This document shows, one piece after another, positions 1 through 64,000 of a DNA stretch of 64,000 nt. The DNA is from Actinomycetota bacterium (GTDB lineage: Bacteria > Actinomycetota > Actinomycetes > Actinomycetales > Microbacteriaceae), in NCBI GenBank assembly GCA_947449765.1, contig CANFSP010000004.1:62001-126000 (forward strand), read 5' to 3'. Made by a program: the position numbers and the translations under genes. A model generated the notes under the pieces. It made no database searches. It was given only the letters and a program-made list of their open reading frames with translations, and was not told the origin of the DNA. The number at the start of each line of letters is the position of its first letter. Position 1 is the stretch's first letter.

Positions 1-348
1 TCGACCACGTCGGGCGCGCAAGTAAGCAAGTCTTTCCTGAAGAATCTGTTCGAGGTCCTCACGAGTTCGACGCTCCAGGAGCATCTCAAACGGAGTTTTG
101 CCTAGGCGTTCTGGAGGAGCTTCGTCGTTACTGCGAGCCGTTGATCCTTCATGAAAGGCTGTTGCCCCACAACGACGACATGGCCATGACTCGGGAACGT
201 CAGCGTCCGCAGCAAGTGGAACGTTGAGCTCCGTGGAGCACTCTCTACAGATGTACGTCACCGTATTGCGAGGCTCCAGTTCGATTCCGGTTTCGCTCAC
301 AAGGCTTCGAGAATTCAAGCTATGTCCTCGGATTGGTTCTACTGACAT
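1..348 (-). CDS. rbpA: RNA polymerase-binding protein RbpA (3' end cut by window)
   Basis: RbpA is the actinobacterial RNA-polymerase partner that binds the principal sigma factor and helps open-complex formation. I read 116 residues from the ATG at 346-348 to the window edge with no stop, so only the last few residues are missing. A zinc-binding knot is visible: C34xxC37 in TYICREC and C57xxC60 in WPCRRC. The acidic stretch AADADVPESW lies between the two pairs. The C-terminal sigma-interacting helix contains PFEMLLERRTREDLEQIL, close to the family signature DMLLERR. A strong ribosome site (GGAGGAAAC) sits directly before the ATG, unlike the leaderless genes elsewhere in the window. The family is short (about 110-120 aa), so this copy is nearly complete. 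Confidence 0.93.
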   Translation of the reverse strand, partial: MSVEPIRGHSLNSRSLVSETGIELEPRNTVTYICRECSTELNVPLAADADVPESWPCRRCGATAFHEGSTARSNDEAPPERLGKTPFEMLLERRTREDLEQILQERLAYLRARRGR

Positions 349-440
349 GTTTCCTCCATGAGCTTTTCGACAGGTGCTCTTCAAGGTGAACACGAAAAGA
401 GTCCTCAATCTTCGCCATCCGGAAGACTCTCAGGTGATTA

Positions 441-1280
441 TCAGACTGCCTTGCCTTTTCGAAGTACGTCGACAGCCGTCTGCACACTATCGGTGGTGAA
501 ACCGTCAACCCCGAGGGCTCGGAGCGACTCAAAAATCGGTCGGTCATTGATGGTCCAGACGTGCATGTGCATCCCGTACCGATGTGCCAAATCAATGAAT
601 TTTCGCGATGCAACCGTCATTCCGGCTGCTCGCTCGGGAACCTGAAAGGCATCTATTCGCTTGGCCAGGTAGCGAAAGGCAATGCGTCCAAGCCCGACAC
701 GCATGGCAATGAGCGTCATGAGTACCTCGGCGCCGCCCGCACTTGACGCAGTCCGCAAGGTTTCGCCACCATCAGGTGAATCCTTCGACGGCATATGTCT
801 GACTCCAGCGTGCTCCATAAGACGATGAATGGCCCGAATCGTGGACCGACGCCGTGACGAACTGAACGACGTGATCAGCACTCGGTGCTGCGCACCAGCA
901 TCCACAACAGCTTTGGCGACGGGATAAATGGCATCACCTGACTTGACGTCGATATTGAATCGTGCTGTTGGTAGTGCAGCCAAGGCGTTGGCAAGACTTG
1001 GCAGCCCTTGACCAGCTCCGAGGTCGAGAGCGGCGAGTACGTCAGAGTTTGTCGTGTTGACTCGTATCTCTTTTCCATGGAGCACCAGAGTCGGATCATG
1101 TACGAGCACTGCTATGCCATCGCGACTTGCGCGAGCATCAGTCTCAATATGGGTTGCTCCCCGAAGCACTGCGTCGATGAAGGCATCAATGGTGTTGGAC
1201 TGCGCGGGCTCTGTGGAACCACGATGGGCGAGGATAGCTGGACGCTCTGTGTCGAAATATGGATGTTGCGGGTTCACCAT
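441..1280 (-). CDS. Glycerophosphodiester phosphodiesterase family protein
   Basis: 279 aa. The GDPD/UgpQ TIM-barrel family hydrolyses glycerophosphodiesters released from phospholipid head groups to sn-glycerol 3-phosphate and an alcohol. Visible signatures are the catalytic HRG (H19-R20-G21) followed by E24 and N29-T30, the metal-binding E46-T-D48, and VHDPTL with the second catalytic histidine H61. There is no signal peptide, so the enzyme is probably cytoplasmic. A TAGCGT -10 box ends 6 nt before the ATG, implying a leaderless transcript divergent from the SDR gene. The gene ends 92 bp before rbpA on the same strand. The glycerol kinase 6 kb away may use a related carbon source, but the two are not in one operon. 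Confidence 0.9.
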   Translation of the reverse strand: MVNPQHPYFDTERPAILAHRGSTEPAQSNTIDAFIDAVLRGATHIETDARASRDGIAVLVHDPTLVLHGKEIRVNTTNSDVLAALDLGAGQGLPSLANALAALPTARFNIDVKSGDAIYPVAKAVVDAGAQHRVLITSFSSSRRRSTIRAIHRLMEHAGVRHMPSKDSPDGGETLRTASSAGGAEVLMTLIAMRVGLGRIAFRYLAKRIDAFQVPERAAGMTVASRKFIDLAHRYGMHMHVWTINDRPIFESLRALGVDGFTTDSVQTAVDVLRKGKAV

Positions 1281-1286
1281 ATTGCG

Positions 1287-1292
1287 ACGCTA
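1287..1292 (-). promoter_or_regulatory. -10 element of the GDPD gene (leaderless)
   Basis: TAGCGT on the minus strand, separated by 6 nt from the ATG at 1280. This spacing puts the transcription start at or next to the start codon. The same TANNNT-6-start arrangement recurs at many genes of the window. Confidence 0.55.
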
Positions 1293-1363
1293 CCGGATGA
1301 TGCCAACCCATGCTCCTTGGTAGCCTTAACGTACGCATATAAATAGATATACGGAGTTAACTC

Positions 1364-2128
1364 GTGAACAACCCATTGCCCGCCGGCTCACTAACTGGCA
1401 AAACAGCCCTCGTAACGGGATCATCGCGCGGTATTGGTGCTGACACCATCTCGTACTTCGCTCAAGCCGGTGCAAATGTGATCGTGAACTTTCGGAATAA
1501 AGAGGCGCGGGCAACGAAGCTCGTAGAGGGTATTGTCGCTGGGGGAGGGCACGCTATCTCCGTTGGGGCCGATCTGACAGACCCTGACTCCGTCGCCCAC
1601 ATGTTCGCGGTTGCCCACGAAAAATTTGGTCCGTTAGACATTCTCGTCATGAATGCCTCTGGCGGAATGGAGGCCGGCATGGGGGAGGACTATGCCATGC
1701 GCCTCAACCGTGATGCCCAGGTGAACCTCATCACAACTGCTTTACCCCATCTCGCTGATGGTGCACGCGTCGTTTTTGTGACAAGCCATCAGGCACACTT
1801 CATTCACACCACACCCACCATGCCTGAGTACGTTCCTGTGGCACTCTCCAAGCGGGCTGGTGAAGATGAGTTGAGGAAATTGATCCCTACTCTCGCTAAA
1901 CGGAATATTGGATTCGTGGTGGTTTCAGGGGACATGATTGAGGGAACGATTACTGCGACGCTGCTGGAACGAGCAAATCCCGGAGCCATCGAGTCGCGCC
2001 GATCCGGGGCCGGAAAGCTGTACAACGTTTCGGAATTTGCTGCCGAAATTGCACGTGCAGCCATTGAACCTGTTCCAGAAGACAACACCCGGCTTGTGGG
2101 AGACATCAGCGACTTCACTGTGTCGTGA
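1364..2128 (+). CDS. Atypical SDR-family oxidoreductase
   Basis: 254 aa, GTG start with an ACGGAG ribosome site 7 nt upstream. The Rossmann dinucleotide motif TGSSRGIG (residues 18-25) and MNASGG (N98) mark a short-chain dehydrogenase/reductase. S141 stands at the usual catalytic serine position. The active site is unusual. Instead of YxxxK it has Y156 in EYVPVALSK, with the first lysine at 163, that is i+7 and not i+4. I recall uncharacterised actinobacterial SDRs with the same YxPVAxSKRAGE pattern, so this is probably a real subfamily and not a damaged gene. The substrate is unknown. The stop overlaps the start of a Nudix hydrolase (GTGA), so the two are translationally coupled. Confidence 0.85.
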   Translation: MNNPLPAGSLTGKTALVTGSSRGIGADTISYFAQAGANVIVNFRNKEARATKLVEGIVAGGGHAISVGADLTDPDSVAHMFAVAHEKFGPLDILVMNASGGMEAGMGEDYAMRLNRDAQVNLITTALPHLADGARVVFVTSHQAHFIHTTPTMPEYVPVALSKRAGEDELRKLIPTLAKRNIGFVVVSGDMIEGTITATLLERANPGAIESRRSGAGKLYNVSEFAAEIARAAIEPVPEDNTRLVGDISDFTVS

Positions 2129-2580
2129 GACGTTCATCCCGCATCGTCATCCTCGACGAGCACAATCACATCTTGCTTTTTAACACGCATTTGCCAAAGC
2201 TCGCTCGTCCCGTTGTGAGATGGATAACACCCGGCGGGGGAGTCGAGGGCGAAGAGGACCATCACTCCGCTGCTGTCCGCGAGCTGTTTGAAGAAACCGG
2301 CCTCGTCACCGATACGCTAAAGGGGCCCATCGCGACCGTCTCGGGCATTTCGCTCCTTCGAAATGACATCGAGCAGCCCACTCACGCAGAGTTTTTTACA
2401 ACTCGAACCGTGCGATTTGACGTTGATCGGTCACACTGGCTGGACTATGAGCACGAGGATATTCGCGACGTTGCCTGGTTTTCACGCGAAGAAATCGCCA
2501 GCAACCTGATTGAATACGGCCCGGCAAATCTTCTCGAGATTTTTGACGCCGCCGTCCTCGCGTTTAGCGACGCCAGTTAA
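2125..2580 (+). CDS. Nudix hydrolase
   Basis: 151 aa, GTG start inside the SDR stop (GTGA overlap). The Nudix box runs from G38 to L60 and ends in RELFEETGL (R52-E53, E56-E57, G59), the Mg2+-binding signature of hydrolases that cleave X-linked nucleoside diphosphates. The N-terminal strand RSSRIVILDEHNHILLF is typical of MutT-like proteins that act on oxidised nucleotides or ADP-ribose-type compounds. The exact substrate cannot be read from sequence. Coupling to the SDR suggests a shared pathway or co-regulation. A strong hairpin follows the stop. Confidence 0.88.
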   Translation: MRRSSRIVILDEHNHILLFNTHLPKLARPVVRWITPGGGVEGEEDHHSAAVRELFEETGLVTDTLKGPIATVSGISLLRNDIEQPTHAEFFTTRTVRFDVDRSHWLDYEHEDIRDVAWFSREEIASNLIEYGPANLLEIFDAAVLAFSDAS

Positions 2581-2585
2581 CGAAA

Positions 2586-2614
2586 AGTGGGTGCCGATGT
2601 CGTCGGCACCCACT
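2586..2614. terminator. Bidirectional hairpin between convergent genes
   Basis: A perfect 12-bp stem (AGTGGGTGCCGA / TCGGCACCCACT) with a 5-nt loop lies between the convergent Nudix and HdeD-like genes. On the minus strand the stem is followed by TTTTC, so it looks best for the leftward HdeD-like gene. On the plus strand there is no U tract. Confidence 0.65.
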
Positions 2615-2659
2615 CAATGGTTGTGAGAACGAGTAAACGTTCGTCATCCCATCTTTTTT

Positions 2660-3238
2660 TTAGGAGCGGACTCGTCCCACCAGGATTGCACCAACGATTT
2701 GCAGAATAGCTAAGACGATGAAGACTGCACCGGCAAAAAGCGTAAGGAAGGCGACACCGGACACGGGGACAAAGAGGATCACGACACCGGCGACGATGCT
2801 GATAACGCCCGTCACGATCGAAAATGCGCGTGAACCGTCATTCCGCGATTCGACGAGGGTAGCAATACCGTCGATGATCCACGAAAGTCCGATGAGCAGG
2901 CCAAGTACGGCCAAGCCGGCCTCAAGATTCCGCAGCACAAAGACCGCGGCAGCAATCAACAAGACACCAAGAATGATGGAGAGGACACGACCAGCAGCCG
3001 AGATGCCGGGGGCGAAAATCCCCGCAACAAGCCTGAAGATGCCTCGGATGAGCACGAAAAGCCCAAAGACGACGGCGATGATAGCCAAGGTGATCGCAGG
3101 CCACACAAAGATGACAGTGCCGACAATGGCTGTGAGAACCGCGCCAAGTACGAGACCGGTGCGTATCGCGCCTACTGCCTGCTTATTGTGCGATCCGGCA
3201 TCGCCGTAAAATTCAAAGCCAGTATTCGTAGTGGTCAT
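2660..3238 (-). CDS. HdeD-like (DUF308) membrane protein
   Basis: 192 aa with about six hydrophobic helices and little else, arranged as repeated pairs such as GVLLIAAAVFVL and VLGLLIGLSWIIDGIATL. The IDGI and IRGIFRLVAG stretches are typical of the DUF308/HdeD family. In enterobacteria HdeD is an inner-membrane protein linked to acid resistance; its role in Actinobacteria is not established. The start is well supported by TTTAGGAGAAGTA directly upstream. The protein stands alone as a single-gene unit. Confidence 0.83.
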   Translation of the reverse strand: MTTTNTGFEFYGDAGSHNKQAVGAIRTGLVLGAVLTAIVGTVIFVWPAITLAIIAVVFGLFVLIRGIFRLVAGIFAPGISAAGRVLSIILGVLLIAAAVFVLRNLEAGLAVLGLLIGLSWIIDGIATLVESRNDGSRAFSIVTGVISIVAGVVILFVPVSGVAFLTLFAGAVFIVLAILQIVGAILVGRVRS

Positions 3239-3291
3239 TACTTCTCCTAAACAGTTAAGGGTCGCCTTACACTACCTCAGCGCTGCAGAAA

Positions 3292-4668
3292 CTAGGAGAA
3301 CACCCGTCCGCGATTGAAGAGACTGTGTGGGTCGAAAACATGTTTTATGTCTTGCTGCAATTGATACTGACGCGGACCCAGTTCGTCTCTGAGCCAGCGA
3401 CTTTTGAGAAATCCGACACCGTGTTCGCCGGTGAGTGTGCCTCCAAGCGCTAGCGCCGCAGCAAAAATCTCAGAAGCAGCTTCCCAAATGTGCTCTGGGA
3501 CTACCTCGCCGTCGAAGATGAAGTTGGGATGCAAATTGCCGTCTCCGGCGTGACAGACGGTAGGAATCGAGACGCTGTACTTAGCGCTGATTCTCGCAAT
3601 CTCATCAAACATCTCGCCAAGCTTGGAACGGGGAACACAAACATCCTCAATGAGAGTCGTTCCTAACCTCGCCAGGCTGGGGTGAACCGAGCGTCTCACC
3701 TCTAACAGGGCCTCGGCTTCGCTGTCAGAGGCAATGTCAACATCACGCGCGCCGCAGTTCTCGAGAATTGCTCGACAGGAAAGCGCCTGAACCTCGGCAT
3801 CCGCACCATCAAATTGAATGAGGATGTGTGATGCACGGTCATGAGGCGAGGAGATGTTGAGATATTCGTGAACGGCAGCAAGGCACTGGCTGTCCATAAT
3901 TTCCATGACTGCCGGCTGTAGGTTGTTTTCCGTCACCCGAGCGCTTGCCACGGCAGCCTCGTTTACCGTTGAAAAATAGGCGGACAGTGTCACCACGGGG
4001 TGGTCAGAGACCGGAAGAATTTTTACCGTTACTTCGGAAATAACGCCAAGGATGCCCTCTGAGCCGACGAAAAGAGCGGTGAGGTCTAACCCGGTGACGC
4101 CTTTTACTGTGCTCCGTCCTACGGTAATTGATGATCCGTCAGCAAGAACAACAACAGCAGAGAGTACGGCCTCTCGAGTTACGCCGTACTTTGCACACAT
4201 CAATCCACCGGCATTTGTGGCCACGTTTCCGCCGATGGATGAAATTTTTCGGGAGGCGGGATCAGGCGCAAACCAGAAGCCGTTCTCCCGAAGGAGGTCA
4301 TCAAAGTCACCGTTGATGACGCCAGCTTGAACGCGGGCACATCTGTTGGCGAAATCGATTTCTAAAACCTGATTCATGCGAAGAGTCGAGAGGACTATCT
4401 CTCCGTGGGATCCCATAGAAGCGCCCGTGAGGCCCGTTCCGGCTCCGCGGATGGTAACGGGTACGTCGTGGAGGGCCGCACAGCGGACAACAGACTGAAC
4501 ATCCTCGGTGGACTCCGGATAGACCACACAAACTGGTGGGCGGTCAGCGTGGAAACCCGACTCGTCTGACATAACAAGTGTCAACGCACTTAACGACGTC
4601 TCGACACGTTCTGAACCGAGTGCTGCGATCAAATCCTTGACCACGTTGTCTAATTTATTCTGGGCCAC
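3292..4668 (-). CDS. FAD-linked oxidase, GlcD / D-lactate dehydrogenase type
   Basis: 458 aa, GTG start. The N-terminal PCMH-type FAD-binding domain shows the pyrophosphate-binding stretch IRGAGTGLTGASMG. The C-terminal FAD-oxidase cap contains VCHAGDGNLHPNF and LTGEHGVGFLKSRWL, conserved in glycolate oxidase GlcD, D-lactate dehydrogenase and D-2-hydroxyglutarate dehydrogenase. These enzymes oxidise D-2-hydroxy acids with FAD. No GlcE or GlcF partner is nearby, which favours a self-sufficient D-lactate or D-2-hydroxy-acid dehydrogenase over a glycolate oxidase subunit. A TAAACT -10 box lies 6 nt before the GTG. The gene diverges from the tandem MFS genes. Confidence 0.85.
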   Translation of the reverse strand: MAQNKLDNVVKDLIAALGSERVETSLSALTLVMSDESGFHADRPPVCVVYPESTEDVQSVVRCAALHDVPVTIRGAGTGLTGASMGSHGEIVLSTLRMNQVLEIDFANRCARVQAGVINGDFDDLLRENGFWFAPDPASRKISSIGGNVATNAGGLMCAKYGVTREAVLSAVVVLADGSSITVGRSTVKGVTGLDLTALFVGSEGILGVISEVTVKILPVSDHPVVTLSAYFSTVNEAAVASARVTENNLQPAVMEIMDSQCLAAVHEYLNISSPHDRASHILIQFDGADAEVQALSCRAILENCGARDVDIASDSEAEALLEVRRSVHPSLARLGTTLIEDVCVPRSKLGEMFDEIARISAKYSVSIPTVCHAGDGNLHPNFIFDGEVVPEHIWEAASEIFAAALALGGTLTGEHGVGFLKSRWLRDELGPRQYQLQQDIKHVFDPHSLFNRGRVFS

Positions 4669-4674
4669 GAATAT

Positions 4675-4680
4675 AGTTTA
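4675..4680 (-). promoter_or_regulatory. -10 element of the GlcD-type gene (leaderless)
   Basis: TAAACT on the minus strand with exactly 6 nt to the GTG at 4668. Confidence 0.5.
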
Positions 4681-4735
4681 GATTTTGCGACAGGCCTCGA
4701 CTGTTTGGTTCGTTTTTGAGGCGTCCAAGAAGGTT

Positions 4736-4754
4736 TGAATTATCCGATAATTCA
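4736..4754. promoter_or_regulatory. 19-bp palindrome, candidate operator
   Basis: TGAATTAT-CCG-ATAATTCA has two perfect 8-bp arms around a 3-nt centre. It lies in the 163-bp gap between the GlcD-type gene (leftward) and the MFS pair (rightward). Its left arm overlaps a TTGAAT that could be a -35, with TATGTC 17 bp further on as -10. The size and symmetry fit a dimeric repressor site. No regulator gene is adjacent, so the cognate factor is unknown. Confidence 0.45.
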
Positions 4755-4831
4755 CATTATGTCAGAATACGTTTTCTGGCACACTCCCTGTGCCGTCGCG
4801 TCCTGCCACTAGGCTCGTAGCGAGACGCGCT

Positions 4832-6070
4832 ATGAAATCCCCGAGAATTATTCCTCCACGCCACTGGTATTGGGCGGTTTTTCTTGTCTTCACTGGACAA
4901 GGTTTGGTGTCAACGGTTTTTTGGACTCGATCACCGGACATCGCCGCTCATCTGGGCGTCGACGTTGCTACGGTCGGCCTTCTCGGATTTCTCTCAAGCG
5001 TCGGAGGATTGCTTGGAATTCTCTCTGGTGGCCCACTCAGCGCGCGAATCGGCAATCGCTTCGTGATGATTCCCTCGTTCGCGATCGTCGTCACGAGTTT
5101 GCTGCTCATTAGTTTCGCTGCCATTGGCGCCAATACCATAGGCGTTGCCTTCGGACTCTTTGCACTTGGATTTGCTTCGGGAACGGGCGGTATTGCGCTC
5201 AATCTTGAAGGTGCCTCGGTTGACCGCGCTTCGGTCAGGAGCCTACTGCCGAGCATTCATGGAGCTTTTTCTGCCGGCTCACTCATCGGATCCGGGTTGG
5301 GAGCGCTTCTGATTGCGTTATCTCTCAGTATTCCCGCATCGTTTGCAGTGCTCTGCGCGGTCTATGTATGTGTCATGTCCGTTGGGTTGATCAATATCCC
5401 TAGACACTCGGGGCGACAGGTCACGCACGACATGAACACTCAGGAAATCGCACAAATACCAAGCCGGCAAGAACGGCGAGGTGTTTTACGCGAGGCGCGG
5501 CTCTGGGGCGTCATGTTCATCATCTTTGGAATGGTGATGGCTGAGGCAACTGCCGCAACCTGGCTCCCCCTGTCACTCGTGACGAATGCCGGTCTTGAAC
5601 CTGCTACTGCAAGCCTTGGTCTTTCACTTTTTTTTGCGGGTATGACTGTGGGTCGTTTTAGCGGCGGACTTGTCGTCGATCGCTTGGGTCGCTCGCGTAC
5701 TCTGGCGATTTACACCGTCATTGCCGTTGTCGGGATCCTGTTGGTCTCAGCTACTCCCCTACTGCACGCGTGGTTTATCGGCGCGACACTCTGGGGACTT
5801 GGACTCTCAATCGGTTTTCCGCTCTGCGTGGCTGCAGTGAGTTACGAGCCACGTCTCGCGCCGTCCCGCGTGAAGTATGTCGCAACAACAGGTTCACTGT
5901 CTTCGTTGGTTGGACCGCCTGCGATAGGGTTCATCGGTCAGATTTTTGGACTCTTTGTCGCCTTTCTCATCCCGGCCACGCTTCTCGTGTCAGGACTCAC
6001 GTCAAATCGTCACACGCGTCCCTCTGCCGAGGAAGGGACCCACCATGAATCAATCCTCGACCTGCCGTGA
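4832..6070 (+). CDS. MFS transporter (first of a tandem pair)
   Basis: 412 aa from the ATG at 4832; a GTG at 4790 would add 14 residues. About 12 membrane helices begin with WYWAVFLVFTGQGLVSTVF. An MFS loop signature appears as GRFSGGLVVDRLGRSRTL between the two halves. The segment LLPSIHGAFSAGSLIGSGLG is matched in the next gene by LLPQLHGAFSVGTLVGALLG, so the two are paralogues from a duplication. They resemble the YbjJ/fucose-permease-like branch of the family. The substrate is unknown. I prefer the ATG because a TAGGCT box, used as -10 elsewhere in this window, lies at 4810-4815. The stop overlaps the next start (GTGA). Confidence 0.85.
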   Translation: MKSPRIIPPRHWYWAVFLVFTGQGLVSTVFWTRSPDIAAHLGVDVATVGLLGFLSSVGGLLGILSGGPLSARIGNRFVMIPSFAIVVTSLLLISFAAIGANTIGVAFGLFALGFASGTGGIALNLEGASVDRASVRSLLPSIHGAFSAGSLIGSGLGALLIALSLSIPASFAVLCAVYVCVMSVGLINIPRHSGRQVTHDMNTQEIAQIPSRQERRGVLREARLWGVMFIIFGMVMAEATAATWLPLSLVTNAGLEPATASLGLSLFFAGMTVGRFSGGLVVDRLGRSRTLAIYTVIAVVGILLVSATPLLHAWFIGATLWGLGLSIGFPLCVAAVSYEPRLAPSRVKYVATTGSLSSLVGPPAIGFIGQIFGLFVAFLIPATLLVSGLTSNRHTRPSAEEGTHHESILDLP

Positions 6071-7305
6071 TGAGACATTCTCCGCCTAAAAGGCACTCGG
6101 ACACAGCAATCAGGGTCGCACTCTCCTGCTTCTTTTTCGTTTTTGGTCTATCCAGCGCTGCGTGGGTTGTCCGGATTCCTGATATTCGAAACCTGCTTTC
6201 GGTATCCACATCAACACTGGGAATTCTTTTTCTGTGCTCCGCAATCGGAGCGATGCTCGCGCTTCTCGCTGCCCCAAAAATCATCGCGCGACTGAGTACA
6301 CGTTTCGCCATCACTTTCGGTTTCACGTTCATCGTGAGTGGAGCATCCATTGCAATTACTGCACTCATCCTGCAGAACCCAGTGTTGCTGGGAACCGGAA
6401 ATTTTCTCTCCGGCATTGGGTTCGGGATTGCCGATGTCGGTGTAAACGTCGAGGGCGCGGAACTCGAAAAGCGAGTCGGCCGATCTCTTCTTCCACAACT
6501 TCACGGCGCGTTTAGCGTGGGAACTCTCGTCGGGGCACTCCTGGGCACTCTCTCCATTTCGACAGGCGTATCCGTCGTTGTTCAAACGCTCATCTTGACG
6601 GCAGTATTCATTGTTGTGCTGATCCTGTGCCTACCTATCGTTCCCCGAGGAACCGGTGTGAGATCCCCGCTCCCCCAGGCGCTCACCAAGAGTCAGGCGC
6701 GCACGAATAGTCAGCTGAGAACACCGCGAAAGACCTGGCTTCACCCTCGTATCCTGTTGCTTGGTTTGGCGATTTTCGGCGGGTCAGTTGCCGAAGGTGG
6801 CGCGAACGACTGGCTCGCTCTTTCACTGGTTGACGATTATCACATTCCTGCCAGCTCAGCCGCACTGACGTTCGCCATCCTCGTCGGAGCGATGTCTGTT
6901 GTTCGGTTGACTGGTGGACGGCTAGCGGATCGCTTGGGGCGTGTCGCAACTCTTCGAATGTTTGCGGTAATCGGCATTTGTGGCGTGTGTCTCATCATTC
7001 TTGGCGCTCCGCACCCCCCACTCGCCTGGGTGGGTGCAGCGGCCTGGGGAGCCGGAGTTGCTCTCGTATTCCCACTCACCATTTCTGCTGCCGCGGACGG
7101 AGAAGATTCAAGCGGGCGAGTTGCTGTCGTCACCGCATTCGGTTACTCCGCATTTTTGGTGGCCCCTCCGTTTCTCGGTCTCATCGCACAGCAGTGGGGA
7201 CTTCTCCACATGTTTTGGATATTTGTCGCCCTTTTAGTTCTGCTCATCATTGGATCCGGCGCCACGCGTCCTCTTCCTCAGAGCAGCAGTACTCCCGTGG
7301 ATTGA
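6067..7305 (+). CDS. MFS transporter (second of a tandem pair)
   Basis: 412 aa from GTG 6067; the adjacent ATG at 6070 is an equally good start. About 12 helices are predicted, opening with ALSCFFFVFGLSSAAWVVRIP. The mid-protein loop reads GGRLADRLGRVATLRMF. It is paralogous to the upstream permease and translationally coupled to it by a GTGA overlap. Two coupled MFS proteins of equal length could act as separate transporters or as a pair; the sequence does not decide. Glycerol kinase follows 56 bp downstream on the same strand, but no glycerol facilitator signature is present here. Confidence 0.85.
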   Translation: MMRHSPPKRHSDTAIRVALSCFFFVFGLSSAAWVVRIPDIRNLLSVSTSTLGILFLCSAIGAMLALLAAPKIIARLSTRFAITFGFTFIVSGASIAITALILQNPVLLGTGNFLSGIGFGIADVGVNVEGAELEKRVGRSLLPQLHGAFSVGTLVGALLGTLSISTGVSVVVQTLILTAVFIVVLILCLPIVPRGTGVRSPLPQALTKSQARTNSQLRTPRKTWLHPRILLLGLAIFGGSVAEGGANDWLALSLVDDYHIPASSAALTFAILVGAMSVVRLTGGRLADRLGRVATLRMFAVIGICGVCLIILGAPHPPLAWVGAAAWGAGVALVFPLTISAAADGEDSSGRVAVVTAFGYSAFLVAPPFLGLIAQQWGLLHMFWIFVALLVLLIIGSGATRPLPQSSSTPVD

Positions 7306-7361
7306 TATCGGGATGCTGACTCGGCGGTGAACTTTTGACGGTGATGTGTAACTCTTGATGG

Positions 7362-8858
7362 GTGACTTCATACGTACTTGCCGTCGACGTCGGAACGACC
7401 GGAACTCGGGCGATTCTCTTTACCCATGACGCGAAGATTTTCGCCGTTCACCATGAAGAGACGACACAGTCTTTTCCCGAGCCCGGCCATGTCGAGCAAG
7501 ACCCTGCCGAACTGTGGGAGAAGACGCGTGCGTGCGTCGAAGTGGTCCTGAGCAAAATTTCTCACACCTCAGATGACGTTGTCGCCGTCGGGGTAACCAC
7601 CCAACGAGAAACCGTCATCGCGTGGGACAAAAAATCAGGACTCCCTCTCGCTCCTGCCATTGTCTGGCAGGACACGCGCACCCAAGAGTGGCTCGAGATG
7701 ACTTTTGATGCCACGAAGCAACAGCGAATTACGGAGCTTACTGGACTGCCCGTTACCGCATATTTTTCGGCGTCGAAAATGCGTTGGCTCCTTGACAATT
7801 GTGCTGACGTCGCCGCAGCCGCTGAGGATGGCAACCTTGCCTTTGGCACCCCGGATTCATGGATCGCCTGGAATCTCACGGGAGGCGTGGATGGCGGTCG
7901 TCACATCACGGACGTCACAAACGCCTCACGCACGATGCTCATGAATATCGAAACACTCTCGTGGAGTGATGAACTCATCACACTGTTCAACATTCCCCGA
8001 GCCACACTCCCTGAAATCACGAGTTCAACCGGTGATTTAGCTGTCTGTGGCGACCTTCTTCGGGGTGCTCCCTTGACGTGCATCTTGGGAGATCAGCAAG
8101 CTGCCGCATTCGGTCAAGCCGCGACCTCACCCGGAGACGCCAAAACAACCTACGGCACGGGAAATTTCCTTCTTATCAACACCGGAACACTCGCCAGGTC
8201 TGCCCACGGACTCATCTCTACGGTTGCGTACCAATTAGCGGATCATGAACCCGTTTATGCGCTTGAAGGATCCGTGGCAGTTTCTGGTTCACTGGTCCAG
8301 TGGCTGAGGGACAACCTTCACATCATTGAAAAATCAGCGGACGTCGAGGCCCTCGCTACGTCAGTTGACGACTCAGGAGATGTCTATTTCGTGCCAGCTT
8401 TTAGCGGGCTCTTTGCACCATATTGGAAACCGGATGCGCGTGGAACCATTGTTGGACTGACACGTTTTTCAACAAAGGCGCACATTGCTCGAGCCGCCTT
8501 GGAATCAACGGCCTTCCAGACACGCGACGTCATTGATGCTGCCGAGAAAGACACCGGTATAGCACTTCATGAACTACGCGTTGACGGTGGGATGGTGTCC
8601 AATGACTTTCTCATGCAATTTCAGGCAGACATTGCCAACATTCCTGTCGTCAGACCGGTCATCACGGAAACTACGGCTCTTGGTGCGGCATTCGGTGCGG
8701 GACTTGCGGTGGGCTTTTGGAAAGACACACGAGAGCTCGAGACACATTGGATAGAAGATCGACGCTGGGAACCCTCGATGACTGACGAAGAGAGGCACCA
8801 TCGCATCAGCCGCTGGCAAAAGGCAGTCTCGAAGAGCATCGGGTGGCTTGACGACTAA
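7362..8858 (+). CDS. glpK: Glycerol kinase
   Basis: 498 aa, full length for a FGGY-family glycerol kinase, which phosphorylates glycerol to sn-glycerol 3-phosphate in the cytoplasm. Visible signatures are the phosphate-binding DVGTTGTRAILF near the N-terminus, IVWQDTRT for substrate binding, ILGDQQAAAFGQ with the catalytic-base aspartate, TYGTGNFLL, and the C-terminal ATPase motif RVDGGMVSNDFLMQFQADI. GTG start. Neither glpF nor glpD is in the window. The glycerophosphodiesterase at 441-1280 would yield the same product, so a small glycerol and phospholipid salvage theme is plausible but is inference. Confidence 0.92.
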   Translation: MTSYVLAVDVGTTGTRAILFTHDAKIFAVHHEETTQSFPEPGHVEQDPAELWEKTRACVEVVLSKISHTSDDVVAVGVTTQRETVIAWDKKSGLPLAPAIVWQDTRTQEWLEMTFDATKQQRITELTGLPVTAYFSASKMRWLLDNCADVAAAAEDGNLAFGTPDSWIAWNLTGGVDGGRHITDVTNASRTMLMNIETLSWSDELITLFNIPRATLPEITSSTGDLAVCGDLLRGAPLTCILGDQQAAAFGQAATSPGDAKTTYGTGNFLLINTGTLARSAHGLISTVAYQLADHEPVYALEGSVAVSGSLVQWLRDNLHIIEKSADVEALATSVDDSGDVYFVPAFSGLFAPYWKPDARGTIVGLTRFSTKAHIARAALESTAFQTRDVIDAAEKDTGIALHELRVDGGMVSNDFLMQFQADIANIPVVRPVITETTALGAAFGAGLAVGFWKDTRELETHWIEDRRWEPSMTDEERHHRISRWQKAVSKSIGWLDD

Positions 8859-8875
8859 AGGCCACCGACAATCCT

Positions 8876-9928
8876 TCACCGATGCGAGAATCGAATCCAC
8901 TCAGATAATTTGTTTGCTGCCGTACCGTCTTCGAGGACCCTACGCACACGGGCAAGAGCATCACTGAGGCGGTGAACAAAAGGTTCTTCGACCAGCTCGG
9001 AATTTTCGCTGAGCTCAAAAGCCACAAGACCCGCGGCTGCATTGAGCGCAACAACGTCGCTCATAGCGCCACGTTCTCCCCTGAGAATGTGGAGAGTGAA
9101 CTCAGCGTTCTGATCCGGCGTGCCTCCACGAATATCGTCAAGAGATGCAATGTCGATGCCAAAGTCACTCGGATGAATAGTGTGTTCATACACTGCTCCA
9201 CGCGACACTTCCCACACGTGGGAGTGCCCCGAGACGGATAGTTCATCCAAGCCGTTATCACCGCGGAGAACCAGAGACGTCTGATTGGCATTCTGAAGAA
9301 CGCCCACAATGAGTGGCACCCGATCCATGGACGCAACACCAATGGCACTTGCCTGCGGGCGAGCTGGATTACAGAGCGGCCCGAGAATATTGAATACCGT
9401 GGGGATTCCTAGCTGGCTCCGAGTAGCCGCCGCGAATTTGAAACCCGGATGGAATGCTGACGCAAAAATAAACGCAATCCCGGTTGACTCGAAAACGCTC
9501 ACGACCTCACTCGGGTCTAAATCAAGATTGACACCTAACGCACGCAAAACATCTGAGGAACCACTTGCGCTTGAAGCCGCTCGGTTACCGTGCTTGATGA
9601 CTGGAACACCAAGGGAAGCGCAAACAATGGCCGCAGTTGTCGAGACATTGATCGTTTTGTGCTGATCGCCTCCCGTGCCGACGATGTCGAGCGCCCGCCG
9701 TGAAATCTCAATGGGCAGCGCGTTGCGAAGAATGGCTTCTTGAAAACCAAGTACTTCGTCGACAACCTCCCCTTTAGCACGCAAGGCCACGAGGAAGCCG
9801 GCGAGTTGAGCGTCCGTGGCGTGACCACTCACAATCTCATTCATGCACCAAGATGCATGATCCATCGAGAGATTTCCACTGGCAAGAAGCACCGAGAGAG
9901 TTTCGGACCACGAGAGTGTCTCAGACAT
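8876..9928 (-). CDS. trpD: Anthranilate phosphoribosyltransferase
   Basis: 350 aa. It transfers phosphoribose from PRPP to anthranilate in tryptophan synthesis. Motifs are the PRPP-binding GTGGD (84-88), NVSTTAA (94-100), KHGNRAASS (112-120) and a late GxDE-type stretch GDNGLDELS. The gene is alone, not in a trp operon, which is common for actinobacterial trpD next to the cytochrome genes. It converges with glpK (17 bp) and diverges from ctaE (77 bp). A TACTCT -10 box lies 6 nt before the ATG. I looked for a Trp-rich leader peptide upstream and found none. Confidence 0.93.
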   Translation of the reverse strand: MSETLSWSETLSVLLASGNLSMDHASWCMNEIVSGHATDAQLAGFLVALRAKGEVVDEVLGFQEAILRNALPIEISRRALDIVGTGGDQHKTINVSTTAAIVCASLGVPVIKHGNRAASSASGSSDVLRALGVNLDLDPSEVVSVFESTGIAFIFASAFHPGFKFAAATRSQLGIPTVFNILGPLCNPARPQASAIGVASMDRVPLIVGVLQNANQTSLVLRGDNGLDELSVSGHSHVWEVSRGAVYEHTIHPSDFGIDIASLDDIRGGTPDQNAEFTLHILRGERGAMSDVVALNAAAGLVAFELSENSELVEEPFVHRLSDALARVRRVLEDGTAANKLSEWIRFSHR

Positions 9929-9934
9929 GTCTCT

Positions 9935-9940
9935 AGAGTA
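9935..9940 (-). promoter_or_regulatory. -10 element of trpD (leaderless)
   Basis: TACTCT on the minus strand, 6 nt before the trpD ATG. Confidence 0.5.
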
Positions 9941-10005
9941 CCCGTCAGTGGAAAGTTGCCCGGTGTCGTCACGAGAGGAAACCGGTCATCCACCATAATG
10001 GAAGA

Positions 10006-10635
10006 GTGAGTACAGCATCCCTCTCCCCCACGACAGGTCATGTCAGCGTCAGCCGCCCGAATGTTGTTGCTGTCGGAACGATTGTTTGGCTCGGCAGCGA
10101 AGTGATGTTCTTTGCCGGACTCTTCGCCATCTACTTCACCCTTCGCGCATCATCTCCGGAACTGTGGGCAGAGCAGACTGCAAAGCTCAATTTTCCCTAT
10201 GCGCTGACCAACACACTCATCCTGGTAGCCTCATCGTTCACGGCTCAGTTTGGCGTCTTTGCTGCCGAGCGACTCCAGTCGCGACGAACGAGTTGGAATC
10301 CTTCGCGTTGGGGAATGATTGAGTGGTTTTACCTGTCATACGCTCTTGGCGCCATCTTCGTTGCGGGTCAGGTTTACGAGTACGCCAAACTTGTTTCAGA
10401 GGGTGTCATGTTCAACGGTGACGCTTACGGAACCGCCTTCTACATCACCACAGGTTTCCACGGTCTTCACGTGACCGGTGGTCTCATTGCGTTCTTGCTG
10501 GTCATTGGGCGGGCCTACTCGGTCAAACACTTTGGGCACAAGGAAGCAACGAGCTCGATCGTGGTGTCGTACTACTGGCACTTCGTTGATGTCGTGTGGA
10601 TTGCGCTCTTCCTCGTCATTTACGTCCTCAAATAA
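10006..10635 (+). CDS. ctaE: Cytochrome c oxidase subunit III
   Basis: 209 aa, GTG start. This is the actinobacterial five-helix form of subunit III of the aa3 oxidase. Family signatures include [19 protein letters not shown] in the first helix, [19 protein letters not shown], and the terminal [22 protein letters not shown]. The protein stabilises the proton-pumping core in the membrane. It heads the ctaE-qcrC-qcrA-qcrB block, in keeping with the bcc-aa3 supercomplex of Actinobacteria. A CATAAT hexamer lies 6 nt before the GTG, so the transcript may be leaderless. Confidence 0.95.
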
Positions 10636-10655
10636 ATCTGGATGGTTCGTTCACT

Positions 10656-11456
10656 GTGATTAAGAACAAGAAAAAGAATGAGTCCCGAAGTGGGCGTCGT
10701 CGGCCGGTCGTTTCAGTCGCGTTGCTCGCACTTGGACTTGCCTTCACCGGCGGTGTTTACGCAGCGCTCACGGCCTCGACCGCGTCGGCAGAGGTAGACC
10801 TGTCGAGTCCCCAGGTGATTGATCAAGGCTCGAAACTTTTTGCCGCCAACTGCGCAACGTGCCACGGGCAGCAAGCCCAGGGAACAGCAAACGGACCTTC
10901 ACTCATTGGTGTGGGAGCGGCGGCTGTTGACTTCCAGGTTGGAACTGGACGCATGCCCATGCAGGCCAACTCGGCACAGGCACCCGTGAAACCAGTGCAG
11001 TTCACCGATGAACAGGTCAAAGCATTGGCTGCATATGTGGCGAGTCTCGCGGCCGGTCCAGCAATTCCGACCGAATCTCAACTTACGGATGGCAACGTTG
11101 CAAATGGTGGCGAGCTCTTCCGAATCAACTGTGCAATGTGTCACAACGTGGCTGGTGCTGGCGGAGCGCTGACCGAAGGTAAGTATGCTCCTGAACTCAA
11201 AAATGTCTCGGCTGTCCACATTTATGAAGCCATGCTTACTGGCCCCCAGAACATGCCCGTCTTCAACGATCTCAACCTGACACCAGCCGACAAGAAGGAC
11301 ATCATCGCCTACCTTGAGTACAACCGGGCCAACCCCTCACCCGGTGGCCTCGAGCTGAGCTCATTGGGTCCGGTGTCAGAGGGATTGTTCATCTGGATTA
11401 TTGGGTTGGGCGTGATTGTGGGCTTCACCATCTGGATCACCGCAAAATCCAACTAA
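10656..11456 (+). CDS. qcrC: Di-haem cytochrome c subunit of the bcc complex
   Basis: 266 aa from the GTG at 10656, 20 bp after ctaE; an upstream ATG at 10596 lies inside ctaE and is rejected. An N-terminal anchor (VALLALGLAFTGGVYAALTA) is followed by two cytochrome c domains with haem motifs CATCH and CAMCH. Methionines in GRMPM and QNMPVF are the likely axial ligands. A C-terminal helix (GLFIWIIGLGVIVGFTIWI) anchors it to the membrane. It replaces the usual cytochrome c1 and soluble cytochrome c, passing electrons from the Rieske centre straight to the aa3 oxidase. Confidence 0.95.
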   Translation: MIKNKKKNESRSGRRRPVVSVALLALGLAFTGGVYAALTASTASAEVDLSSPQVIDQGSKLFAANCATCHGQQAQGTANGPSLIGVGAAAVDFQVGTGRMPMQANSAQAPVKPVQFTDEQVKALAAYVASLAAGPAIPTESQLTDGNVANGGELFRINCAMCHNVAGAGGALTEGKYAPELKNVSAVHIYEAMLTGPQNMPVFNDLNLTPADKKDIIAYLEYNRANPSPGGLELSSLGPVSEGLFIWIIGLGVIVGFTIWITAKSN

Positions 11457-11483
11457 CTTTTTTGACAACCTACAGGGAGAAAA

Positions 11484-12557
11484 ATGGCTAAGAACGACAA
11501 GGCCAGCAGCAATAAATCTGTTGCAACTGTCGCCTCATCGTCCGTTCAGCTGGGAACTGCAGTTGAGGCCCCCGATCGATTCGTGAATCCGGGCTTCCCC
11601 GAGCACCGGCTCCGCGTGACCGATCTTGACCCCAAGAAGATGAAGCGGGCCGCACGTATTGTTGGCGTTCTCTTCTATGCCTCTATTCTGGGCAGCGTTT
11701 TTGCCGTCTTTGCGTACATGTTTTTCCCGATTGAGGATGGCTCCACCACGAGTGTTCGCTTGAACACCCTTTTCATTGGCCTGGGAATCACATTCGCTCT
11801 TCTTGCAATAGGTATTGCCGCAGTCCACTGGGGTAAAGCTGTCATGGCCGACCACGAAGGCGTCGACCACCGGCACCCGGTTCGAGGTACGGACGCGACA
11901 CGGGCTCGTGCAGTGGAAATCTTCAAGGAAGCCAACGAGGAATCCGGATTCTCACGGCGCACCCTCATTCGTAATGGAATGATTGGCGCCCTCATCGCAT
12001 TCCCTCTTCCTGCTATCGCTCTGTTCCGAGGACTTGCACCGATGAACGAGGACCCAAATAACCTCATGAAGTTCACCATGTGGAAAGCAGGAACTCGTCT
12101 CACCGCTGACCCAACGGGCGTGCCGATCAAGGCTTCCGACGTCACAATCGGTTCCGCTTTCCAGGTGATTCCCGAAGGTCTTGTCGATCTGCCAGAAAAA
12201 GAGAAGCTAGACGCTAAAGCAAAGGCGGCCGTTCTCCTCGTGCGAATGAAACCCGAGGACTACACATGGTCTTCGGCCGAGCGTGAATCGTGGTCGTATC
12301 AGGGTATCGTCGCCTATTCCAAGATTTGCACGCACGTTGGTTGCCCCGTTGCTCTGTACGAACAGCAAACTCACCATCTGCTGTGCCCCTGTCACCAATC
12401 GCAATTTGATATCGCTAATGAGTCACAGGTGATTTTCGGTCCAGCGGCGCGTCCGCTCCCCCAGCTTCCTATTTATGTTGACGACGAGGGATACCTTCGA
12501 GCACAAAGCGATTTTACTGAACCTGTTGGACCGAGCTTCTGGGAGCGCAGCAAGTGA
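11484..12557 (+). CDS. qcrA: Rieske iron-sulfur subunit of the bcc complex
   Basis: 357 aa. The [2Fe-2S] ligands are visible as C282-T-H284-V-G-C287 and C301-P-C-H304-Q-S. The N-terminal part has about three membrane segments (around residues 58-80, 93-115 and 165-185), the actinobacterial architecture, in contrast to the single helix of proteobacterial Rieske proteins. It moves electrons from menaquinol to QcrC. The ribosome site CAGGGAGAAAA sits just before the ATG. The stop overlaps qcrB (GTGA). Confidence 0.96.
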   Translation: MAKNDKASSNKSVATVASSSVQLGTAVEAPDRFVNPGFPEHRLRVTDLDPKKMKRAARIVGVLFYASILGSVFAVFAYMFFPIEDGSTTSVRLNTLFIGLGITFALLAIGIAAVHWGKAVMADHEGVDHRHPVRGTDATRARAVEIFKEANEESGFSRRTLIRNGMIGALIAFPLPAIALFRGLAPMNEDPNNLMKFTMWKAGTRLTADPTGVPIKASDVTIGSAFQVIPEGLVDLPEKEKLDAKAKAAVLLVRMKPEDYTWSSAERESWSYQGIVAYSKICTHVGCPVALYEQQTHHLLCPCHQSQFDIANESQVIFGPAARPLPQLPIYVDDEGYLRAQSDFTEPVGPSFWERSK

Positions 12558-14128
12558 GTATCACAGCAAAAGCATCAAACTACCTTGACGAACGAACCAG
12601 CATTTCAGGTGCCGTAAAAGAGTTTGGTAGAAAGATCTTTCCCGACCACTGGTCATTCCTCCTGGGAGAGGTTGCGCTCTACAGCTTCATCATCATCCTC
12701 CTGTCGGGCACTTTCCTGACCTTCTTCTTCCAGGCCTCGATGACGCCGGTTGAATACGAGGGGTCATTTGTGCCACTCAAGGGTGTAGAAATGTCGGCCG
12801 CTATGTCGTCCACACTCGACATCTCGTTCGATATTCGCGGCGGGTTGCTCATGCGACAAGTTCACCACTGGGCCGCGCTCCTCTTCGTGGCGGCAATCGG
12901 TCTGCACATGCTCCGCGTGTTTTTCACGGGAGCCTTCCGCAAGCCTCGTGAGTTGAACTGGTCGATTGGTTTCGTCCTCTTCGTTTTGGCCATGGCCGAG
13001 GGCTTTACGGGCTACTCCCTCCCCGACGATTTGCTCTCCGGAAATGGATTGCGCATCATCGACGGAATGATCGTGGGGGTTCCAGTTGTGGGGACGTGGA
13101 TTTCGTTCCTGCTCTTCGGTGGAGAGTTCCCCGGTAATGACATCGTCGGGCGTCTATATACCCTCCATATTCTCCTATTGCCATTGATCGTCATCGCTTT
13201 CATTGGGCTTCACTTGATGTTCGTTATCATTCACAAGCACACGCAGTATCCCGGCCCGGGGCGTACAGAAGAAAACGTGGTTGGATACCCTGTTCTCCCC
13301 GTCTACGCGGCCAAGGCCGGTGGTTTTTTCTTCATCGTTTTCGGAGTCGTGGCCCTCATGGCCGCAACCGTGACTATCAACCCGATTTGGAATTACGGTC
13401 CTTACGATCCGTCCCCTGTCTCCGCAGGAACCCAGCCAGACTGGTACATCGGCTTTGCAGATGGTGCATTGCGTCTAATGCCGCCACACTTAGAAACCTA
13501 TTGGTTTGGATATACCTGGTCGTGGAATATCCTCATCCCCATTTTGGTTCTCGTGTTGTTCTTAGCCGCCGTCTTTGTTTACCCGTTCTTTGAGGCGTGG
13601 GTCACCGGTGACAAGCGGGAGCACCACATTCTCGATCGTCCCCGCAACGCGCCAGTTCGCACGGCAATTGGTGCTGCCGGAGTGACGTTCTATGCCGTGT
13701 TGTGGGCGGGCGCAAGCTCTGACATTATCGCCACTCATTTCAAGGTGACAATGGAGGGCGTTATCAACACTCTCCAGATCCTCCTGATTCTGGGGCCAAT
13801 CTTTGCCTTCATCATCGCAAAGCGCGTAGCACTCGCCCTGCAGAAGAAGGATCAAGCCATCGTCTTGCACGGTTTTGAAACTGGTCGCATCGTGCGGCTG
13901 CCCGGCGGTCAGTTCGTCGAGGTTCACGAGCAGCTCAGTGAATACGAGCGTTGGCAACTTGTCTCCTTCACCGACAATGCGCCAATCATGGTTCGACCAA
14001 ATGATCGGGGTCGGATTACTGCCGGCATTCGTTGGCGCTCGCGTTGGTCTCGATTCTTCTTCGAAGACCGCGTTGCCCCGGTAACTCAGACAGAGTACAA
14101 GCAGGCTCTCGAGCACGCTCACCACTAA
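12554..14128 (+). CDS. qcrB: Cytochrome b subunit of the bcc complex
   Basis: 524 aa, GTG start overlapping qcrA. Haem b ligand histidines sit in RQVHHWAALLF with GLHMLRVFF and in LYTLHILLLP with GLHLMFVIIH. The quinol-site region NPIWNYGPYDPSPVSAGTQP corresponds to the PEWY-containing ef loop of cytochrome b, with QPDWYIGF matching the PEWY motif. The protein has the long C-terminal extension of actinobacterial QcrB. It binds menaquinol and runs the Q cycle. A strong terminator follows, ending the operon. Confidence 0.95.
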   Translation: MSITAKASNYLDERTSISGAVKEFGRKIFPDHWSFLLGEVALYSFIIILLSGTFLTFFFQASMTPVEYEGSFVPLKGVEMSAAMSSTLDISFDIRGGLLMRQVHHWAALLFVAAIGLHMLRVFFTGAFRKPRELNWSIGFVLFVLAMAEGFTGYSLPDDLLSGNGLRIIDGMIVGVPVVGTWISFLLFGGEFPGNDIVGRLYTLHILLLPLIVIAFIGLHLMFVIIHKHTQYPGPGRTEENVVGYPVLPVYAAKAGGFFFIVFGVVALMAATVTINPIWNYGPYDPSPVSAGTQPDWYIGFADGALRLMPPHLETYWFGYTWSWNILIPILVLVLFLAAVFVYPFFEAWVTGDKREHHILDRPRNAPVRTAIGAAGVTFYAVLWAGASSDIIATHFKVTMEGVINTLQILLILGPIFAFIIAKRVALALQKKDQAIVLHGFETGRIVRLPGGQFVEVHEQLSEYERWQLVSFTDNAPIMVRPNDRGRITAGIRWRSRWSRFFFEDRVAPVTQTEYKQALEHAHH

Positions 14129-14139
14129 TTCACGATGTG

Positions 14140-14173
14140 AAAACGGCGAGGAAGGTAACTTCCTCGCCGTTTT
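14140..14173. terminator. Strong bidirectional Rho-independent terminator
   Basis: AAAACGGCGAGGAAG and its exact complement form a 15-bp stem around a GTAA tetraloop. A-rich and T-rich ends flank it on both strands, so it can serve qcrB rightward and glnE leftward (convergent genes). Confidence 0.93.
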
Positions 14174-14228
14174 CAATGCCCATCTCCTGAAGTCTGCCTA
14201 TTGGCGATACGGAGGAAAACCACATTTC

Positions 14229-17200
14229 TCAGAGCCGGTCGGAGCGCCTGACATCCACGTCTCCATAAAACAGTCGTTCACATACGGAGCGAGCTCGTCG
14301 CGAAATCGATAAATAGTCATCTTCCAAAAACCGGGCTTTGCCAGGCTCATATCCAAGTAACCGAGCGATCCCGTCTAAATCGTTGATATCGGAAGGCAAG
14401 ATATCTGATTGCATGCTGCCCCATAAGACGAGGGCGGATCTAATTCGGGACGACAGGACCCAGGCTGCTTCGAGTTTCGATGCGTCTGATGCCGTGATGA
14501 GGTCATGCGCCACAGCCACGTTCAGCGCACGAAGCGTCGACGATGTTTGAAGAGCTGGAATTGCATTTCCGTGCCGAAGTTGAATGAGTTGAATCGTCCA
14601 TTCGATGTCGCTCAACGAGCCGCGCCCTAACTTAAGATGTCGTGCTGGATCCGCTCCTTGAGGTAGGCGTTCTTTTTCGATCCGAGCCTTTATTCGTCGA
14701 ATTTCTCGAGCATCGGACTCGGTGAGCGAACTCCCGAACCTGACTTGGTCAACGAGCTGCATGAAATCAGTGAGAAGCCGCGGTTCACCGGCCACGGGCA
14801 TGGCCCTCAGGAGAGCTTGAGATTCCCAGACCTCCGACCATCGCTCGTAATACGCGGCATAGCTCTCCAAGGAGCGATATTTCGGACCGTTTTTCCCTTC
14901 AGGTCGCAAATCTAAGTCAAGTTCCAGTTCTAGGCGCGGGTCGGCACAAAATTCAGTCAGACGGTGAGCAACCGTCTCGGCCTCACGCCGAGCCTGATCG
15001 ACAAGTTCTACATCCTCTTGGTCCTTGCCATTGCCTTCCTTCACTCGATACACGAATAGAACATCGGCGTCACTGCCGAAGCCCAGCTCGCCGCCACCAA
15101 ACCGGCCCATTCCAATCACGCCAAAATCAATCGCGTCGACATCTCGCATGGCTAGCGTTAAAAATGAATCGAGGCTTACGCGAGTAATGGCGGTTAGTCC
15201 GATCTGGATGTCAGACATGGAACAGACATCAGTAATTGCGCCCATTGCGATGCGAAGGACCTCGCGACGCCTAATGGAGCGAATCGCAGCCACTGCCCCT
15301 GCCATGTCGTCGTGGCGATTGATGATGGATTCTGACTCCGCCCGAAGAGAATCCTCATCCCGAGGCATCAACTCTGAATCGTCATCTAACCACGCGACTG
15401 CTTCTGGCAGATGTTCGATGAGGTCTGTGATGAAACGCGAACCACTCAAAATCCGAGCGAGTCGAGCAGCGGCCGCCTTTCCGTCTCGAAGCATTCGCAA
15501 ATACCAGTGCGTCTCCCCCAATGTCTCTGACAGGCGGCGGAATGCGACAAGGCCAGAGTCGGGGTCTGCCCCCTCGGAGAACCATTGAAGGAGTATTGGC
15601 AAGAGCGCTCGTTGGATTGACGACCGTCGCGAGACTCCCCCGGTCAGAGCCGCAACGTGAGCGAGTGCAGACTTCGGGTCTGCGAAGCCAATGGCTGAAA
15701 GGCGGTCCTGGGCCTGCTCGGCCGTCAACTGCATGCCCTCTTCAGGCAAGCTGGCTACGGCAGCGAGCAGAGGACGATAAAACAACCTCTCGTGCAACTG
15801 ACGAACGGAGACTTTAACGTCGGACCAGATATTCATCAGATCAACAGCAGAGTCAAACCCTGCGGACCTGGCGAGAACCCGTTGATCTTCCGGTAGTGAG
15901 GGCATAAGGTGCGTGCGCGACATCTTGCGCAGTTGCAACCTGTGCTCGAGTACACGCAGGAACTCGTAGTTTTTGATGAAGGCTTCAGCCTCTGTTCTCC
16001 CCACGTACCCTCCGTCACGGAGGGCCATGAGGGACTCGATTGTCCCTCGGGTGCGCAAGGTTGAATCCGATTTCCCGTGAACCAGCTGAAGGAGTTGAAC
16101 GGTGAACTCGATGTCACGCAAGCCACCGGGTCCTAACTTGATCTGCCAATCCACCTCGTGTTGTGGAATATGTTCCGTGACGCGTTCTCGCATCCGTTGC
16201 ACTTGATCTACAAATCCACTTCGTTGAGCGCTCGCCCATACGTAAGGAGCAATGGAAGACACGTAAGCGTTACCTAGCCTTGACGAACCTGCTGCGGCGC
16301 GTGCCTTGAGAAGTGCTTGGAATTCCCAGTTTTTTGCCCAGCGGTCGTAGTACGCGAGGTGGGATTCCAGCGTTCGGACGAGAGCTCCTGCCTTTCCTTC
16401 AGGTCGTAAATTTGCATCAACCTCCCAGAGCCCCGGTTCTTTACTCGATTCACTAATTCCACGCATGAGCAGCTGAGCGAGTTTTGTCGCAACGCTCAGT
16501 CTTTCTTCCGTCGCAAGGTGACCTTCGTCCTTGCTTCCGGCGACAAAAATCACGTCAACGTCGCTGAGGTAGTTGAGCTCTTGGGCCCCGCACTTTCCCA
16601 TGGCGATGACAGCCAACTCAGTTGACTTCACCATTTCGCGGTCGATTCCGCCGTCGACCAGGTCCTTTCGGGCCACGCTCAGAGATGCCTCCAAGGCGGC
16701 AGCGGCAATGTCAGCGAGGAACTGGGAGACTTCTGTGACGACTCGCGTGGGATCATTGGACGACAAGTCGTAGGCAGCGATTCGAGTCAATTCGCGCCGA
16801 TAGGCAATTCGCAGCGAATCCCGTCCGGCATCCCCACCAATTCGAGCGAATTCGTCGTTGTCAGGATTGACGCTGCTCAGAATTCGCCGGCAGCTGGGTT
16901 CGCTCGAAGGTTTCTGGCTTGAGGTTTCTAAAAAAACAGAGAGCGATTCGGGGTGGCGAAACAGGAAGTCCGCTAATCCGATTGAGCCACCCAATACGCG
17001 CAAGAGCGACTCAATCGCCCCTGGGGTCGAAGTGAGCGGTACGAGCGATTCTGGAGCTTTGTCCCAGATGCGCAGAAACTCGCGCAGAGCCACATCGGGT
17101 TCCGCAACGCCAGCAAGTTCCACGAGCAGATTGTCAACGTCCCAAGCCAAGACACCAGAAGTAGCTTCGACCGCCTGTCGGCCAAATTCCATGTCAACGA

Positions 17201-17243
17201 ATCCGGCCCGCGCCAACTGTGTTCGAGAAATCGAAGAGTTCAC
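14229..17243 (-). CDS. glnE: Glutamine synthetase adenylyltransferase / adenylyl-removing enzyme
   Basis: 1004 aa, GTG start. Two nucleotidyltransferase domains are seen: GKCGAQELNYLSDVDVIFV (about residues 216-234) and GMGRFGGGELGFGSDADVLF (about 711-730), each with the SDxD metal pair. Each is followed by a GlnD-UR-uptake-type helical domain with GPGGLRDIEF or GRGSLSDIEW. The enzyme adds AMP to, or removes it from, a glutamine synthetase to match activity to nitrogen supply. It lies 34 bp downstream of glnA2 on the same strand, the same order as in mycobacteria. Length and both active sites look intact. Confidence 0.96.
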   Translation of the reverse strand: MNSSISRTQLARAGFVDMEFGRQAVEATSGVLAWDVDNLLVELAGVAEPDVALREFLRIWDKAPESLVPLTSTPGAIESLLRVLGGSIGLADFLFRHPESLSVFLETSSQKPSSEPSCRRILSSVNPDNDEFARIGGDAGRDSLRIAYRRELTRIAAYDLSSNDPTRVVTEVSQFLADIAAAALEASLSVARKDLVDGGIDREMVKSTELAVIAMGKCGAQELNYLSDVDVIFVAGSKDEGHLATEERLSVATKLAQLLMRGISESSKEPGLWEVDANLRPEGKAGALVRTLESHLAYYDRWAKNWEFQALLKARAAAGSSRLGNAYVSSIAPYVWASAQRSGFVDQVQRMRERVTEHIPQHEVDWQIKLGPGGLRDIEFTVQLLQLVHGKSDSTLRTRGTIESLMALRDGGYVGRTEAEAFIKNYEFLRVLEHRLQLRKMSRTHLMPSLPEDQRVLARSAGFDSAVDLMNIWSDVKVSVRQLHERLFYRPLLAAVASLPEEGMQLTAEQAQDRLSAIGFADPKSALAHVAALTGGVSRRSSIQRALLPILLQWFSEGADPDSGLVAFRRLSETLGETHWYLRMLRDGKAAAARLARILSGSRFITDLIEHLPEAVAWLDDDSELMPRDEDSLRAESESIINRHDDMAGAVAAIRSIRRREVLRIAMGAITDVCSMSDIQIGLTAITRVSLDSFLTLAMRDVDAIDFGVIGMGRFGGGELGFGSDADVLFVYRVKEGNGKDQEDVELVDQARREAETVAHRLTEFCADPRLELELDLDLRPEGKNGPKYRSLESYAAYYERWSEVWESQALLRAMPVAGEPRLLTDFMQLVDQVRFGSSLTESDAREIRRIKARIEKERLPQGADPARHLKLGRGSLSDIEWTIQLIQLRHGNAIPALQTSSTLRALNVAVAHDLITASDASKLEAAWVLSSRIRSALVLWGSMQSDILPSDINDLDGIARLLGYEPGKARFLEDDYLSISRRARSVCERLFYGDVDVRRSDRL

Positions 17244-17277
17244 AATGAGCCAGTGAGGTGAGGCGCGTGTCTCGCCA

Positions 17278-18615
17278 CTACAAGATCGTCAGGTTGCGGT
17301 TAAGCTCAAACGGAGTTACTTGCGACCGGTACTCGCTCCATTCCTTGCGCTTATTGAGCAAGACGTAGTCGAAAGTTTTTGCGCCAAGCGTTTCCGCGAC
17401 GAGCTCGCTTTCCTCCATGATTGAAATCGCGTGATCCAAGCTCGATGGAAGAGCTCGATATCCCAAAGCTCGACGCTCCGTGTCGGTCAATTCCCACACG
17501 TTGTCTTGTGCTTCAGCAGGAAGTTCGTATCCCTCTTCGATACCTTTTAGTCCGGCGGCAAGCAAGACACTGTAAGCAAGATAGGGGTTCGCCGCGGAAT
17601 CAATTGCGCGATATTCGATGCGGCAACTCTGGCTTTTATTGGGCTTGTACAGCGGAACCCGAATCAGCGCTGACCTGTTGTTGTGGCCCCAGGTGACAAA
17701 ACTTGGTGCCTCGTCTCCACCCCACAAGCGCTTGTAACTATTGACGTACTGATTGGTTATCGCCGTGATTTCAGGAGCGTGATGCAAGAGCCCCGCGATG
17801 AACGAACGACCTGTCTTCGACAACTGGTACTGAGCACCGGCTTCAAAGAACGCATTCGTGTCGCCCTCAAAGAGTGACATGTGGGTGTGCATACCGGAAC
17901 CAGGATGCTCAGCAAATGGCTTCGGCATGAACGTTGCGTAGACGCCCTGTTCCATAGCAACTTCCTTGATAACCGTTCTAAAAGTCATCACGTTATCCGC
18001 CGTCGTCAGGGCGTCGGCGTATCGCAGATCGATCTCATTTTGCCCAGGACCCGCTTCGTGGTGACTGAACTCAACGGATATGCCGAGGTCCTCCAGCATG
18101 CGAACAGCCCGACGACGAAAATCGTGCCCCGAGCCTCCTGGCACGTTGTCAAAATATCCAGCTGAATCGATTGGTTTGGCTCCACCGGCTTGCCAATTCG
18201 AATCTTCAAGAAGGTAAAACTCAATTTCTGGATGGGTGTAGAAGGTAAACCCTCGTTCCGCGGCCTGAGCCAGTGTGCGCTTGAGCACGTTTCGCGGGTC
18301 GGCCGTTGCTGGCTGACCGTCGGGCGTCGTGATGTCGCAGAACATGCGGGCGGTGGGGTCAACCTCACCGCGCCACGGCAAGATCTGAAAGGTCGATGGA
18401 TCGGGCTGAGCCAGCACATCAGCTTCGAACGAGCGGGTCAATCCTTCAATCGCTGATCCGTCAAGACCTACGCCCTCCGCAAAGGCACCCTCGATTTCGG
18501 CAGGCGCAACGGCCACTGATTTGAGAGTGCCCACAACATCGGTGAACCAGAGTCGAACAAACTTGATGCCTCGTTCTTCAATAGTGCGGAGCACAAAGTC
18601 TTGTTGCTTATCCAT
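17278..18615 (-). CDS. glnA2: Type I glutamine synthetase, GlnA2-like
   Basis: 445 aa. It condenses glutamate and ammonia with ATP. Active-site segments include TDVVGTLKSV, metal ligands E129/E131 in HPEIEFYLLE, E187 and E194 in HEAGPGQNEID, HxH-type GSGMHTHMSLFEG, and ATP/phosphate-binding NNRSALIRVP with RIEYRAID. The length and the short loop before the C-terminus fit the alpha-type GlnA2 and not the adenylylated GlnA1. A tyrosine (Y363 in EGYELP) aligns with the adenylylation region, but modification of this subfamily is not established. Ribosome site GAGAGG. It diverges from nadE (40 bp) and leads into glnE. Confidence 0.92.
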   Translation of the reverse strand: MDKQQDFVLRTIEERGIKFVRLWFTDVVGTLKSVAVAPAEIEGAFAEGVGLDGSAIEGLTRSFEADVLAQPDPSTFQILPWRGEVDPTARMFCDITTPDGQPATADPRNVLKRTLAQAAERGFTFYTHPEIEFYLLEDSNWQAGGAKPIDSAGYFDNVPGGSGHDFRRRAVRMLEDLGISVEFSHHEAGPGQNEIDLRYADALTTADNVMTFRTVIKEVAMEQGVYATFMPKPFAEHPGSGMHTHMSLFEGDTNAFFEAGAQYQLSKTGRSFIAGLLHHAPEITAITNQYVNSYKRLWGGDEAPSFVTWGHNNRSALIRVPLYKPNKSQSCRIEYRAIDSAANPYLAYSVLLAAGLKGIEEGYELPAEAQDNVWELTDTERRALGYRALPSSLDHAISIMEESELVAETLGAKTFDYVLLNKRKEWSEYRSQVTPFELNRNLTIL

Positions 18616-18642
18616 CGGAGAAAACCTCTCTTACCTCGCTAC

Positions 18643-18648
18643 TAGGCT
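18643..18648 (+). promoter_or_regulatory. -10 element of nadE (leaderless)
   Basis: TAGGCT followed by 7 nt and the ATG at 18656. The same hexamer precedes def at 39878. Confidence 0.55.
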
Positions 18649-18655
18649 ACTGAAT

Positions 18656-20389
18656 ATGCCGGTACTTCGCCTCGCCCTCGCTCAAACGAATCCTCGCGTG
18701 GGCGACCTCGTCTCGAACGCGGAGAAAATCCGTCACGCTATGGGTCGTGCGCGTGAACAGGATGCTCATCTCGTTGCCTTTCCCGAGATGTCACTTACTG
18801 GCTACCCGATTGAGGACCTCGCCCTTCGACGAGATTTTCTTGAACGCGCGCATGACTCACTGACCCAACTGGCCGCCGACATCGCCGCCGATGGTAACGG
18901 TGACACGGTAGCAATCATTGGTCTCCCCACTGGCCCCGTATCCCCCACGCTTCGTACTACTCACCCGCATGCCATGGCGCACAACTCCGCAGCAGTAGTT
19001 CAAAACGGTCGCGTGCTGGGCTATTACCACAAACAGCACTTGCCTAACTATTCAGTGTTTGACGAGTACCGCAATTTCGTTCCGGGTACTCGTGCGACGG
19101 CTATTCGCCTTCTGGACACCGACATTGCCCTGATTATTTGCGAAGACATGTGGCAAGAAAACGGACCACTTGACGCGCTCGACGCGCTGAAGCCCGGATT
19201 AATCCTGGTTATCAACGGCTCGCCTTTCGAGCGCGATAAAACAGACGTCCGTCACAAGCTCGCGCACGCGCACGCGAATGCGATGGACGCGCCGCTTGCC
19301 TACGTGAATCTCGTTGGTGGGCAAGACGATCTCGTTTTTGACGGACAAAGTTTTGTCATGCTTCCTTCGGGGACAATTTCCGATCGTGCAGTCGCTTTCG
19401 ACGAAGATCTCGTCATAACTGACATCAACGTCGCGTCACATGTGTCACGCGCGGATCACCACCTCGAGACGGATGTGAACGTCATCGTGACGGATCCGGT
19501 TCCGTCTATTTCCGGCTCGAGCGTTGACCGAATTGAGCCCGCATCAATGAGTGAGGTCGAAGAGATTTGGCGAGCGCTTACCCTTGGGTTGCGCGACTAC
19601 GTCAATAAAAACAACTTCCCCAGTGTCATTCTCGGTCTCTCAGGTGGAATAGATTCCGCCGTGTGTGCATCCCTTGCCGTAGATGCTCTCGGTCCTGAAC
19701 GAGTGGTTGGAGTGTCGATGCCGAGCAAATACTCCTCTGACCATTCGCAGACTGATGCAGCTGACCTGGCACATCGTCTCTCCATTCGCTTTCAAACGGA
19801 ACCGATAGCAAACCTAGTCTCGCCTCTTGAAACCCAGCTCGGCCTCGACTCCGTTGCCGCCGAAAATCTTCAAGCGCGCATCCGAGGGGTCATTCTGATG
19901 GGGCTTGCGAATCAGGAGGGTCACCTCACTCTCACGACGGGTAACAAGTCTGAACTTGCCGTCGGATACTCGACAATTTATGGTGATTCCGTTGGCGGAT
20001 TTGCGCCCCTCAAGGACGTGCCCAAGACATTGGTGTGGGAATTAGCACGGTGGCGCAATTCGCGCGCGGTCGCACTCGGCGAAACGCCACCCATCCCCGA
20101 AAACAGCATTTCAAAACCTCCTTCTGCGGAATTGCGTCCTGATCAAACCGATCAAGATTCTTTACCCCCCTATGAGGTGTTAGACGATATTTTGGAGCGC
20201 TATATTTCTGACCACGCGTCATTCGGTGACATCGTGGGAGCCGGGCATGACGCAGCAACCGTTTCTCGAATTATCGGTTTAGTGAACCGCGCAGAGTGGA
20301 AGCGACGCCAGGGCGCGATTGGGCCAAAGATAAGTGGGATGGCATTTGGTCGAGACCGACGTCTACCCATCACAGCGTTTTTCGGCTGA
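18656..20389 (+). CDS. nadE: Glutamine-dependent NAD+ synthetase
   Basis: 577 aa from the ATG at 18656; longer readings extend into the divergent glnA2 and are rejected. An N-terminal nitrilase-type glutaminase has the triad E44 (FPEMS), K126 (YYHKQHLPNYS) and C162 (IICEDMW). The C-terminal ATP-pyrophosphatase domain carries SGGIDS (329-334). Ammonia from glutamine is channelled to amidate deamido-NAD. This two-domain form is usual in Actinobacteria. Its place beside glutamine synthetase is conserved context. The leaderless -10 box supports the chosen start. Confidence 0.95.
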   Translation: MPVLRLALAQTNPRVGDLVSNAEKIRHAMGRAREQDAHLVAFPEMSLTGYPIEDLALRRDFLERAHDSLTQLAADIAADGNGDTVAIIGLPTGPVSPTLRTTHPHAMAHNSAAVVQNGRVLGYYHKQHLPNYSVFDEYRNFVPGTRATAIRLLDTDIALIICEDMWQENGPLDALDALKPGLILVINGSPFERDKTDVRHKLAHAHANAMDAPLAYVNLVGGQDDLVFDGQSFVMLPSGTISDRAVAFDEDLVITDINVASHVSRADHHLETDVNVIVTDPVPSISGSSVDRIEPASMSEVEEIWRALTLGLRDYVNKNNFPSVILGLSGGIDSAVCASLAVDALGPERVVGVSMPSKYSSDHSQTDAADLAHRLSIRFQTEPIANLVSPLETQLGLDSVAAENLQARIRGVILMGLANQEGHLTLTTGNKSELAVGYSTIYGDSVGGFAPLKDVPKTLVWELARWRNSRAVALGETPPIPENSISKPPSAELRPDQTDQDSLPPYEVLDDILERYISDHASFGDIVGAGHDAATVSRIIGLVNRAEWKRRQGAIGPKISGMAFGRDRRLPITAFFG

Positions 20390-20405
20390 CACCTGCGACA
20401 CGACT

Positions 20406-20411
20406 TACAAT
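20406..20411 (+). promoter_or_regulatory. -10 element of panB (leaderless)
   Basis: TACAAT, then 6 nt, then the ATG at 20418. It is close to the TATAAT consensus. Confidence 0.6.
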
Positions 20412-20417
20412 CAAGTT

Positions 20418-21245
20418 ATGACATCCGACGCGGTATCCCGCAAACGAGTTCGCACGCGCCACTTCCAGCAGGCCAAGGCAGACGGCGTCAAAATCGTGGG
20501 TCTTACCAGCTACGACATGCTCACCGCCAGAATTTTTGATCAGGCAGACATCGACTTTCTTCTCGTTGGCGATTCTGCAGCAAACGTTGTCCTGGGATAC
20601 GACTCCACAATCCCCGTAAGCCTCGACGAGCTCATTCCTTTGACACGTGCAGTGGCAACCAGTGTCACGCGAGCGTTCGTGATCGCAGACATGCCTTTTG
20701 GCTCCTACGAAGAGGGTCCTGATCAGGCGCTGAGGACAGCGATGAGATTTATGAAAGAGACTCACGCCCACGCGGTAAAGCTTGAGGGAGGTGTTCGGAG
20801 CCACAAACAGATTCGTCGCATCGTCGAGTCGGGTATTCCTGTCATGGGTCACGTCGGCTTTACCCCGCAGAGCGAACACGGTCTCGGTGGACACCTCGTT
20901 CAGGGTCGCGGTGAGTCTGCCGAGCGCGTTCTCGCCGATGCACACGCGGTGGAGGATGCCGGTGCTTTCGCCGTAGTCCTTGAACTGATGCCTGCGGAAC
21001 TTGCCGAGCGCATCACGCGCGAGTTGAGCATCCCCACAATAAGTGTCGGTGCTGGCCCACACTGTGATGGGCAATTACTCGTCTGGACAGATTTCGCCGG
21101 GATGAGCGATGCTCGAGTCCCTCGCTTTGTCAAGCAGTATGCCCAGCTCGCGGCCACGCTACGAGCGGCAGCAGAAGAATTTCGTGAGGAAGTGAGATCT
21201 GGCGCCTACCCCGGTGCCGAGCACTCATTCTTCGACGAGGAATAG
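20418..21245 (+). CDS. panB: 3-methyl-2-oxobutanoate hydroxymethyltransferase
   Basis: 275 aa. It adds a hydroxymethyl group from methylene-tetrahydrofolate to alpha-ketoisovalerate, the first committed step of pantothenate synthesis. Family segments are LTSYDMLTARIFDQADIDFL, VGDSAANVVLGYDST with metal-binding aspartates, KLEGG, GHVGFTPQSEHGLGG, and LELMP followed by SVGAGPHCDGQLLVWTDFAG. The ATG at 20418 is preferred over an upstream ATG at 20334 that lies inside nadE, because a TACAAT box is placed 6 nt before it. PanC and panE are not in the window. Confidence 0.95.
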   Translation: MTSDAVSRKRVRTRHFQQAKADGVKIVGLTSYDMLTARIFDQADIDFLLVGDSAANVVLGYDSTIPVSLDELIPLTRAVATSVTRAFVIADMPFGSYEEGPDQALRTAMRFMKETHAHAVKLEGGVRSHKQIRRIVESGIPVMGHVGFTPQSEHGLGGHLVQGRGESAERVLADAHAVEDAGAFAVVLELMPAELAERITRELSIPTISVGAGPHCDGQLLVWTDFAGMSDARVPRFVKQYAQLAATLRAAAEEFREEVRSGAYPGAEHSFFDEE

Positions 21246-21254
21246 CGCTTCAGC

Positions 21255-21437
21255 TCAGCGATCGTTTTCTTCGTCTGCGCGCCACTTGTCGGAATGCTCC
21301 TTGAGACTTTCCGGCGCACGTGCTGCTTCTTCACGCGTCTCGTAAGGGCCCGCGCGATTCACGCTGGGGCTCAGGCGACCGAATTCCACCTCACCTGTAA
21401 CCAAGTTGTACCAAAACTTTTCACCGGAGTCACTCAT
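21255..21437 (-). CDS. 60-residue SPOR-type small protein
   Basis: 60 aa. The core [15 protein letters not shown] then [14 protein letters not shown] matches the small SPOR-domain proteins found between panB and map in Microbacteriaceae, as I remember that synteny. SPOR domains elsewhere bind denuded peptidoglycan outside the cell. This protein has no signal peptide or membrane helix, so it must act in the cytoplasm or have another partner. It is rich in charged residues at the C-terminus. Its TAGACT -10 box is 7 nt from the ATG and overlaps the start of map. Function unknown. Confidence 0.8.
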
Positions 21438-21450
21438 AGAATTGAGTCTA
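21437..21450. promoter_or_regulatory. Back-to-back -10 elements of SPOR gene and map
   Basis: On the plus strand TAGAAT (21437-21442) lies 7 nt before the map ATG (21450). On the minus strand TAGACT (21450-21445) lies 7 nt before the SPOR ATG (21437). Each -10 hexamer begins on the first base of the opposite gene's start codon. The intergenic gap is only 12 bp. No good -35 is visible for either. Confidence 0.6.
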
Positions 21451-22325
21451 TGCCTAAGGACTCAGCTGGTTTTCTTGTTCCCGGCAAGCTCTCCCCGATG
21501 AGAAGCGTTCCAGGCTCAATTTCCCGCCCAGAGTACGTGGGCAGACAACATCCGGCACCTCACGTCGGCGGAGATGTAGTCAACGGTGAGACTCTTGAAA
21601 GGATCCGAACCGCTAGTCGTCTCGCCGCCAATGCTCTGCAGCACGTTGGCCAGCTCATCCGACCCGGACTCACCACAAACGAAATTGATGTCGCGGGCCA
21701 TGACTACTTGGTAGCTCATGGTGCCTACCCGTCAACCCTCGGGTATCGCGGGTTTCCCAAGTCGCTCTGCACTTCGGTAAACGAGGTCATTTGTCATGGA
21801 ATTCCGGACGATACGACACTCGAGTCCGGAGACATCGTGAATGTTGATATCACCGCGTTTTACAACGGCGTTCATGGGGACACCAACAAAACTTTCATGG
21901 TTGGCGATGTCACGACTGAAATAAGTGACCTGGTCGAACGAACTCACGAAGCCCTCAACCGTGGCATTAACGCAGTAGCCCCCGGACGAGCAGTGAATGT
22001 GATCGGGCGCGCGATCGAATCTTATGCAAAGCGGTTCGGATACGGCGTCGTCCGCGACTTCACCGGGCATGGAGTGGGGACGAGTTTTCACAGTGGACTC
22101 ATCATTCCTCACTACGATTCCTCCCCGATGTATGGCGACATCATGGAAGAGGGCATGGTTTTTACGATTGAACCGATGCTCACACTGGGAACACACGAGT
22201 GGTCAATGTGGGATGACGGCTGGACCGTTGTCACCAAAGACAAATCAATGACGGCACAGTTTGAACACACCGTGGTTGTCACCAAGACTGGAGCTGAGAT
22301 TCTGACGCTCCCTGAACCGGTATGA
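21450..22325 (+). CDS. map: Methionine aminopeptidase, type I
   Basis: 291 aa from the ATG at 21450. It removes the initiator methionine from nascent proteins. Dimetal ligands are visible in [16 protein letters not shown] (two Asp), GHGVGTSFH (His), TIEPML (Glu) and QFEHTVVV (Glu). About 40 residues precede the catalytic fold, as in the actinobacterial MetAP1c form. A longer reading from 21294 runs back through the opposite-strand SPOR gene and is rejected; the TAGAAT box supports 21450. The stop overlaps ppgK (ATGA), so the two are coupled. Confidence 0.94.
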
Positions 22326-23086
22326 GGGAATCCCCGATGACGCAGGGCCTATCCATTGGACTAGATATCGGGGGAACCGGTATCAAAGCAGGAATTGTGA
22401 ATGTTCACACGGGGGAACTCGTCTCGGAACGGGTCAAGGTTGCGACGCCAGCTGGCGCTAAGCCGGAGAGCGTTGTTGCCGCAACCCAAAGCCTGCTCTC
22501 ACAATTGAATGCTCCAGAAAATATCCCGCTGGGAATAGCTTTTCCGTCGATTGTGGTCGATGTGGTAACACTTCTCGCTGCCAACATTGATCAATCGTGG
22601 ATAGGTCTCAACGCTGGGCAACTATTTTCGACTCGACTCCACCGAGAAGTCACCATCATCAATGACGCCGACGCAGCCGGAGTTGCAGAGGTCGCCTTCG
22701 GTGCTGGCAAAGACATCCCCGGTCTCATCATCATGACGACGCTGGGAACGGGAATAGGAAGCGCTCTTTTTATGGACGGCGTGCTGATTCCTAACGCTGA
22801 ACTCGGGCATCTCACAATCGGTCGTCATGAGGCGGAATCGTGGGCGTCGAACGCCGTGAGAGAAAAGAAACAACTCTCGTGGAAACGGTGGTCGCGACGA
22901 CTGCAAGAGTATTTCGCAGAGTTAGAGATGCTGTTTTCTCCGAGCCTCATCATCGTTGGTGGCGGTGTGTCGAAATATGCCGAAGAATTTCTGCCGCGCC
23001 TGTCCTTACGGACTCCGATTGTAGCCGCGTCTTTTCGCAACAATGCCGGAATCGTCGGCGCTGCTCGCTTGTCGTCGCGCCCGTAA
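22322..23086 (+). CDS. ppgK: Polyphosphate glucokinase
   Basis: 254 aa (ATG 22322 overlapping map; ATG 22337 also possible). It is a ROK-fold kinase with the phosphate motif [21 protein letters not shown] with the catalytic aspartate, [12 protein letters not shown] and [14 protein letters not shown]. The family uses polyphosphate and/or ATP to make glucose 6-phosphate and is typical of Actinobacteria. The C-terminal [13 protein letters not shown] is conserved in ROK proteins. It ends 14 bp before the 3' end of the opposite-strand RNase P RNA. Confidence 0.92.
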
Positions 23087-23100
23087 CCATCAAGTCTGGC

Positions 23101-23463
23101 GTGAATGGGTCGGCCGATACGCCGGGTTCTGTAGCACGAGTGCTGACGGTCATCTATCTCGGGCTGCTGTTACCAGAAGCCTCTAGCGGTCTACCCGGAA
23201 ACTCGACGAGCAGTCGTGAGCGTTTCCTGTTTGACCTTGCTCCGAGTGAGGTTTACCTAGCCGATGCAGTCACCTGCGTCGCTGGTGGTCTCTTACACCA
23301 CCGTTTCACCCTTACCTCCGGTCGAGACCGGCGGCGGTTTACTTTCTGTTGCACTTGCTTGCGGGTTGCCCCGAGTGGGTGTTACCCACCACCCTGCTCT
23401 GTGGAGCCCGGACGTTCCTCGGCACGCACGCGTGACGCGACCGTCTAGCCAACCCATTCACGT
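23101..23463 (-). ncRNA. rnpB: RNase P RNA, class A
   Basis: The RNA reads leftward and shows the universal landmarks in order: GAGGAACGTCCGGGCTCC, GCAACAGAAAGTAAACCGCC, AGGTAAGGGTGAAACGGTGG and ACAGAACCCGGCGTATCGGC. Helix P1 closes the molecule: GTGAATGGGT at 23452-23461 pairs with ACCCATTCAC at 23101-23110. Length of about 360 nt fits bacterial class A. It is the catalytic part of the enzyme that matures tRNA 5' ends. The position between ppgK and an RNase H gene is conserved. End coordinates are estimated from P1 and the upstream -10 box. Confidence 0.95.
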
Positions 23464-23469
23464 GAGATA

Positions 23470-23475
23470 AGTTTA
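23470..23475 (-). promoter_or_regulatory. -10 element of rnpB, inside the upstream stop codon
   Basis: TAAACT on the minus strand; its TAA is the stop codon of the RNase H gene. The predicted RNA start is about 7 nt further on, near 23463. Confidence 0.5.
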
Positions 23476-23904
23476 CGAGGTACGAACGATAAAGCTTTCG
23501 CGCGCATCCATTGATCGATTGGCGGCGGCGTCCGCCCGAGCGTTTTGCTCTCGAGGAATCCACTCAAATGTCACCGTTCGAGCGGCAATAATACTTCGGG
23601 CCTGCGCTGCCAAGTTCTGCATATCGGGATGCTTAATTTTCCATCGACCCATCATCTGTTCGACAACGAGTTTCGAGTCCATCCGGACGTGAACCACCGC
23701 ATCCGGTACTTCACCGAAGAGGTGGGAAAGTCCAGCGATCATGCCGTGATACTCGGCAACATTGTTCGTGGCCACACCGACATAAATTCCGATTTCCGCA
23801 ACAACAGTGCCCGAAGAGGCGTCAATAACGACAGCCCCTCCAGCGGCAGGTCCTGGATTGCCACGGGAACCGCCATCGGCTTCGACGATGAAGTGAGTCA
23901 CCAC
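23473..23904 (-). CDS. RNase HI-like protein
   Basis: 143 aa. The four carboxylates of RNase H are present: D10 (VEADGGSRGNPGPA), E51 (NNVAEYHG), D76 (VRMDSKLVVEQMMG) and D125 (NARADAAAN). The enzyme should cleave RNA in RNA-DNA hybrids. Many actinobacterial homologues are fused to a C-terminal phosphatase-like domain; this one is the RNase H domain only. It overlaps the upstream zinc-ribbon gene by 7 nt. It is last in the operon that begins after tRNA-Val. Confidence 0.9.
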   Translation of the reverse strand: MVTHFIVEADGGSRGNPGPAAGGAVVIDASSGTVVAEIGIYVGVATNNVAEYHGMIAGLSHLFGEVPDAVVHVRMDSKLVVEQMMGRWKIKHPDMQNLAAQARSIIAARTVTFEWIPREQNARADAAANRSMDARESFIVRTS

Positions 23905-24635
23905 AAACCTGATTCGTCATTGCGAATAAGGATGCAGTTACTCGTTGGGCACAGAATGACCTCGTCGAGGGGTGATGATCGAATCACTTCGATTGCGGCA
24001 GCTGACAGAGCCATTCCACTTCCTCCGGAGACACCTCGAGATAGTGCGGCAGCACCGATTCCGTACCTCTCACGCTGGCGTTCATACAGATCGACAAGCT
24101 CACTTGGTAGGCTACGAACCACTGTCTGCTTCTCGAACAACAGTTTTTCATGCTCAGCGTCGATGAGTGACAACTGCTCGATGGAATCAGCTGCGACGTT
24201 TTCTAAATCCGTTGCAATCCGTGCTCGAGTTTCTTCGCACTCTCCAAGCTGCCTTTCACACTCCTCGAGTCGCTCGAGTAGAGATAATTCGGTGGATTCC
24301 AGATTTTCTTTGCGCGCCGTAAGAGTCTGAATCTCGTGCTCCAGACCTTGAGCATCCTTAGCCGACGACGTTTGGGACAGCTGTTCGGCATCGCGAGTCA
24401 GACGACTTTGGACCACTTTGACGTCACTGTCCAGCTTGGCCAAATCGCTGGTGAGATCATCACGTAAACCACTCAGGTGAATGAGTTGGGGTGACAAGTC
24501 GGCGAGTGACTGTCTCAAGAGCGCTGAACGCTCCTGAGTGCGAACCGCATCTGCTGAACGCCGATTAGCCGTGATGAGATTGTCGATGCTCTGAACGGTG
24601 AGGAGCGCTTGTTGGTCATCCGGACTAGCCTTCAT
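23898..24635 (-). CDS. Coiled-coil protein with degenerate C4 zinc ribbon
   Basis: 245 aa. Residues about 20-190 are long heptad-like helices (for example DLTSDLAKLDSDVKVVQSRL), as in the actinobacterial CT398/zf-RING_7 family of coiled-coil plus C-terminal zinc-ribbon proteins. In that family the tail normally has two CxxC pairs. Here the first pair reads S203-GG-S206 and the second C229-PT-S232 with an extra C234, so the C4 site is lost or altered. The gene start overlaps nif3 (ATGA). Conserved neighbours nif3 and the RNase H gene support the family call. Molecular role unknown. Confidence 0.85.
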   Translation of the reverse strand: MKASPDDQQALLTVQSIDNLITANRRSADAVRTQERSALLRQSLADLSPQLIHLSGLRDDLTSDLAKLDSDVKVVQSRLTRDAEQLSQTSSAKDAQGLEHEIQTLTARKENLESTELSLLERLEECERQLGECEETRARIATDLENVAADSIEQLSLIDAEHEKLLFEKQTVVRSLPSELVDLYERQRERYGIGAAALSRGVSGGSGMALSAAAIEVIRSSPLDEVILCPTSNCILIRNDESGLW

Positions 24636-25489
24636 TGTGAGACCTCACGATTGTCAATCACAACGAAATCCCACGGGTCCGTTGAGAGGGTGGATACAGT
24701 AATCGGGATCCGAGAAAAAACTCCACCTAACTGGTCGCGCGCCCTACTCAGCCACAACGACTCGCCAGCCCAATGAGATATGTCGATGAGCGCGGGACCG
24801 CGTCCTAGTCTCCGGCGTTCAGCAGCATCCAGTGCGGGATGATGACGCAAATCGCTGGTGATGTACACGTCCGACGCCGTGACACCTTCAGCGGTGAGAA
24901 GAGAGTCACCTGCTCCCCCACATAAAGCCACGGTGTGAACGAGCGCATCCGGATCTCCAGAGACGCGAATTCCCGAGGTTGTCGCCGGCAAAGCGTGGGC
25001 TAGACGCTGAACCAGACCGTCCAAACTGACCGGGTTCGATAGCCCGCCTACGCGTCCGATACCGTGAAGAGTGCCGTTGGGTGCGCCCTCGCCAAACTGT
25101 ATAGGGACACACTCGGTGAGACCGATCACATCAGCAAGAACGTCAGAAACACCCCCCAACGCACTATCTGCGTTCGTGTGTGCACACAGAACAGAAATTC
25201 TTTCGCGATTACACAGCGCGATAATCTGTCCTTTTTCATCGTCTTCGTTGACGGAAAATATCCCACGCAAGAGAAACGGATGATGGGAAATAATCAGGTT
25301 GGCGCCGCGCTCTATTGCTTCACGGACCGTGCCGAGCGTAACGTCGACGACCAGGAGAACTCCACTTACTTCCCCGCCGAGGGTCCCGATCTGCAATCCT
25401 GGTCGATCCCATTCCTCAGCAAATTCGGTCGGCCAGAAGCGATTCATAGTCGAATTAACCTGCTCGACTGAGACTCGGCCCTCATGCAT
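24632..25489 (-). CDS. Nif3-like dinuclear metal centre protein
   Basis: 285 aa, the usual length for the DUF34/NIF3 (YbgI, GTP cyclohydrolase I type 2) family. Metal-binding signatures include ANLIISHHPFLLRGI, CAHTNADSALGGVSDVLAD, and near the end IDISHWAGESLWL. Members form hexameric rings with a two-metal site; the biochemical role is debated. It precedes and overlaps the coiled-coil zinc-ribbon gene, a well-kept actinobacterial pairing. A 35-bp gap separates it from the upstream disordered protein, so all four are probably one operon. Confidence 0.9.
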   Translation of the reverse strand: MHEGRVSVEQVNSTMNRFWPTEFAEEWDRPGLQIGTLGGEVSGVLLVVDVTLGTVREAIERGANLIISHHPFLLRGIFSVNEDDEKGQIIALCNRERISVLCAHTNADSALGGVSDVLADVIGLTECVPIQFGEGAPNGTLHGIGRVGGLSNPVSLDGLVQRLAHALPATTSGIRVSGDPDALVHTVALCGGAGDSLLTAEGVTASDVYITSDLRHHPALDAAERRRLGRGPALIDISHWAGESLWLSRARDQLGGVFSRIPITVSTLSTDPWDFVVIDNREVSQ

Positions 25490-25524
25490 CGGAGTGGCAC
25501 CGGGGCGTGAAAACTTGGCGCGGG

Positions 25525-26154
25525 CTACGCACGACGTCCAAAAACAACCTCATCGAAAGTCGGACGCTGCGGGATCGCCACGGACGGGATCTTCGGTGGT
25601 GTCCACGGAACAACCTCCGGCTGCGCAAGCGTCTCCACCGGCACCGTGCCTGCCGCGTGTTCTGGGCGCGACTGGGGTTCTGCAGAAACTACACTGTCAT
25701 CGGTAGTCGCCTCAGCTGCGTCAACAGGAATGGCTCCAGTCGAGGGTAAGAACGACGATCGTGGAGTGAACTCCCCGAGGGGATCTTCAGCGACAGCATC
25801 TGGCGTGACCACGTCAGGCTCCATGACCGGCTTATCCCAGGTACCCGCCTCGAACTGCGAAGGGCTGGGACGAGGGGGAAGTGCCGTCTCTGGAGGCGTT
25901 GAGTCAGAGCCAGAGGTAGAAATCAGAGCGCCAAAGAGATTTTCCATGGTGTCTCCTGAGTTGTTCGGTGACTCTCCCCCACGGGTGACGCCGACTTGGT
26001 CGGGAGACGGTCGTCCTACCCCTTCAGGCTGTGCTACCTTCGCGGGATTCGCGGGAGACGAGACCTCATTCGTGAGTAGAGGAGCTTCAAGCGCTCTCTC
26101 GAGAGCAGAGGCAAGCTCTGAATCAGACTGATTCTCGCTTGGCTCGTTGTTCAT
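25525..26154 (-). CDS. Uncharacterised disordered protein
   Basis: 209 aa from the ATG at 26154. A longer reading to 26259 runs through tRNA-Val and gives the familiar tRNA-antisense peptide, so it is rejected. The protein is rich in Pro, Ser, Thr, Glu and Asp, with almost no predicted structure. Two short segments look ordered: DSELASALERALEAPLL near the N-terminus and the C-terminal PRPTFDEVVFGRRA. No signal peptide, membrane helix or known domain is seen. It starts 20 bp after tRNA-Val on the same strand and leads into nif3. I do not recognise the family. Confidence 0.6.
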   Translation of the reverse strand: MNNEPSENQSDSELASALERALEAPLLTNEVSSPANPAKVAQPEGVGRPSPDQVGVTRGGESPNNSGDTMENLFGALISTSGSDSTPPETALPPRPSPSQFEAGTWDKPVMEPDVVTPDAVAEDPLGEFTPRSSFLPSTGAIPVDAAEATTDDSVVSAEPQSRPEHAAGTVPVETLAQPEVVPWTPPKIPSVAIPQRPTFDEVVFGRRA

Positions 26155-26174
26155 CTCATTTCCGAATCTTCGAG

Positions 26175-26247
26175 TGGGCCCTACCGGGCTCGAACCGATG
26201 ACATCCACGGTGTAAACGTGGCGCTCTACCAACTGAGCTAAAGGCCC
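26175..26247 (-). tRNA. tRNA-Val (anticodon UAC)
   Basis: The cloverleaf folds cleanly. The acceptor stem is GGGCCTT/AGGGCCC and the D arm GCTCAGTTGGTAGAGC. The anticodon stem CCACG/CGTGG has loop TTTACAC, and the T arm is ATCGG-TTCGAGC-CCGGT. The discriminator is A and CCA is not encoded. A TACTAT -10 box lies upstream at 26258-26263. Confidence 0.96.
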
Positions 26248-26257
26248 GTCCACCAGC

Positions 26258-26263
26258 ATAGTA
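26258..26263 (-). promoter_or_regulatory. -10 element of tRNA-Val
   Basis: TACTAT on the minus strand, 10 nt before the mature tRNA 5' end. It probably drives the tRNA and the downstream operon. Confidence 0.5.
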
Positions 26264-26292
26264 AATAGGTTGCTGGTGAAGAAATTAGGACG

Positions 26293-26754
26293 TTACTTCA
26301 CGAGATCGAGTGCTTCACGGTAGCTCACGAAGTCGCGTGCTTGCCCTGGTGCAGTGATGAACGACGCGACGACTTTTCCATCCTTGTCAATGATGAACGT
26401 ACCGCGATTAGCGATACCCGCCGCCTCAACGAAACTGCCGTAAGACGTGGCGACAGCGCCATGGGGCCAGAAATCAGCCAACAGGGAAAATTGGTATTTC
26501 TCTTTTTCAGCGAAGGCACGAAGCGCGAAGTGCGAGTCAACCGAGATACCCAGGAGCTCGACACCCGCATCCGCGAAAATGGCCAAATTGTCGCGAATTT
26601 CGCACAGTTCACCAGTGCAAATCCCGCTAAAGGCGAGCGGGAAGAAGACCAGAACCACGGGCTTCTTTCCTCGGAACTGCGACAGGGTGACTTCTTCACC
26701 AAATTGATTCTTGAGGGTGAAATCCGGTGCAATAGTTCCTATTTCCGCTGACAT
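26293..26754 (-). CDS. Peroxiredoxin, AhpE-like
   Basis: 153 aa. A thiol peroxidase with the active-site pattern P39xxxS43xxC46 in FPLAFSGICTGELC; C46 is the peroxidatic cysteine, with another cysteine at C51. The AhpC/TSA fold continues through GISVDSHFALRAFAEK and RGTFIIDKDGKVVASF. It resembles mycobacterial AhpE, which sits near aceE there too. It reduces peroxides with electrons from a thiol partner not identified here. It diverges from aceE with a gap of 57 bp. The start has no clear Shine-Dalgarno; a purine run AAAGG is about 16 nt upstream. Confidence 0.92.
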   Translation of the reverse strand: MSAEIGTIAPDFTLKNQFGEEVTLSQFRGKKPVVLVFFPLAFSGICTGELCEIRDNLAIFADAGVELLGISVDSHFALRAFAEKEKYQFSLLADFWPHGAVATSYGSFVEAAGIANRGTFIIDKDGKVVASFITAPGQARDFVSYREALDLVK

Positions 26755-26799
26755 GACTTATGCCTGGCCTTTCAATCGTTGTGCGCTCATCATACGCAC

Positions 26800-26805
26800 T
26801 AAAGT
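26800..26805 (+). promoter_or_regulatory. -10 element of aceE (leaderless candidate)
   Basis: TAAAGT followed by exactly 6 nt and the in-frame GTG at 26812. It supports the longer aceE reading. Confidence 0.45.
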
Positions 26806-26811
26806 GAATGG

Positions 26812-29607
26812 GTGACGAGCGCCCAACCCGGCGCACTGATAAGAGGCAGCCCACCGGCTATACCCAGAAAGAGTTCAACGTTGACGGTAAACGACCAAGA
26901 CCCATATTCCGTTACCAATCACGACATCGACCCGGCTGAAACCGCCGAGTGGAATGAGTCTTTGGATCAGGTTGTCGCCGAACGCGGGCATGAGCGCGGT
27001 CGCGAAATAATGTTGAGTCTGCTGCGCAGATCCAAGGATCTCCACCTCGGAGTTCCCATGGTTCCAACCACGGACTACATCAATACAATTGCCAGCGAAA
27101 ATGAACCGGAATTCCCCGGTGACGAGCAAATTGAGCGCGAATACCGTGGGTGGCTTCGCTGGAACGCAGCAATGCTTGTGCACCGGGCTCAGCGACCCGG
27201 AATCGCCGTCGGCGGGCACATTTCAACCTACGCTTCGTCGGCATCACTCTATGAGGTCGGGTTCAACCACTTCTTCCGGGGACAAGACCACCCCGGCGGT
27301 GGCGATCAAATCTTTATTCAGGGACACGCCTCCCCCGGACCGTACGCACGAGCTTTCCTTGAGGGTCGACTCTCCGAGAGTGACCTCGACGGTTTTCGTC
27401 AAGAAAAGTCTCACCAGGGCGGTGGCCTTTCCTCGTACCCTCATCCACGCCTCATGCCAGAATTCTGGCAGTTCCCGACCGTTTCGATGGGAATCGGTCC
27501 AATCAACGCCATCTATCAGGCACAGCTGAATCGGTACCTCACGAATCGAGGAATCAAAGATGCCAGCGACCAGCAGGTGTGGGCTTTTCTCGGTGACGGT
27601 GAAATGGATGAAGTCGAAGCGCGAGGACAGCTTCAGGTAGCCGCCAACGAAGGTCTCGACAATCTGAATTTCGTGATTAACTGCAACCTTCAGCGTCTCG
27701 ACGGACCGGTTCGTGGAAACGGCAAAATCATTCAGGAGCTCGAGAGCTTCTTCCGCGGTGCCGGCTGGAACGTCATCAAGGTCATCTGGGGTCGCGAATG
27801 GGATGACCTTCTCGCTCGGGACTCCGATGGCGCCCTGCGCACCCTCATGAACATCACTCCCGATGGTGACTTCCAGACCTACAAGACGGAAGACGGAGCA
27901 TTCGTTCGCGAGAACTTCTTTGCACGTGACCCGCGTGCACTCAAACTCGTCGAGAACTACACCGATGAGCAAATTTGGGGCTTAAAGCGAGGCGGGCACG
28001 ACTACCGCAAAGTGTATGCGGCTTTCAAAGCGGCGAGTGAGCACAAGGGACAGCCAACGGTCATCCTTGCGCACACCATCAAGGGCTATGGTCTCGGTCG
28101 CACGTTTGAGGGTCGCAACGCGACTCACCAGATGAAGAAAATTGGCCTCGAAGACATCAAGCGCATGCGTGACTTCCTCAATATCCCGATTTCTGATTCC
28201 ACGCTGGAAGAGAATCCATACCTTCCCCCGTATTACCGCCCCGAGCCAACGGATCACCGTCTCGAGTACATGCATGAACGTCGTCGCGCTTTGGGAGGCT
28301 ACCTTCCCGAGCGACGCGTGAAATTTACCAATGTTCCACTCCCCGAGACGAAGAGCTACGAGATCGCGAAGAAGGGCTCGGGAACGCAAGAAATTGCCAC
28401 AACCATGGCATTCGTTCGCCTTCTGAAAGATCTCATTCGTGACAAAGAATTTGGTCCACGAATCGTGCCGATCATTCCCGATGAGGCGCGAACCTTCGGA
28501 ATGGATGCGTTTTTCCCGAACGCCAAAATCTACAACCCGAATGGTCAGCACTACATTTCAGTTGACCGGGATCTCCTCCTTGCCTACAAAGAAGACCCAA
28601 CCGGAACAATTCTTCACGTGGGAATCAACGAAGCCGGAGCTATGGCCGCGTTCACCGCTGTGGGCACGTCGTACTCCACTCAGGGTGAACCACTCATCCC
28701 GGTCTATGTGTTCTACTCAATGTTCGGTTTCCAGCGCACGGGCGATGCCATGTGGGCCGCGGCCGATCAAATGGCTCGCGGATTCATCATCGGTGCCACG
28801 GCAGGCCGCACCACGCTAACCGGCGAGGGGCTCCAGCATGCGGACGGGCATTCGCCCATTCTCGCGGCAACCAACCCGGCGATAGTGTCTTACGACCCTG
28901 CATACGGGTATGAAATCGGTCACATTGTGCGCGCAGGTCTCGATCGCATGTACGGCGGAAAGCATGCGCAACCCAACGTCATGTACTACCTGACCGTTTA
29001 CAACGAACCGATCGTCCAGCCGGCAGAGCCCGACAATCTCGACGTTGAAGGTCTTCTCAAAGGCATCTACAAGTTGTCCTCGGGAAAAAACACGGGGATT
29101 CGATCAAATATTCTCGCGTCGGGAGTAGCTGTCCCTTGGGCTCTAGAAGCCCAACAGTTGCTCGCCCAGGACTGGAATGTATCAGCCGATGTCTGGTCCG
29201 TGACGTCCTGGAGTGAGCTTCGGCGGGATGGACTCGAAGCCGAGAATCACAACATGATGAATCCAGACGAGCCAAAGCAGGTCCCCTATGTCACGACCGC
29301 GTTAGGCGGGGCAAAGGGGTCGATTGTCGCCGTGTCCGACTTCAACCACATGGTTCCCGACATGATCCGACCATTTGTTCCTGGAGAATATGCCACGCTC
29401 GGAGCAGACGACTTCGGCTTCTCAGACACTCGTGCAGCAGCACGACGATTCTTTGTTATCGACGGACCGTCAATCGTCGTAAAAACCCTTCAGCAACTCG
29501 TGAGACAAGGCAAGCTTGAGGCAAGTGTTGTTAGCCAAGCAATCGATAAATACCGCTTGCGTGATGTGACTGCGGGAACAACAGGTTCAGCCGGCGGCGA
29601 GAGTTAG
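26812..29607 (+). CDS. aceE: Pyruvate dehydrogenase E1 component, homodimeric type
   Basis: 931 aa from GTG 26812, or 908 aa from a TTG at 26881. The TTG is preceded by AGAAAGAG and gives [11 protein letters not shown], the N-terminus I remember for relatives. The GTG is favoured by a TAAAGT box 6 nt before it. The enzyme decarboxylates pyruvate with thiamine diphosphate. The ThDP region contains [11 protein letters not shown] and [20 protein letters not shown]. Homodimeric E1 hallmarks include [31 protein letters not shown] and [20 protein letters not shown]. The downstream fab genes use the acetyl-CoA it makes. Confidence 0.95.
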
Positions 29608-29618
29608 GAATCCATCAG

Positions 29619-30542
29619 GTGATTGTTTTTGTAGCTCCCGGACAAGGATCTCAAACACCGGGTTTTCTTGCACCATGGCTCGAATTGAAGGGGACTCGCG
29701 AGCTCCTCGAGGGACTCAGCGACGCCGCCCAGGTCGATCTTGTTCGACATGGGACGGTGAGCGATGCTGACACGATTCGAGACACGTCAGTTGCCCAACC
29801 GCTCATCGTCGCAGCTGGCATTGTCACTCTCAACGCCCTCGCCGAGGCAGAACTGATCTCTCCGGCCGACGGGATAGCTGGACACTCGGTTGGTGAATTC
29901 ACGGCGGCGGCAGGTGCCGGTGTGCTTGAGCCCATGGACGCGGTTCGCCTAGTTGGAATTCGCGGTCGGGCGATGGCTGAGGCCGCTTCTCAGGAGAAGA
30001 CCGGCATGAGTGCTGTCGTTGGTGGCGACGAAGCTGATGTACTGTCTCGTGTCGAGACCCATGGACTACAGGCCGCGAATTTCAACGGTGGTGGCCAGAT
30101 CGTGGTTGCCGGTTCCACAGCATCGTTGAGTGAATTTGCGGCCAATCCCCCTGCCGGGGCCCGTGTCATTCCCCTTCAGGTTGCTGGAGCTTTCCACACG
30201 TCGTACATGACATCCGCGGTAAGCGTCCTACAAGAAGCTGCGTCGCAGGTCAATACTCACGATCCAGTGAGGCCACTCTGGACAAACAGGGACGGCTCAC
30301 TCGTGACGCGTGGGTTGAGCTTCGTTGACCTGCTTGTGGGACAAGTCTCGTCGCCAGTTCGCTGGGATTTGTGCATGACGTCGTTCGATGCCGCAGGCAT
30401 TACCGGGTTGATTGAACTTGCCCCAGCAGGAGCACTCGTCGGTCTTGCCAAGAGGGCACTCAAGGGTGTTCCCACGGTAGCGATCAAATCACCCAACGAT
30501 CTCGACGCTGTTCGAGAACTCATCGCCCAGGGTGGAAACTAG
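29619..30542 (+). CDS. fabD: Malonyl-CoA:ACP transacylase
   Basis: 307 aa, GTG start with TTAGGAA upstream, 11 bp after aceE. It loads malonyl groups onto acyl carrier protein. The motif PGQGSQTPGF marks the N-terminus, the nucleophile S90 is in GHSVGEF, the substrate-binding arginine lies in GIRGRAMAEA, and the catalytic histidine is in GAFHTSYM. It is the first of four type II fatty-acid synthase genes in the same direction. Its placement directly after aceE suggests the two are co-transcribed. Confidence 0.94.
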   Translation: MIVFVAPGQGSQTPGFLAPWLELKGTRELLEGLSDAAQVDLVRHGTVSDADTIRDTSVAQPLIVAAGIVTLNALAEAELISPADGIAGHSVGEFTAAAGAGVLEPMDAVRLVGIRGRAMAEAASQEKTGMSAVVGGDEADVLSRVETHGLQAANFNGGGQIVVAGSTASLSEFAANPPAGARVIPLQVAGAFHTSYMTSAVSVLQEAASQVNTHDPVRPLWTNRDGSLVTRGLSFVDLLVGQVSSPVRWDLCMTSFDAAGITGLIELAPAGALVGLAKRALKGVPTVAIKSPNDLDAVRELIAQGGN

Positions 30543-30599
30543 CTTCAACAAGCCAGGCCAACCGACGACGATTCAACACAACGAAAAGAGCAGAATCTC

Positions 30600-31610
30600 A
30601 TGACTCACGTCGCATTGAACCAATCACAGGGTGCGAAATTTTCGCGAATCTACTCAGTCGGTGCTGCTCGTGGCTCGCTCGTTGTGACAAACGACGATCT
30701 AGCCGGACCGATTGATTCAAGCGACGAGTGGATTCGCCAGCGCACTGGCGTCATCACCCGCAAAAGAGCTCCCAAAGACGTGCACGCGATTGACCTTGCC
30801 GAATCGGCTTCACGCGAAGCCATCTCACGTGCCGGAATTTTGCCTGCACAGATCGACGCAGTTATCGTTTCCACCATCAGCAATACGGTGCAGACCCCGA
30901 GCCTTGCTGCACTCCTCGCTGAAAGAGTGGGGGCTAACCCCGCCGCCGCATACGATGTGTCAGCTGCGTGTGCCGGCTACACGTATGGAATAGCACAGGC
31001 CGATTCGTTTATTCGTTCAGGTCTAGCGCACTATGTGCTCGTCGTGGGTGCTGAAAAGCTCAGTGACTACTGTCTACCGACCGATCGCACGATTTCTTTT
31101 CTGCTGGGAGACGGAGCGGGCGCTGCGATAGTCGGTCCAAGCGACTTCCCCGGAATATCGAAAACGGTGTGGGGAAGCGACGGCTCAAAGTGGGATTCCA
31201 TCGGCATGTCAAACACCCTTGAGGAATTCAGGGATGGGCATGGTGACATCGCCTGGCCAACATTGCGGCAAGAAGGACAAACAGTCTTTCGGTGGGCGGT
31301 CTGGGAAATGGCCAAGGTGGCCCAACTTGCACTTGATGAGGCAGGTATCACCGCCGACCAACTCGCAGCCTTCATCCCCCACCAAGCCAATATGCGAATA
31401 ATCGATGAATTCGCAAAGCAGTTGCATCTTCCTGACTCTGTTGTTATCGCGAGGGACATTGCGACCACGGGCAACACCTCCGCCGCCTCAATTCCACTCG
31501 CAACGCATCAATTGCTTACTGACCATCCAGAACTCAGTGGCGGTCTCGCGCTCGAAATTGGGTTCGGAGCGGGCCTGGTCTACGGCGCTCAAGTCGTGGT
31601 CCTCCCCTAG
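30600..31610 (+). CDS. fabH: Beta-ketoacyl-ACP synthase III
   Basis: 336 aa. It starts fatty-acid synthesis by condensing acyl-CoA with malonyl-ACP. The catalytic triad is C124 (DVSAACAGYTYG), the histidine of FIPHQANMRIID and the asparagine of TTGNTSAASIP. The N-terminal signature IDSSDEWIRQRTG is typical of FabH. Ribosome site AAAGAG. It lies 57 bp after fabD and 70 bp before acpP. Confidence 0.95.
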   Translation: MTHVALNQSQGAKFSRIYSVGAARGSLVVTNDDLAGPIDSSDEWIRQRTGVITRKRAPKDVHAIDLAESASREAISRAGILPAQIDAVIVSTISNTVQTPSLAALLAERVGANPAAAYDVSAACAGYTYGIAQADSFIRSGLAHYVLVVGAEKLSDYCLPTDRTISFLLGDGAGAAIVGPSDFPGISKTVWGSDGSKWDSIGMSNTLEEFRDGHGDIAWPTLRQEGQTVFRWAVWEMAKVAQLALDEAGITADQLAAFIPHQANMRIIDEFAKQLHLPDSVVIARDIATTGNTSAASIPLATHQLLTDHPELSGGLALEIGFGAGLVYGAQVVVLP

Positions 31611-31680
31611 TAGAACGCGCCACATCTACCTTGAAACCGGTAAACTTACACAGTCATCCCAACCAATTAGGAGTTACACA

Positions 31681-31929
31681 ATGGCACTGTCCACTGAAGA
31701 AGTTCTCGCCGGTCTGGCCGAACTAGTGAATGACGAGACTGGCATCGCCACCGAGACGGTGCAGTTGGACAAGTCGTTCACCGACGATCTCGACATCGAC
31801 AGCATCTCGATGATGACCATCGTGGTCAACGCTGAGGAGAAATTCGATGTGAAGATCCCCGACGAAGACGTCGCCGATCTGAAGACCGTCAAGGACGCTG
31901 TCGACTACATCGTTAAGGCCGCAGCCTAA
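31681..31929 (+). CDS. acpP: Acyl carrier protein
   Basis: 82 aa, acidic. The phosphopantetheine attachment serine is S41 in DLDIDSISMM, and the family helices follow (EEKFDVKIPDEDVADLKTV). It carries growing acyl chains in type II fatty-acid synthesis. The ATG at 31681 follows TTAGGAGTTACACA. An upstream in-frame start at 31405 is inside fabH and is rejected. A hairpin follows 12 bp after the stop and may let acpP be made at a higher level than fabF. Confidence 0.96.
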   Translation: MALSTEEVLAGLAELVNDETGIATETVQLDKSFTDDLDIDSISMMTIVVNAEEKFDVKIPDEDVADLKTVKDAVDYIVKAAA

Positions 31930-31941
31930 AACATTCGCATG

Positions 31942-31978
31942 AGGAGCCGGCACACCCACACACGGTTTGCCGGCTCCT
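31942..31978 (+). terminator. Hairpin between acpP and fabF (partial terminator or 3' stabiliser)
   Basis: An 11-bp perfect stem (AGGAGCCGGCA / TGCCGGCTCCT) with a 15-nt loop begins 12 nt after the acpP stop. Only TTC-TGT follows, so the U tract is poor. It may attenuate transcription or protect the acpP mRNA end. Confidence 0.6.
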
Positions 31979-32017
31979 TCTGTCAGTCTCGACCTCGGCA
32001 CCCATAAAGGAAAGCAA

Positions 32018-33256
32018 ATGGCATTGAAGAAGATTGTTGTGACCGGACTCGGGTCAACGTCACCACTCGCCGGTAATGCGCCAGACACGTGGGCCGCGCT
32101 ACTCGCCGGCAAGTCGGGTGCGCGAACACTCGAGCAGGAATGGGTTAGCAAGTACGATTTGCCCGTCACATTTGCCGCTCAAATTGCTGTTTCACCTGAC
32201 GAGGTTCTCGAACGCGTCGAGACGAAGCGACTTGATCCGTCAAGCCAATTCGCATTGATAGCTGGCCGCGAGGCTTTTGCCGACGCAGGCTCCCCCGAGG
32301 TTGACCCCGGTCGACTCGCCGTTGACTGGGCCACGGGAATTGGCGGAATTTGGACTTTGGTTGATGCCTGGGAGGTGTTGCGCGAAAAGGGACCTCGTCG
32401 CGTCATGCCGATGACGGTTCCCATGCTCATGCCGAACGGCCCGGGGGCTGCTGTAGGAATGGATCTTCACGCTCGCGCCGGCATTCGAACAGTGGTCTCC
32501 GCCTGCGCATCCAGCACGGAATCAATCGTCAATGCCTACGAACACCTTCAGGCCGGCTACGCCGACGTCGTCATTGCTGGCGGTTCAGAAGCGGCGGTAC
32601 ATCCTTTACCCGTTGCCTCCTTTGCGGCCATGCAAGCACTCAGCAAGCGTAACGACAGCCCTGAAACGGCGTCGCGCCCCTATGACGTTTCTCGCGACGG
32701 CTTCGTGCTCGGCGAAGGTGCCGCAGCCCTCGTTTTAGAAACTGAAGAGCACGCACTTGCTCGCGGAGCAAAAATTTATGCCGAGGTCATCGGTGGGGCG
32801 GTTACCTCAGATGCGTACCACATCACCGCACCCGACCCGGAAGGCTCCGGAGCTGCCCGTGCCGTTCTCAATGCGCTTGCCGTAACTGGCGCACGACTCG
32901 ATGAAGTCATTCACATTAACGCCCACGCCACAAGCACTCCTGTCGGTGACGTTGCCGAATACGCCGCGCTCAGGCGCGTCTTTGGCGAATTGTTGGACAA
33001 CATCCCCATCTCAGCGACAAAGGCATCAACAGGACACCTTCTCGGAGGCGCAGGAGCGATTGAAGCTCTCTTTACCGTCATGGCTCTGCACACGAATACT
33101 GCCCCACCAACGATAAACGTTCACGACATCGATCCTGACGTTTCGATTGATTTGGTGACGGCGCCTCGTCCTATCGGAACGGGGGTCGCCATCAGCAATT
33201 CATTTGGATTCGGTGGGCACAACGCCGTGGCGGCATTCCGCAGCTACCCTAGGTAG
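32018..33256 (+). CDS. fabF: Beta-ketoacyl-ACP synthase II
   Basis: 412 aa from the ATG at 32018 with AAAGGAAAGCAA upstream; a longer reading from 31967 overlaps the hairpin and is rejected. It elongates acyl-ACP with malonyl-ACP. The catalytic residues are C163 (VVSACASSTES), the histidine of INAHATSTPVGD and the histidine of STGHLLGGAGA. A glycine-rich NSFGFGGHNA lies at the end. The gene closes the fabD-fabH-acpP-fabF cluster and converges with the DUF3145 gene with only 2 bp between stops. Confidence 0.95.
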   Translation: MALKKIVVTGLGSTSPLAGNAPDTWAALLAGKSGARTLEQEWVSKYDLPVTFAAQIAVSPDEVLERVETKRLDPSSQFALIAGREAFADAGSPEVDPGRLAVDWATGIGGIWTLVDAWEVLREKGPRRVMPMTVPMLMPNGPGAAVGMDLHARAGIRTVVSACASSTESIVNAYEHLQAGYADVVIAGGSEAAVHPLPVASFAAMQALSKRNDSPETASRPYDVSRDGFVLGEGAAALVLETEEHALARGAKIYAEVIGGAVTSDAYHITAPDPEGSGAARAVLNALAVTGARLDEVIHINAHATSTPVGDVAEYAALRRVFGELLDNIPISATKASTGHLLGGAGAIEALFTVMALHTNTAPPTINVHDIDPDVSIDLVTAPRPIGTGVAISNSFGFGGHNAVAAFRSYPR

Positions 33257-33258
33257 TG

Positions 33259-33765
33259 TTAGCCAACCCGCTGTAACACCATCACATTTTCGCGGGATGC
33301 AGCGACCCTCAACGGTTCAAGCTCTCGGTCCCAGTGCCTGCCTAGTGCTCGGTGCATCCGTTCCGTCACGTCGGACAGTAATGCCGTGCTGTCCGACAAA
33401 ATAGTGTCAATCTGGTGCTCTGTCAGCACGATGGAACCGAAATCATCGACCTGACCTGTGAACGTTCCTAACGATGGAGTCCGCATGACGCACGTTCCTA
33501 ACGCGGTCGACATCGGGTCCTCGATTATCTCGAAGCGCAGGTTTGTCCACCCCAGCAATGCGGAAGCGATCCTGGCCCCCGTTCCGACGGGTGCCTCCCA
33601 TCTCAACGAGGTGGCAAACCGATCTGGCGCGGCGGAAATCTTTTTCCAGCGAAAGGTGTGAGGTGCACCTAAAACACCATTCACGGCCCACTCGACATGA
33701 GAGCACAGGGAAAACGGTGCGTCAAAAGCTGTCACGACTCCGGTCGTGAGGGCATGAGACTTCAT
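33259..33765 (-). CDS. DUF3145 family protein
   Basis: 168 aa from the ATG at 33765, which has an AAGAAGAAG ribosome site; an in-frame GTG/ATG further up (to 33864) lacks one. The sequence GVVTAFDAPFSLCSHVEWAVNGVLG and the pattern W..G.R.ASALLGWTNLRFEI match DUF3145, a family restricted to Actinobacteria. As I recall it sits beside the fatty-acid synthase cluster in many genomes. No catalytic motif or membrane segment is evident. Its location points to a link with fatty-acid metabolism, but its function is unknown. Confidence 0.85.
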   Translation of the reverse strand: MKSHALTTGVVTAFDAPFSLCSHVEWAVNGVLGAPHTFRWKKISAAPDRFATSLRWEAPVGTGARIASALLGWTNLRFEIIEDPMSTALGTCVMRTPSLGTFTGQVDDFGSIVLTEHQIDTILSDSTALLSDVTERMHRALGRHWDRELEPLRVAASRENVMVLQRVG

Positions 33766-33918
33766 TGCTTCTTCTTTCTTTCGGTTCGTCTTCCCCAACG
33801 TCCGAAAGTATGATTCAGCTTCTTCAGTGTGACACGCATAAGACCTCAAGAGCAACTTCCCCACGTCGCCTCATCCGTTATTCTCAGGAATACAACTACT
33901 GAGTATGGAGTTTTCCCC

Positions 33919-34539
33919 GTGAGCATTGCTGCCATCATTCCAAGCATCGTGATGCTTGGCGAGGCGTATGGTCTGCAAATCCACGCCGAGATTGTGGCAC
34001 GACTGCCGAATCGCGGGCACACCAACGTCGGTCAGATCTACAGCACTCTCGAACGGCTGACTCGTGATGGAATTCTCGAACAGGCGCGAGAAACGGCCGA
34101 TGGTCTTCCCCTCTATCGCCTGACAGAGAACGGCAAAACAGGCGCTCGCGAATGGCTACACGGCGGACGATTTGCGCCCACCACGACGTGGGACGATTTC
34201 GTCGATGTGTTGTTTATGGCCGCAACGCACCCCGATGTCGATTGGGCCCTATTAGAGTCACGAATCCCCCGGCTTTCTCTCGACAACGTTGTGCAGGCAC
34301 ATCCCGTTGAGCTGACGGTCGGAGGAATCGGGGGTAAAAGCGGCGAGTCCTCGTTCACCGGGCGCGAACAACAGCTGCTCATTAACTCGACATTTGTCTC
34401 AGCATGCACCACTCTTATGGCGTCAGTCGCTCAGGCTCGCGCAAACGGATCCCTATACAGCCGGGGACTAAACCACGATCGTCCAAAGCGCGGACGACGA
34501 CCTGCGACTCCCGCAAAACCTGTCGAGTCAGCCGTGTAA
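33919..34539 (+). CDS. PadR-family transcriptional regulator
   Basis: 206 aa from the GTG at 33919 (GGAG about 9 nt upstream); a start at 33829 would add 30 residues of non-domain sequence. The N-terminal winged helix reads SIVMLGEAYGLQIHAEIVAR then GQIYSTLERLTRDGILE and PLYRLTENGKTGAREWL, the PadR pattern. The C-terminal half is a helical dimerisation region, ending in a basic Pro-rich tail. PadR proteins usually repress a nearby transporter or stress gene; the target here is not obvious. It is divergent from DUF3145 and its 3' end overlaps DUF1684 by 12 nt. Confidence 0.83.
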   Translation: MSIAAIIPSIVMLGEAYGLQIHAEIVARLPNRGHTNVGQIYSTLERLTRDGILEQARETADGLPLYRLTENGKTGAREWLHGGRFAPTTTWDDFVDVLFMAATHPDVDWALLESRIPRLSLDNVVQAHPVELTVGGIGGKSGESSFTGREQQLLINSTFVSACTTLMASVAQARANGSLYSRGLNHDRPKRGRRPATPAKPVESAV

Positions 34540-35403
34540 TAACTCGCCTGATTCGTTCAACACATTCTTTTCCCCTGCCGTCACCGCGAAAGGAAAGCGG
34601 TTTTGCAGAGGAGGAATAGGGCAATTGAAGTTGTAGTTAAAAGCGCATGGCGGAAGGTAGGCACGATTGAAGTCGAGCGTGATTGTCCCGTCAGTGTTAG
34701 GAGCACACAGTAAGAACCGGCCAACGCTATAGGTTGACTCTCCGTTGGTGGCATCTGAAAATACAATCATGAGCGCCCGGCCCTCAACAAAAGCCATCGG
34801 TTGATAGTCAACCCCAGCGATCGAGAATGTGATTTCCCCGGGAACAACTTTGTCTCGCGTTCCGCCACCATCCTTGAGGTGCTCAACCTGAACATGAATT
34901 CCCCCCTCAACGGGGGTAAAACGACCAGTGATAACCCAGTCTGGTGAATAATCAAACGCGTCAATGCGTCCGAAATTGCGGATGTCGTCTGATTCTGCGT
35001 CCCAAATGCGAACCCCACACTGTCCGTCGTCGTTGACGATAATCGTGGCAGTTCGGCCTGACGCAAAGCTGATTTCCGAGGGATGGACGGACCCTCGAGG
35101 AAAAACGGTAATCTCACCGTCAACTGGCTCTCCATTGACCGTGACGCCATCAGATAGGTCGGCACGAAGTGCAACGCCACCAACGGATGGCTCACGTGCC
35201 GCCCACGAGCCCTCGGCTCCCCAGACGTCGCCCCACTGACCCACGGGATCGAGCATCCAGGCCGTATTAAGCAGTGCAAGGTTTCCCTGCGGGAGCACGG
35301 CCATCTCATTGCGACGCTGCCTAAAAAGCTCGTACTCATCAGCTGCCGTGCGGACAGACTTGTGCGACGTATCGTGTGCCGACTCGGAATTTTCAGATGC
35401 CAC
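34528..35403 (-). CDS. DUF1684 family protein
   Basis: 291 aa, GTG start with a TAGTCT box 6 nt upstream. The C-terminal segment SDATNGESTYSVGRFLL, then LDFNRAYLPPCAFNYNFNCP with PPLQNRFPFAV, is the diagnostic DUF1684 signature. The family is widespread and found in Actinobacteria and Bacteroidetes; no activity is established. No signal peptide, so cytoplasmic. The conserved Cys and Asn near the end could be functional. It ends convergently with PadR (12-nt overlap) and diverges from the subtilase. Confidence 0.85.
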   Translation of the reverse strand: MASENSESAHDTSHKSVRTAADEYELFRQRRNEMAVLPQGNLALLNTAWMLDPVGQWGDVWGAEGSWAAREPSVGGVALRADLSDGVTVNGEPVDGEITVFPRGSVHPSEISFASGRTATIIVNDDGQCGVRIWDAESDDIRNFGRIDAFDYSPDWVITGRFTPVEGGIHVQVEHLKDGGGTRDKVVPGEITFSIAGVDYQPMAFVEGRALMIVFSDATNGESTYSVGRFLLCAPNTDGTITLDFNRAYLPPCAFNYNFNCPIPPLQNRFPFAVTAGEKNVLNESGELLHG

Positions 35404-35409
35404 AGCAAC

Positions 35410-35415
35410 AGACTA
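35410..35415 (-). promoter_or_regulatory. -10 element of the DUF1684 gene (leaderless)
   Basis: TAGTCT on the minus strand, 6 nt before the GTG at 35403. Confidence 0.5.
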
Positions 35416-35535
35416 ACCGCGCACTATTCTCTTCATTCGTTAGACGCGCCTCACCTGGGTTCTGGGGCCAAAAACTTACTGAGTCTTTGACAATTCGCAA
35501 CGCGAGGGTGTTCACGAACATGCTTGACTAGAGGT

Positions 35536-37470
35536 GTGCATATTTCAGCGCGCTGGCGTCTCGGCTTCGCAGGCATAGTCGCCGGTGTCAGTCTTGCTAT
35601 TTCGTCAGTTGGAGCCGCAAACGCACAAGTGTCGACTGACAGCTACATCATTTCTGTGCCCGAAGGTGCAAACCAAGAACTCGCAAGCGCGCTCGACGCA
35701 CTAGCGGTTGACACTACTGCGGAATTCACTCACGCGATTGACGGGGCCGCCGCTGAGCTCACACCCATCCAAGTCAATGCGATTGAGCACGCAATTCCAG
35801 GGGTGAGCGTCACCGTTAATGGCACCCGAAGACTTAGTGAAACTCAGCCTTCGGCCACGTGGGGTATTGATTCACTTGATCAGTCCGCGCTCTTTCCCGA
35901 CACCAATTACACCTACCCCCCGTCCGCAGGAACAGGAGTGGATGTCTTCATCATCGACACTGGTCTTGCTCCGTGGACATATGCTGCTGGAGGCGAACTT
36001 GTCGGGCGTGTGCGTGACGGTCGAGCCTTCATTGATGGTGTGATGAGCACCGACACCGCAGAGTGCATACCTACCAGCCCTACCGGGGTTATCTACGCAG
36101 ACGGCGGTCACGGAACGCACGTCGCGGGGACTGTGGCAAGCAAGACATATGGTGTTGCTAAGCGAGCCACGATCGTGCCGTTGCGCGTCTTTGGATGCCC
36201 CACGTGGAAAGCCATTTCGCGAACCTATCAAGACGCTCAGGCTGGCGACGTTGACATCCTTTCAGCGATTGATTATGCGATCGCAAACCACCAGAGCACC
36301 CGACGCCCCGGCGTGATTAACCTGAGCCTCGGTGGAGGGTGCGTGCCCGACTGCGCACACGACATCTTGAACCTGGCGGTAGCAAACGCCACGCACACCA
36401 CAACAGTAGGTGGGCAGACAGTGTCCGGTCTTACAGTCACAGTTGCCGCGGGAAATGACGGCGAGCTTAACAATTCAGATTCGAATGCGTGCAATTCATC
36501 CCCTGCGTCTGCAGCCGAAGTTATCACCGTCGGTTCGACGGACATTTTCCGTGGCATATCGTACTTTTCAAATTACGGACCCTGCGTAGAAGTTTTTGCC
36601 CCCGGCGAGGACATCCGGTCTCTCAATGCCTACTACGGTCTTGATTCCAGCTCACGATCCACCTTTATGAGTGGGACGTCGATGGCGTCGCCTCATGTCG
36701 CCGGGGTTGCTGCTCTGTATCTGGCTCTTCATCCCAGCGACGAACCAGCTGCCGTCATGAGCTCCATCGTGAACAATGCCTTGAGCGGAGTCGTGTCTGG
36801 ACTGACGGGTCGCAGGGCGACTTCGCCAAATATTTTTGCGAACACGACGTTCCTCAACAACACACTCGTCACACTCAGCGCACCAGCAACGCTCACCGCG
36901 GTGAGTAAAACGACGTCGTCCATGCGGCTCAACTGGAGTGCGCCGACCATCACGAATGGGATTCCGCCGAGCGACTACCGAATTCAGTACCGACAATCTG
37001 GTAGTTCAGCCTGGAGTCTTTACCGCCACACTGCTCTGGGTGCAACGCGAACCATCAGCCTCGCAGGCCTATCGAGAGGCCAAACCTATTCTGTCCGCGT
37101 CGCGCCCATGCTCGGTTCTCAGGTTGGCTCGTTTTCGACTGCCACGACGCTGGCCGTCCTCAATGGCCTAGCCTCTGCGCCACGAAGTCTTTTCTCTACA
37201 AGCACAACAACGACAACCGCCTCGCTGATGTGGCAGGCACCGCTGACAACCAATGGGTCCACGGTTTCGGACTACCGAATCCAGTACCGAGTGCAGGGTG
37301 TTCCTGGACCGTATCTGATGTTTAGTGACGGCGTTTCCACGTCGCTCGGTGTCACTCTGTCTTCTCTAGCGCGTGGAACCACGTATCAGATTCGCGTCTT
37401 CGCGGTTACGCCCTTCGGCATCGACACGACAGAGCCATCGAATGCGATTACGGTGACGACACAGCCGTAG
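35536..37470 (+). CDS. Secreted subtilisin-like serine protease with two Fn3 domains
   Basis: 644 aa from the GTG at 35536; a TTG at 35524 would add four residues. A signal peptide ends near ANA. An I9-like propeptide follows (about residues 35-95). The S8 protease domain has D141 (FIIDTGL), H192 (GGHGTHVAG), the oxyanion N307 (AAGND) and S382 (SGTSMASPHVAG), all intact. Six cysteines in the catalytic domain suggest disulfides. Two fibronectin type III domains cover about 450-545 and 548-644. There is no LPxTG or C-terminal anchor, so the enzyme is probably released. It is likely a nutrient-scavenging protease. Confidence 0.9.
   Translation: MHISARWRLGFAGIVAGVSLAISSVGAANAQVSTDSYIISVPEGANQELASALDALAVDTTAEFTHAIDGAAAELTPIQVNAIEHAIPGVSVTVNGTRRLSETQPSATWGIDSLDQSALFPDTNYTYPPSAGTGVDVFIIDTGLAPWTYAAGGELVGRVRDGRAFIDGVMSTDTAECIPTSPTGVIYADGGHGTHVAGTVASKTYGVAKRATIVPLRVFGCPTWKAISRTYQDAQAGDVDILSAIDYAIANHQSTRRPGVINLSLGGGCVPDCAHDILNLAVANATHTTTVGGQTVSGLTVTVAAGNDGELNNSDSNACNSSPASAAEVITVGSTDIFRGISYFSNYGPCVEVFAPGEDIRSLNAYYGLDSSSRSTFMSGTSMASPHVAGVAALYLALHPSDEPAAVMSSIVNNALSGVVSGLTGRRATSPNIFANTTFLNNTLVTLSAPATLTAVSKTTSSMRLNWSAPTITNGIPPSDYRIQYRQSGSSAWSLYRHTALGATRTISLAGLSRGQTYSVRVAPMLGSQVGSFSTATTLAVLNGLASAPRSLFSTSTTTTTASLMWQAPLTTNGSTVSDYRIQYRVQGVPGPYLMFSDGVSTSLGVTLSSLARGTTYQIRVFAVTPFGIDTTEPSNAITVTTQP
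36883..37467 (+). repeat. Tandem Fn3 coding repeat, 297-nt period
   Basis: The two Fn3 domains share the block SDYRIQYR, encoded at 36970-36993 and again at 37267-37290 with one mismatch over 21 nt. The offset is exactly 297 nt (99 codons). This is an in-frame domain duplication that has since diverged elsewhere. Confidence 0.8.
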
Positions 37471-37490
37471 CCACATACTCGAGAGATCAG

Positions 37491-37564
37491 TAGGGCGTGC
37501 GGGACTTGAACCCGCGACCGACGGATTATGAGTCCGCTGCTCTAACCGGCTGAGCTAACGCCCC
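37491..37564 (-). tRNA. tRNA with CAU anticodon (Ile2 or elongator Met)
   Basis: The acceptor stem is GGGGCGT/ACGCCCT with a G-U first pair. The D arm reads GCTCAGCCGGTTAGAGC, the anticodon stem GCGGA/TCCGT has loop CTCATAA, and the T arm is GCGGG-TTCAAGT-CCCGC. Discriminator A, no encoded CCA. The TTAGCTCAG and GGTCGC-GGTTCAAGTCC blocks look more like tRNA-Ile2 (C34 modified to lysidine) than elongator Met, but this is a weak lean. Confidence 0.88.
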
Positions 37565-37577
37565 CTAGTGCTTGTCC

Positions 37578-37583
37578 AGTTTA
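37578..37583 (-). promoter_or_regulatory. -10 element of tRNA(CAU), inside the upstream stop codon
   Basis: TAAACT on the minus strand; its TAA is the stop codon of the glycosyltransferase gene. The same arrangement precedes rnpB. Confidence 0.45.
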
Positions 37584-38801
37584 GTCGTCAGTGAGCTCAG
37601 GATCGGGATCCACGACCTGTTCCCCACGATAGAGAGCTTCAAACGTGTCTAGCGTTCTCGTGATGTCATGGCCCTTAATGAAATCCAATGACGAACGCTT
37701 CAGTTTTTCAAGCTCCGGCCAGTCAAGTCGAAGAACGTGTTCGAGCTTCTCCGCAAGTTCAGAGACGTTATTCGGCTCGAAAAGAAACCCGTTTTCTCCA
37801 TCGTGAATGAGGTGCGGGAGCGCCATAGCGTTCGCTCCCACGACCGGAAGTGCCGAAGCCATGGCTTCCATGGTGGCAATCGATTGCAACTCCGCGATAG
37901 AGGGCATGGCAAAAACCTTGGACTGTGAAAGTGCGTCTCGAAGCTGCTCATCAGTCACGTATCCGGTGAAGAAGACCCGGTCTTCAAGACCCAGCTGCTG
38001 CACAAGATGTTTGTGATGATTCAGCAAATCCCCACCACCGACAATCTCAAGATGCGCGTCAAGATCGGCAGGGAGCATTTTCAACGCCCGAATCAGAACG
38101 TCAATCTTTTTTTCACCAGTTACACGACCCACAAAAATGATTCGATTGGGAGCTTGAGAATTGAAAACAGGCTTGTAGTGATGGGCATCGATACCGCACG
38201 AAATCGCGTGAACATCGGTCAGGTGAGTGTACTCCTCGAGAAAATTGGCCGCCTTGCGGGTTGGAGTTGTTACCGCCTCAGCCCTTCCAAAGGTCCGTGC
38301 GGCGGCGGCCCAGGCCAAACGGACTGCCCAGTCATGGAGAAAACGTGGAATGACAGCAAAATCCAACAGGTTTTCAGGCATGAAGTGATTTGTGCCGATG
38401 ATTCGGATGCCGCGTTTTTGTGCCTCGATCGAAAGGCCCCGACCGACGATGATGTGGGACTGAAAGTGCACAACGTCTGGTTTGACTGCGTCCAAAATTC
38501 GCGCTGAGTTCTTCTTGATGTTCCAGGGCAAGGCGAACCGCAACCAGTCGTGCGGATACCAGCGCCAGCTGGTGAGTCGGTGAACGATCATGGGCTGACC
38601 CTCATGCGTTTCAGTAAAAACACCGTGTTTTCGAGATGCTGCCGGGGCAACAATGTGAACCTCGTGTCCTCGCTCGACGAGGCCGGCAGCGAGACGCTCA
38701 GCAAATTTGGCTGCACCATTGACATTAGGACCAAAAGTGTCGCAGCCAATGACGATGCGTAACGGCGCAGGGCGTTGAGTCGACGAACTCGATTTAGTCA
38801 C
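37581..38801 (-). CDS. Family 4 glycosyltransferase
   Basis: 406 aa, GTG start with AAGGAT upstream. GT-B fold: the N-terminal domain opens with IVIGCDTFGPNVNGAAKFAE, the donor domain begins RIIFVGRVTGEKKIDVLI, and the E-x7-E motif is ELQSIATME. The phosphate-binding GGGDLLNHH and the acceptor-side GTNHFMPENLL are typical of actinobacterial enzymes that add mannose or glucose to lipids, such as PimB or MgtA relatives. Membrane association is likely through the N-terminal domain. The sugar and acceptor cannot be decided. It precedes the tRNA(CAU) gene. Confidence 0.87.
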   Translation of the reverse strand: MTKSSSSTQRPAPLRIVIGCDTFGPNVNGAAKFAERLAAGLVERGHEVHIVAPAASRKHGVFTETHEGQPMIVHRLTSWRWYPHDWLRFALPWNIKKNSARILDAVKPDVVHFQSHIIVGRGLSIEAQKRGIRIIGTNHFMPENLLDFAVIPRFLHDWAVRLAWAAAARTFGRAEAVTTPTRKAANFLEEYTHLTDVHAISCGIDAHHYKPVFNSQAPNRIIFVGRVTGEKKIDVLIRALKMLPADLDAHLEIVGGGDLLNHHKHLVQQLGLEDRVFFTGYVTDEQLRDALSQSKVFAMPSIAELQSIATMEAMASALPVVGANAMALPHLIHDGENGFLFEPNNVSELAEKLEHVLRLDWPELEKLKRSSLDFIKGHDITRTLDTFEALYRGEQVVDPDPELTDD

Positions 38802-38857
38802 GAATAGATCCTTGCTGAAGTCATTCTCAACGCGTGAAAACGCGCAACCCGTTCAGT

Positions 38858-39829
38858 TTAGCGAGCGTCAGAGATTATCTCGGCAGCGGAAGAACTCGTT
38901 GAGTGCGTTTCACCATTGGCTTGAGGATGCACGCGCGACATGAGAATCACACCGGCTACGGCGACAAGTGCTGAGACGACGTAAACGATTACTGCCCAGA
39001 GCGGCGACTGCGACGCTTCATCAAGAACGACGATACCGATGCAGACGGCCACGAGAGGATCAATCACCGTAAGGCCAGCAATAACGAGGTCCGGAGGCCC
39101 CGAGGAGTACGCGTTCTGCACGAATATTCCGCCAAGTATTGCGGCCAGGACGAGAGCGACAAGACAAACCCAGACCAAAAGATCCATGTCTCCTTGCAAA
39201 AATCGTGCTTCAACAACTTTGGCAAGCGTCGCAACAAAGCCATAAAGAATTCCTGCACCGAGTATGAAAAACAAGGCCACCGGATGTGACCGCATGCGCA
39301 AGAAGTAAAACAAGCCGAACAAAACAAAAACGACACCCAGAGAGATGAGGATTTGTACCAGATCTTCAGTTCGTACGGGAACGTTTCGTGCGGTAAACGC
39401 GGCTACCGTCACAAAGGCACCAATGCCGCCCACGCACATGACGATTGCCAGGATTGAGGCGCGATTAAGCTTCACCTTGCTTACTCGTGAATTGATAATG
39501 GCGGTCAAAACGAGCGCCACAGCGCCGATAGGTTGAACAACCATGATCGGCGAATAACCCAGGCTGACGAGCTGAAAAACCACAGCCAGGCCGAGCATGA
39601 TGGTGCCGAAAAGCCACGACGGTCGGCCCATCAAACTCATCATTTGCTTGAAGTCGAGAGACTTCCGGCTTCCAACCGCATTCTCGTGGTCGACCTTGCC
39701 AACGCCCGTATGCTGCAACTGGGCACCAATGGACATAAACACCGCGCCAACGAGCGCGAAGGGAATTCCGATGAACTGTGATGGGTCGAGCGAGGAAACA
39801 TCCGAAAGCTGAACACCAGAAAGCACCAT
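38858..39829 (-). CDS. DMT-superfamily (NIPA/EamA-like) membrane protein
   Basis: 323 aa with nine to ten hydrophobic helices. It opens with FIGIPFALVGAVFMSIGAQLQ and includes PIMVVQPIGAVALVLTAIIN, the segment typical of NIPA-like and EamA transporters in the drug/metabolite superfamily. The tail is polar and Ser-rich. The substrate is unknown; NIPA relatives carry Mg2+ in eukaryotes. A TAGAGT box lies 6 nt before the ATG. It diverges from def. Confidence 0.8.
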   Translation of the reverse strand: MVLSGVQLSDVSSLDPSQFIGIPFALVGAVFMSIGAQLQHTGVGKVDHENAVGSRKSLDFKQMMSLMGRPSWLFGTIMLGLAVVFQLVSLGYSPIMVVQPIGAVALVLTAIINSRVSKVKLNRASILAIVMCVGGIGAFVTVAAFTARNVPVRTEDLVQILISLGVVFVLFGLFYFLRMRSHPVALFFILGAGILYGFVATLAKVVEARFLQGDMDLLVWVCLVALVLAAILGGIFVQNAYSSGPPDLVIAGLTVIDPLVAVCIGIVVLDEASQSPLWAVIVYVVSALVAVAGVILMSRVHPQANGETHSTSSSAAEIISDAR

Positions 39830-39835
39830 GTTCCG

Positions 39836-39841
39836 ACTCTA
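39836..39841 (-). promoter_or_regulatory. -10 element of the DMT gene (leaderless)
   Basis: TAGAGT on the minus strand with 6 nt to the ATG at 39829. Confidence 0.5.
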
Positions 39842-39877
39842 CTTCGATATACCGAAAGTGCACTACGACCACGCCGT

Positions 39878-39883
39878 TAGGCT
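39878..39883 (+). promoter_or_regulatory. -10 element of def (leaderless)
   Basis: TAGGCT, 6 nt before the GTG at 39890. Same hexamer as at nadE. Confidence 0.55.
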
Positions 39884-39889
39884 AGATGG

Positions 39890-40453
39890 GTGACAGTTCG
39901 ACCGATCCTCATCTGTGGCGCACCAGTTCTTCATTCAGCCGCCAAACCCGTAACCGAGTTTGATGAGGGACTGGCGTCGCTCATCTCAGACATGTTTGAC
40001 ACCATGGATGCTGCTCCTGGTGTCGGTTTGGCAGCGCCGCAAATTGGGGTCGACAAACAAATTTTTGTCTATAGCTACCCGGACGATGAAGGCAACGATC
40101 GTCGTGGGGTCGCTGTAAACCCGCAACTTTTCATTACCCCGCTGGTTCTCGACGAGCCGACCGCCGCTGATGAAGAGGGATGCTTGTCTTTTCCCGGTGA
40201 ACGCTTTCCCCTGGTACGAGCAGAAAGCGTATTACTCCGGGCCCAAGACGAGAACGGCAAGCCATTCGAGATTGAGTGCGACGGCTGGTTCGCACGAATC
40301 ATGCAACACGAATTCGATCACCTTCTCGGGTACCTCTACATTGATCGCCTGAACCACCATTTTGCGAAGGCAGCAGAAAAAATTCGCAAAAGTCGACAGT
40401 GGGGTAAACCGGGACTGAGTTGGATGCCTGGAGTTGATGACCTCGAGGGCTAA
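39890..40453 (+). CDS. def: Peptide deformylase
   Basis: 187 aa, GTG start. It removes the formyl group from nascent N-termini. The three family motifs are intact: GVGLAAPQIG (44-53), EGCLS with metal ligand C98, and QHEFDHLLG with ligands H140 and H144 and catalytic E141. The metal is normally Fe2+. The 187-aa length is within the usual range. It diverges from the DMT gene, and its end is 2 bp from the tRNA-Asn CCA end. Confidence 0.95.
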   Translation: MTVRPILICGAPVLHSAAKPVTEFDEGLASLISDMFDTMDAAPGVGLAAPQIGVDKQIFVYSYPDDEGNDRRGVAVNPQLFITPLVLDEPTAADEEGCLSFPGERFPLVRAESVLLRAQDENGKPFEIECDGWFARIMQHEFDHLLGYLYIDRLNHHFAKAAEKIRKSRQWGKPGLSWMPGVDDLEG

Positions 40454-40455
40454 AG

Positions 40456-40531
40456 TGGCTCCCCGAGATGGACTCGAACCATCAACCTGCCGGTTAACAG
40501 CCGGCTGCTCTGCCAATTGAGCTATCGAGGA
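40456..40531 (-). tRNA. tRNA-Asn (anticodon GUU), CCA encoded
   Basis: The acceptor stem is TCCTCGA/TCGGGGA. The anticodon stem GCCGG/CCGGC has loop CTGTTAA, and the T arm is GATGG-TTCGAGT-CCATC. Discriminator G is followed by an encoded CCA, unlike the other two tRNAs here. A possible -10 box TATTGT is at 40551-40556. Confidence 0.96.
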
Positions 40532-40550
40532 TTGGCGCTTGCGCACTTAA

Positions 40551-40556
40551 ACAATA
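40551..40556 (-). promoter_or_regulatory. Possible -10 element of tRNA-Asn
   Basis: TATTGT on the minus strand, 19 nt before the mature tRNA end. It lies in the 111-bp gap to dnaG, where nothing else stands out. Confidence 0.35.
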
Positions 40557-40642
40557 GCACCCGCGTTCGCACCACAATGCCATAGCTGATGACGCGCATC
40601 CTGAGTCGAGATGCTTAGCCCTGAACCCACTCAGATCGTTGG

Positions 40643-42616
40643 TTAGTCGACTCGGAAGGAGCGTCGCAGGACTTCGAGAGCCAAGAGAGACTCCTGCAGT
40701 GCCCGCGAATCATCCGGATTTCCAACGCCTAGCCGCTGCAATCGACTCAACATTTCGTTTTTCTGCCGGGTGAGGTCTCGGTCAATCACGCTAGCCACGA
40801 TGCCTTGGACATAGGTGTCGATTCGCGAGGGATCAGACTCGGGAAGCGGAGCCACCGCGAGCTGGGTAACCAACGGCTGGAGTCCTTGGTCGACGGACGC
40901 GAGAACGACCTGAAGCCACGCGGCTGTGTTTTCTGACGATGGCACCGTCGCCAGTGACGAAGCGATCAGAGAGAGATCTGGATGCGAAAACGCCACCACC
41001 GTGAATTGACTCATCTGAACTGGCGTGAGGGAGCCGGGATACTGGAGCACGGCGGCACACGCATCCCGTTCAAGTCTCACCCCGGGGGGAGAACCGAGTT
41101 GCGCGAAGGTGGCGTATGTCGGGGTGGGTGACTCACTCTGCTCGTCTGGCGCCCCCTCGTCATGAGGGATGTGGTTTGCCGAGGAGGGGCTTCTTTCATC
41201 GGAAAAAGGAGCAACTGCGTGGCGTTCCTGAGCCGCCGGCGATTCTGCTGTTCGAACCTGCGAAGGTTCTTGGGAGACTTCGGATGAAGTTCGACGATTT
41301 CGGAGAGCACGATCGACAGCAGAGGTGGCTTCCGACAATTCGACGCCCGTCAAACGAGCAAGTTCACGCGTGTAGCCGGGACGAAGGGCTTGGTCACGAA
41401 TCTCGGCGAGAATGGGTGCGGCCTCACGAAGTGCGGCGACTCGACCCTCCACCGTGTCAAGGTTGTAGTTCGCGATGAGCGTCTTGATGACGAACTCAAA
41501 CATGGGGACTTTGTGGACAAGCAGGTCTCGCACAGCCTGCTCGCCCTTGTGAAGCCTCAAATCGCACGGGTCTAAGCCATCGGGGGCAACGGCGACGAAT
41601 GTCTGGGCGTTAAATCGGGATTGCTCACTAAACGCTTTGAGTGCAGCTTTCTGTCCAGCCGCGTCTGGATCAAAGGTAAAAACAACCTCACCCAATCCCG
41701 AGTCGTCGCCCATTATTCGGCGGATGAGCTTGATGTGCTCAGTGCCAAAGGCCGTACCGCAGGTTGCTACCGCCGTGGTGATGCCAGAAAGGTGAGCCGC
41801 CATGACGTCGGTGTAACCCTCAACGATGACGACTTGTCGAGTTTTGGCGATCTCACGTTTTGCCAGATCTAGACCGTACAGAACCTGCGCCTTGTGATAG
41901 GCGGGAGTGTCTGGCGTATTGAGATACTTCGGACCTTGATCATCGTCAAATAGTTTTCGAGCTCCAAAGCCGATGGTCTGCCCTGTGACATCCCTTATGG
42001 GCCAAATGACTCGTCCTCGAAAACGATCGTACGCGCCCTTGTCGCCAACGGTCACGAGACCGGCGATGGCTAGTTCTTGTTCAGTAAATCCTTTGTTGGT
42101 GAGGTGGTTACGTAGGTCGTTCCACGACTTTGGCGCGTATCCAATGCCAAAGCGTTCGGCAGCCTTCCGATCAAAACCTCGTTCACCAAGAAAGTTTCTG
42201 GCGGTTTCAGCATCGGGATCTGCAAGTCGTGCCACAAAGAATTCAGCGGCTTCAGCATTCGCCGCCAGTATTCGCGTGCGCTGACCAGTTTCGGGATTCT
42301 TTCCTGAGGATTCTTCATAGGTCAGAGAAAATCCCACCCGTGCCGCGAGTCTCTCGACCGCTTCGGTGAAGGTGACGTGATCCATTTTTTGAACAAAGCT
42401 ATAGACGTCGCCGCTTTCTCCGCACCCAAAACAGTGGTAGAAGCCCGTTGTGGTTTTGACGTGAAAACTGGGGCTTCGCTCGTCATGAAAGGGGCACAGT
42501 CCCTTCATCGAGCCAACGCCGGCATTTTTCAACGACACATGCTCCGAGATGACGTCGGCGATGTTTGTGCGCGCTTTGACTTCATCAACATCCGCCGCCC
42601 TGATCCTGCCGGCCAT
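40643..42616 (-). CDS. dnaG: DNA primase
   Basis: 657 aa. It makes RNA primers for replication. The N-terminal zinc domain shows C41xxH44 (GLCPFHDERSPSF) and C62xxC65 (HCFGCGESGD). The TOPRIM core includes VIVEGYTDVMAAHLSG and VFTFDPDAAGQKAAL with the metal-binding DxD. A Pro/Ser/Glu-rich linker (about residues 450-510) leads to the C-terminal helicase-interacting domain. It starts 2 bp after dgt ends, so the two are co-transcribed. Confidence 0.96.
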   Translation of the reverse strand: MAGRIRAADVDEVKARTNIADVISEHVSLKNAGVGSMKGLCPFHDERSPSFHVKTTTGFYHCFGCGESGDVYSFVQKMDHVTFTEAVERLAARVGFSLTYEESSGKNPETGQRTRILAANAEAAEFFVARLADPDAETARNFLGERGFDRKAAERFGIGYAPKSWNDLRNHLTNKGFTEQELAIAGLVTVGDKGAYDRFRGRVIWPIRDVTGQTIGFGARKLFDDDQGPKYLNTPDTPAYHKAQVLYGLDLAKREIAKTRQVVIVEGYTDVMAAHLSGITTAVATCGTAFGTEHIKLIRRIMGDDSGLGEVVFTFDPDAAGQKAALKAFSEQSRFNAQTFVAVAPDGLDPCDLRLHKGEQAVRDLLVHKVPMFEFVIKTLIANYNLDTVEGRVAALREAAPILAEIRDQALRPGYTRELARLTGVELSEATSAVDRALRNRRTSSEVSQEPSQVRTAESPAAQERHAVAPFSDERSPSSANHIPHDEGAPDEQSESPTPTYATFAQLGSPPGVRLERDACAAVLQYPGSLTPVQMSQFTVVAFSHPDLSLIASSLATVPSSENTAAWLQVVLASVDQGLQPLVTQLAVAPLPESDPSRIDTYVQGIVASVIDRDLTRQKNEMLSRLQRLGVGNPDDSRALQESLLALEVLRRSFRVD

Positions 42617-42618
42617 CG

Positions 42619-43884
42619 CTAACCAACCAGCTGTTCAGCCCAGCGTTGGGCACTCTGATCAGTCAAGCTGGCAACCTGGTCAACCACAACACGACGACGA
42701 CCATGGTCATCACTTGCGGCATTCCAGTCCCCCACGAATGCCGGCTCAAGGTTAGCCGAGCCAGACTGCCACAGCACATCGCACAGCTCGGTGACGAGTG
42801 CTCGTTGTTGGAGATAGATGTGTTGCCTCGAATCAATCTTCATCACGAAGGCCGCGACGATTCCTTTGAGGACAGCTATTTCAGCACTCACTTCCGGGGG
42901 CACGACGACTGATGCACCAAAACGAGCCAGGGATTTCTGGTCAAACGCGTGTCTGGTGGCATGCGTTGCCGCATGTGCGAATCGTCCAATGAGTTTGCTC
43001 GTGAGATTTTTAAGCTGCGCTTGGGCCTGACGTGAGCCGTCCCATTCCTCAATCCACTCGGGAAAGCTGTCAAGACGATCGAACGCTGCGATGAGCTCTT
43101 CGTGTGTGTGCTCGCCACCAACCCATTCGAACATCAGATCGACGAGGTCGTCGTGATTTGCCCGAGAAGAGAGCGCGCGAATGTCTAAGAATCCGTTGAC
43201 GATGGCGTCCTCAAAGTCATGAACGGAGTAAGCGATGTCGTCAGACAAGTCCATCACCTGTGCCTCGATGCACTTAACCCTCTCGGGAGCTCCAGCACGC
43301 ATCCAGTCAAAAACGGGTGCGTCATCCGCATAGAACCCAAATTTGGCTCGACCCGTTGAAGCGTCTCGAACGGCGTCGTCGAGGGACCACGGATATTTTG
43401 TGCTCGCATCGAGACTCGCCCTCGTGAGGTTGAGTCCGTACGACCTCCCAGTCTGAGAAAAGACTTTTGGTTCGAGACGGGTCAATACTCGAAGGGTTTG
43501 CGCATTTCCTTCGAAGCCGCCGATGTCACGCGCCCAATCGGCCAAGGCTTTTTCACCGTTGTGTCCAAATGGTGGGTGACCAATGTCATGAGCAAGGCAG
43601 GCTGTATCGACAACGTCGGGATCGAGTCCGAGAGCACTCGCTATTTCACGCCCCACCTGAGCTACTTCCAACGAGTGAGTGAGACGGTTGCGAGCAAAGT
43701 CGAGTCCCATGGTGGGACTGAGCACCTGCGTTTTAGCCGCTAGCCGTCTGAGAGCAGAAGAGTGCAGAAGTCGTGCCCGATCGCGCGCAAAATGGCCTCG
43801 ACCAGACGAATGTTGCTCCGCACACATGCGCTGTGCGTCGATTTCAGAGTACTGACCACTGGGCTCTAAGCGAGAGTCGTTCAC
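42619..43884 (-). CDS. dgt: dGTP triphosphohydrolase
   Basis: 421 aa, GTG start directly abutting the dusB stop. It hydrolyses dGTP (or other dNTPs) to the nucleoside and triphosphate. The HD-domain metal ligands are visible: H70 (RLTHSLEVAQ), H99-D100 (LAHDIGHPPFGHNGE) with H103 and H108 in the same loop, and a later aspartate in MDLSDDIAYSVHDFED. Co-transcription with dnaG ties dNTP control to replication, a conserved actinobacterial pairing. Confidence 0.94.
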   Translation of the reverse strand: MNDSRLEPSGQYSEIDAQRMCAEQHSSGRGHFARDRARLLHSSALRRLAAKTQVLSPTMGLDFARNRLTHSLEVAQVGREIASALGLDPDVVDTACLAHDIGHPPFGHNGEKALADWARDIGGFEGNAQTLRVLTRLEPKVFSQTGRSYGLNLTRASLDASTKYPWSLDDAVRDASTGRAKFGFYADDAPVFDWMRAGAPERVKCIEAQVMDLSDDIAYSVHDFEDAIVNGFLDIRALSSRANHDDLVDLMFEWVGGEHTHEELIAAFDRLDSFPEWIEEWDGSRQAQAQLKNLTSKLIGRFAHAATHATRHAFDQKSLARFGASVVVPPEVSAEIAVLKGIVAAFVMKIDSRQHIYLQQRALVTELCDVLWQSGSANLEPAFVGDWNAASDDHGRRRVVVDQVASLTDQSAQRWAEQLVG

Positions 43885-45063
43885 CTATCCCCCACTCGCA
43901 TCGATTTCGGCCTCAGCGACAAGGCTCCGCTCAGCCGTGTCAAGTGTTCGCGACTCAAGCCAACGGTCGGGTAGTGCGCAACGTTTTGGCGTGCCCGCTC
44001 GCCCACGTGGACCCTCAGCATCCCGGCCAGGGTATGGAAGTGAACCGTCCAGCTGCCCCAGAAGGTCGTCCATATGCGCGAGAGACTGCACGAGCGCAAG
44101 TTGCGACCGAAGTTCGCTTCCCACTGAATAACCCTTGAAGTACCACGCGATGTGCTTGCGAATGTCGCGACAGGCACGCTCTTCTGAATCAAAAAACTCC
44201 ACCAAGAGCTCCGTGTGGCGACGAATAGCCACGGCCACCTGCCCAAGGTTTGGCTGCACATGACTGACCGAATCGATCTCGCCCGTGCGCGCTCTAAAGG
44301 CCGAAGTGAGATCGGAGAAGAGCCACGGTCGACCAAGGCATCCTCTGCCGACGACCACCCCGTCGACGCCAGTCTGTTCGACCATGCGAATCGCATCATC
44401 TCCCGACCAAATGTCACCGTTACCGAGCACGGGAACGTCCGAGATTGCCGCCTTGAGCTCTCCGATTGCATTCCAATCGGCAACACCGCTATAAAACTCG
44501 CTTGCTGTGCGACCGTGTAGCGCGATTGATGCGACGCCTGAGCCAGCGGCAATTTTTCCCGCCTCGATGAAGGTGAGGTGGTCCGAATCGATGCCTTTTC
44601 TCATCTTGACGGTCACCGGTAACGGACCTGCGCCGACGACGGCCGACTCGATAATGTCCCGGAAGAGATCTGTTTTCCAGGGCAGAGCCGCACCTCCACC
44701 TTTTCGGGTCACTTTGGGAACCGGACAACCGAAATTGAGATCGATGTGATCGGCAAGGCCCTCAGCTGCCAGCATGCGAGCGGCCTCACCAACCGTGGTG
44801 GGATCCACCCCGTAAAGCTGAATCGACCGAGTCGTCTCGGACTCGTGATGAGAGATTAACCTCATGGATGCGGGAGTTCGTTCAACCAAGGCTCGCGACG
44901 TAATCATCTCGGATACATAGAGACCCGCCCCGTATTCACGGCATAGCCGACGAAAGGCAGTGTTCGTGATTCCGGCCATCGGGGCAAGCACAACGGGAAC
45001 ATCGACCGAAATGGGTCCAATGGTGAGACTCCCCGACGAAACCGGGGTGTGCACAGTCGTCAT
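43885..45063 (-). CDS. dusB: tRNA-dihydrouridine synthase, DusB type
   Basis: 392 aa. It reduces uridines in tRNA D-loops using FMN and NADPH. The TIM barrel opens with VVLAPMAGITNTAFRRL; the catalytic C113 is in DLNFGCPVPKVTRKGGG; FMN-binding segments are GNGDIWSGDDA and VDGVVVGRGCLGRPWLF. The C-terminal tail is a basic, less conserved extension common in Actinobacteria. A TGAGG ribosome site precedes the ATG. Upstream is uppS (72-bp gap, nothing remarkable). Confidence 0.93.
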   Translation of the reverse strand: MTTVHTPVSSGSLTIGPISVDVPVVLAPMAGITNTAFRRLCREYGAGLYVSEMITSRALVERTPASMRLISHHESETTRSIQLYGVDPTTVGEAARMLAAEGLADHIDLNFGCPVPKVTRKGGGAALPWKTDLFRDIIESAVVGAGPLPVTVKMRKGIDSDHLTFIEAGKIAAGSGVASIALHGRTASEFYSGVADWNAIGELKAAISDVPVLGNGDIWSGDDAIRMVEQTGVDGVVVGRGCLGRPWLFSDLTSAFRARTGEIDSVSHVQPNLGQVAVAIRRHTELLVEFFDSEERACRDIRKHIAWYFKGYSVGSELRSQLALVQSLAHMDDLLGQLDGSLPYPGRDAEGPRGRAGTPKRCALPDRWLESRTLDTAERSLVAEAEIDASGG

Positions 45064-45135
45064 GTCAGCCTCAAATACGCCTCGTTGTCCTCATTATTCC
45101 ACGAGGTCATGACGGCGAAGAGCCATCTGTGTTGC

Positions 45136-45927
45136 TCATGCACGAGGGGTATCGACCGCGCCACCAAACCGACGATCCCGGCCAACATACATGCCGATAG
45201 CACGCCACAAATCCAACCGTGAAAAATCGGGCCAGAGGGTGTCCAGAAATACCATCTCGGCATAGGCGGACTGCCACAGCAAGAAATTGCTTGTTCGTTG
45301 TTCGCCGCTCGAACGCACGAACAAATCCACATCAGGCATATCCGGCAGATACAAGTGCGCACGAATTGACGCTTCGGTGACCTTAGCCCTGCGTCCCTTA
45401 CGTGCCTCGTCGACAAGAGCGGAGACGGCATCGACAATTTCTCCTCGCCCACCGTAATTGACACACATGGTCAGGGTCAGCGTGGTGTTGCGCTCGGTCA
45501 TCCTCTCGGCTGTTTCCAGCTCCTCAATGACCGATTTCCAGAGTTTGGGCTTTCGTCCGGCCCAACGAATTCGAACGCCCCACTGGTCGAGCTGATCTCG
45601 TCGACGTCTCAACACCTCACGATTGAAACCCATGAGAAAACGCACTTCATCTGGCGACCGCCGCCAGTTTTCGGTCGAAAAAGCGTAGACGGATAAGTGC
45701 CGAATCCCAACTTGAATGGCCCCGGCAACAACGTCAAGCAGAGAGGCTTCACCCGCTTTATGCCCCTCGACGCGAGTCAGCCCTCGAGCGTTTGCCCATC
45801 GCCCGTTTCCGTCCATGACAATGGCTACGTGGTTGGGAGTACTACCCGGTGGCAGGTCGGGTGGATACAGTCCGGTCCAGTCAATGGCGCGAAACGGCTG
45901 TTCGTTGGAAGTAGATGACGTACTCAT
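45136..45927 (-). CDS. uppS: Isoprenyl (undecaprenyl) diphosphate synthase
   Basis: 263 aa from the ATG at 45927, which overlaps the recO stop (ATGA); a longer reading lies inside recO and is rejected. A cis-prenyltransferase that makes the C50/C55 lipid carrier for cell-wall synthesis. The catalytic aspartate D39 is in [13 protein letters not shown]; later family blocks are [13 protein letters not shown] and [20 protein letters not shown]. It is soluble and membrane-associated. Confidence 0.94.
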
Positions 45928-46649
45928 GCGCGAGCGATGTGCTCCATGGATCGAAGGTTCCGTTCGAGGTGCCACTGAGTGTACGCAGAAACCAGCCCAT
46001 CTGCTTGACCCCACAAACGCTGTTCATAACTTTCGGCGCGCAGCCAATCTCCAACGAGTAAAGCGTCGAGCAGGTCTGCCGTCTCCGGACGAATATGCAC
46101 CGAACCAGTAGGGGCACACGCGGTGCACACCGACCCGCCAAGCTGAACCACGAAGTTTGTGTGAGGACCGACTACAGAGCACTTAGCGCATTCAGCAAGC
46201 GAGGGCGCCCATCCGGCGAGTGAGAGAGCGCGCAAGAGATAGGAATTAAGGGTAAGGGTTGGTGGATGTTCACCTCGAGACAACGACCGTAATGCCCCCA
46301 CAAGCAAAATGTACTGCTGCGGGCTGGCCTCGGAATCAGTCAAACGCTCTGCAGTTTCCACCATGACGTTTGCCGTCGTGTAGCGCTGATAATCCTGGAC
46401 GATATCCGGACCGTACGATCCGAGAGACTCAGCTTGAGTCACCGTATCGAGGGATCGACCCTCATAGAGCAACACATCTGCAACCATAAAAGGCTCCAGC
46501 CGGGAACCAAACTTTGACGCGGTACGGCGAACACCTTTGGCAACGGCTCGCACCTTGCCGCGTGACTTGGTCAGCATCGTGACTATCCGGTCTGCTTCAC
46601 CGAGTTGCTGTGTACGGAGAATAACCGCTTCGTCACGATACGTGGGCAC
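45924..46649 (-). CDS. recO: DNA repair protein RecO
   Basis: 241 aa, GTG start. It anneals single-stranded DNA and loads RecA with RecR. The N-terminal OB fold begins [20 protein letters not shown]; a four-cysteine zinc site is visible in ECAKC and VCTAC. Translationally coupled to uppS. The gap to leuA is 34 bp and both read leftward, so leuA transcripts probably continue into recO. Confidence 0.93.
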
Positions 46650-46683
46650 GCTTTATTGTTCCATTGACGGACTTCATAACCCC

Positions 46684-48453
<1,770 letters not shown>

Positions 48454-48485
48454 TCACGGGTGGGTGGTCAAGCCAACGGAGATCA

Positions 48486-48522
48486 CCGCGACGAGAGGGC
48501 TTAGAGATGAACCTCGTCGCGG
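48486..48522 (-). promoter_or_regulatory. leuA leader hairpin (attenuation element)
   Basis: On the leuA mRNA CCGCGACGAG (48522-48513) pairs perfectly with CTCGTCGCGG (48495-48486), a 10-bp stem with a 17-nt loop. The first arm is codons 11-13 of the leader peptide. No U run follows, so this is not a plain terminator. The second arm also contains TCTCGT (48496-48491), which can pair with ACGAGA (48452-48447) at the leuA ribosome site. The two pairings exclude each other. Confidence 0.6.
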
Positions 48523-48551
48523 CAACTAAGAAGCAGCAGACCAAAAGACAT
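48501..48551 (-). CDS. leuL: Leucine leader peptide for leuA attenuation
   Basis: A 16-codon open frame, MSFGLLLLSCRDEVHL, ends with TAA 59 nt before the leuA ATG. Codons 5-8 are four consecutive leucines (CTG CTG CTT CTT). Its ATG has a TAGCGT -10 box exactly 6 nt upstream, so it would be the first codon of a leaderless mRNA and be translated on every transcript. Ribosome stalling at the Leu run during leucine shortage would choose between the downstream RNA pairings. Leucine leader peptides before leuA are known in Actinobacteria such as Corynebacterium. This frame is too short for usual gene finders. Confidence 0.82.
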   Translation of the reverse strand: MSFGLLLLSCRDEVHL

Positions 48552-48557
48552 ACTTAT

Positions 48558-48563
48558 ACGCTA
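48558..48563 (-). promoter_or_regulatory. -10 element of the leuL-leuA transcript
   Basis: TAGCGT on the minus strand, 6 nt before the leuL ATG. The same hexamer serves the GDPD gene at 1287. Confidence 0.6.
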
Positions 48564-48577
48564 CCACCGCGCGGAGG

Positions 48578-49471
48578 CTAAAAACCTAGGCGCTGAAGTT
48601 GTTTTGGGTCGCGTTGCCAGTCTTTGGCGACCTTCACCCGGATATTCAAATACACCTGAGAACCCAACAACGCCTCAATGGATGAACGCGACGTCGCGCC
48701 GATCTCTTTGAGCCTGGCACCACCCTTACCAATAATGATGGCCTTTTGACTGTCTCGTTCCACGAAGACATTGGCGTAAATGTCGATGATGTCTTTATCC
48801 TCTCGCGGACTCATGTCGTCAATCGTCACCGCCAGTGAGTGTGGAAGCTCGTCGTGAACTCCTTCCAAAATTGACTCGCGGATAAGTTCGGACACGCGCT
48901 TTTCCATATCGCCATCAGTATTCTCACCCTCGAGATACAGGGCTTGACCGGCCGGAAGCAATTCGGTCAATTCACGTGCCAAAGTCTCAAGATTCTCGCC
49001 GTTCGAGGCAGACACGGGGATGACAAGCGCCCACTCGCGCAGCCCTGAGACGGTAAGTAACTGTTGCGCGATTTGTTCTGAACTCGCCACATCAGTTTTC
49101 GTGACAATGGCTACCTTGAGCGCTCGGGGATACTTGTCCAACTCCGCATTAATGAAAGCGTCGCCTGGCCCAACCGGCTCATCAGCCGGAAAGCACATCC
49201 CGATGACGTCAACGTCACTCAGCGTCGACTGTACAAGTGCGTTCAACCGTTCTCCGAGAAGCGTGCGCGGTCTATGCACGCCGGGAGTGTCAACCAGAAT
49301 GAGTTGGCCCTCGTCTCGATTGATGATTCCGCGAATCGCATGACGCGTGGTTTGCGGCTTCGACGAGGTGATGGCAATTTTTTCACCCACGAGAGCGTTC
49401 GTGAGCGTCGACTTGCCAACATTCGGTCTACCGACGAACGAGACGAACCCGGATCGCATCATGTTAGACAT
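48578..49471 (-). CDS. era: GTPase Era
   Basis: 297 aa. An essential GTPase for 30S ribosome maturation. GTPase motifs are GRPNVGKST (G1), DTPGVHRPR (G3) and TKTD (G4), with a C-terminal KH RNA-binding domain (KAIIIGKGGARLKEIG). It overlaps the end of the CBS-domain gene by 8 nt; ATGs at codons 4 and 5 are alternative starts. It is the last gene of the hit-phoH-ybeY-hlyC-era run. Confidence 0.95.
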   Translation of the reverse strand: MSNMMRSGFVSFVGRPNVGKSTLTNALVGEKIAITSSKPQTTRHAIRGIINRDEGQLILVDTPGVHRPRTLLGERLNALVQSTLSDVDVIGMCFPADEPVGPGDAFINAELDKYPRALKVAIVTKTDVASSEQIAQQLLTVSGLREWALVIPVSASNGENLETLARELTELLPAGQALYLEGENTDGDMEKRVSELIRESILEGVHDELPHSLAVTIDDMSPREDKDIIDIYANVFVERDSQKAIIIGKGGARLKEIGATSRSSIEALLGSQVYLNIRVKVAKDWQRDPKQLQRLGF

Positions 49472-50771
49472 CCTCTTCTCGTTCCGAATCCGTGAATGCC
49501 TCGGTAGCAGCGATCATGTTCTCATCTGCCCACACCGTAATTCGGGTCACATAACCACGCGAAGCGTCACTCTCGCTTGCCTCAAAGACTAATCCCGAGA
49601 CATGAACGAGATCCCCCACTTCTGGCAATTTCTCAAGATGTTTTGACATGAGTCCCCCCACGCTGTCAACATCCTCGTCGTCTAGTTCCAGACCAAAAAG
49701 GTCACCTAGGTCTTCCGTGTTGAGTCGGGAGCTGACACTGTATCGCCCTGCGACGAGCTCAACAACGTCGGGGGTTGTTCGATCGTGCTCATCTGAGATT
49801 TCGCCAACGAGCTCTTCGATAAGGTCTTCAAAAGTGACGAGACCAGCTATCCCCCCGTACTCATCAACCACGAGCGCAACGTGGACGGCGGCACGCTGCA
49901 TTTCTTTGAGTGTGTCATCTGCTTTTTTTGACTCGGGAATGAACAGTGCGGGGCGAGACAATTCGTGAACCCGAATGTTGTCAAGCTCTTGCTGGCCGAG
50001 CATCGAACGCCGGGCGACATCGCGAAGGTAGAGCACGCCGACTACCTGGTCTATGTCGTCTTCAATGACGGGTAAACGAGAAAAGCCCGTCGCGATAAAT
50101 CTCTCGGCGGCCTGCTTGAGGTCAGAGTGAGCCTCGATGACGTGCATGTCGACTCGAGGAACCATGATCTCTCTGACGACTGTGTCATTCCATTCAAAAA
50201 TTGAGTGGATGAGGTCTCGCTCGTCATCCTCGAGAACATCATGTCTCACGGCCTCATCCACCATGCTCAGCAACTGCTCCTCGCTGGTGAATGATCCAGA
50301 ACCGGGTCGCCCTGGGGTGACCCGATCCCCCAGGGCAACCAGAATGTTCGCAAGGGGTCCGAGAACTACTCGGAAAGCGTGGACGATTCCCGCTGAGGCT
50401 ATCAGTACCCCGTGAGGGTGGGCCCGTCCAACGCTCCGGGGGCTTGATCCGGCGAGAACGAACGAAACCACAACCATGACGAACGCGCTGAGGACAAGAG
50501 CGAGCCACAGCGGAAGAGAACTCGCGACGAGGAGTCCGGTGACAAGAACGGCAACTGTCGTCTCTGAGGTGATGCGTGCAAACGTCGTTGTGTTGCGATG
50601 GGTTCGTACATCACGGGCTAGCGCATAGAGCGACCGGGAGCGTTTGCGTGACGCCGCAAGTTCGTGAATGTCGCCACTTGATGTGACGGTCAGCGCCGCC
50701 TCGGCGGCAGCCAAGAGACCTGCCAAGGCGACCAGCACCACACAAATGAGCGAGGTGAGGAGAATGTTCAC
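49464..50771 (-). CDS. Hemolysin-family / CorC-like CBS membrane protein
   Basis: 435 aa, GTG start overlapping ybeY (GTGA). The N-terminal DUF21 part has about three to four helices ([20 protein letters not shown] first). Two CBS domains follow (from [20 protein letters not shown] to [20 protein letters not shown]), then the C-terminal CorC_HlyC domain. The [10 protein letters not shown] motif is diagnostic. Homologues bind nucleotides and are proposed to move Mg2+ or Co2+. The location between ybeY and era is conserved in Actinobacteria. Confidence 0.92.
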
Positions 50772-51238
50772 GCTCGCGTACGCGTCTTTTCACTCAGCAA
50801 GAACCCCAGAACGATGTTCTTCTGCAACTCAAACATTTCGCGTTCTTCGTCTGGCTCAGCGTGATCGAAGCCGAGGAGATGCAGGATTCCATGTGCCAAC
50901 AAGGTAAAGAGTTCATCCATCACCGAGTGATTATTTGCGGGTGCTTGCGCGGCAGCTACCTCGGGGCACAAAACCACATCCCCGAGAATTCCTGGTGGCG
51001 TTGGTTTTTCATCTGTACCGGGGCGAAGCTCATCCATGGGAAAACTCAACACATCGGTGGGGCCTGGTTCGTCCATCCACTCGAGGTGGAGACGTTCCAT
51101 CGCGGCAACGTCGACGAGTTGAATATCCAACTCAGCATCTTTGTGAACGTGCATCGCGTCTAGTGCGTACGCAGCAAGCCTCAAAATGGCCTCGTCATCG
51201 ACTTTGACACCAGACTCGTTGTTTACTTCGATACTCAC
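50768..51238 (-). CDS. ybeY: Endoribonuclease YbeY
   Basis: 156 aa, GTG start overlapping phoH. A metal-dependent RNase involved in 16S rRNA 3' maturation and ribosome quality control. The zinc site is the classic HxxxHxxxxxH: H116, H120 and H126 in [12 protein letters not shown]. The segment [11 protein letters not shown] is also family-specific. Coupling with phoH is nearly universal. Confidence 0.95.
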
Positions 51239-52257
51239 GATTGTCCCCGCTCGCCCCGTTGAGTCGTCTTTTTCCTTGATGACCGTTCACGCCGTGACTC
51301 GTCGAAAGCGGAATACGCGTCAACGATGCGTCCAACCAAATTGTGTCGTACGACGTCTTCTGCGGTGAGCGTTGCGAAGTGTATGTCTTCTATTCCGTGC
51401 AGAATGTCCGTGACGGAGCGGAGTCCGCTCACACCAGAGGGAACATCAACCTGCGTCACATCGCCGGTGATGACCATCTTTGACCCAAAACCGAGTCGGG
51501 TGAGGAACATCTTCATCTGTTCCGGGGTGGTGTTTTGAGCTTCATCCAGAACAACAAATGAGTCATTCAACGTGCGACCTCGCATGTAGGCCAGCGGAGC
51601 CACTTCAATGGTGCCAACCGCCATCAGCTTAGGGACGAGCTCCGGGTCCAGCATCTCGTTGAGCGCATCAAAAAGTGGCCTGAGATACGGGTCAATTTTC
51701 TCGGTCAACGTTCCGGGAAGAAAGCCGAGTTTTTCACCAGCCTCTACCGCGGGGCGAGTCAAAATAATGCGGCTGACTTCTTTACGCTGCAATGCCTGTA
51801 CAGCTTTCGCCATGGCGAGGTATGTCTTACCGGTTCCAGCGGGTCCGATTCCGAAGACAATGGTGTTGTCTTCGATTGCCCGAACATACTGCTGTTGCCC
51901 GAGTGTTTTCGGGCGGATGTTTTTTCCGCGCGAGCTCAGGATTGACTCGCCCAGAACATCAACGGAGCGCTGCGGGTGATCTAGCGAAACCAGTCCGGCC
52001 GACACCGAAACATCCGATGCATCGAGGTCAATACCGTGACGTGCCAAATCGATGAGTTCAGTGAAAAGCCGGTAGGCCTCATCCATTTGACGCGACGAGT
52101 CTTCGCCTTCACGGGGAGTCAGCGTGATGTCATTCCCCCGCACCGAAACGCGCACGAGCGGAAACTCACGTTCCACTCGAGTCAGGAGGCGATCTTGAGG
52201 GCCGAGAAGTCGAATCATCTCGATGCCATCGACGTGCAAGGCGGCCGAATTAGCCAA
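51235..52257 (-). CDS. phoH: PhoH-family ATPase
   Basis: 340 aa from a TTG at 52257. This start has an ideal ribosome site, GGAGGA with 5 nt spacing, located in the last codons of hit. Longer readings run through the whole hit gene and are rejected; an ATG at 52206 would be shorter. The P-loop is [15 protein letters not shown], Walker [21 protein letters not shown], and [12 protein letters not shown] follows. An N-terminal KH-like region is present. The protein is presumed to act with YbeY in RNA metabolism. Confidence 0.92.
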
Positions 52258-52603
52258 TGGTGTCCTCCGCCAATCCCCCGGCGAGAACATGAGCGTGAAC
52301 GTGAAAAACTGTTTGACCGGCACTCGCTCCGGAATTGAAAACGAGTCGGTACTCGCCATTGGCGTGCTCCGTCGATAGCTGGGACGCGACCTGTACGAGC
52401 TCCGCAAGGAGCACTGGATCACCCTGAGCAAGCGTGGTCACCGTCTCGTAGCTTTCAGTTTTTGGCACCACGAGAAGATGAACCGGGGCCTTTGGGGCGA
52501 TGTCTCGAAAGGCAATGAGGCGCTCGTTTTCGAAAACGATGTCCGCGGGGATTTCGCGCGCAATTATCTTGCTAAAAACACTCGGCGAATTCGTTTCGGA
52601 CAT
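52250..52603 (-). CDS. HIT-family nucleotide hydrolase
   Basis: 117 aa from the ATG at 52603. The histidine triad is HVHAHVL near the C-terminus; N-terminal SVFSKIIAREIPADIVFENE and DIAPKAPVHLLVVPK are typical of HinT-like proteins that hydrolyse nucleotide phosphoramidates. A TACGAT -10 box lies 6 nt before the ATG, in the short gap after rsmE. So the gene may start a separate leaderless transcript. Its 3' end overlaps phoH by 8 nt and supplies phoH's ribosome site. Confidence 0.93.
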   Translation of the reverse strand: MSETNSPSVFSKIIAREIPADIVFENERLIAFRDIAPKAPVHLLVVPKTESYETVTTLAQGDPVLLAELVQVASQLSTEHANGEYRLVFNSGASAGQTVFHVHAHVLAGGLAEDTIG

Positions 52604-52609
52604 ATCACT

Positions 52610-52615
52610 ATCGTA
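52610..52615 (-). promoter_or_regulatory. Internal -10 element before the HIT gene
   Basis: TACGAT on the minus strand, 6 nt before the ATG, within the 26-bp gap between the rsmE stop and this gene. It would uncouple hit-phoH-ybeY-hlyC-era from the HrcA-controlled genes. Confidence 0.5.
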
Positions 52616-52629
52616 CGAGGTCTCTCGGT

Positions 52630-53364
52630 TCACCACCGGGAACATCTCTCATTGAGCATGGCGAGAAGGGCCGGACCCGCCGTAGAGGTTCGTAGGATGT
52701 GTGAGCCGAGTGTGACAACGCGGGCCCCGGCTTCAGAAAAAATGACGAGTTCTTCGTCAGAGATGCCACCTTCCGGTCCAACCACGACCGCGATGGGGCC
52801 AGAAAAAAACGAATCGGGGAGGGACGAAAAACCCTGTGTCCCGCGAGGGTCGAGAACAATAATCGAGCGGCCGGCAAGGGCCGTGATGAGCGCAGCCGTT
52901 TCACACATGTCACGTACTACAGGAGTCCACGAACGCAACGACTGTTTGGTGGCTTCGCGAACCAAGGTTTGCCACCGCAAGCGTCCTTTTTCCCGTTTTT
53001 CTCCGACCCACCTGCTGACCGAACGATGTGCTTGCCACGGGATGATTTCAGTGACCCCGAGCTCGGTCGCCGCCTCGATGGCCCGTTCGTCCCGGTCGGT
53101 TTTAGCCAAAGCCTGCACGAGAGTCACTTCGGGCGATTGAGGTGGTTCACGAGTAAGTGACTCGATTCGACACGTGATCGACGTCGAAGTAACGCCCTCC
53201 ACGAATACGGATGCGCGAGCGCCGTATCCGTCGGTGAGCAGTAGGCGCTCGCCGGGTCGAACACGACTCACCTTCGCCGCGTGATGGGCCTCATCACCGA
53301 CAAGCTCTACAAGAGCCCCGACGTTGGCGGAGCTGAGCCCTTCACAAAAATACTGATGAGCCAC
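52630..53364 (-). CDS. rsmE: 16S rRNA (uracil-1498-N3) methyltransferase
   Basis: 244 aa, GTG start overlapping the dnaJ stop by one base. It methylates U1498 of 16S rRNA using SAM. The SPOUT knot appears near the C-terminus: IAVVVGPEGGISDEELVIF and VTLGSHILRTSTAGPALLA. The N-terminal PUA-like part has DEAHHAAKVSRVRPGERLLL. Grouping with dnaJ and hrcA is conserved in Gram-positive bacteria. Confidence 0.94.
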   Translation of the reverse strand: MAHQYFCEGLSSANVGALVELVGDEAHHAAKVSRVRPGERLLLTDGYGARASVFVEGVTSTSITCRIESLTREPPQSPEVTLVQALAKTDRDERAIEAATELGVTEIIPWQAHRSVSRWVGEKREKGRLRWQTLVREATKQSLRSWTPVVRDMCETAALITALAGRSIIVLDPRGTQGFSSLPDSFFSGPIAVVVGPEGGISDEELVIFSEAGARVVTLGSHILRTSTAGPALLAMLNERCSRW

Positions 53365-54464
53365 TAGGAAAAGAAATTCCGGCTCTTCTTGTAAAAGCGT
53401 CCGTGACGAATTTTGGTCAATTGCGGAGACTCAGGTTTTCTCGCGTCGGCAAAAACTGAAAATAGTTCTTTTTCTTTGCTCGACAGTTTGGTCGGAGTCA
53501 CGACGTTTATTGTCACGAGTAGATCACCGCGTGAGTTTCCTCGTAAGTGCGTCACGCCACGCTTGTGGAGTGTGACGACGTCCCCGTTTTGGATGCCGGG
53601 TTTTATCTCCAGCTCTGCCTCACCATCCAACGCGGCAAAGGTCATTGTCGTACCAAGAACTGCCTGAACCATGGGAACGTCTACCGTGCACAAAAGATTG
53701 TCGCCTGATCGACTGAATTCTTCGTGACCGCGCAGACGAATTTCAAAGTAGAGGTCACCATTTGGCCCACCGCCGGGACCGGCTTCACCACGACCGGTCA
53801 CCTGCAAGCGGGAACCGTCATCGATTCCGGCAGGGACATCAATCGTTACTTCACGGGTTGCACGAACACGGCCGCGACCGGCACACGCGGAACATGGATG
53901 AGGGATGACCGTACCGAAACCGTTGCAGGAACCGCACTGTGCCTGTGTCATCACATTACCCAAGAGCGAACGCACGGCCCGAGCGATAACACCCGAGCCA
54001 CCACAAATGGAACACGTCAGAGGCTCGGTCCCTGGTTGACAACACGACCCGGCGCAGGTCTCACACATCACTGCGGTCTCAATATCGATGCTTCGCTCCA
54101 CCCCGAAAATGACGTCAGCCAAATCAAGCTCGAGTATCAGGAGAGCGTCTTGCCCACGCTCGCGACGCGACCGAGGCCCAGCCGAGGATGAGCCGCCAAA
54201 AAACGTTGAAAAAATGTCACCAAAGTCACCAAAGCCAGAAAAATTTCCAGAGAAGGCCGCTTGAGGTCCGAGGTCGTACTGTTCACGCTTGACCGGGTCA
54301 CTCAGCACTTCATACGCGTGAGTAACCAACTTGAACTGGTCTTCGGCGTCGGGGCTCGGATTGACATCAGGATGCAATTCCCGTGCCAGTCGTCGATAAG
54401 CCTTTTTGACGTCGTCTGCTGAGGCGTCACGGGTGACACCTAAAACTTCGTAGTGATCAGCCAC
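53364..54464 (-). CDS. dnaJ: Chaperone DnaJ
   Basis: 366 aa from the GTG at 54464. The AAGGAG ribosome site is 9 nt before this GTG but only one base from a TTG at 54473, so the shorter reading [10 protein letters not shown] is right. The J domain has H31-P32-D33. A Gly/Phe region ([20 protein letters not shown]) follows, then four zinc-finger repeats: [24 protein letters not shown] and CSACAGRG. The first departs from CxxCxGxG at its last position. It stimulates DnaK ATPase. It is 69 bp downstream of hrcA, hence under CIRCE control. Confidence 0.95.
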
Positions 54465-54533
54465 AGAGGACAACTCCTTCGATCAAAATGGGGCCGTGCA
54501 TTCCCGGCAAGCGCATTTTCTGGTCATCAGACA

Positions 54534-55586
54534 CTAAGTACCCCGTGAGTCAAGTAAGTCGCTGAGGTAACGCGCCACCGCACGAACCGCTGCGATGTTT
54601 GCTGGGTAGTCCATTCTGGTCGGTCCCAGTAAGCCGATGTGTGAGACCTCACCCGCAGAGGCATATCCCCCGGCAATCACACTGGTTTGATCTAGGCCGG
54701 AGTGCGCGTGTTCCTGACCGATGCTCACTGCGACTTCTTCGACATCACTGGTCATTCGGGTGAGAAGTTTGAGCACAACAACCTGCTCTTCAATGGCATC
54801 GAGAACGGGGTACAGACTGCCCGAGAAATCAGATTCGGTTCGCACGAGGTTTGCCGTACCCGCCAGAATGAGTTTCTCGTGACGGTTAGCCGCAACCTGA
54901 TCTGTGAGAGCTGAGAAAACTGCCTTCTGCACTTCGCTGCCAACTCCATTAACGGAAAGACCTGCACCCAGAATCTGCGCGACCTCGGAAAGAGACTTTC
55001 CGTTGCAGGCGGCATTCACGGCATTTCGTAGGTGCACCAACTCAGTCTCAGTCACCGTCGCAATCTCAGCGGAACGCCCGGAAGCCTGACTCTCGAGGTC
55101 AATGAGCCTCTGCTCCACGCGACCGTTATCGGTGATGAGAACACTCATGATGCGATGGGACCCAAGGAGCACGAGTTCAATATGCGCAACGCTGACCGCA
55201 CCCAGCGCCGGGTACTGGACAACCGCGACCTGATTGGTCAGCTGGGCCAGTGTGCGCACGGTCCTCATCAACAGATCATCAAAATCATCTGACTCACCTA
55301 AAAACCGCTCGATGGCAGTGCTCTGTGCAAGTGTCAGCTGCTGAGTTTCGGCGAGATAGTCAACAAAAACGCGGTAGCCCAAATCTGTCGGAATTCGACC
55401 GCTCGAGGTGTGTGGCGCGGTAATGAGATGCTCTTCTTCGAGTGAGGCCATATCATTCCGGATTGTCGCGGCAGACACTCCGAAACCGTGACGATCAACC
55501 AGGCTCTTTGACCCGACGGGTTCACGGGTCGACACATAGTCGCGCACGATGGCGCGAAGAACGTCAAGCCCACGACTGCTCACCAT
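54534..55586 (-). CDS. hrcA: Heat-inducible repressor HrcA
   Basis: 350 aa. A winged-helix repressor that binds CIRCE elements and releases on heat shock. The N-terminal DNA-binding part reads RGLDVLRAIVRDYVSTREPV, then GVSAATIRNDMASLEEEHL and TSSGRIPTDLGYRVFVDYL, all diagnostic. The C-terminal GAF-like domain follows, ending HIGLLGPTRMDYPANIAAVR. GAGG ribosome site. A CIRCE element lies 36-62 nt upstream, so hrcA and dnaJ are autoregulated. Confidence 0.96.
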   Translation of the reverse strand: MVSSRGLDVLRAIVRDYVSTREPVGSKSLVDRHGFGVSAATIRNDMASLEEEHLITAPHTSSGRIPTDLGYRVFVDYLAETQQLTLAQSTAIERFLGESDDFDDLLMRTVRTLAQLTNQVAVVQYPALGAVSVAHIELVLLGSHRIMSVLITDNGRVEQRLIDLESQASGRSAEIATVTETELVHLRNAVNAACNGKSLSEVAQILGAGLSVNGVGSEVQKAVFSALTDQVAANRHEKLILAGTANLVRTESDFSGSLYPVLDAIEEQVVVLKLLTRMTSDVEEVAVSIGQEHAHSGLDQTSVIAGGYASAGEVSHIGLLGPTRMDYPANIAAVRAVARYLSDLLDSRGT

Positions 55587-55621
55587 GGCACACCTCGCAT
55601 CCCTTGGCGGTCAACATCCAA

Positions 55622-55648
55622 CTAGCACTCACATGCTCTGAGTGCCAA
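55622..55648 (-). promoter_or_regulatory. CIRCE operator of hrcA-dnaJ
   Basis: CTAGCACTC-N9-GAGTGCCAA. The core TAGCACTC and GAGTGC match the CIRCE consensus TTAGCACTC-N9-GAGTGCTAA. Position 1 of the left arm and position 7 of the right arm differ. It sits just upstream of the hrcA start. Confidence 0.92.
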
Positions 55649-55731
55649 TAATACCGCAGGAAAAGTATCTAGTCAGAGCGGACACGACGCTCTAAACTGA
55701 GGGCGACAACCTGACCCTAGGAGGGGACCTT

Positions 55732-56061
55732 ATGGCAAATCAACTTTCAGAAACCGACGAGCGTAACTACACGAGTTTGATGAACATTCTCGGCATCATT
55801 GGCTCATTTATCCCGGCCCTCATCGGCTACCTGGTGTGGAAAGACCAGAGCGAATTCGTCAAGCGGAACCTCGCTTCGGCTCTTAACTTCCAGATCACGA
55901 TGGTCATCGTTCAGATTGCAGGAATGATCCTGTTCTTCACCTTTGGACTCATCAACTTGGCTGCCTGGATTCTTACGCTGATCTTCTCGATCATGGCATT
56001 CGTCAAGACGCGCGAGGGCAGCGACTACAAGTACCCGCTAGCTATCCCGTTCATCAAGTAG
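55732..56061 (+). CDS. DUF4870 small membrane protein
   Basis: 109 aa with three to four helices. The sequence starts DERNYTSLMNILGIIGSFIP, then LIGYLVWKDQSEFVKRNL ASALNFQ and a C-terminal YKYPLAIPFIK, the DUF4870 pattern (Tic20-like small membrane proteins). A strong ribosome site TAGGAGGGGA is 5 nt from the ATG. It is divergent from hrcA (145-bp gap that also holds the CIRCE). Function unknown. Confidence 0.88.
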   Translation: MANQLSETDERNYTSLMNILGIIGSFIPALIGYLVWKDQSEFVKRNLASALNFQITMVIVQIAGMILFFTFGLINLAAWILTLIFSIMAFVKTREGSDYKYPLAIPFIK

Positions 56062-56069
56062 CACACCTC

Positions 56070-56119
56070 ATACGCGCCCTAGCCAGCTGACCTGTTCGTC
56101 AGTCGGTTAGGGCGCGTAT
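56070..56119. terminator. Long hairpin shared by DUF4870 and the end of hemW
   Basis: ATACGCGCCCTAGCC (56070-56084) pairs with GGTTAGGGCGCGTAT (56105-56119), 15 bp with one mismatch, and an inner CTGAC/GTCAG adds 5 bp. It ends the rightward DUF4870 gene. Its right arm encodes the last codons of hemW on the other strand. No U run is present, so termination strength is uncertain. Confidence 0.6.
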
Positions 56120-57253
56120 TACTGTGTCGGCAAGAAGTCGTCCCCGCAGTGTCAGTCGGCCCGTTCCTTCGATGGCCGCGATGCCGTCAAGTAGACCTGT
56201 GGAAATGAGTTCAGCGACCTTGAGTCGTGCTCGCGGGGTAAGCATCGAAAGCGGGATGCCTTCGCGAATCCGCAAGCCGAGCATGGTGTGCTCAAGAGAG
56301 CGCTGGGCTTCTGTGGGGACTTCCTCCCCCAACTGCGGTGAAACCCCACGCGAAACAGCCTGACCGTATGCAGCAGGATGCTTGATGTTCCACCATCGTC
56401 GATCACCGATGTGCGAGTGTGCCCCTGCGCCGAAGCCCCACCAATCGTGGTTGCGCCAGTACGCAAGATTGTGGCGAGACTGTGTCTCGATGCTCCGAGA
56501 CCAATTGCTGACCTCGTACCACGACAAACCCATCAACTCGAAACGTTCATCCGCCAACTCATACATCTCGGCGTGCAGATCCGGGTCTGGAGCAGCAATC
56601 TCACCCCTCTTGATCTTTCTCGCGAGTGCTGTCCCATCCTCGACAATGAGCGCGTAGGCGGAGACATGGTCCAGCTGAAGGTCACCGAGAGCGTCGAGAG
56701 TGCGTTGCCAATCGTCAATGCTCTCGCCAGGCGTACCGTAGATGACGTCGACACTCACTGCCACCCCTGACGCACGGGCCTGCTCGACAAGGCCTGGGAT
56801 GCGAACCGGATCGTGTGTGCGATCCAGCGTGCGCAATACGTGCGGGACACTCGATTGCATTCCCAAACTGACGCGAGTCACACCGGATGCCCTCAGCGCG
56901 TCAAAGTATTCACGATCGACTGTGTCTGGATTTGCCTCAACGGTTATTTCAGCGTCGGCCGAGAAACCGAAAGAATCACGCAGGAGGTCGAGAACCGCCG
57001 CAATGTCAGACGCCGGAAGGATTGTCGGAGTGCCACCTCCGAAAAACACCGTGTCGAGCGTTCGATCATCTGAGGTCGCGGAAAGCTCACGTCGAGCGTG
57101 AGCTATTTCCAGTCCCACATGTTGGACGAAGTCAGAACGCTTGGCTCCGCGGAGCTCAGATCCGGTGTAGGTGTTGAAATCGCAGTATCCACAACGGACC
57201 GAGCAATAGGGAACGTGGATATACGCGCTCAAGGTGCGCAATGGACTGTTCAC
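56099..57253 (-). CDS. hemW: Radical SAM haem chaperone HemW
   Basis: 384 aa, GTG start overlapping DUF1990 (GTGA). The radical-SAM cluster is C17xxxC21xxC24 in VPYCSVRCGYCDFNTY. Further motifs: DTVFFGGGTPTILP, EITVEANPDT, VSLGMQSSVP and GAGAHSHIGDRRWWN. The HemW type has been shown to bind haem and is not a true coproporphyrinogen dehydrogenase. The C-terminal HemN_C domain is present. Confidence 0.92.
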   Translation of the reverse strand: MNSPLRTLSAYIHVPYCSVRCGYCDFNTYTGSELRGAKRSDFVQHVGLEIAHARRELSATSDDRTLDTVFFGGGTPTILPASDIAAVLDLLRDSFGFSADAEITVEANPDTVDREYFDALRASGVTRVSLGMQSSVPHVLRTLDRTHDPVRIPGLVEQARASGVAVSVDVIYGTPGESIDDWQRTLDALGDLQLDHVSAYALIVEDGTALARKIKRGEIAAPDPDLHAEMYELADERFELMGLSWYEVSNWSRSIETQSRHNLAYWRNHDWWGFGAGAHSHIGDRRWWNIKHPAAYGQAVSRGVSPQLGEEVPTEAQRSLEHTMLGLRIREGIPLSMLTPRARLKVAELISTGLLDGIAAIEGTGRLTLRGRLLADTVIRALTD

Positions 57254-58038
57254 ACGAATCGTTCATCCGCATCGCTGACCACATCGACCATTTCGGCCTC
57301 GACGGTTTCGGGCTCAGAGACAGTCCGAGACGAACGTGTCGTCCACCGCGTGAACCGAACCGCACGCTGCCGTCCAACATTCTCGCCGGAGCGAACCGGA
57401 GTGAGCGCCTTAACATAACGCGACAGCTGTAAAAGGTGACGCGGAGCGAAAAAGAGTGCTTTCACAAAACGCAGGAATTTCAAGCGTGCGTCTGAAAGTG
57501 AAACAACGGACGTCACAACACTCCACACGCTGTCGTCGTCGCGCCACTCAAGCCCAAAGTACTCTTCACCAATGACTGGACGCTCAGAAATGCTTCCCCA
57601 GGCAAAGCCGACACGACGCGGTTCACGAATCACGTAAATGATTCGAAAATGCTCGGTTACCGACGGCCAACGCCAGAGACCCGATGCAAGCACGCGCATG
57701 CCGGGTACGACAATGGATTCACCCTCGGGAACCAAGAATACTGAGGGCGCGTCTGCCCCAAAACGCCACACACCATCGACGTCACGGAACACGCCAACGT
57801 AACCTGAGGTGTCCCCTTCACCCGCGTCATCAATGTGAACGCCAGCACCCCGATGCATCCCCCAACGGAATAGCGCCTCCGACGATACGTCAAACCGAGT
57901 GGCGCCACTGCCGATTTTCCACTGGGCTCTGCGCGACACAAAGTCGCGTGGCGGGAAACTCAGAATATCCGGGGATGACGTCATGCCAACCGAGCCGTAA
58001 CTCACTGGTGACTGTTCGGCGCCCATTCGTCTGCGCAT
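57250..58038 (-). CDS. DUF1990 family protein
   Basis: 262 aa from the ATG at 58038 (AAGAAG upstream); an ATG at codon 19 is possible. The core SSEALFRWGMHRGAGVHIDD, VVPGMRVLASGLWRWP, RVGFAWGSISERPVIGEEYF and the WSVVTSVVSLSDARLKFLR strand match DUF1990, a small beta-rich family. No catalytic residues are known. The last 50 residues are charged and low-complexity. The gene is between lepA (2-bp gap) and hemW (4-nt overlap), so it is co-expressed with them. Confidence 0.83.
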   Translation of the reverse strand: MRRRMGAEQSPVSYGSVGMTSSPDILSFPPRDFVSRRAQWKIGSGATRFDVSSEALFRWGMHRGAGVHIDDAGEGDTSGYVGVFRDVDGVWRFGADAPSVFLVPEGESIVVPGMRVLASGLWRWPSVTEHFRIIYVIREPRRVGFAWGSISERPVIGEEYFGLEWRDDDSVWSVVTSVVSLSDARLKFLRFVKALFFAPRHLLQLSRYVKALTPVRSGENVGRQRAVRFTRWTTRSSRTVSEPETVEAEMVDVVSDADERFV

Positions 58039-58040
58039 GC

Positions 58041-59888
58041 TTACTTCTTCTTGACCTCGTCATCACCCTGCAACGCTGCAATGAACGCCTCCTGCGGGAC
58101 TTCGACGCGTCCGACCATTTTCATGCGCTTTTTGCCCTCTTTTTGCTTTTCAAGAAGTTTGCGCTTTCGGGTGATGTCACCGCCATAACACTTGGCAAGG
58201 ACGTCTTTGCGAATTGCACTGATAGTTTCGCGGGCGATAATCCGGGCTCCAATGGCGGCTTGGATCGGAACCTCAAATTGCTGCCTCGGAATGAGTTTTT
58301 TCAAACGTTCCGTCATCAAAACCCCATATGAATAAGCCTTGTCCTTGTGGACGATGGCGCTGAAGGCATCCACCTGCTCGCCCTGCAAGAGAATGTCAAC
58401 CTTGACGAGGTCAGCTTCTTGCTCACCACAGGGCTCGTAGTCGAGCGACGCGTAGCCCTGGGTTCGTGATTTCAGATGGTCGAAGAAGTCGAAGACGATT
58501 TCACCCAAAGGCATCGTGTAGCGCATCTCGACCCGCTCTTCACCGAGGTAGTCCATACCGAGCAGATTTCCACGGCGGCTTTGGCACAGCTCCATAATGG
58601 TTCCGACATAGTCCTTGGGCGTGAGGATGGCAACCTTAACGACGGGCTCAGAAACAGACTTGATTTTACCTGTCGGATACTCGCTTGGATTTGTCACCTC
58701 GGCGGTCTTGCCATCTTCAGTGGTGACTTCATAGGGCACGCTCGGCGCGGTAGCAATGAGATCGAGCCCGAACTCTCGCTCGAGACGTTCCGTAATGATC
58801 TCGAGGTGCAAGAGGCCGAGGAAACCGCATCGAAAACCAAAACCCAGTGCCACAGAGGTCTCGGGTTCGTAGTTGAGCGACGCATCCGAGAGTTTTAACT
58901 TATCCAGCGCCTCTCGCAAAACCGGATAGTCACTTCCGTCGATCGGGTAAAGCCCGGAGAAAACCATGGGCTTGGGATCCACATAGCCAGCCAGAGCCTG
59001 TGTGGCAGGCTTCTGCAGGTTAGTGACCGTGTCGCCGACTTTCGACTGTCGAACATCCTTCACCCCCGTGATGAGATAGCCCACCTCACCTACTCCGAGC
59101 CCTTGCGAGGGAACTGGTTCCGGAGAGCTCACGCCGATTTCGAGAAGCTCGTGGGCGGCCTTAGTAGACATCATTTGGATGCGTTCCCGCGGTTTAAGAG
59201 CTCCATCCACAACTCGGACATACGTAATCACGCCTCGATAGGCGTCGTAGACCGAATCAAAAATCATGGCGCGTGCCGGAGCGCTTGCGTTGCCTACGGG
59301 GTGCGGGATATTGGCCACGACCTCGTCGAGCAAGACATCCACACCGACGCCTGTTTTTCCGGAAACTCTGAGCACGTCGTCAGGGCTTCCGCCAATCAGA
59401 CTCGCCAACTCCTTGGCATACTTCTCGGGATCGGCAGCGGGCAAGTCAATCTTGTTCAACACGGGAATGATCGTCAGGTCATTTTCCATCGCGAGGTAGA
59501 GGTTCGCCAGAGTTTGCGCCTCGATACCCTGGGCCGCGTCAACGAGCAGGATGGCGCCTTCGCACGCGGCCAGCGATCGACTGACCTCATAGGTGAAGTC
59601 CACGTGCCCTGGCGTGTCAATCATGTTGAGTGCATAGGTGACACCATCAACTTCCCAAGGCATACGAACGGCCTGCGACTTAATCGTGATTCCTCGCTCG
59701 CGTTCAATGTCCATGCGATCAAGGTATTGAGCGCGCATCGAACGGTCGTCGACTATTCCGGTGATTTGGAGCATGCGATCAGCCAGGGTCGACTTCCCGT
59801 GATCGATGTGCGCGATGATGCAGAAATTACGAATCTGCTCCGGAGCGGTCGATGCGGGCTTCAGTGGGGTGTGGGCGCGAGGAGACAT
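58041..59888 (-). CDS. lepA: Elongation factor 4 (LepA)
   Basis: 615 aa from the ATG at 59888; a TTG two codons upstream is possible. A translational GTPase that promotes back-translocation or ribosome assembly. G motifs are [26 protein letters not shown] and NKIDLPAAD. The LepA-specific C-terminal domain reads [16 protein letters not shown] and [20 protein letters not shown]. The rpsT gene lies divergently; lepA next to rpsT and holA is a conserved arrangement. Confidence 0.96.
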
Positions 59889-60060
59889 ACTCAACTAGTT
59901 TCCCACGAATGGTCGCACTAATTTTCCGGAGACGTTTCAACCTGATAGTGTTGTTTCTTGGCTTACGTGTAGTTCCCCTACATCGCGTCGTTTGCACTCG
60001 CCCCTCTAACGAGTCAGCGACTTATCCAAAAACCATCACACTGAAATTAGGTACACAAAC

Positions 60061-60321
60061 GTGGCAAACATCAAATCGCAGATTAAGCGAATTGGCACCA
60101 ACGAAAAGGCGCACGCACGCAATAAAGCCGTGAAGTCAGAGCTCAAGACGGCCATCCGCGCAACACGCGAAGCTGTTGTCGCTGGCGACAAAGCTCAAGC
60201 AGACGCTGCTCTCAAGAACGCAACAAAGAAACTTGACAAAGCCGTAAGCAAGGGCGTCATCCACAAGAACCAGGCGGCAAACCGCAAATCTGCTATTGCA
60301 AAAAAGGTCGCCGCGCTTTAG
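60061..60321 (+). CDS. rpsT: 30S ribosomal protein S20
   Basis: 86 aa, GTG start with TTAGGT upstream. Very basic, with the family signature [35 protein letters not shown] and the end [20 protein letters not shown]. It binds 16S rRNA early in 30S assembly. The 172-bp leader back to lepA contains a small hairpin (TGTAG-TTCCC-CTACA) that could be a regulatory leader. A strong terminator follows. Confidence 0.97.
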
Positions 60322-60343
60322 CAGTCAGATCGCGAAATCTGAG

Positions 60344-60379
60344 ATTTGCCTTCACCGTCAGGTGGGGGCAAATTTTTTT
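60344..60379 (+). terminator. Rho-independent terminator of rpsT
   Basis: ATTTGCCTTCACC-GTCA-GGTGGGGGCAAAT forms a 13-bp stem (two G-U pairs) with a tetraloop, followed by a run of seven T. This is the clearest intrinsic terminator in the window. Confidence 0.95.
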
Positions 60380-60436
60380 AGCCGAGTTGTCACGGCTTGT
60401 GCGCGGATTCCATCATGACTCTCACCACAGCTACCC

Positions 60437-61504
60437 TCAACGATGTGAGGCACCGTGACCGTGCTCTGCAACGATTCCGAAGCGGGCGACAATGGTCACC
60501 ATTTTTTCCACCGCAAAAACCGGGTCCCGCGATGCACCCTTGACCCCTGAGTCGGCATCGGCAACGGCCAGGATGGCATTACTCAGTCCACGTTCCGACC
60601 AGTTACTCAAGTCACGCCGCGCACGATCGATTTGCCAGGGCGCTCCCCCCACGACCGACGCCAGTTCATTCGATGACCGACGATCCCCAGCCACCTTTGC
60701 CATGAGGCGGAGCTTGCTGGCGAAAGCCGCTACGAGAGGAACAGGATCCGCCCCGGTGTCAAGAGCATGACGAAGCGTGGCCATCGCCAGGGCGTAATTT
60801 CCCGCGATCGCGGCGTCCGCCACCGCAAAAGCTGTGGCTTCGATTCGTCCGCCGTAATACGTAGCGACGGTCTGTTCGGTTATCTCACCAGTGGTGTCGG
60901 CAATGAGCTGAGCGCATGCACTGGCAAGTTCAGCGACGCTACTCGAAAACGCATTGACGAGAGCACGAATGCCGGCGGGCGTTGTTATACGGTCCGCCCT
61001 AACAAACTCTTCAGCGGCAAAATCTATCTTTTCCTTGTCCGACTTGAGTTCGGCGCAGCTCACTTCGATTGCCGGAACGTCTCCCGAGCGAACGAGTTCG
61101 AGCATCCGCTTTCCTCTGACACCGCTTCGATGCCGAATCACAATCGTGACATCGTCGGCACAGTGCGGAAGATATGCCAGAACATCCTCGAGAAACTCAT
61201 CCGAACATTTCTCGGCATTCTCAATGCGCACGAGTCGATATTCGCCAAAAAGTGACGGGCTAACGGCATCAAACAGACCCCCGGGCACGTAATCGGCCGC
61301 GTCGAGCTCCACCACCATCGTGTCTGGATCTTTGGCACGGAGGACGGTTCGGAGGTGAGTGAAGGCCCTGTCTGCAAGAAAGTCTTCGGGCCCAGAGCAC
61401 AGAACGACCGGGCTTGGCGACACTCGAAACGCAGATACGACCTTGATGGCCGACGAGGATGACGGAACTCCAGTCGCCCTGCGAGGCTTAGCACTTCCTG
61501 ACAT
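60437..61504 (-). CDS. holA: DNA polymerase III delta subunit
   Basis: 355 aa from the ATG at 61504 (GGTGG upstream); an ATG at 61522 is an alternative, and longer readings enter comEC. It opens the beta clamp in the clamp loader. AAA+-like fold with SPVVLCSGPEDFLADRAF at the N-terminus, VELDAADYVPGGLFDAVSPSL and ALVNAFSSSVAELASACAQL. No Walker A, as expected for delta. It follows comEC on the same strand with a 22-bp gap and converges with rpsT. Confidence 0.9.
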   Translation of the reverse strand: MSGSAKPRRATGVPSSSSAIKVVSAFRVSPSPVVLCSGPEDFLADRAFTHLRTVLRAKDPDTMVVELDAADYVPGGLFDAVSPSLFGEYRLVRIENAEKCSDEFLEDVLAYLPHCADDVTIVIRHRSGVRGKRMLELVRSGDVPAIEVSCAELKSDKEKIDFAAEEFVRADRITTPAGIRALVNAFSSSVAELASACAQLIADTTGEITEQTVATYYGGRIEATAFAVADAAIAGNYALAMATLRHALDTGADPVPLVAAFASKLRLMAKVAGDRRSSNELASVVGGAPWQIDRARRDLSNWSERGLSNAILAVADADSGVKGASRDPVFAVEKMVTIVARFGIVAEHGHGASHR

Positions 61505-61526
61505 GACCACCACCCAAGGCATCAGC

Positions 61527-63476
61527 CTAGCGTTCAGTCGACAGGGTAAAGATGTCAACACCCGCAGGACTGACGAAGAGCATTCCCTGAGTGTCGGTTC
61601 GCGCAATGATTGCACCCACCGACGTGAGCGAAGCGAGTGCGGAACGCGTCGGGTGGCCATATCCGTTATCGGCTCCGACTCCAATGAGCGCAATTCGTGG
61701 ATGTAGTTGAGACGTCAATTCGTGGCTCGTATCTGCTGAACCGTGATGGGCGACTTTAAGTACATCAATGTGTGCAAGTTGGTGATACCGAGAGCGGATG
61801 ATGTTCTGGGCGTCAGCACCGAGATCCGCGAGGAAAACAGCGGACAGAGAGCCGAGTTGCCAGTACATCGCCACACTTCCGGGATTTCCCTCTTGCATGT
61901 GGGGTGTCGTGCCGTCAGGCCACAAGACCGTCCAGACCCACGCGTTGTTGACCTGTGCTGTGTCAGTTTGTGCTGACCCACCCAGTGCTCCGGTTTGGCC
62001 CGCCCGAGCAAACGTGACGGATGCTCCACCGGCACGAATGCGATCAACGATGTGTTCGCCACCGAGATCGCTCACCGAGCCCACCAGGGCTACGCCCACG
62101 TGACCTATCACGGCGTCGACTCCCCCAACGTGATCCATGTCGTAGTGAGTAAGCACGAGTAGGTCTATCTGGGTAACCCCCGTGCGATCCAAACATGACC
62201 TCAGCTTTTCCGGCGATCGCCCTGTGTCGATGAGTGCCACGCGATAGCCGGCCGACGGCGTCGCGACCCTCAACAAAAAAGCGTCGCCTTGGCCAACGTC
62301 GCATGCGGCGATAACCCAGTCCTGGGGAATAACAACCTGTTGCCAACGAATCACCAGCACCCCAGCGAACGCGGATGCCCCCAGAGCCGCCACGACGACA
62401 ACTGCGGCGATATTTCTCACTAATTTTTGGTGGGCGGAGAACCGACTGGGTAAAACGACGACGAGGGAAACCACCGCCGCACTCAGCAAACTTGCCAGGA
62501 TGAAGCCAGGGATCGCGTCAACGAAAGGCAAACGCGCGAGAGGCCAGCTTGCCACTGACTGTGCGACGCGCCCAATCCACTCCGCCGGAATCCACGCAAT
62601 CCACGCACACACGCTTGCTACGGGCGGGGCGACGAGGGCGAGAACGCAGAGAATGAGGCCGCTCACTGTTCCCACACCGGCTGCTGGAACGGTCAGGACG
62701 TTCGCGAGGAGGCCATAGGTTGAGAGCGATGGACTGAGCAATATCAGCACGGGTTGGCACGCAACCGCGGCCGCTATCGGAACCGATAACACCACAAGAA
62801 CGTTGTGGGATAACGATTTCAGAACAGGTAACCGCGCAATCGCTGTGGCGATTGGTTCGGTCAGCAGAAGAAGTCCAGCCGTCGCACTTACTGAGAGCGC
62901 AAACCCATAGTCCATGCACCAGCGCGGCTCAATGATGAGGAGAACAATCACGGAGAGAGCCAATACCGAGATCCCGCCCCGGAGCCGACCAAGAGCGAGT
63001 CCCGCAAGTACCGCGAGAGACATGGTTGCCGCCCGAGAAACACTCGCCGCGGGAGTGACGAGCGCGACGAAAGCGATGAGAGCCACAAATGCTCCGAGGA
63101 TGCGCATCCATCTTGGTGCCCCGCACCACGCGAGAAGAAAAAACACCACCGTCACCACGATCTGACAATTGGCTCCTGAGACCGCAGTGAGGTGGCTCAG
63201 TGACGCAAGCTTCATCGCGGAGTCCAACGAGTCGCTCACTCGAGACGTATCACCGGTGGTCAGTCCCGGCAACAAAGCTCCCCCTGGAGCCGGGAGCTCA
63301 ACTGTCGCGCGCATCAGTGCATCCCGCACCGGCGAAAACCAAGACGACGGAAGCGCAAAAAGATGAGCGAGTGCATCCTCGCCGGGTCGAACTCGAGGCG
63401 TTGCGGTTAGTAGGTGTGTTGCAAGGAGCACCAGCCAGAGTGCGCCAGCGACGGCGACGAGCCAGCGACGTCTCAT
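61527..63476 (-). CDS. comEC: ComEC/Rec2-family DNA uptake channel protein
   Basis: 649 aa. Competence-domain helices cover about residues 150-400, with LSHLTAVSGANCQIVV typical of ComEC. A C-terminal metallo-beta-lactamase-like domain carries LLVLTHYDMDHVGGVD and VLKVAHHGSADTSHELTSQ. The protein forms the channel for single-stranded DNA entry in transformation and its nuclease-like domain may degrade the other strand. The start overlaps comEA by 4 nt. Both ComEC and ComEA appear intact. Confidence 0.93.
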   Translation of the reverse strand: MRRRWLVAVAGALWLVLLATHLLTATPRVRPGEDALAHLFALPSSWFSPVRDALMRATVELPAPGGALLPGLTTGDTSRVSDSLDSAMKLASLSHLTAVSGANCQIVVTVVFFLLAWCGAPRWMRILGAFVALIAFVALVTPAASVSRAATMSLAVLAGLALGRLRGGISVLALSVIVLLIIEPRWCMDYGFALSVSATAGLLLLTEPIATAIARLPVLKSLSHNVLVVLSVPIAAAVACQPVLILLSPSLSTYGLLANVLTVPAAGVGTVSGLILCVLALVAPPVASVCAWIAWIPAEWIGRVAQSVASWPLARLPFVDAIPGFILASLLSAAVVSLVVVLPSRFSAHQKLVRNIAAVVVVAALGASAFAGVLVIRWQQVVIPQDWVIAACDVGQGDAFLLRVATPSAGYRVALIDTGRSPEKLRSCLDRTGVTQIDLLVLTHYDMDHVGGVDAVIGHVGVALVGSVSDLGGEHIVDRIRAGGASVTFARAGQTGALGGSAQTDTAQVNNAWVWTVLWPDGTTPHMQEGNPGSVAMYWQLGSLSAVFLADLGADAQNIIRSRYHQLAHIDVLKVAHHGSADTSHELTSQLHPRIALIGVGADNGYGHPTRSALASLTSVGAIIARTDTQGMLFVSPAGVDIFTLSTER

Positions 63477-64000
63477 GGTGTGACGAGCGGACCGAGTGAA
63501 CTCAACAAACTCGGACCGATACCGCTGACGTTATCGAGCTCGTTCACGCTGCTAAATGCACCATGAGCTTCGCGATAGTCAATAATTCGTTGTGCCAATG
63601 CCGGCCCAACCCCCGGCAAGGTGTCCAATTCTGCGGCGCTCGCCGAAGACAAACTGACAAGCCCACTTGCCGAACCCGAGCTGCCTTCACCACTCGAGGC
63701 GTGCGCGACGCAATCGTCACTGCCGTCAGTGTGACGGGGAATGATAATTTGCTCTCCATCGCGGAGCTCACGCGCCAGATTGATCGCACATTGGTTGGCC
63801 GTAACCGTCAATCCACCCGCCTTGAGCACCGCATCAATGACGCGTGAACCGATCGGCACTGAAATCAGGCCGGGATGGTTGACCTCGCCAACGATGTGAA
63901 CGATGAGAGACAGGGCGGTGCCACCGACAATTCCTTGAGCTGATTCGCGTGCCGAGGGTCCCGCGTTTGCGGCACTGCTAGATGACGTTCTCGGCGACGA
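63473..64000 (-). CDS. comEA: ComEA-like DNA-binding protein (5' end outside window)
   Basis: 176 codons are visible; the start is beyond the window edge. In order: a Ser/Ala-rich spacer, GTALSLIVHIVGEVNHPGLI with the SLBB-type fold continuing GSRVIDAVLKAGG, a Ser-rich linker, then two helix-hairpin-helix motifs with TLPGVGPALAQRIIDYRE and VSGIGPSLLSSLGP. ComEA binds incoming double-stranded DNA at the membrane and hands it to ComEC. A membrane anchor is expected in the missing N-terminus. An in-frame start at 63859 would cut the SLBB domain and is rejected. Confidence 0.9.
   Translation of the reverse strand, partial: SSPRTSSSSAANAGPSARESAQGIVGGTALSLIVHIVGEVNHPGLISVPIGSRVIDAVLKAGGLTVTANQCAINLARELRDGEQIIIPRHTDGSDDCVAHASSGEGSSGSASGLVSLSSASAAELDTLPGVGPALAQRIIDYREAHGAFSSVNELDNVSGIGPSLLSSLGPLVTP

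Follow-up and report, generated by a model that had tools for sequence, protein, structure and literature searches.

A leucine leader between era and leuA

The window, by which we mean the whole 64-kb stretch of DNA that was analysed, carries on its minus strand the genes era and leuA and, between them, a short open reading frame with a run of leucine codons, a promoter box and several segments predicted to pair in the RNA. The features are the following, with positions counted from the first letter of the window.

48578..49471, minus strand: era, the upstream gene, which ends 26 nt before the leader ATG (ORF; NCBIfam GTPase Era)
48558..48566, minus strand: extended -10 box TGG-TAGCGT of the leader (TANNNT in 66 of 68 family regions, preceded by TGn in 60 of these 66)
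48501..48551, minus strand: leader ORF MSFGLLLLSCRDEVHL, including its stop (all 68 family members have an equivalent ORF)
48528..48539, minus strand: Leu codons 5-8 (CTG CTG CTT CTT), predicted partner of the leuA start region (MFE fold; duplex of -12.8 kcal/mol)
48513..48522, minus strand: 5' arm of the hairpin, CCGCGACGAG (9 or more of the 10 pairs kept in each of 112 elements)
48498..48503, minus strand: strand 1 of the pseudoknot, UAAGCC, in the hairpin loop and containing the UAA stop (6-bp match with strand 2, one pair being G-U)
48486..48495, minus strand: 3' arm of the hairpin, CTCGTCGCGG (cognate arms above swapped arms in 5000 of 5000 permutations)
48469..48474, minus strand: strand 2 of the pseudoknot, GGCUUG (pairing with UAAGCC; class-wide swap test 0/5000)
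48436..48450, minus strand: Shine-Dalgarno (SD)-like and start region of leuA, predicted partner of the Leu codons (duplex; contact scan over 68 sequences)
46684..48441, minus strand: leuA, 2-isopropylmalate synthase (ORF; NCBIfam NF002991/TIGR00970)

The initial annotation had read the short frame as a leucine leader peptide of leuA with its own leaderless promoter. The frame is as it was described: 16 codons from the ATG at 48551 to the TAA at 48503-48501, with Leu at codons 5-8; the leuA ATG, at 48441, follows the stop after a gap of 59 nt. No other ORF of 10-30 codons with an ATG or GTG start and four consecutive Leu was found on either strand of the window.

The gene leuA is present in 288 of the 299 genomes of the window's family. 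We collected 68 family upstream regions, that of the window plus 67 more, selected via leuA and not via the leader: 31 came from best-hit loci and 37 were hand-picked, mostly one per genus, among the leuA matches listed. A copy of the window (L001) and a locus without the leuA N-terminus (L004) had been left out. Every one of the 68 regions has an in-frame leader with an ATG or GTG start, with three consecutive Leu codons in 19 and four in 49, and the run is followed by an SCRDE-type motif in 67. The final Leu codon of the run is CTT in all 68; this codon accounts for 8% of the Leu codons over 30 leuA genes and for 10 of the 45 in the leuA of the window, where it is thus not rare. Conservation of the Leu run and of the stem in close relatives had been proposed as a check on the leader, and both are kept, as are its position and the promoter geometry, which supports the original reading. 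In a related genus, the leuA protein matches of L006, L007, L008, L009 and L018 contain one or two internal stop codons.

The promoter box was also found where it had been placed, with TAGCGT at 48563-48558, 6 nt ahead of the leader ATG. Under a fixed rule (TANNNT 5-8 nt before an in-frame start), 66 of the 68 family regions have such a box, at a distance of 6 nt in 57 and of 7 nt in 9; over 200 rounds of shuffling the number averaged 5.3 and never exceeded 9 of 68. When start and box were chosen jointly, TANNNT lay at 6 nt in 59 regions, at 7 nt in 7 and at 9 nt in 2 (L028 and L058). The laxer class set has the box 5-8 nt upstream in 24 of 44 sequences (shuffles: mean 7.2, maximum 12). None of the 66 family members with a box has an SD-like motif ahead of the leader. 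A sigma-70 scan at the locus gave no -35 consensus and no promoter pair, as expected of an extended -10 box without a -35 element. Judged by this geometry, the transcript would start at the leader start codon.

One sequence in the spacer deserves mention. The spacer ATAAGT (48552-48557) forms, with the T that precedes it, the hexamer TATAAG, which ends 1 nt before the leader ATG and which, if it served as a -10 box, would place the transcription start inside the leader. This hexamer is absent among the family relatives displayed, where the conserved box is of the TAGCCT type and lies 6-7 nt upstream.

The element extends well beyond the family. With an E-value limit of 0.01, a covariance model (R1) built from 64 family sequences finds a match in 280 of the 296 class genomes, and a leuA-like N-terminus, recognized by a loose motif, starts downstream in 42 of the 44 class loci that we opened. 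From alignment A1 had been removed L005 and L016, identical to other rows over the aligned stretch, and L049 and L053, which have long insertions. In the window's own genome the model finds this one place below E 0.4, the next match being its antisense at E 0.47. In a sample of the phylum it matches 15 of 119 genomes, and 10 of the 15 belong to the class. The matches outside the class are weak (G612, G628, G650, G673 and G678; E from 8e-6 to 7e-4). Rfam (release 15) has no match at the element by gathering score, and within 48400-48620 even a limit of E 5 brings up none; 8 related loci gave no match either, so a curated model could be built from these alignments.

Predicted pairings within the leader transcript

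The 10-bp hairpin described earlier is present, with a 5' arm formed by the last base of codon 10 and by codons 11-13. The pair count in the 112 elements was obtained by picking the 3' arm as the best match. Among the 86 elements of alignment A2 (88 before removal of two short antisense rows; 85 distinct) there are 29 types of arm pair, and swapped arms never did as well as cognate ones (0/5000). The sequence of the hairpin is strongly conserved, and most changes in it are compensated at the RNA level.

Covariation also argues for the pseudoknot. The pairing of its strands is formed elsewhere by different sequences, such as ACCGGC with GCCGGU, GCUGGC with GCCAGC, and others. At least 5 bp are formed in 72 of the 85 distinct elements, a count to be read with the 67% of swapped pairs that reach this level, and the mean score over the 85 exceeds that of 5000 of 5000 permutations. 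A different scoring gave 1/2000 in the class set. Within the family alone, where the strands hardly vary, the test is not significant (916/2000).

All these swap tests were run with the kinship among the sequences left in. A control pair was not significant (4847/5000), nor was the pairing of the Leu run with the 3' element (253/2000). Low values were found for two pairs about which we had no hypothesis, the hairpin 3' arm with the segment before leuA (0/2000) and the loop with that same segment (37/2000). Because the former was unplanned and passed, relatedness must inflate the tests to some degree; this pair could also be a further alternative pairing. A helix suggested by RNAalifold and included in R1 (P1, pairing CGGUC ahead of the Leu run with GGCUG further on) found no support in the swap tests and is not claimed; these gave 1576/2000 in the family, 213/2000 in the class and 151/2000 over all sequences, and 663/5000 in a second run. 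We found no terminator-like site in 48300-48700, and the stem has no T-run: it is the stem of a pseudoknot, not a terminator.

A further pairing is predicted outside the hairpin. In the MFE fold of the window's sequence, computed like all our folds with pseudoknots ignored, the Leu codons pair with the leuA start region. Over the 68 family members, the mean expected number of pairs with a 12-nt SD window is 4.81 for the Leu codons, 1.14 for the 3' element and 0.61 for the codons before the run, and lower than 0.61 for the remaining segments. The same three figures are 3.1, 1.56 and 0.82 in 36 class sequences, these being the members of the set of 44 whose leuA start is known and lies 85-125 nt from the core; the masking scan of the class used the same 36. 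In a scan of the 68 sequences with blocks of 12 nt masked in turn, the release of the SD peaked at the Leu codons (+0.177); for blocks that began at the last Leu codon or beyond it, the change lay between -0.021 and +0.005. The peak in the class set was +0.089. Swap tests of the Leu run with the segment before leuA gave 1/2000 in the family, a weak 86/2000 in the class and 0/2000 over all sequences. The choice among synonymous Leu codons improves the pairing only slightly, being better than the mean of usage-matched random runs in 43 of 68 regions.

A ribosome on the run would be expected to disturb this contact. With a 28-nt footprint on its four positions, the predicted mean openness of the SD over the 68 sequences is 0.554, 0.517, 0.459 and 0.434; it is 0.366 without a ribosome and 0.368 with the ribosome five codons past the run. 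A footprint on the first Leu codon raises the openness above the ribosome-free value in 59 of 68. In the window itself, where the leuA SD is weak, the openness is 0.44 without a ribosome, 0.55, 0.61, 0.35 and 0.35 on the four Leu codons, and 0.56 and 0.52 once the ribosome is four and five codons past the run. As these values are uneven, it is the average over the family that indicates the direction of the switch.

Sister elements before leuC, leuS and leuB

Some genomes have more than one element of this type. From 40 genomes chosen for having at least two R1 matches we fetched 40 secondary regions, and tblastn placed 19 of them before leuA, 13 before leuB, 4 before leuC and 1 before leuS, with no leu gene in 3. 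With a fifth leuC case, L080, a second LEU-type element precedes leuC in L080, L108, L109, L110 and L113, which represent three genera of the family. The elements before leuB are L116, L121, L123, L124, L127, L128, L131, L137, L138, L140, L142, L143 and L145, and the one before leuS is L134 (29 bits; E 3.6e-5 in its genome). The best NCBIfam matches of 10 proteins agree with leuC (4), leuB (5) and leuS (1); the curated cut-off was reached by 5 of the 10, the other five proteins being cut by the end of the region. L177 and L181-L187 were screened by tblastn only. The regions without a leu gene are L112, L115 and L130; by eye, L112 and L130 resemble coding DNA and are probably false matches, and the leader of L115 resembles those of leuB. 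The window's genome has the leuA copy of the element only.

The leaders before leuB differ from the others in their codons. Val or Ile occurs within the four codons before the conserved motif in 10 of 10 leuB leaders and in 2 of 23 leaders of leuA, leuA paralogues and leuC (Fisher p 7e-7, uncorrected for kinship); examples before leuB are MRSVFVLIDCRGEA and MTQRVVILIRRGEFR, where they stand beside Leu. This count covers 10 of the 13 leuB loci; the other three (L121, L127 and L131) were seen by eye to have Val/Ile too, and the leuS leader of L134 stands outside it. Both kinds of leader occur side by side in seven genomes (L117/L116, L122/L123, L125/L124, L129/L128, L136/L137, L139/L138 and L144/L143), a contrast that constitutes comparative evidence that the codons are read. 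In 9 of the 10 stretches examined, leuB is followed by ilvE, which was not found in L189. IlvE serves all three branched-chain amino acids, so the codons of the leuB leaders follow the product of the operon. The codon content of the sister leaders suggests that the element works by being translated. The start of leuB lies roughly 230-400 nt beyond the element, and the SD pairing of the leuA type is therefore not simply transferable to it.

Interpretation and relation to known systems

The feature in the window is almost certainly the leuA leader of the LEU element. This element was described before leuA in most Actinobacteria, with a leader, a pseudoknot and a stem between Leu codons and SD (Seliverstov et al. 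2005; PMC1262725), and all these traits recur here, upstream of an actinobacterial leuA, the last of them as a prediction. A LEU-type leader of an already described kind is thus real and well conserved at this locus, and the earlier statement that leuA leader peptides are known in Actinobacteria agrees with published accounts of the same leader in other members of the phylum (PMC1262725, PMC8079986). No literature match was found for a leuA leader in Microbacteriaceae. The text of 2005 is silent on a leaderless promoter, and it left the mechanism open while preferring a binding protein; mutants of S. coelicolor (Craster 1999, as cited there) are given in it as inconsistent with classical attenuation. 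It places the element at leuA and at one transposase gene, does not contain elements before leuB, leuC or leuS, and classes the leaders of leuS as ordinary attenuators (PMC1262725). None of the literature matches listed concerns sister elements before leuB or leuC or with ilvE. The elements that we found before leuC, leuS and leuB are apparently new, and it is in these re-coded sisters that the added interest of the locus lies.

Other systems resemble the leader in part. The polycysteine leaderless ORFs of mycobacteria, reportedly the subject of Canestrari 2020, would by that title alone share with it the leaderless start and a run of codons for the pathway product, cysteine there and leucine here. 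LeuL1 of Streptomyces lividans leuA (MRFGLLLLSCRGEGL), which in the available excerpt is reported as leaderless and without a typical terminator, resembles MSFGLLLLSCRDEVHL; its start was mapped by RNA-seq, whereas that of the window's leader is deduced by comparison (PMC8079986). Excerpts of further papers speak of leaders or uORFs ahead of leuA in Corynebacterium and Mycobacterium (PMC4046766, PMC5784534, PMC3890552, PMC4974804). According to these extracts, Corynebacterium has a short Leu-run ORF ahead of leuA, as in the window, and Mycobacterium abscessus a ribosome-protected uORF; the peptide given for Corynebacterium diphtheriae, MNRANLLLLRRGGSQA, is unlike that of the window outside the Leu run, and no start can be assigned to it (PMC4046766, PMC5784534, PMC4974804). 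The excerpted main text of PMC4633059 does not contain leuA. The ilvB leaders of Corynebacterium are likewise short ORFs rich in branched-chain codons, but the passages available describe a terminator and an antiterminator (PMC10272879), neither of which was found here. A classical attenuator would have a T-run terminator hairpin after the leader, and none showed up in 48300-48700.

We propose that the element acts as a translational switch, in which a ribosome paused on the Leu codons opens leuA, and we give this reading a probability of about 0.6. Transcription from the extended -10 promoter would begin at the leader ATG or directly beside it, and a ribosome would begin on the leaderless mini-ORF and read its four Leu codons. 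Free of ribosomes, these codons would fold back on the SD and start region of leuA and keep it closed, with the hairpin and pseudoknot as a compact spacer in between. A shortage of charged tRNA-Leu would make the ribosome pause on the Leu codons and mask them, so that the leuA start opens; with ample leucine, the ribosome would reach the stop in the hairpin loop and leave, so that the start closes. Control would be exerted on translation, without a terminator. The comparison of sequences supports the ORF, the promoter geometry, the covariation of hairpin and pseudoknot, and the complementarity between Leu codons and SD; from these we infer the pause of the ribosome, the direction of the switch and the absence of a role for termination.

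Transcription might instead be attenuated without an intrinsic terminator, the position of the ribosome governing the access of Rho or a pause of RNA polymerase, with transcripts ending before leuA when leucine is plentiful. Such attenuation was used to explain the terminator-less leaders of actinobacterial cys operons (PMC1262725), and among actinobacterial leaders those of ilvB and trp are known to attenuate with terminators. We nevertheless think it unlikely here, because the region holds no terminator-like site and because this mechanism has no need of the direct contact predicted between the Leu codons and the leuA SD. More doubtful still is that the element is the site of a regulatory protein, for which an ML1624-type helicase was proposed, and that the leader codons matter as RNA only. 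Phylogenetic co-occurrence was the ground for preferring this explanation (PMC1262725), and a hairpin so conserved in sequence, with its changes largely compensated in the RNA, would suit a protein. Yet the codons track the operon, with Val/Ile in all the tabulated leuB leaders and in few of the others, and with both kinds present in seven genomes; moreover, the start codon and the promoter box hold their register in the family.

The conserved C-terminal residues after the run raise the question of whether they, rather than a lack of tRNA-Leu, stall the ribosome. Conservation of the pattern [CR]R[DG][EG] reaches far beyond the family, in keeping with an arrest peptide of the SCRDE type. The codons of SCRDE are also an arm of the hairpin, and paired changes in this arm lead to different residues (AGC in place of GAC or GGC in L038 and L139, TGC in L141), so that RNA pairing suffices to account for their conservation, and we regard an arrest peptide as highly improbable. 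That the ORF arose by chance and has no function is a negligible prospect: among 2000 mononucleotide shuffles of the 250-nt stretch ahead of leuA, 11 do produce a comparable ORF with four consecutive Leu, but the occurrence of the leader throughout the family sample and in nearly all genomes of the class effectively refutes this explanation.

The translational switch invites a wider reading, to which we give even odds. The LEU element may be a re-codable chassis, made of the hairpin-pseudoknot and a short ORF and placed before leuA, leuA paralogues, leuC, leuS and leuB(-ilvE), with sensor codons tuned to the product of the operon, and the Leu codons of leuA may double as sensor and anti-Shine-Dalgarno sequence. 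If so, the sensor codons would be Leu for leuA and leuC, and Val, Ile and Leu for leuB-ilvE, and the dual role of those of leuA would explain the paradoxical results obtained with codon mutants. The pairing between Leu codons and the leuA start would amount to a simple terminator-free switch that a few reporter constructs can test.

Finally, the stretch between the element and leuB has a feature of its own. Five of the small ORFs seen there gave no Pfam or NCBIfam match at E up to 0.1, and a search of the window's genome, which by its nature shows little, found none. Read by eye, these ORFs are conserved and about 20-41 aa long, MSEEAQKARQALQESMDLREQGHSDD being an example; the ORF is complete in L124, L137, L138, L140, L142, L143 and L145, and partially in view in L116 and L128.
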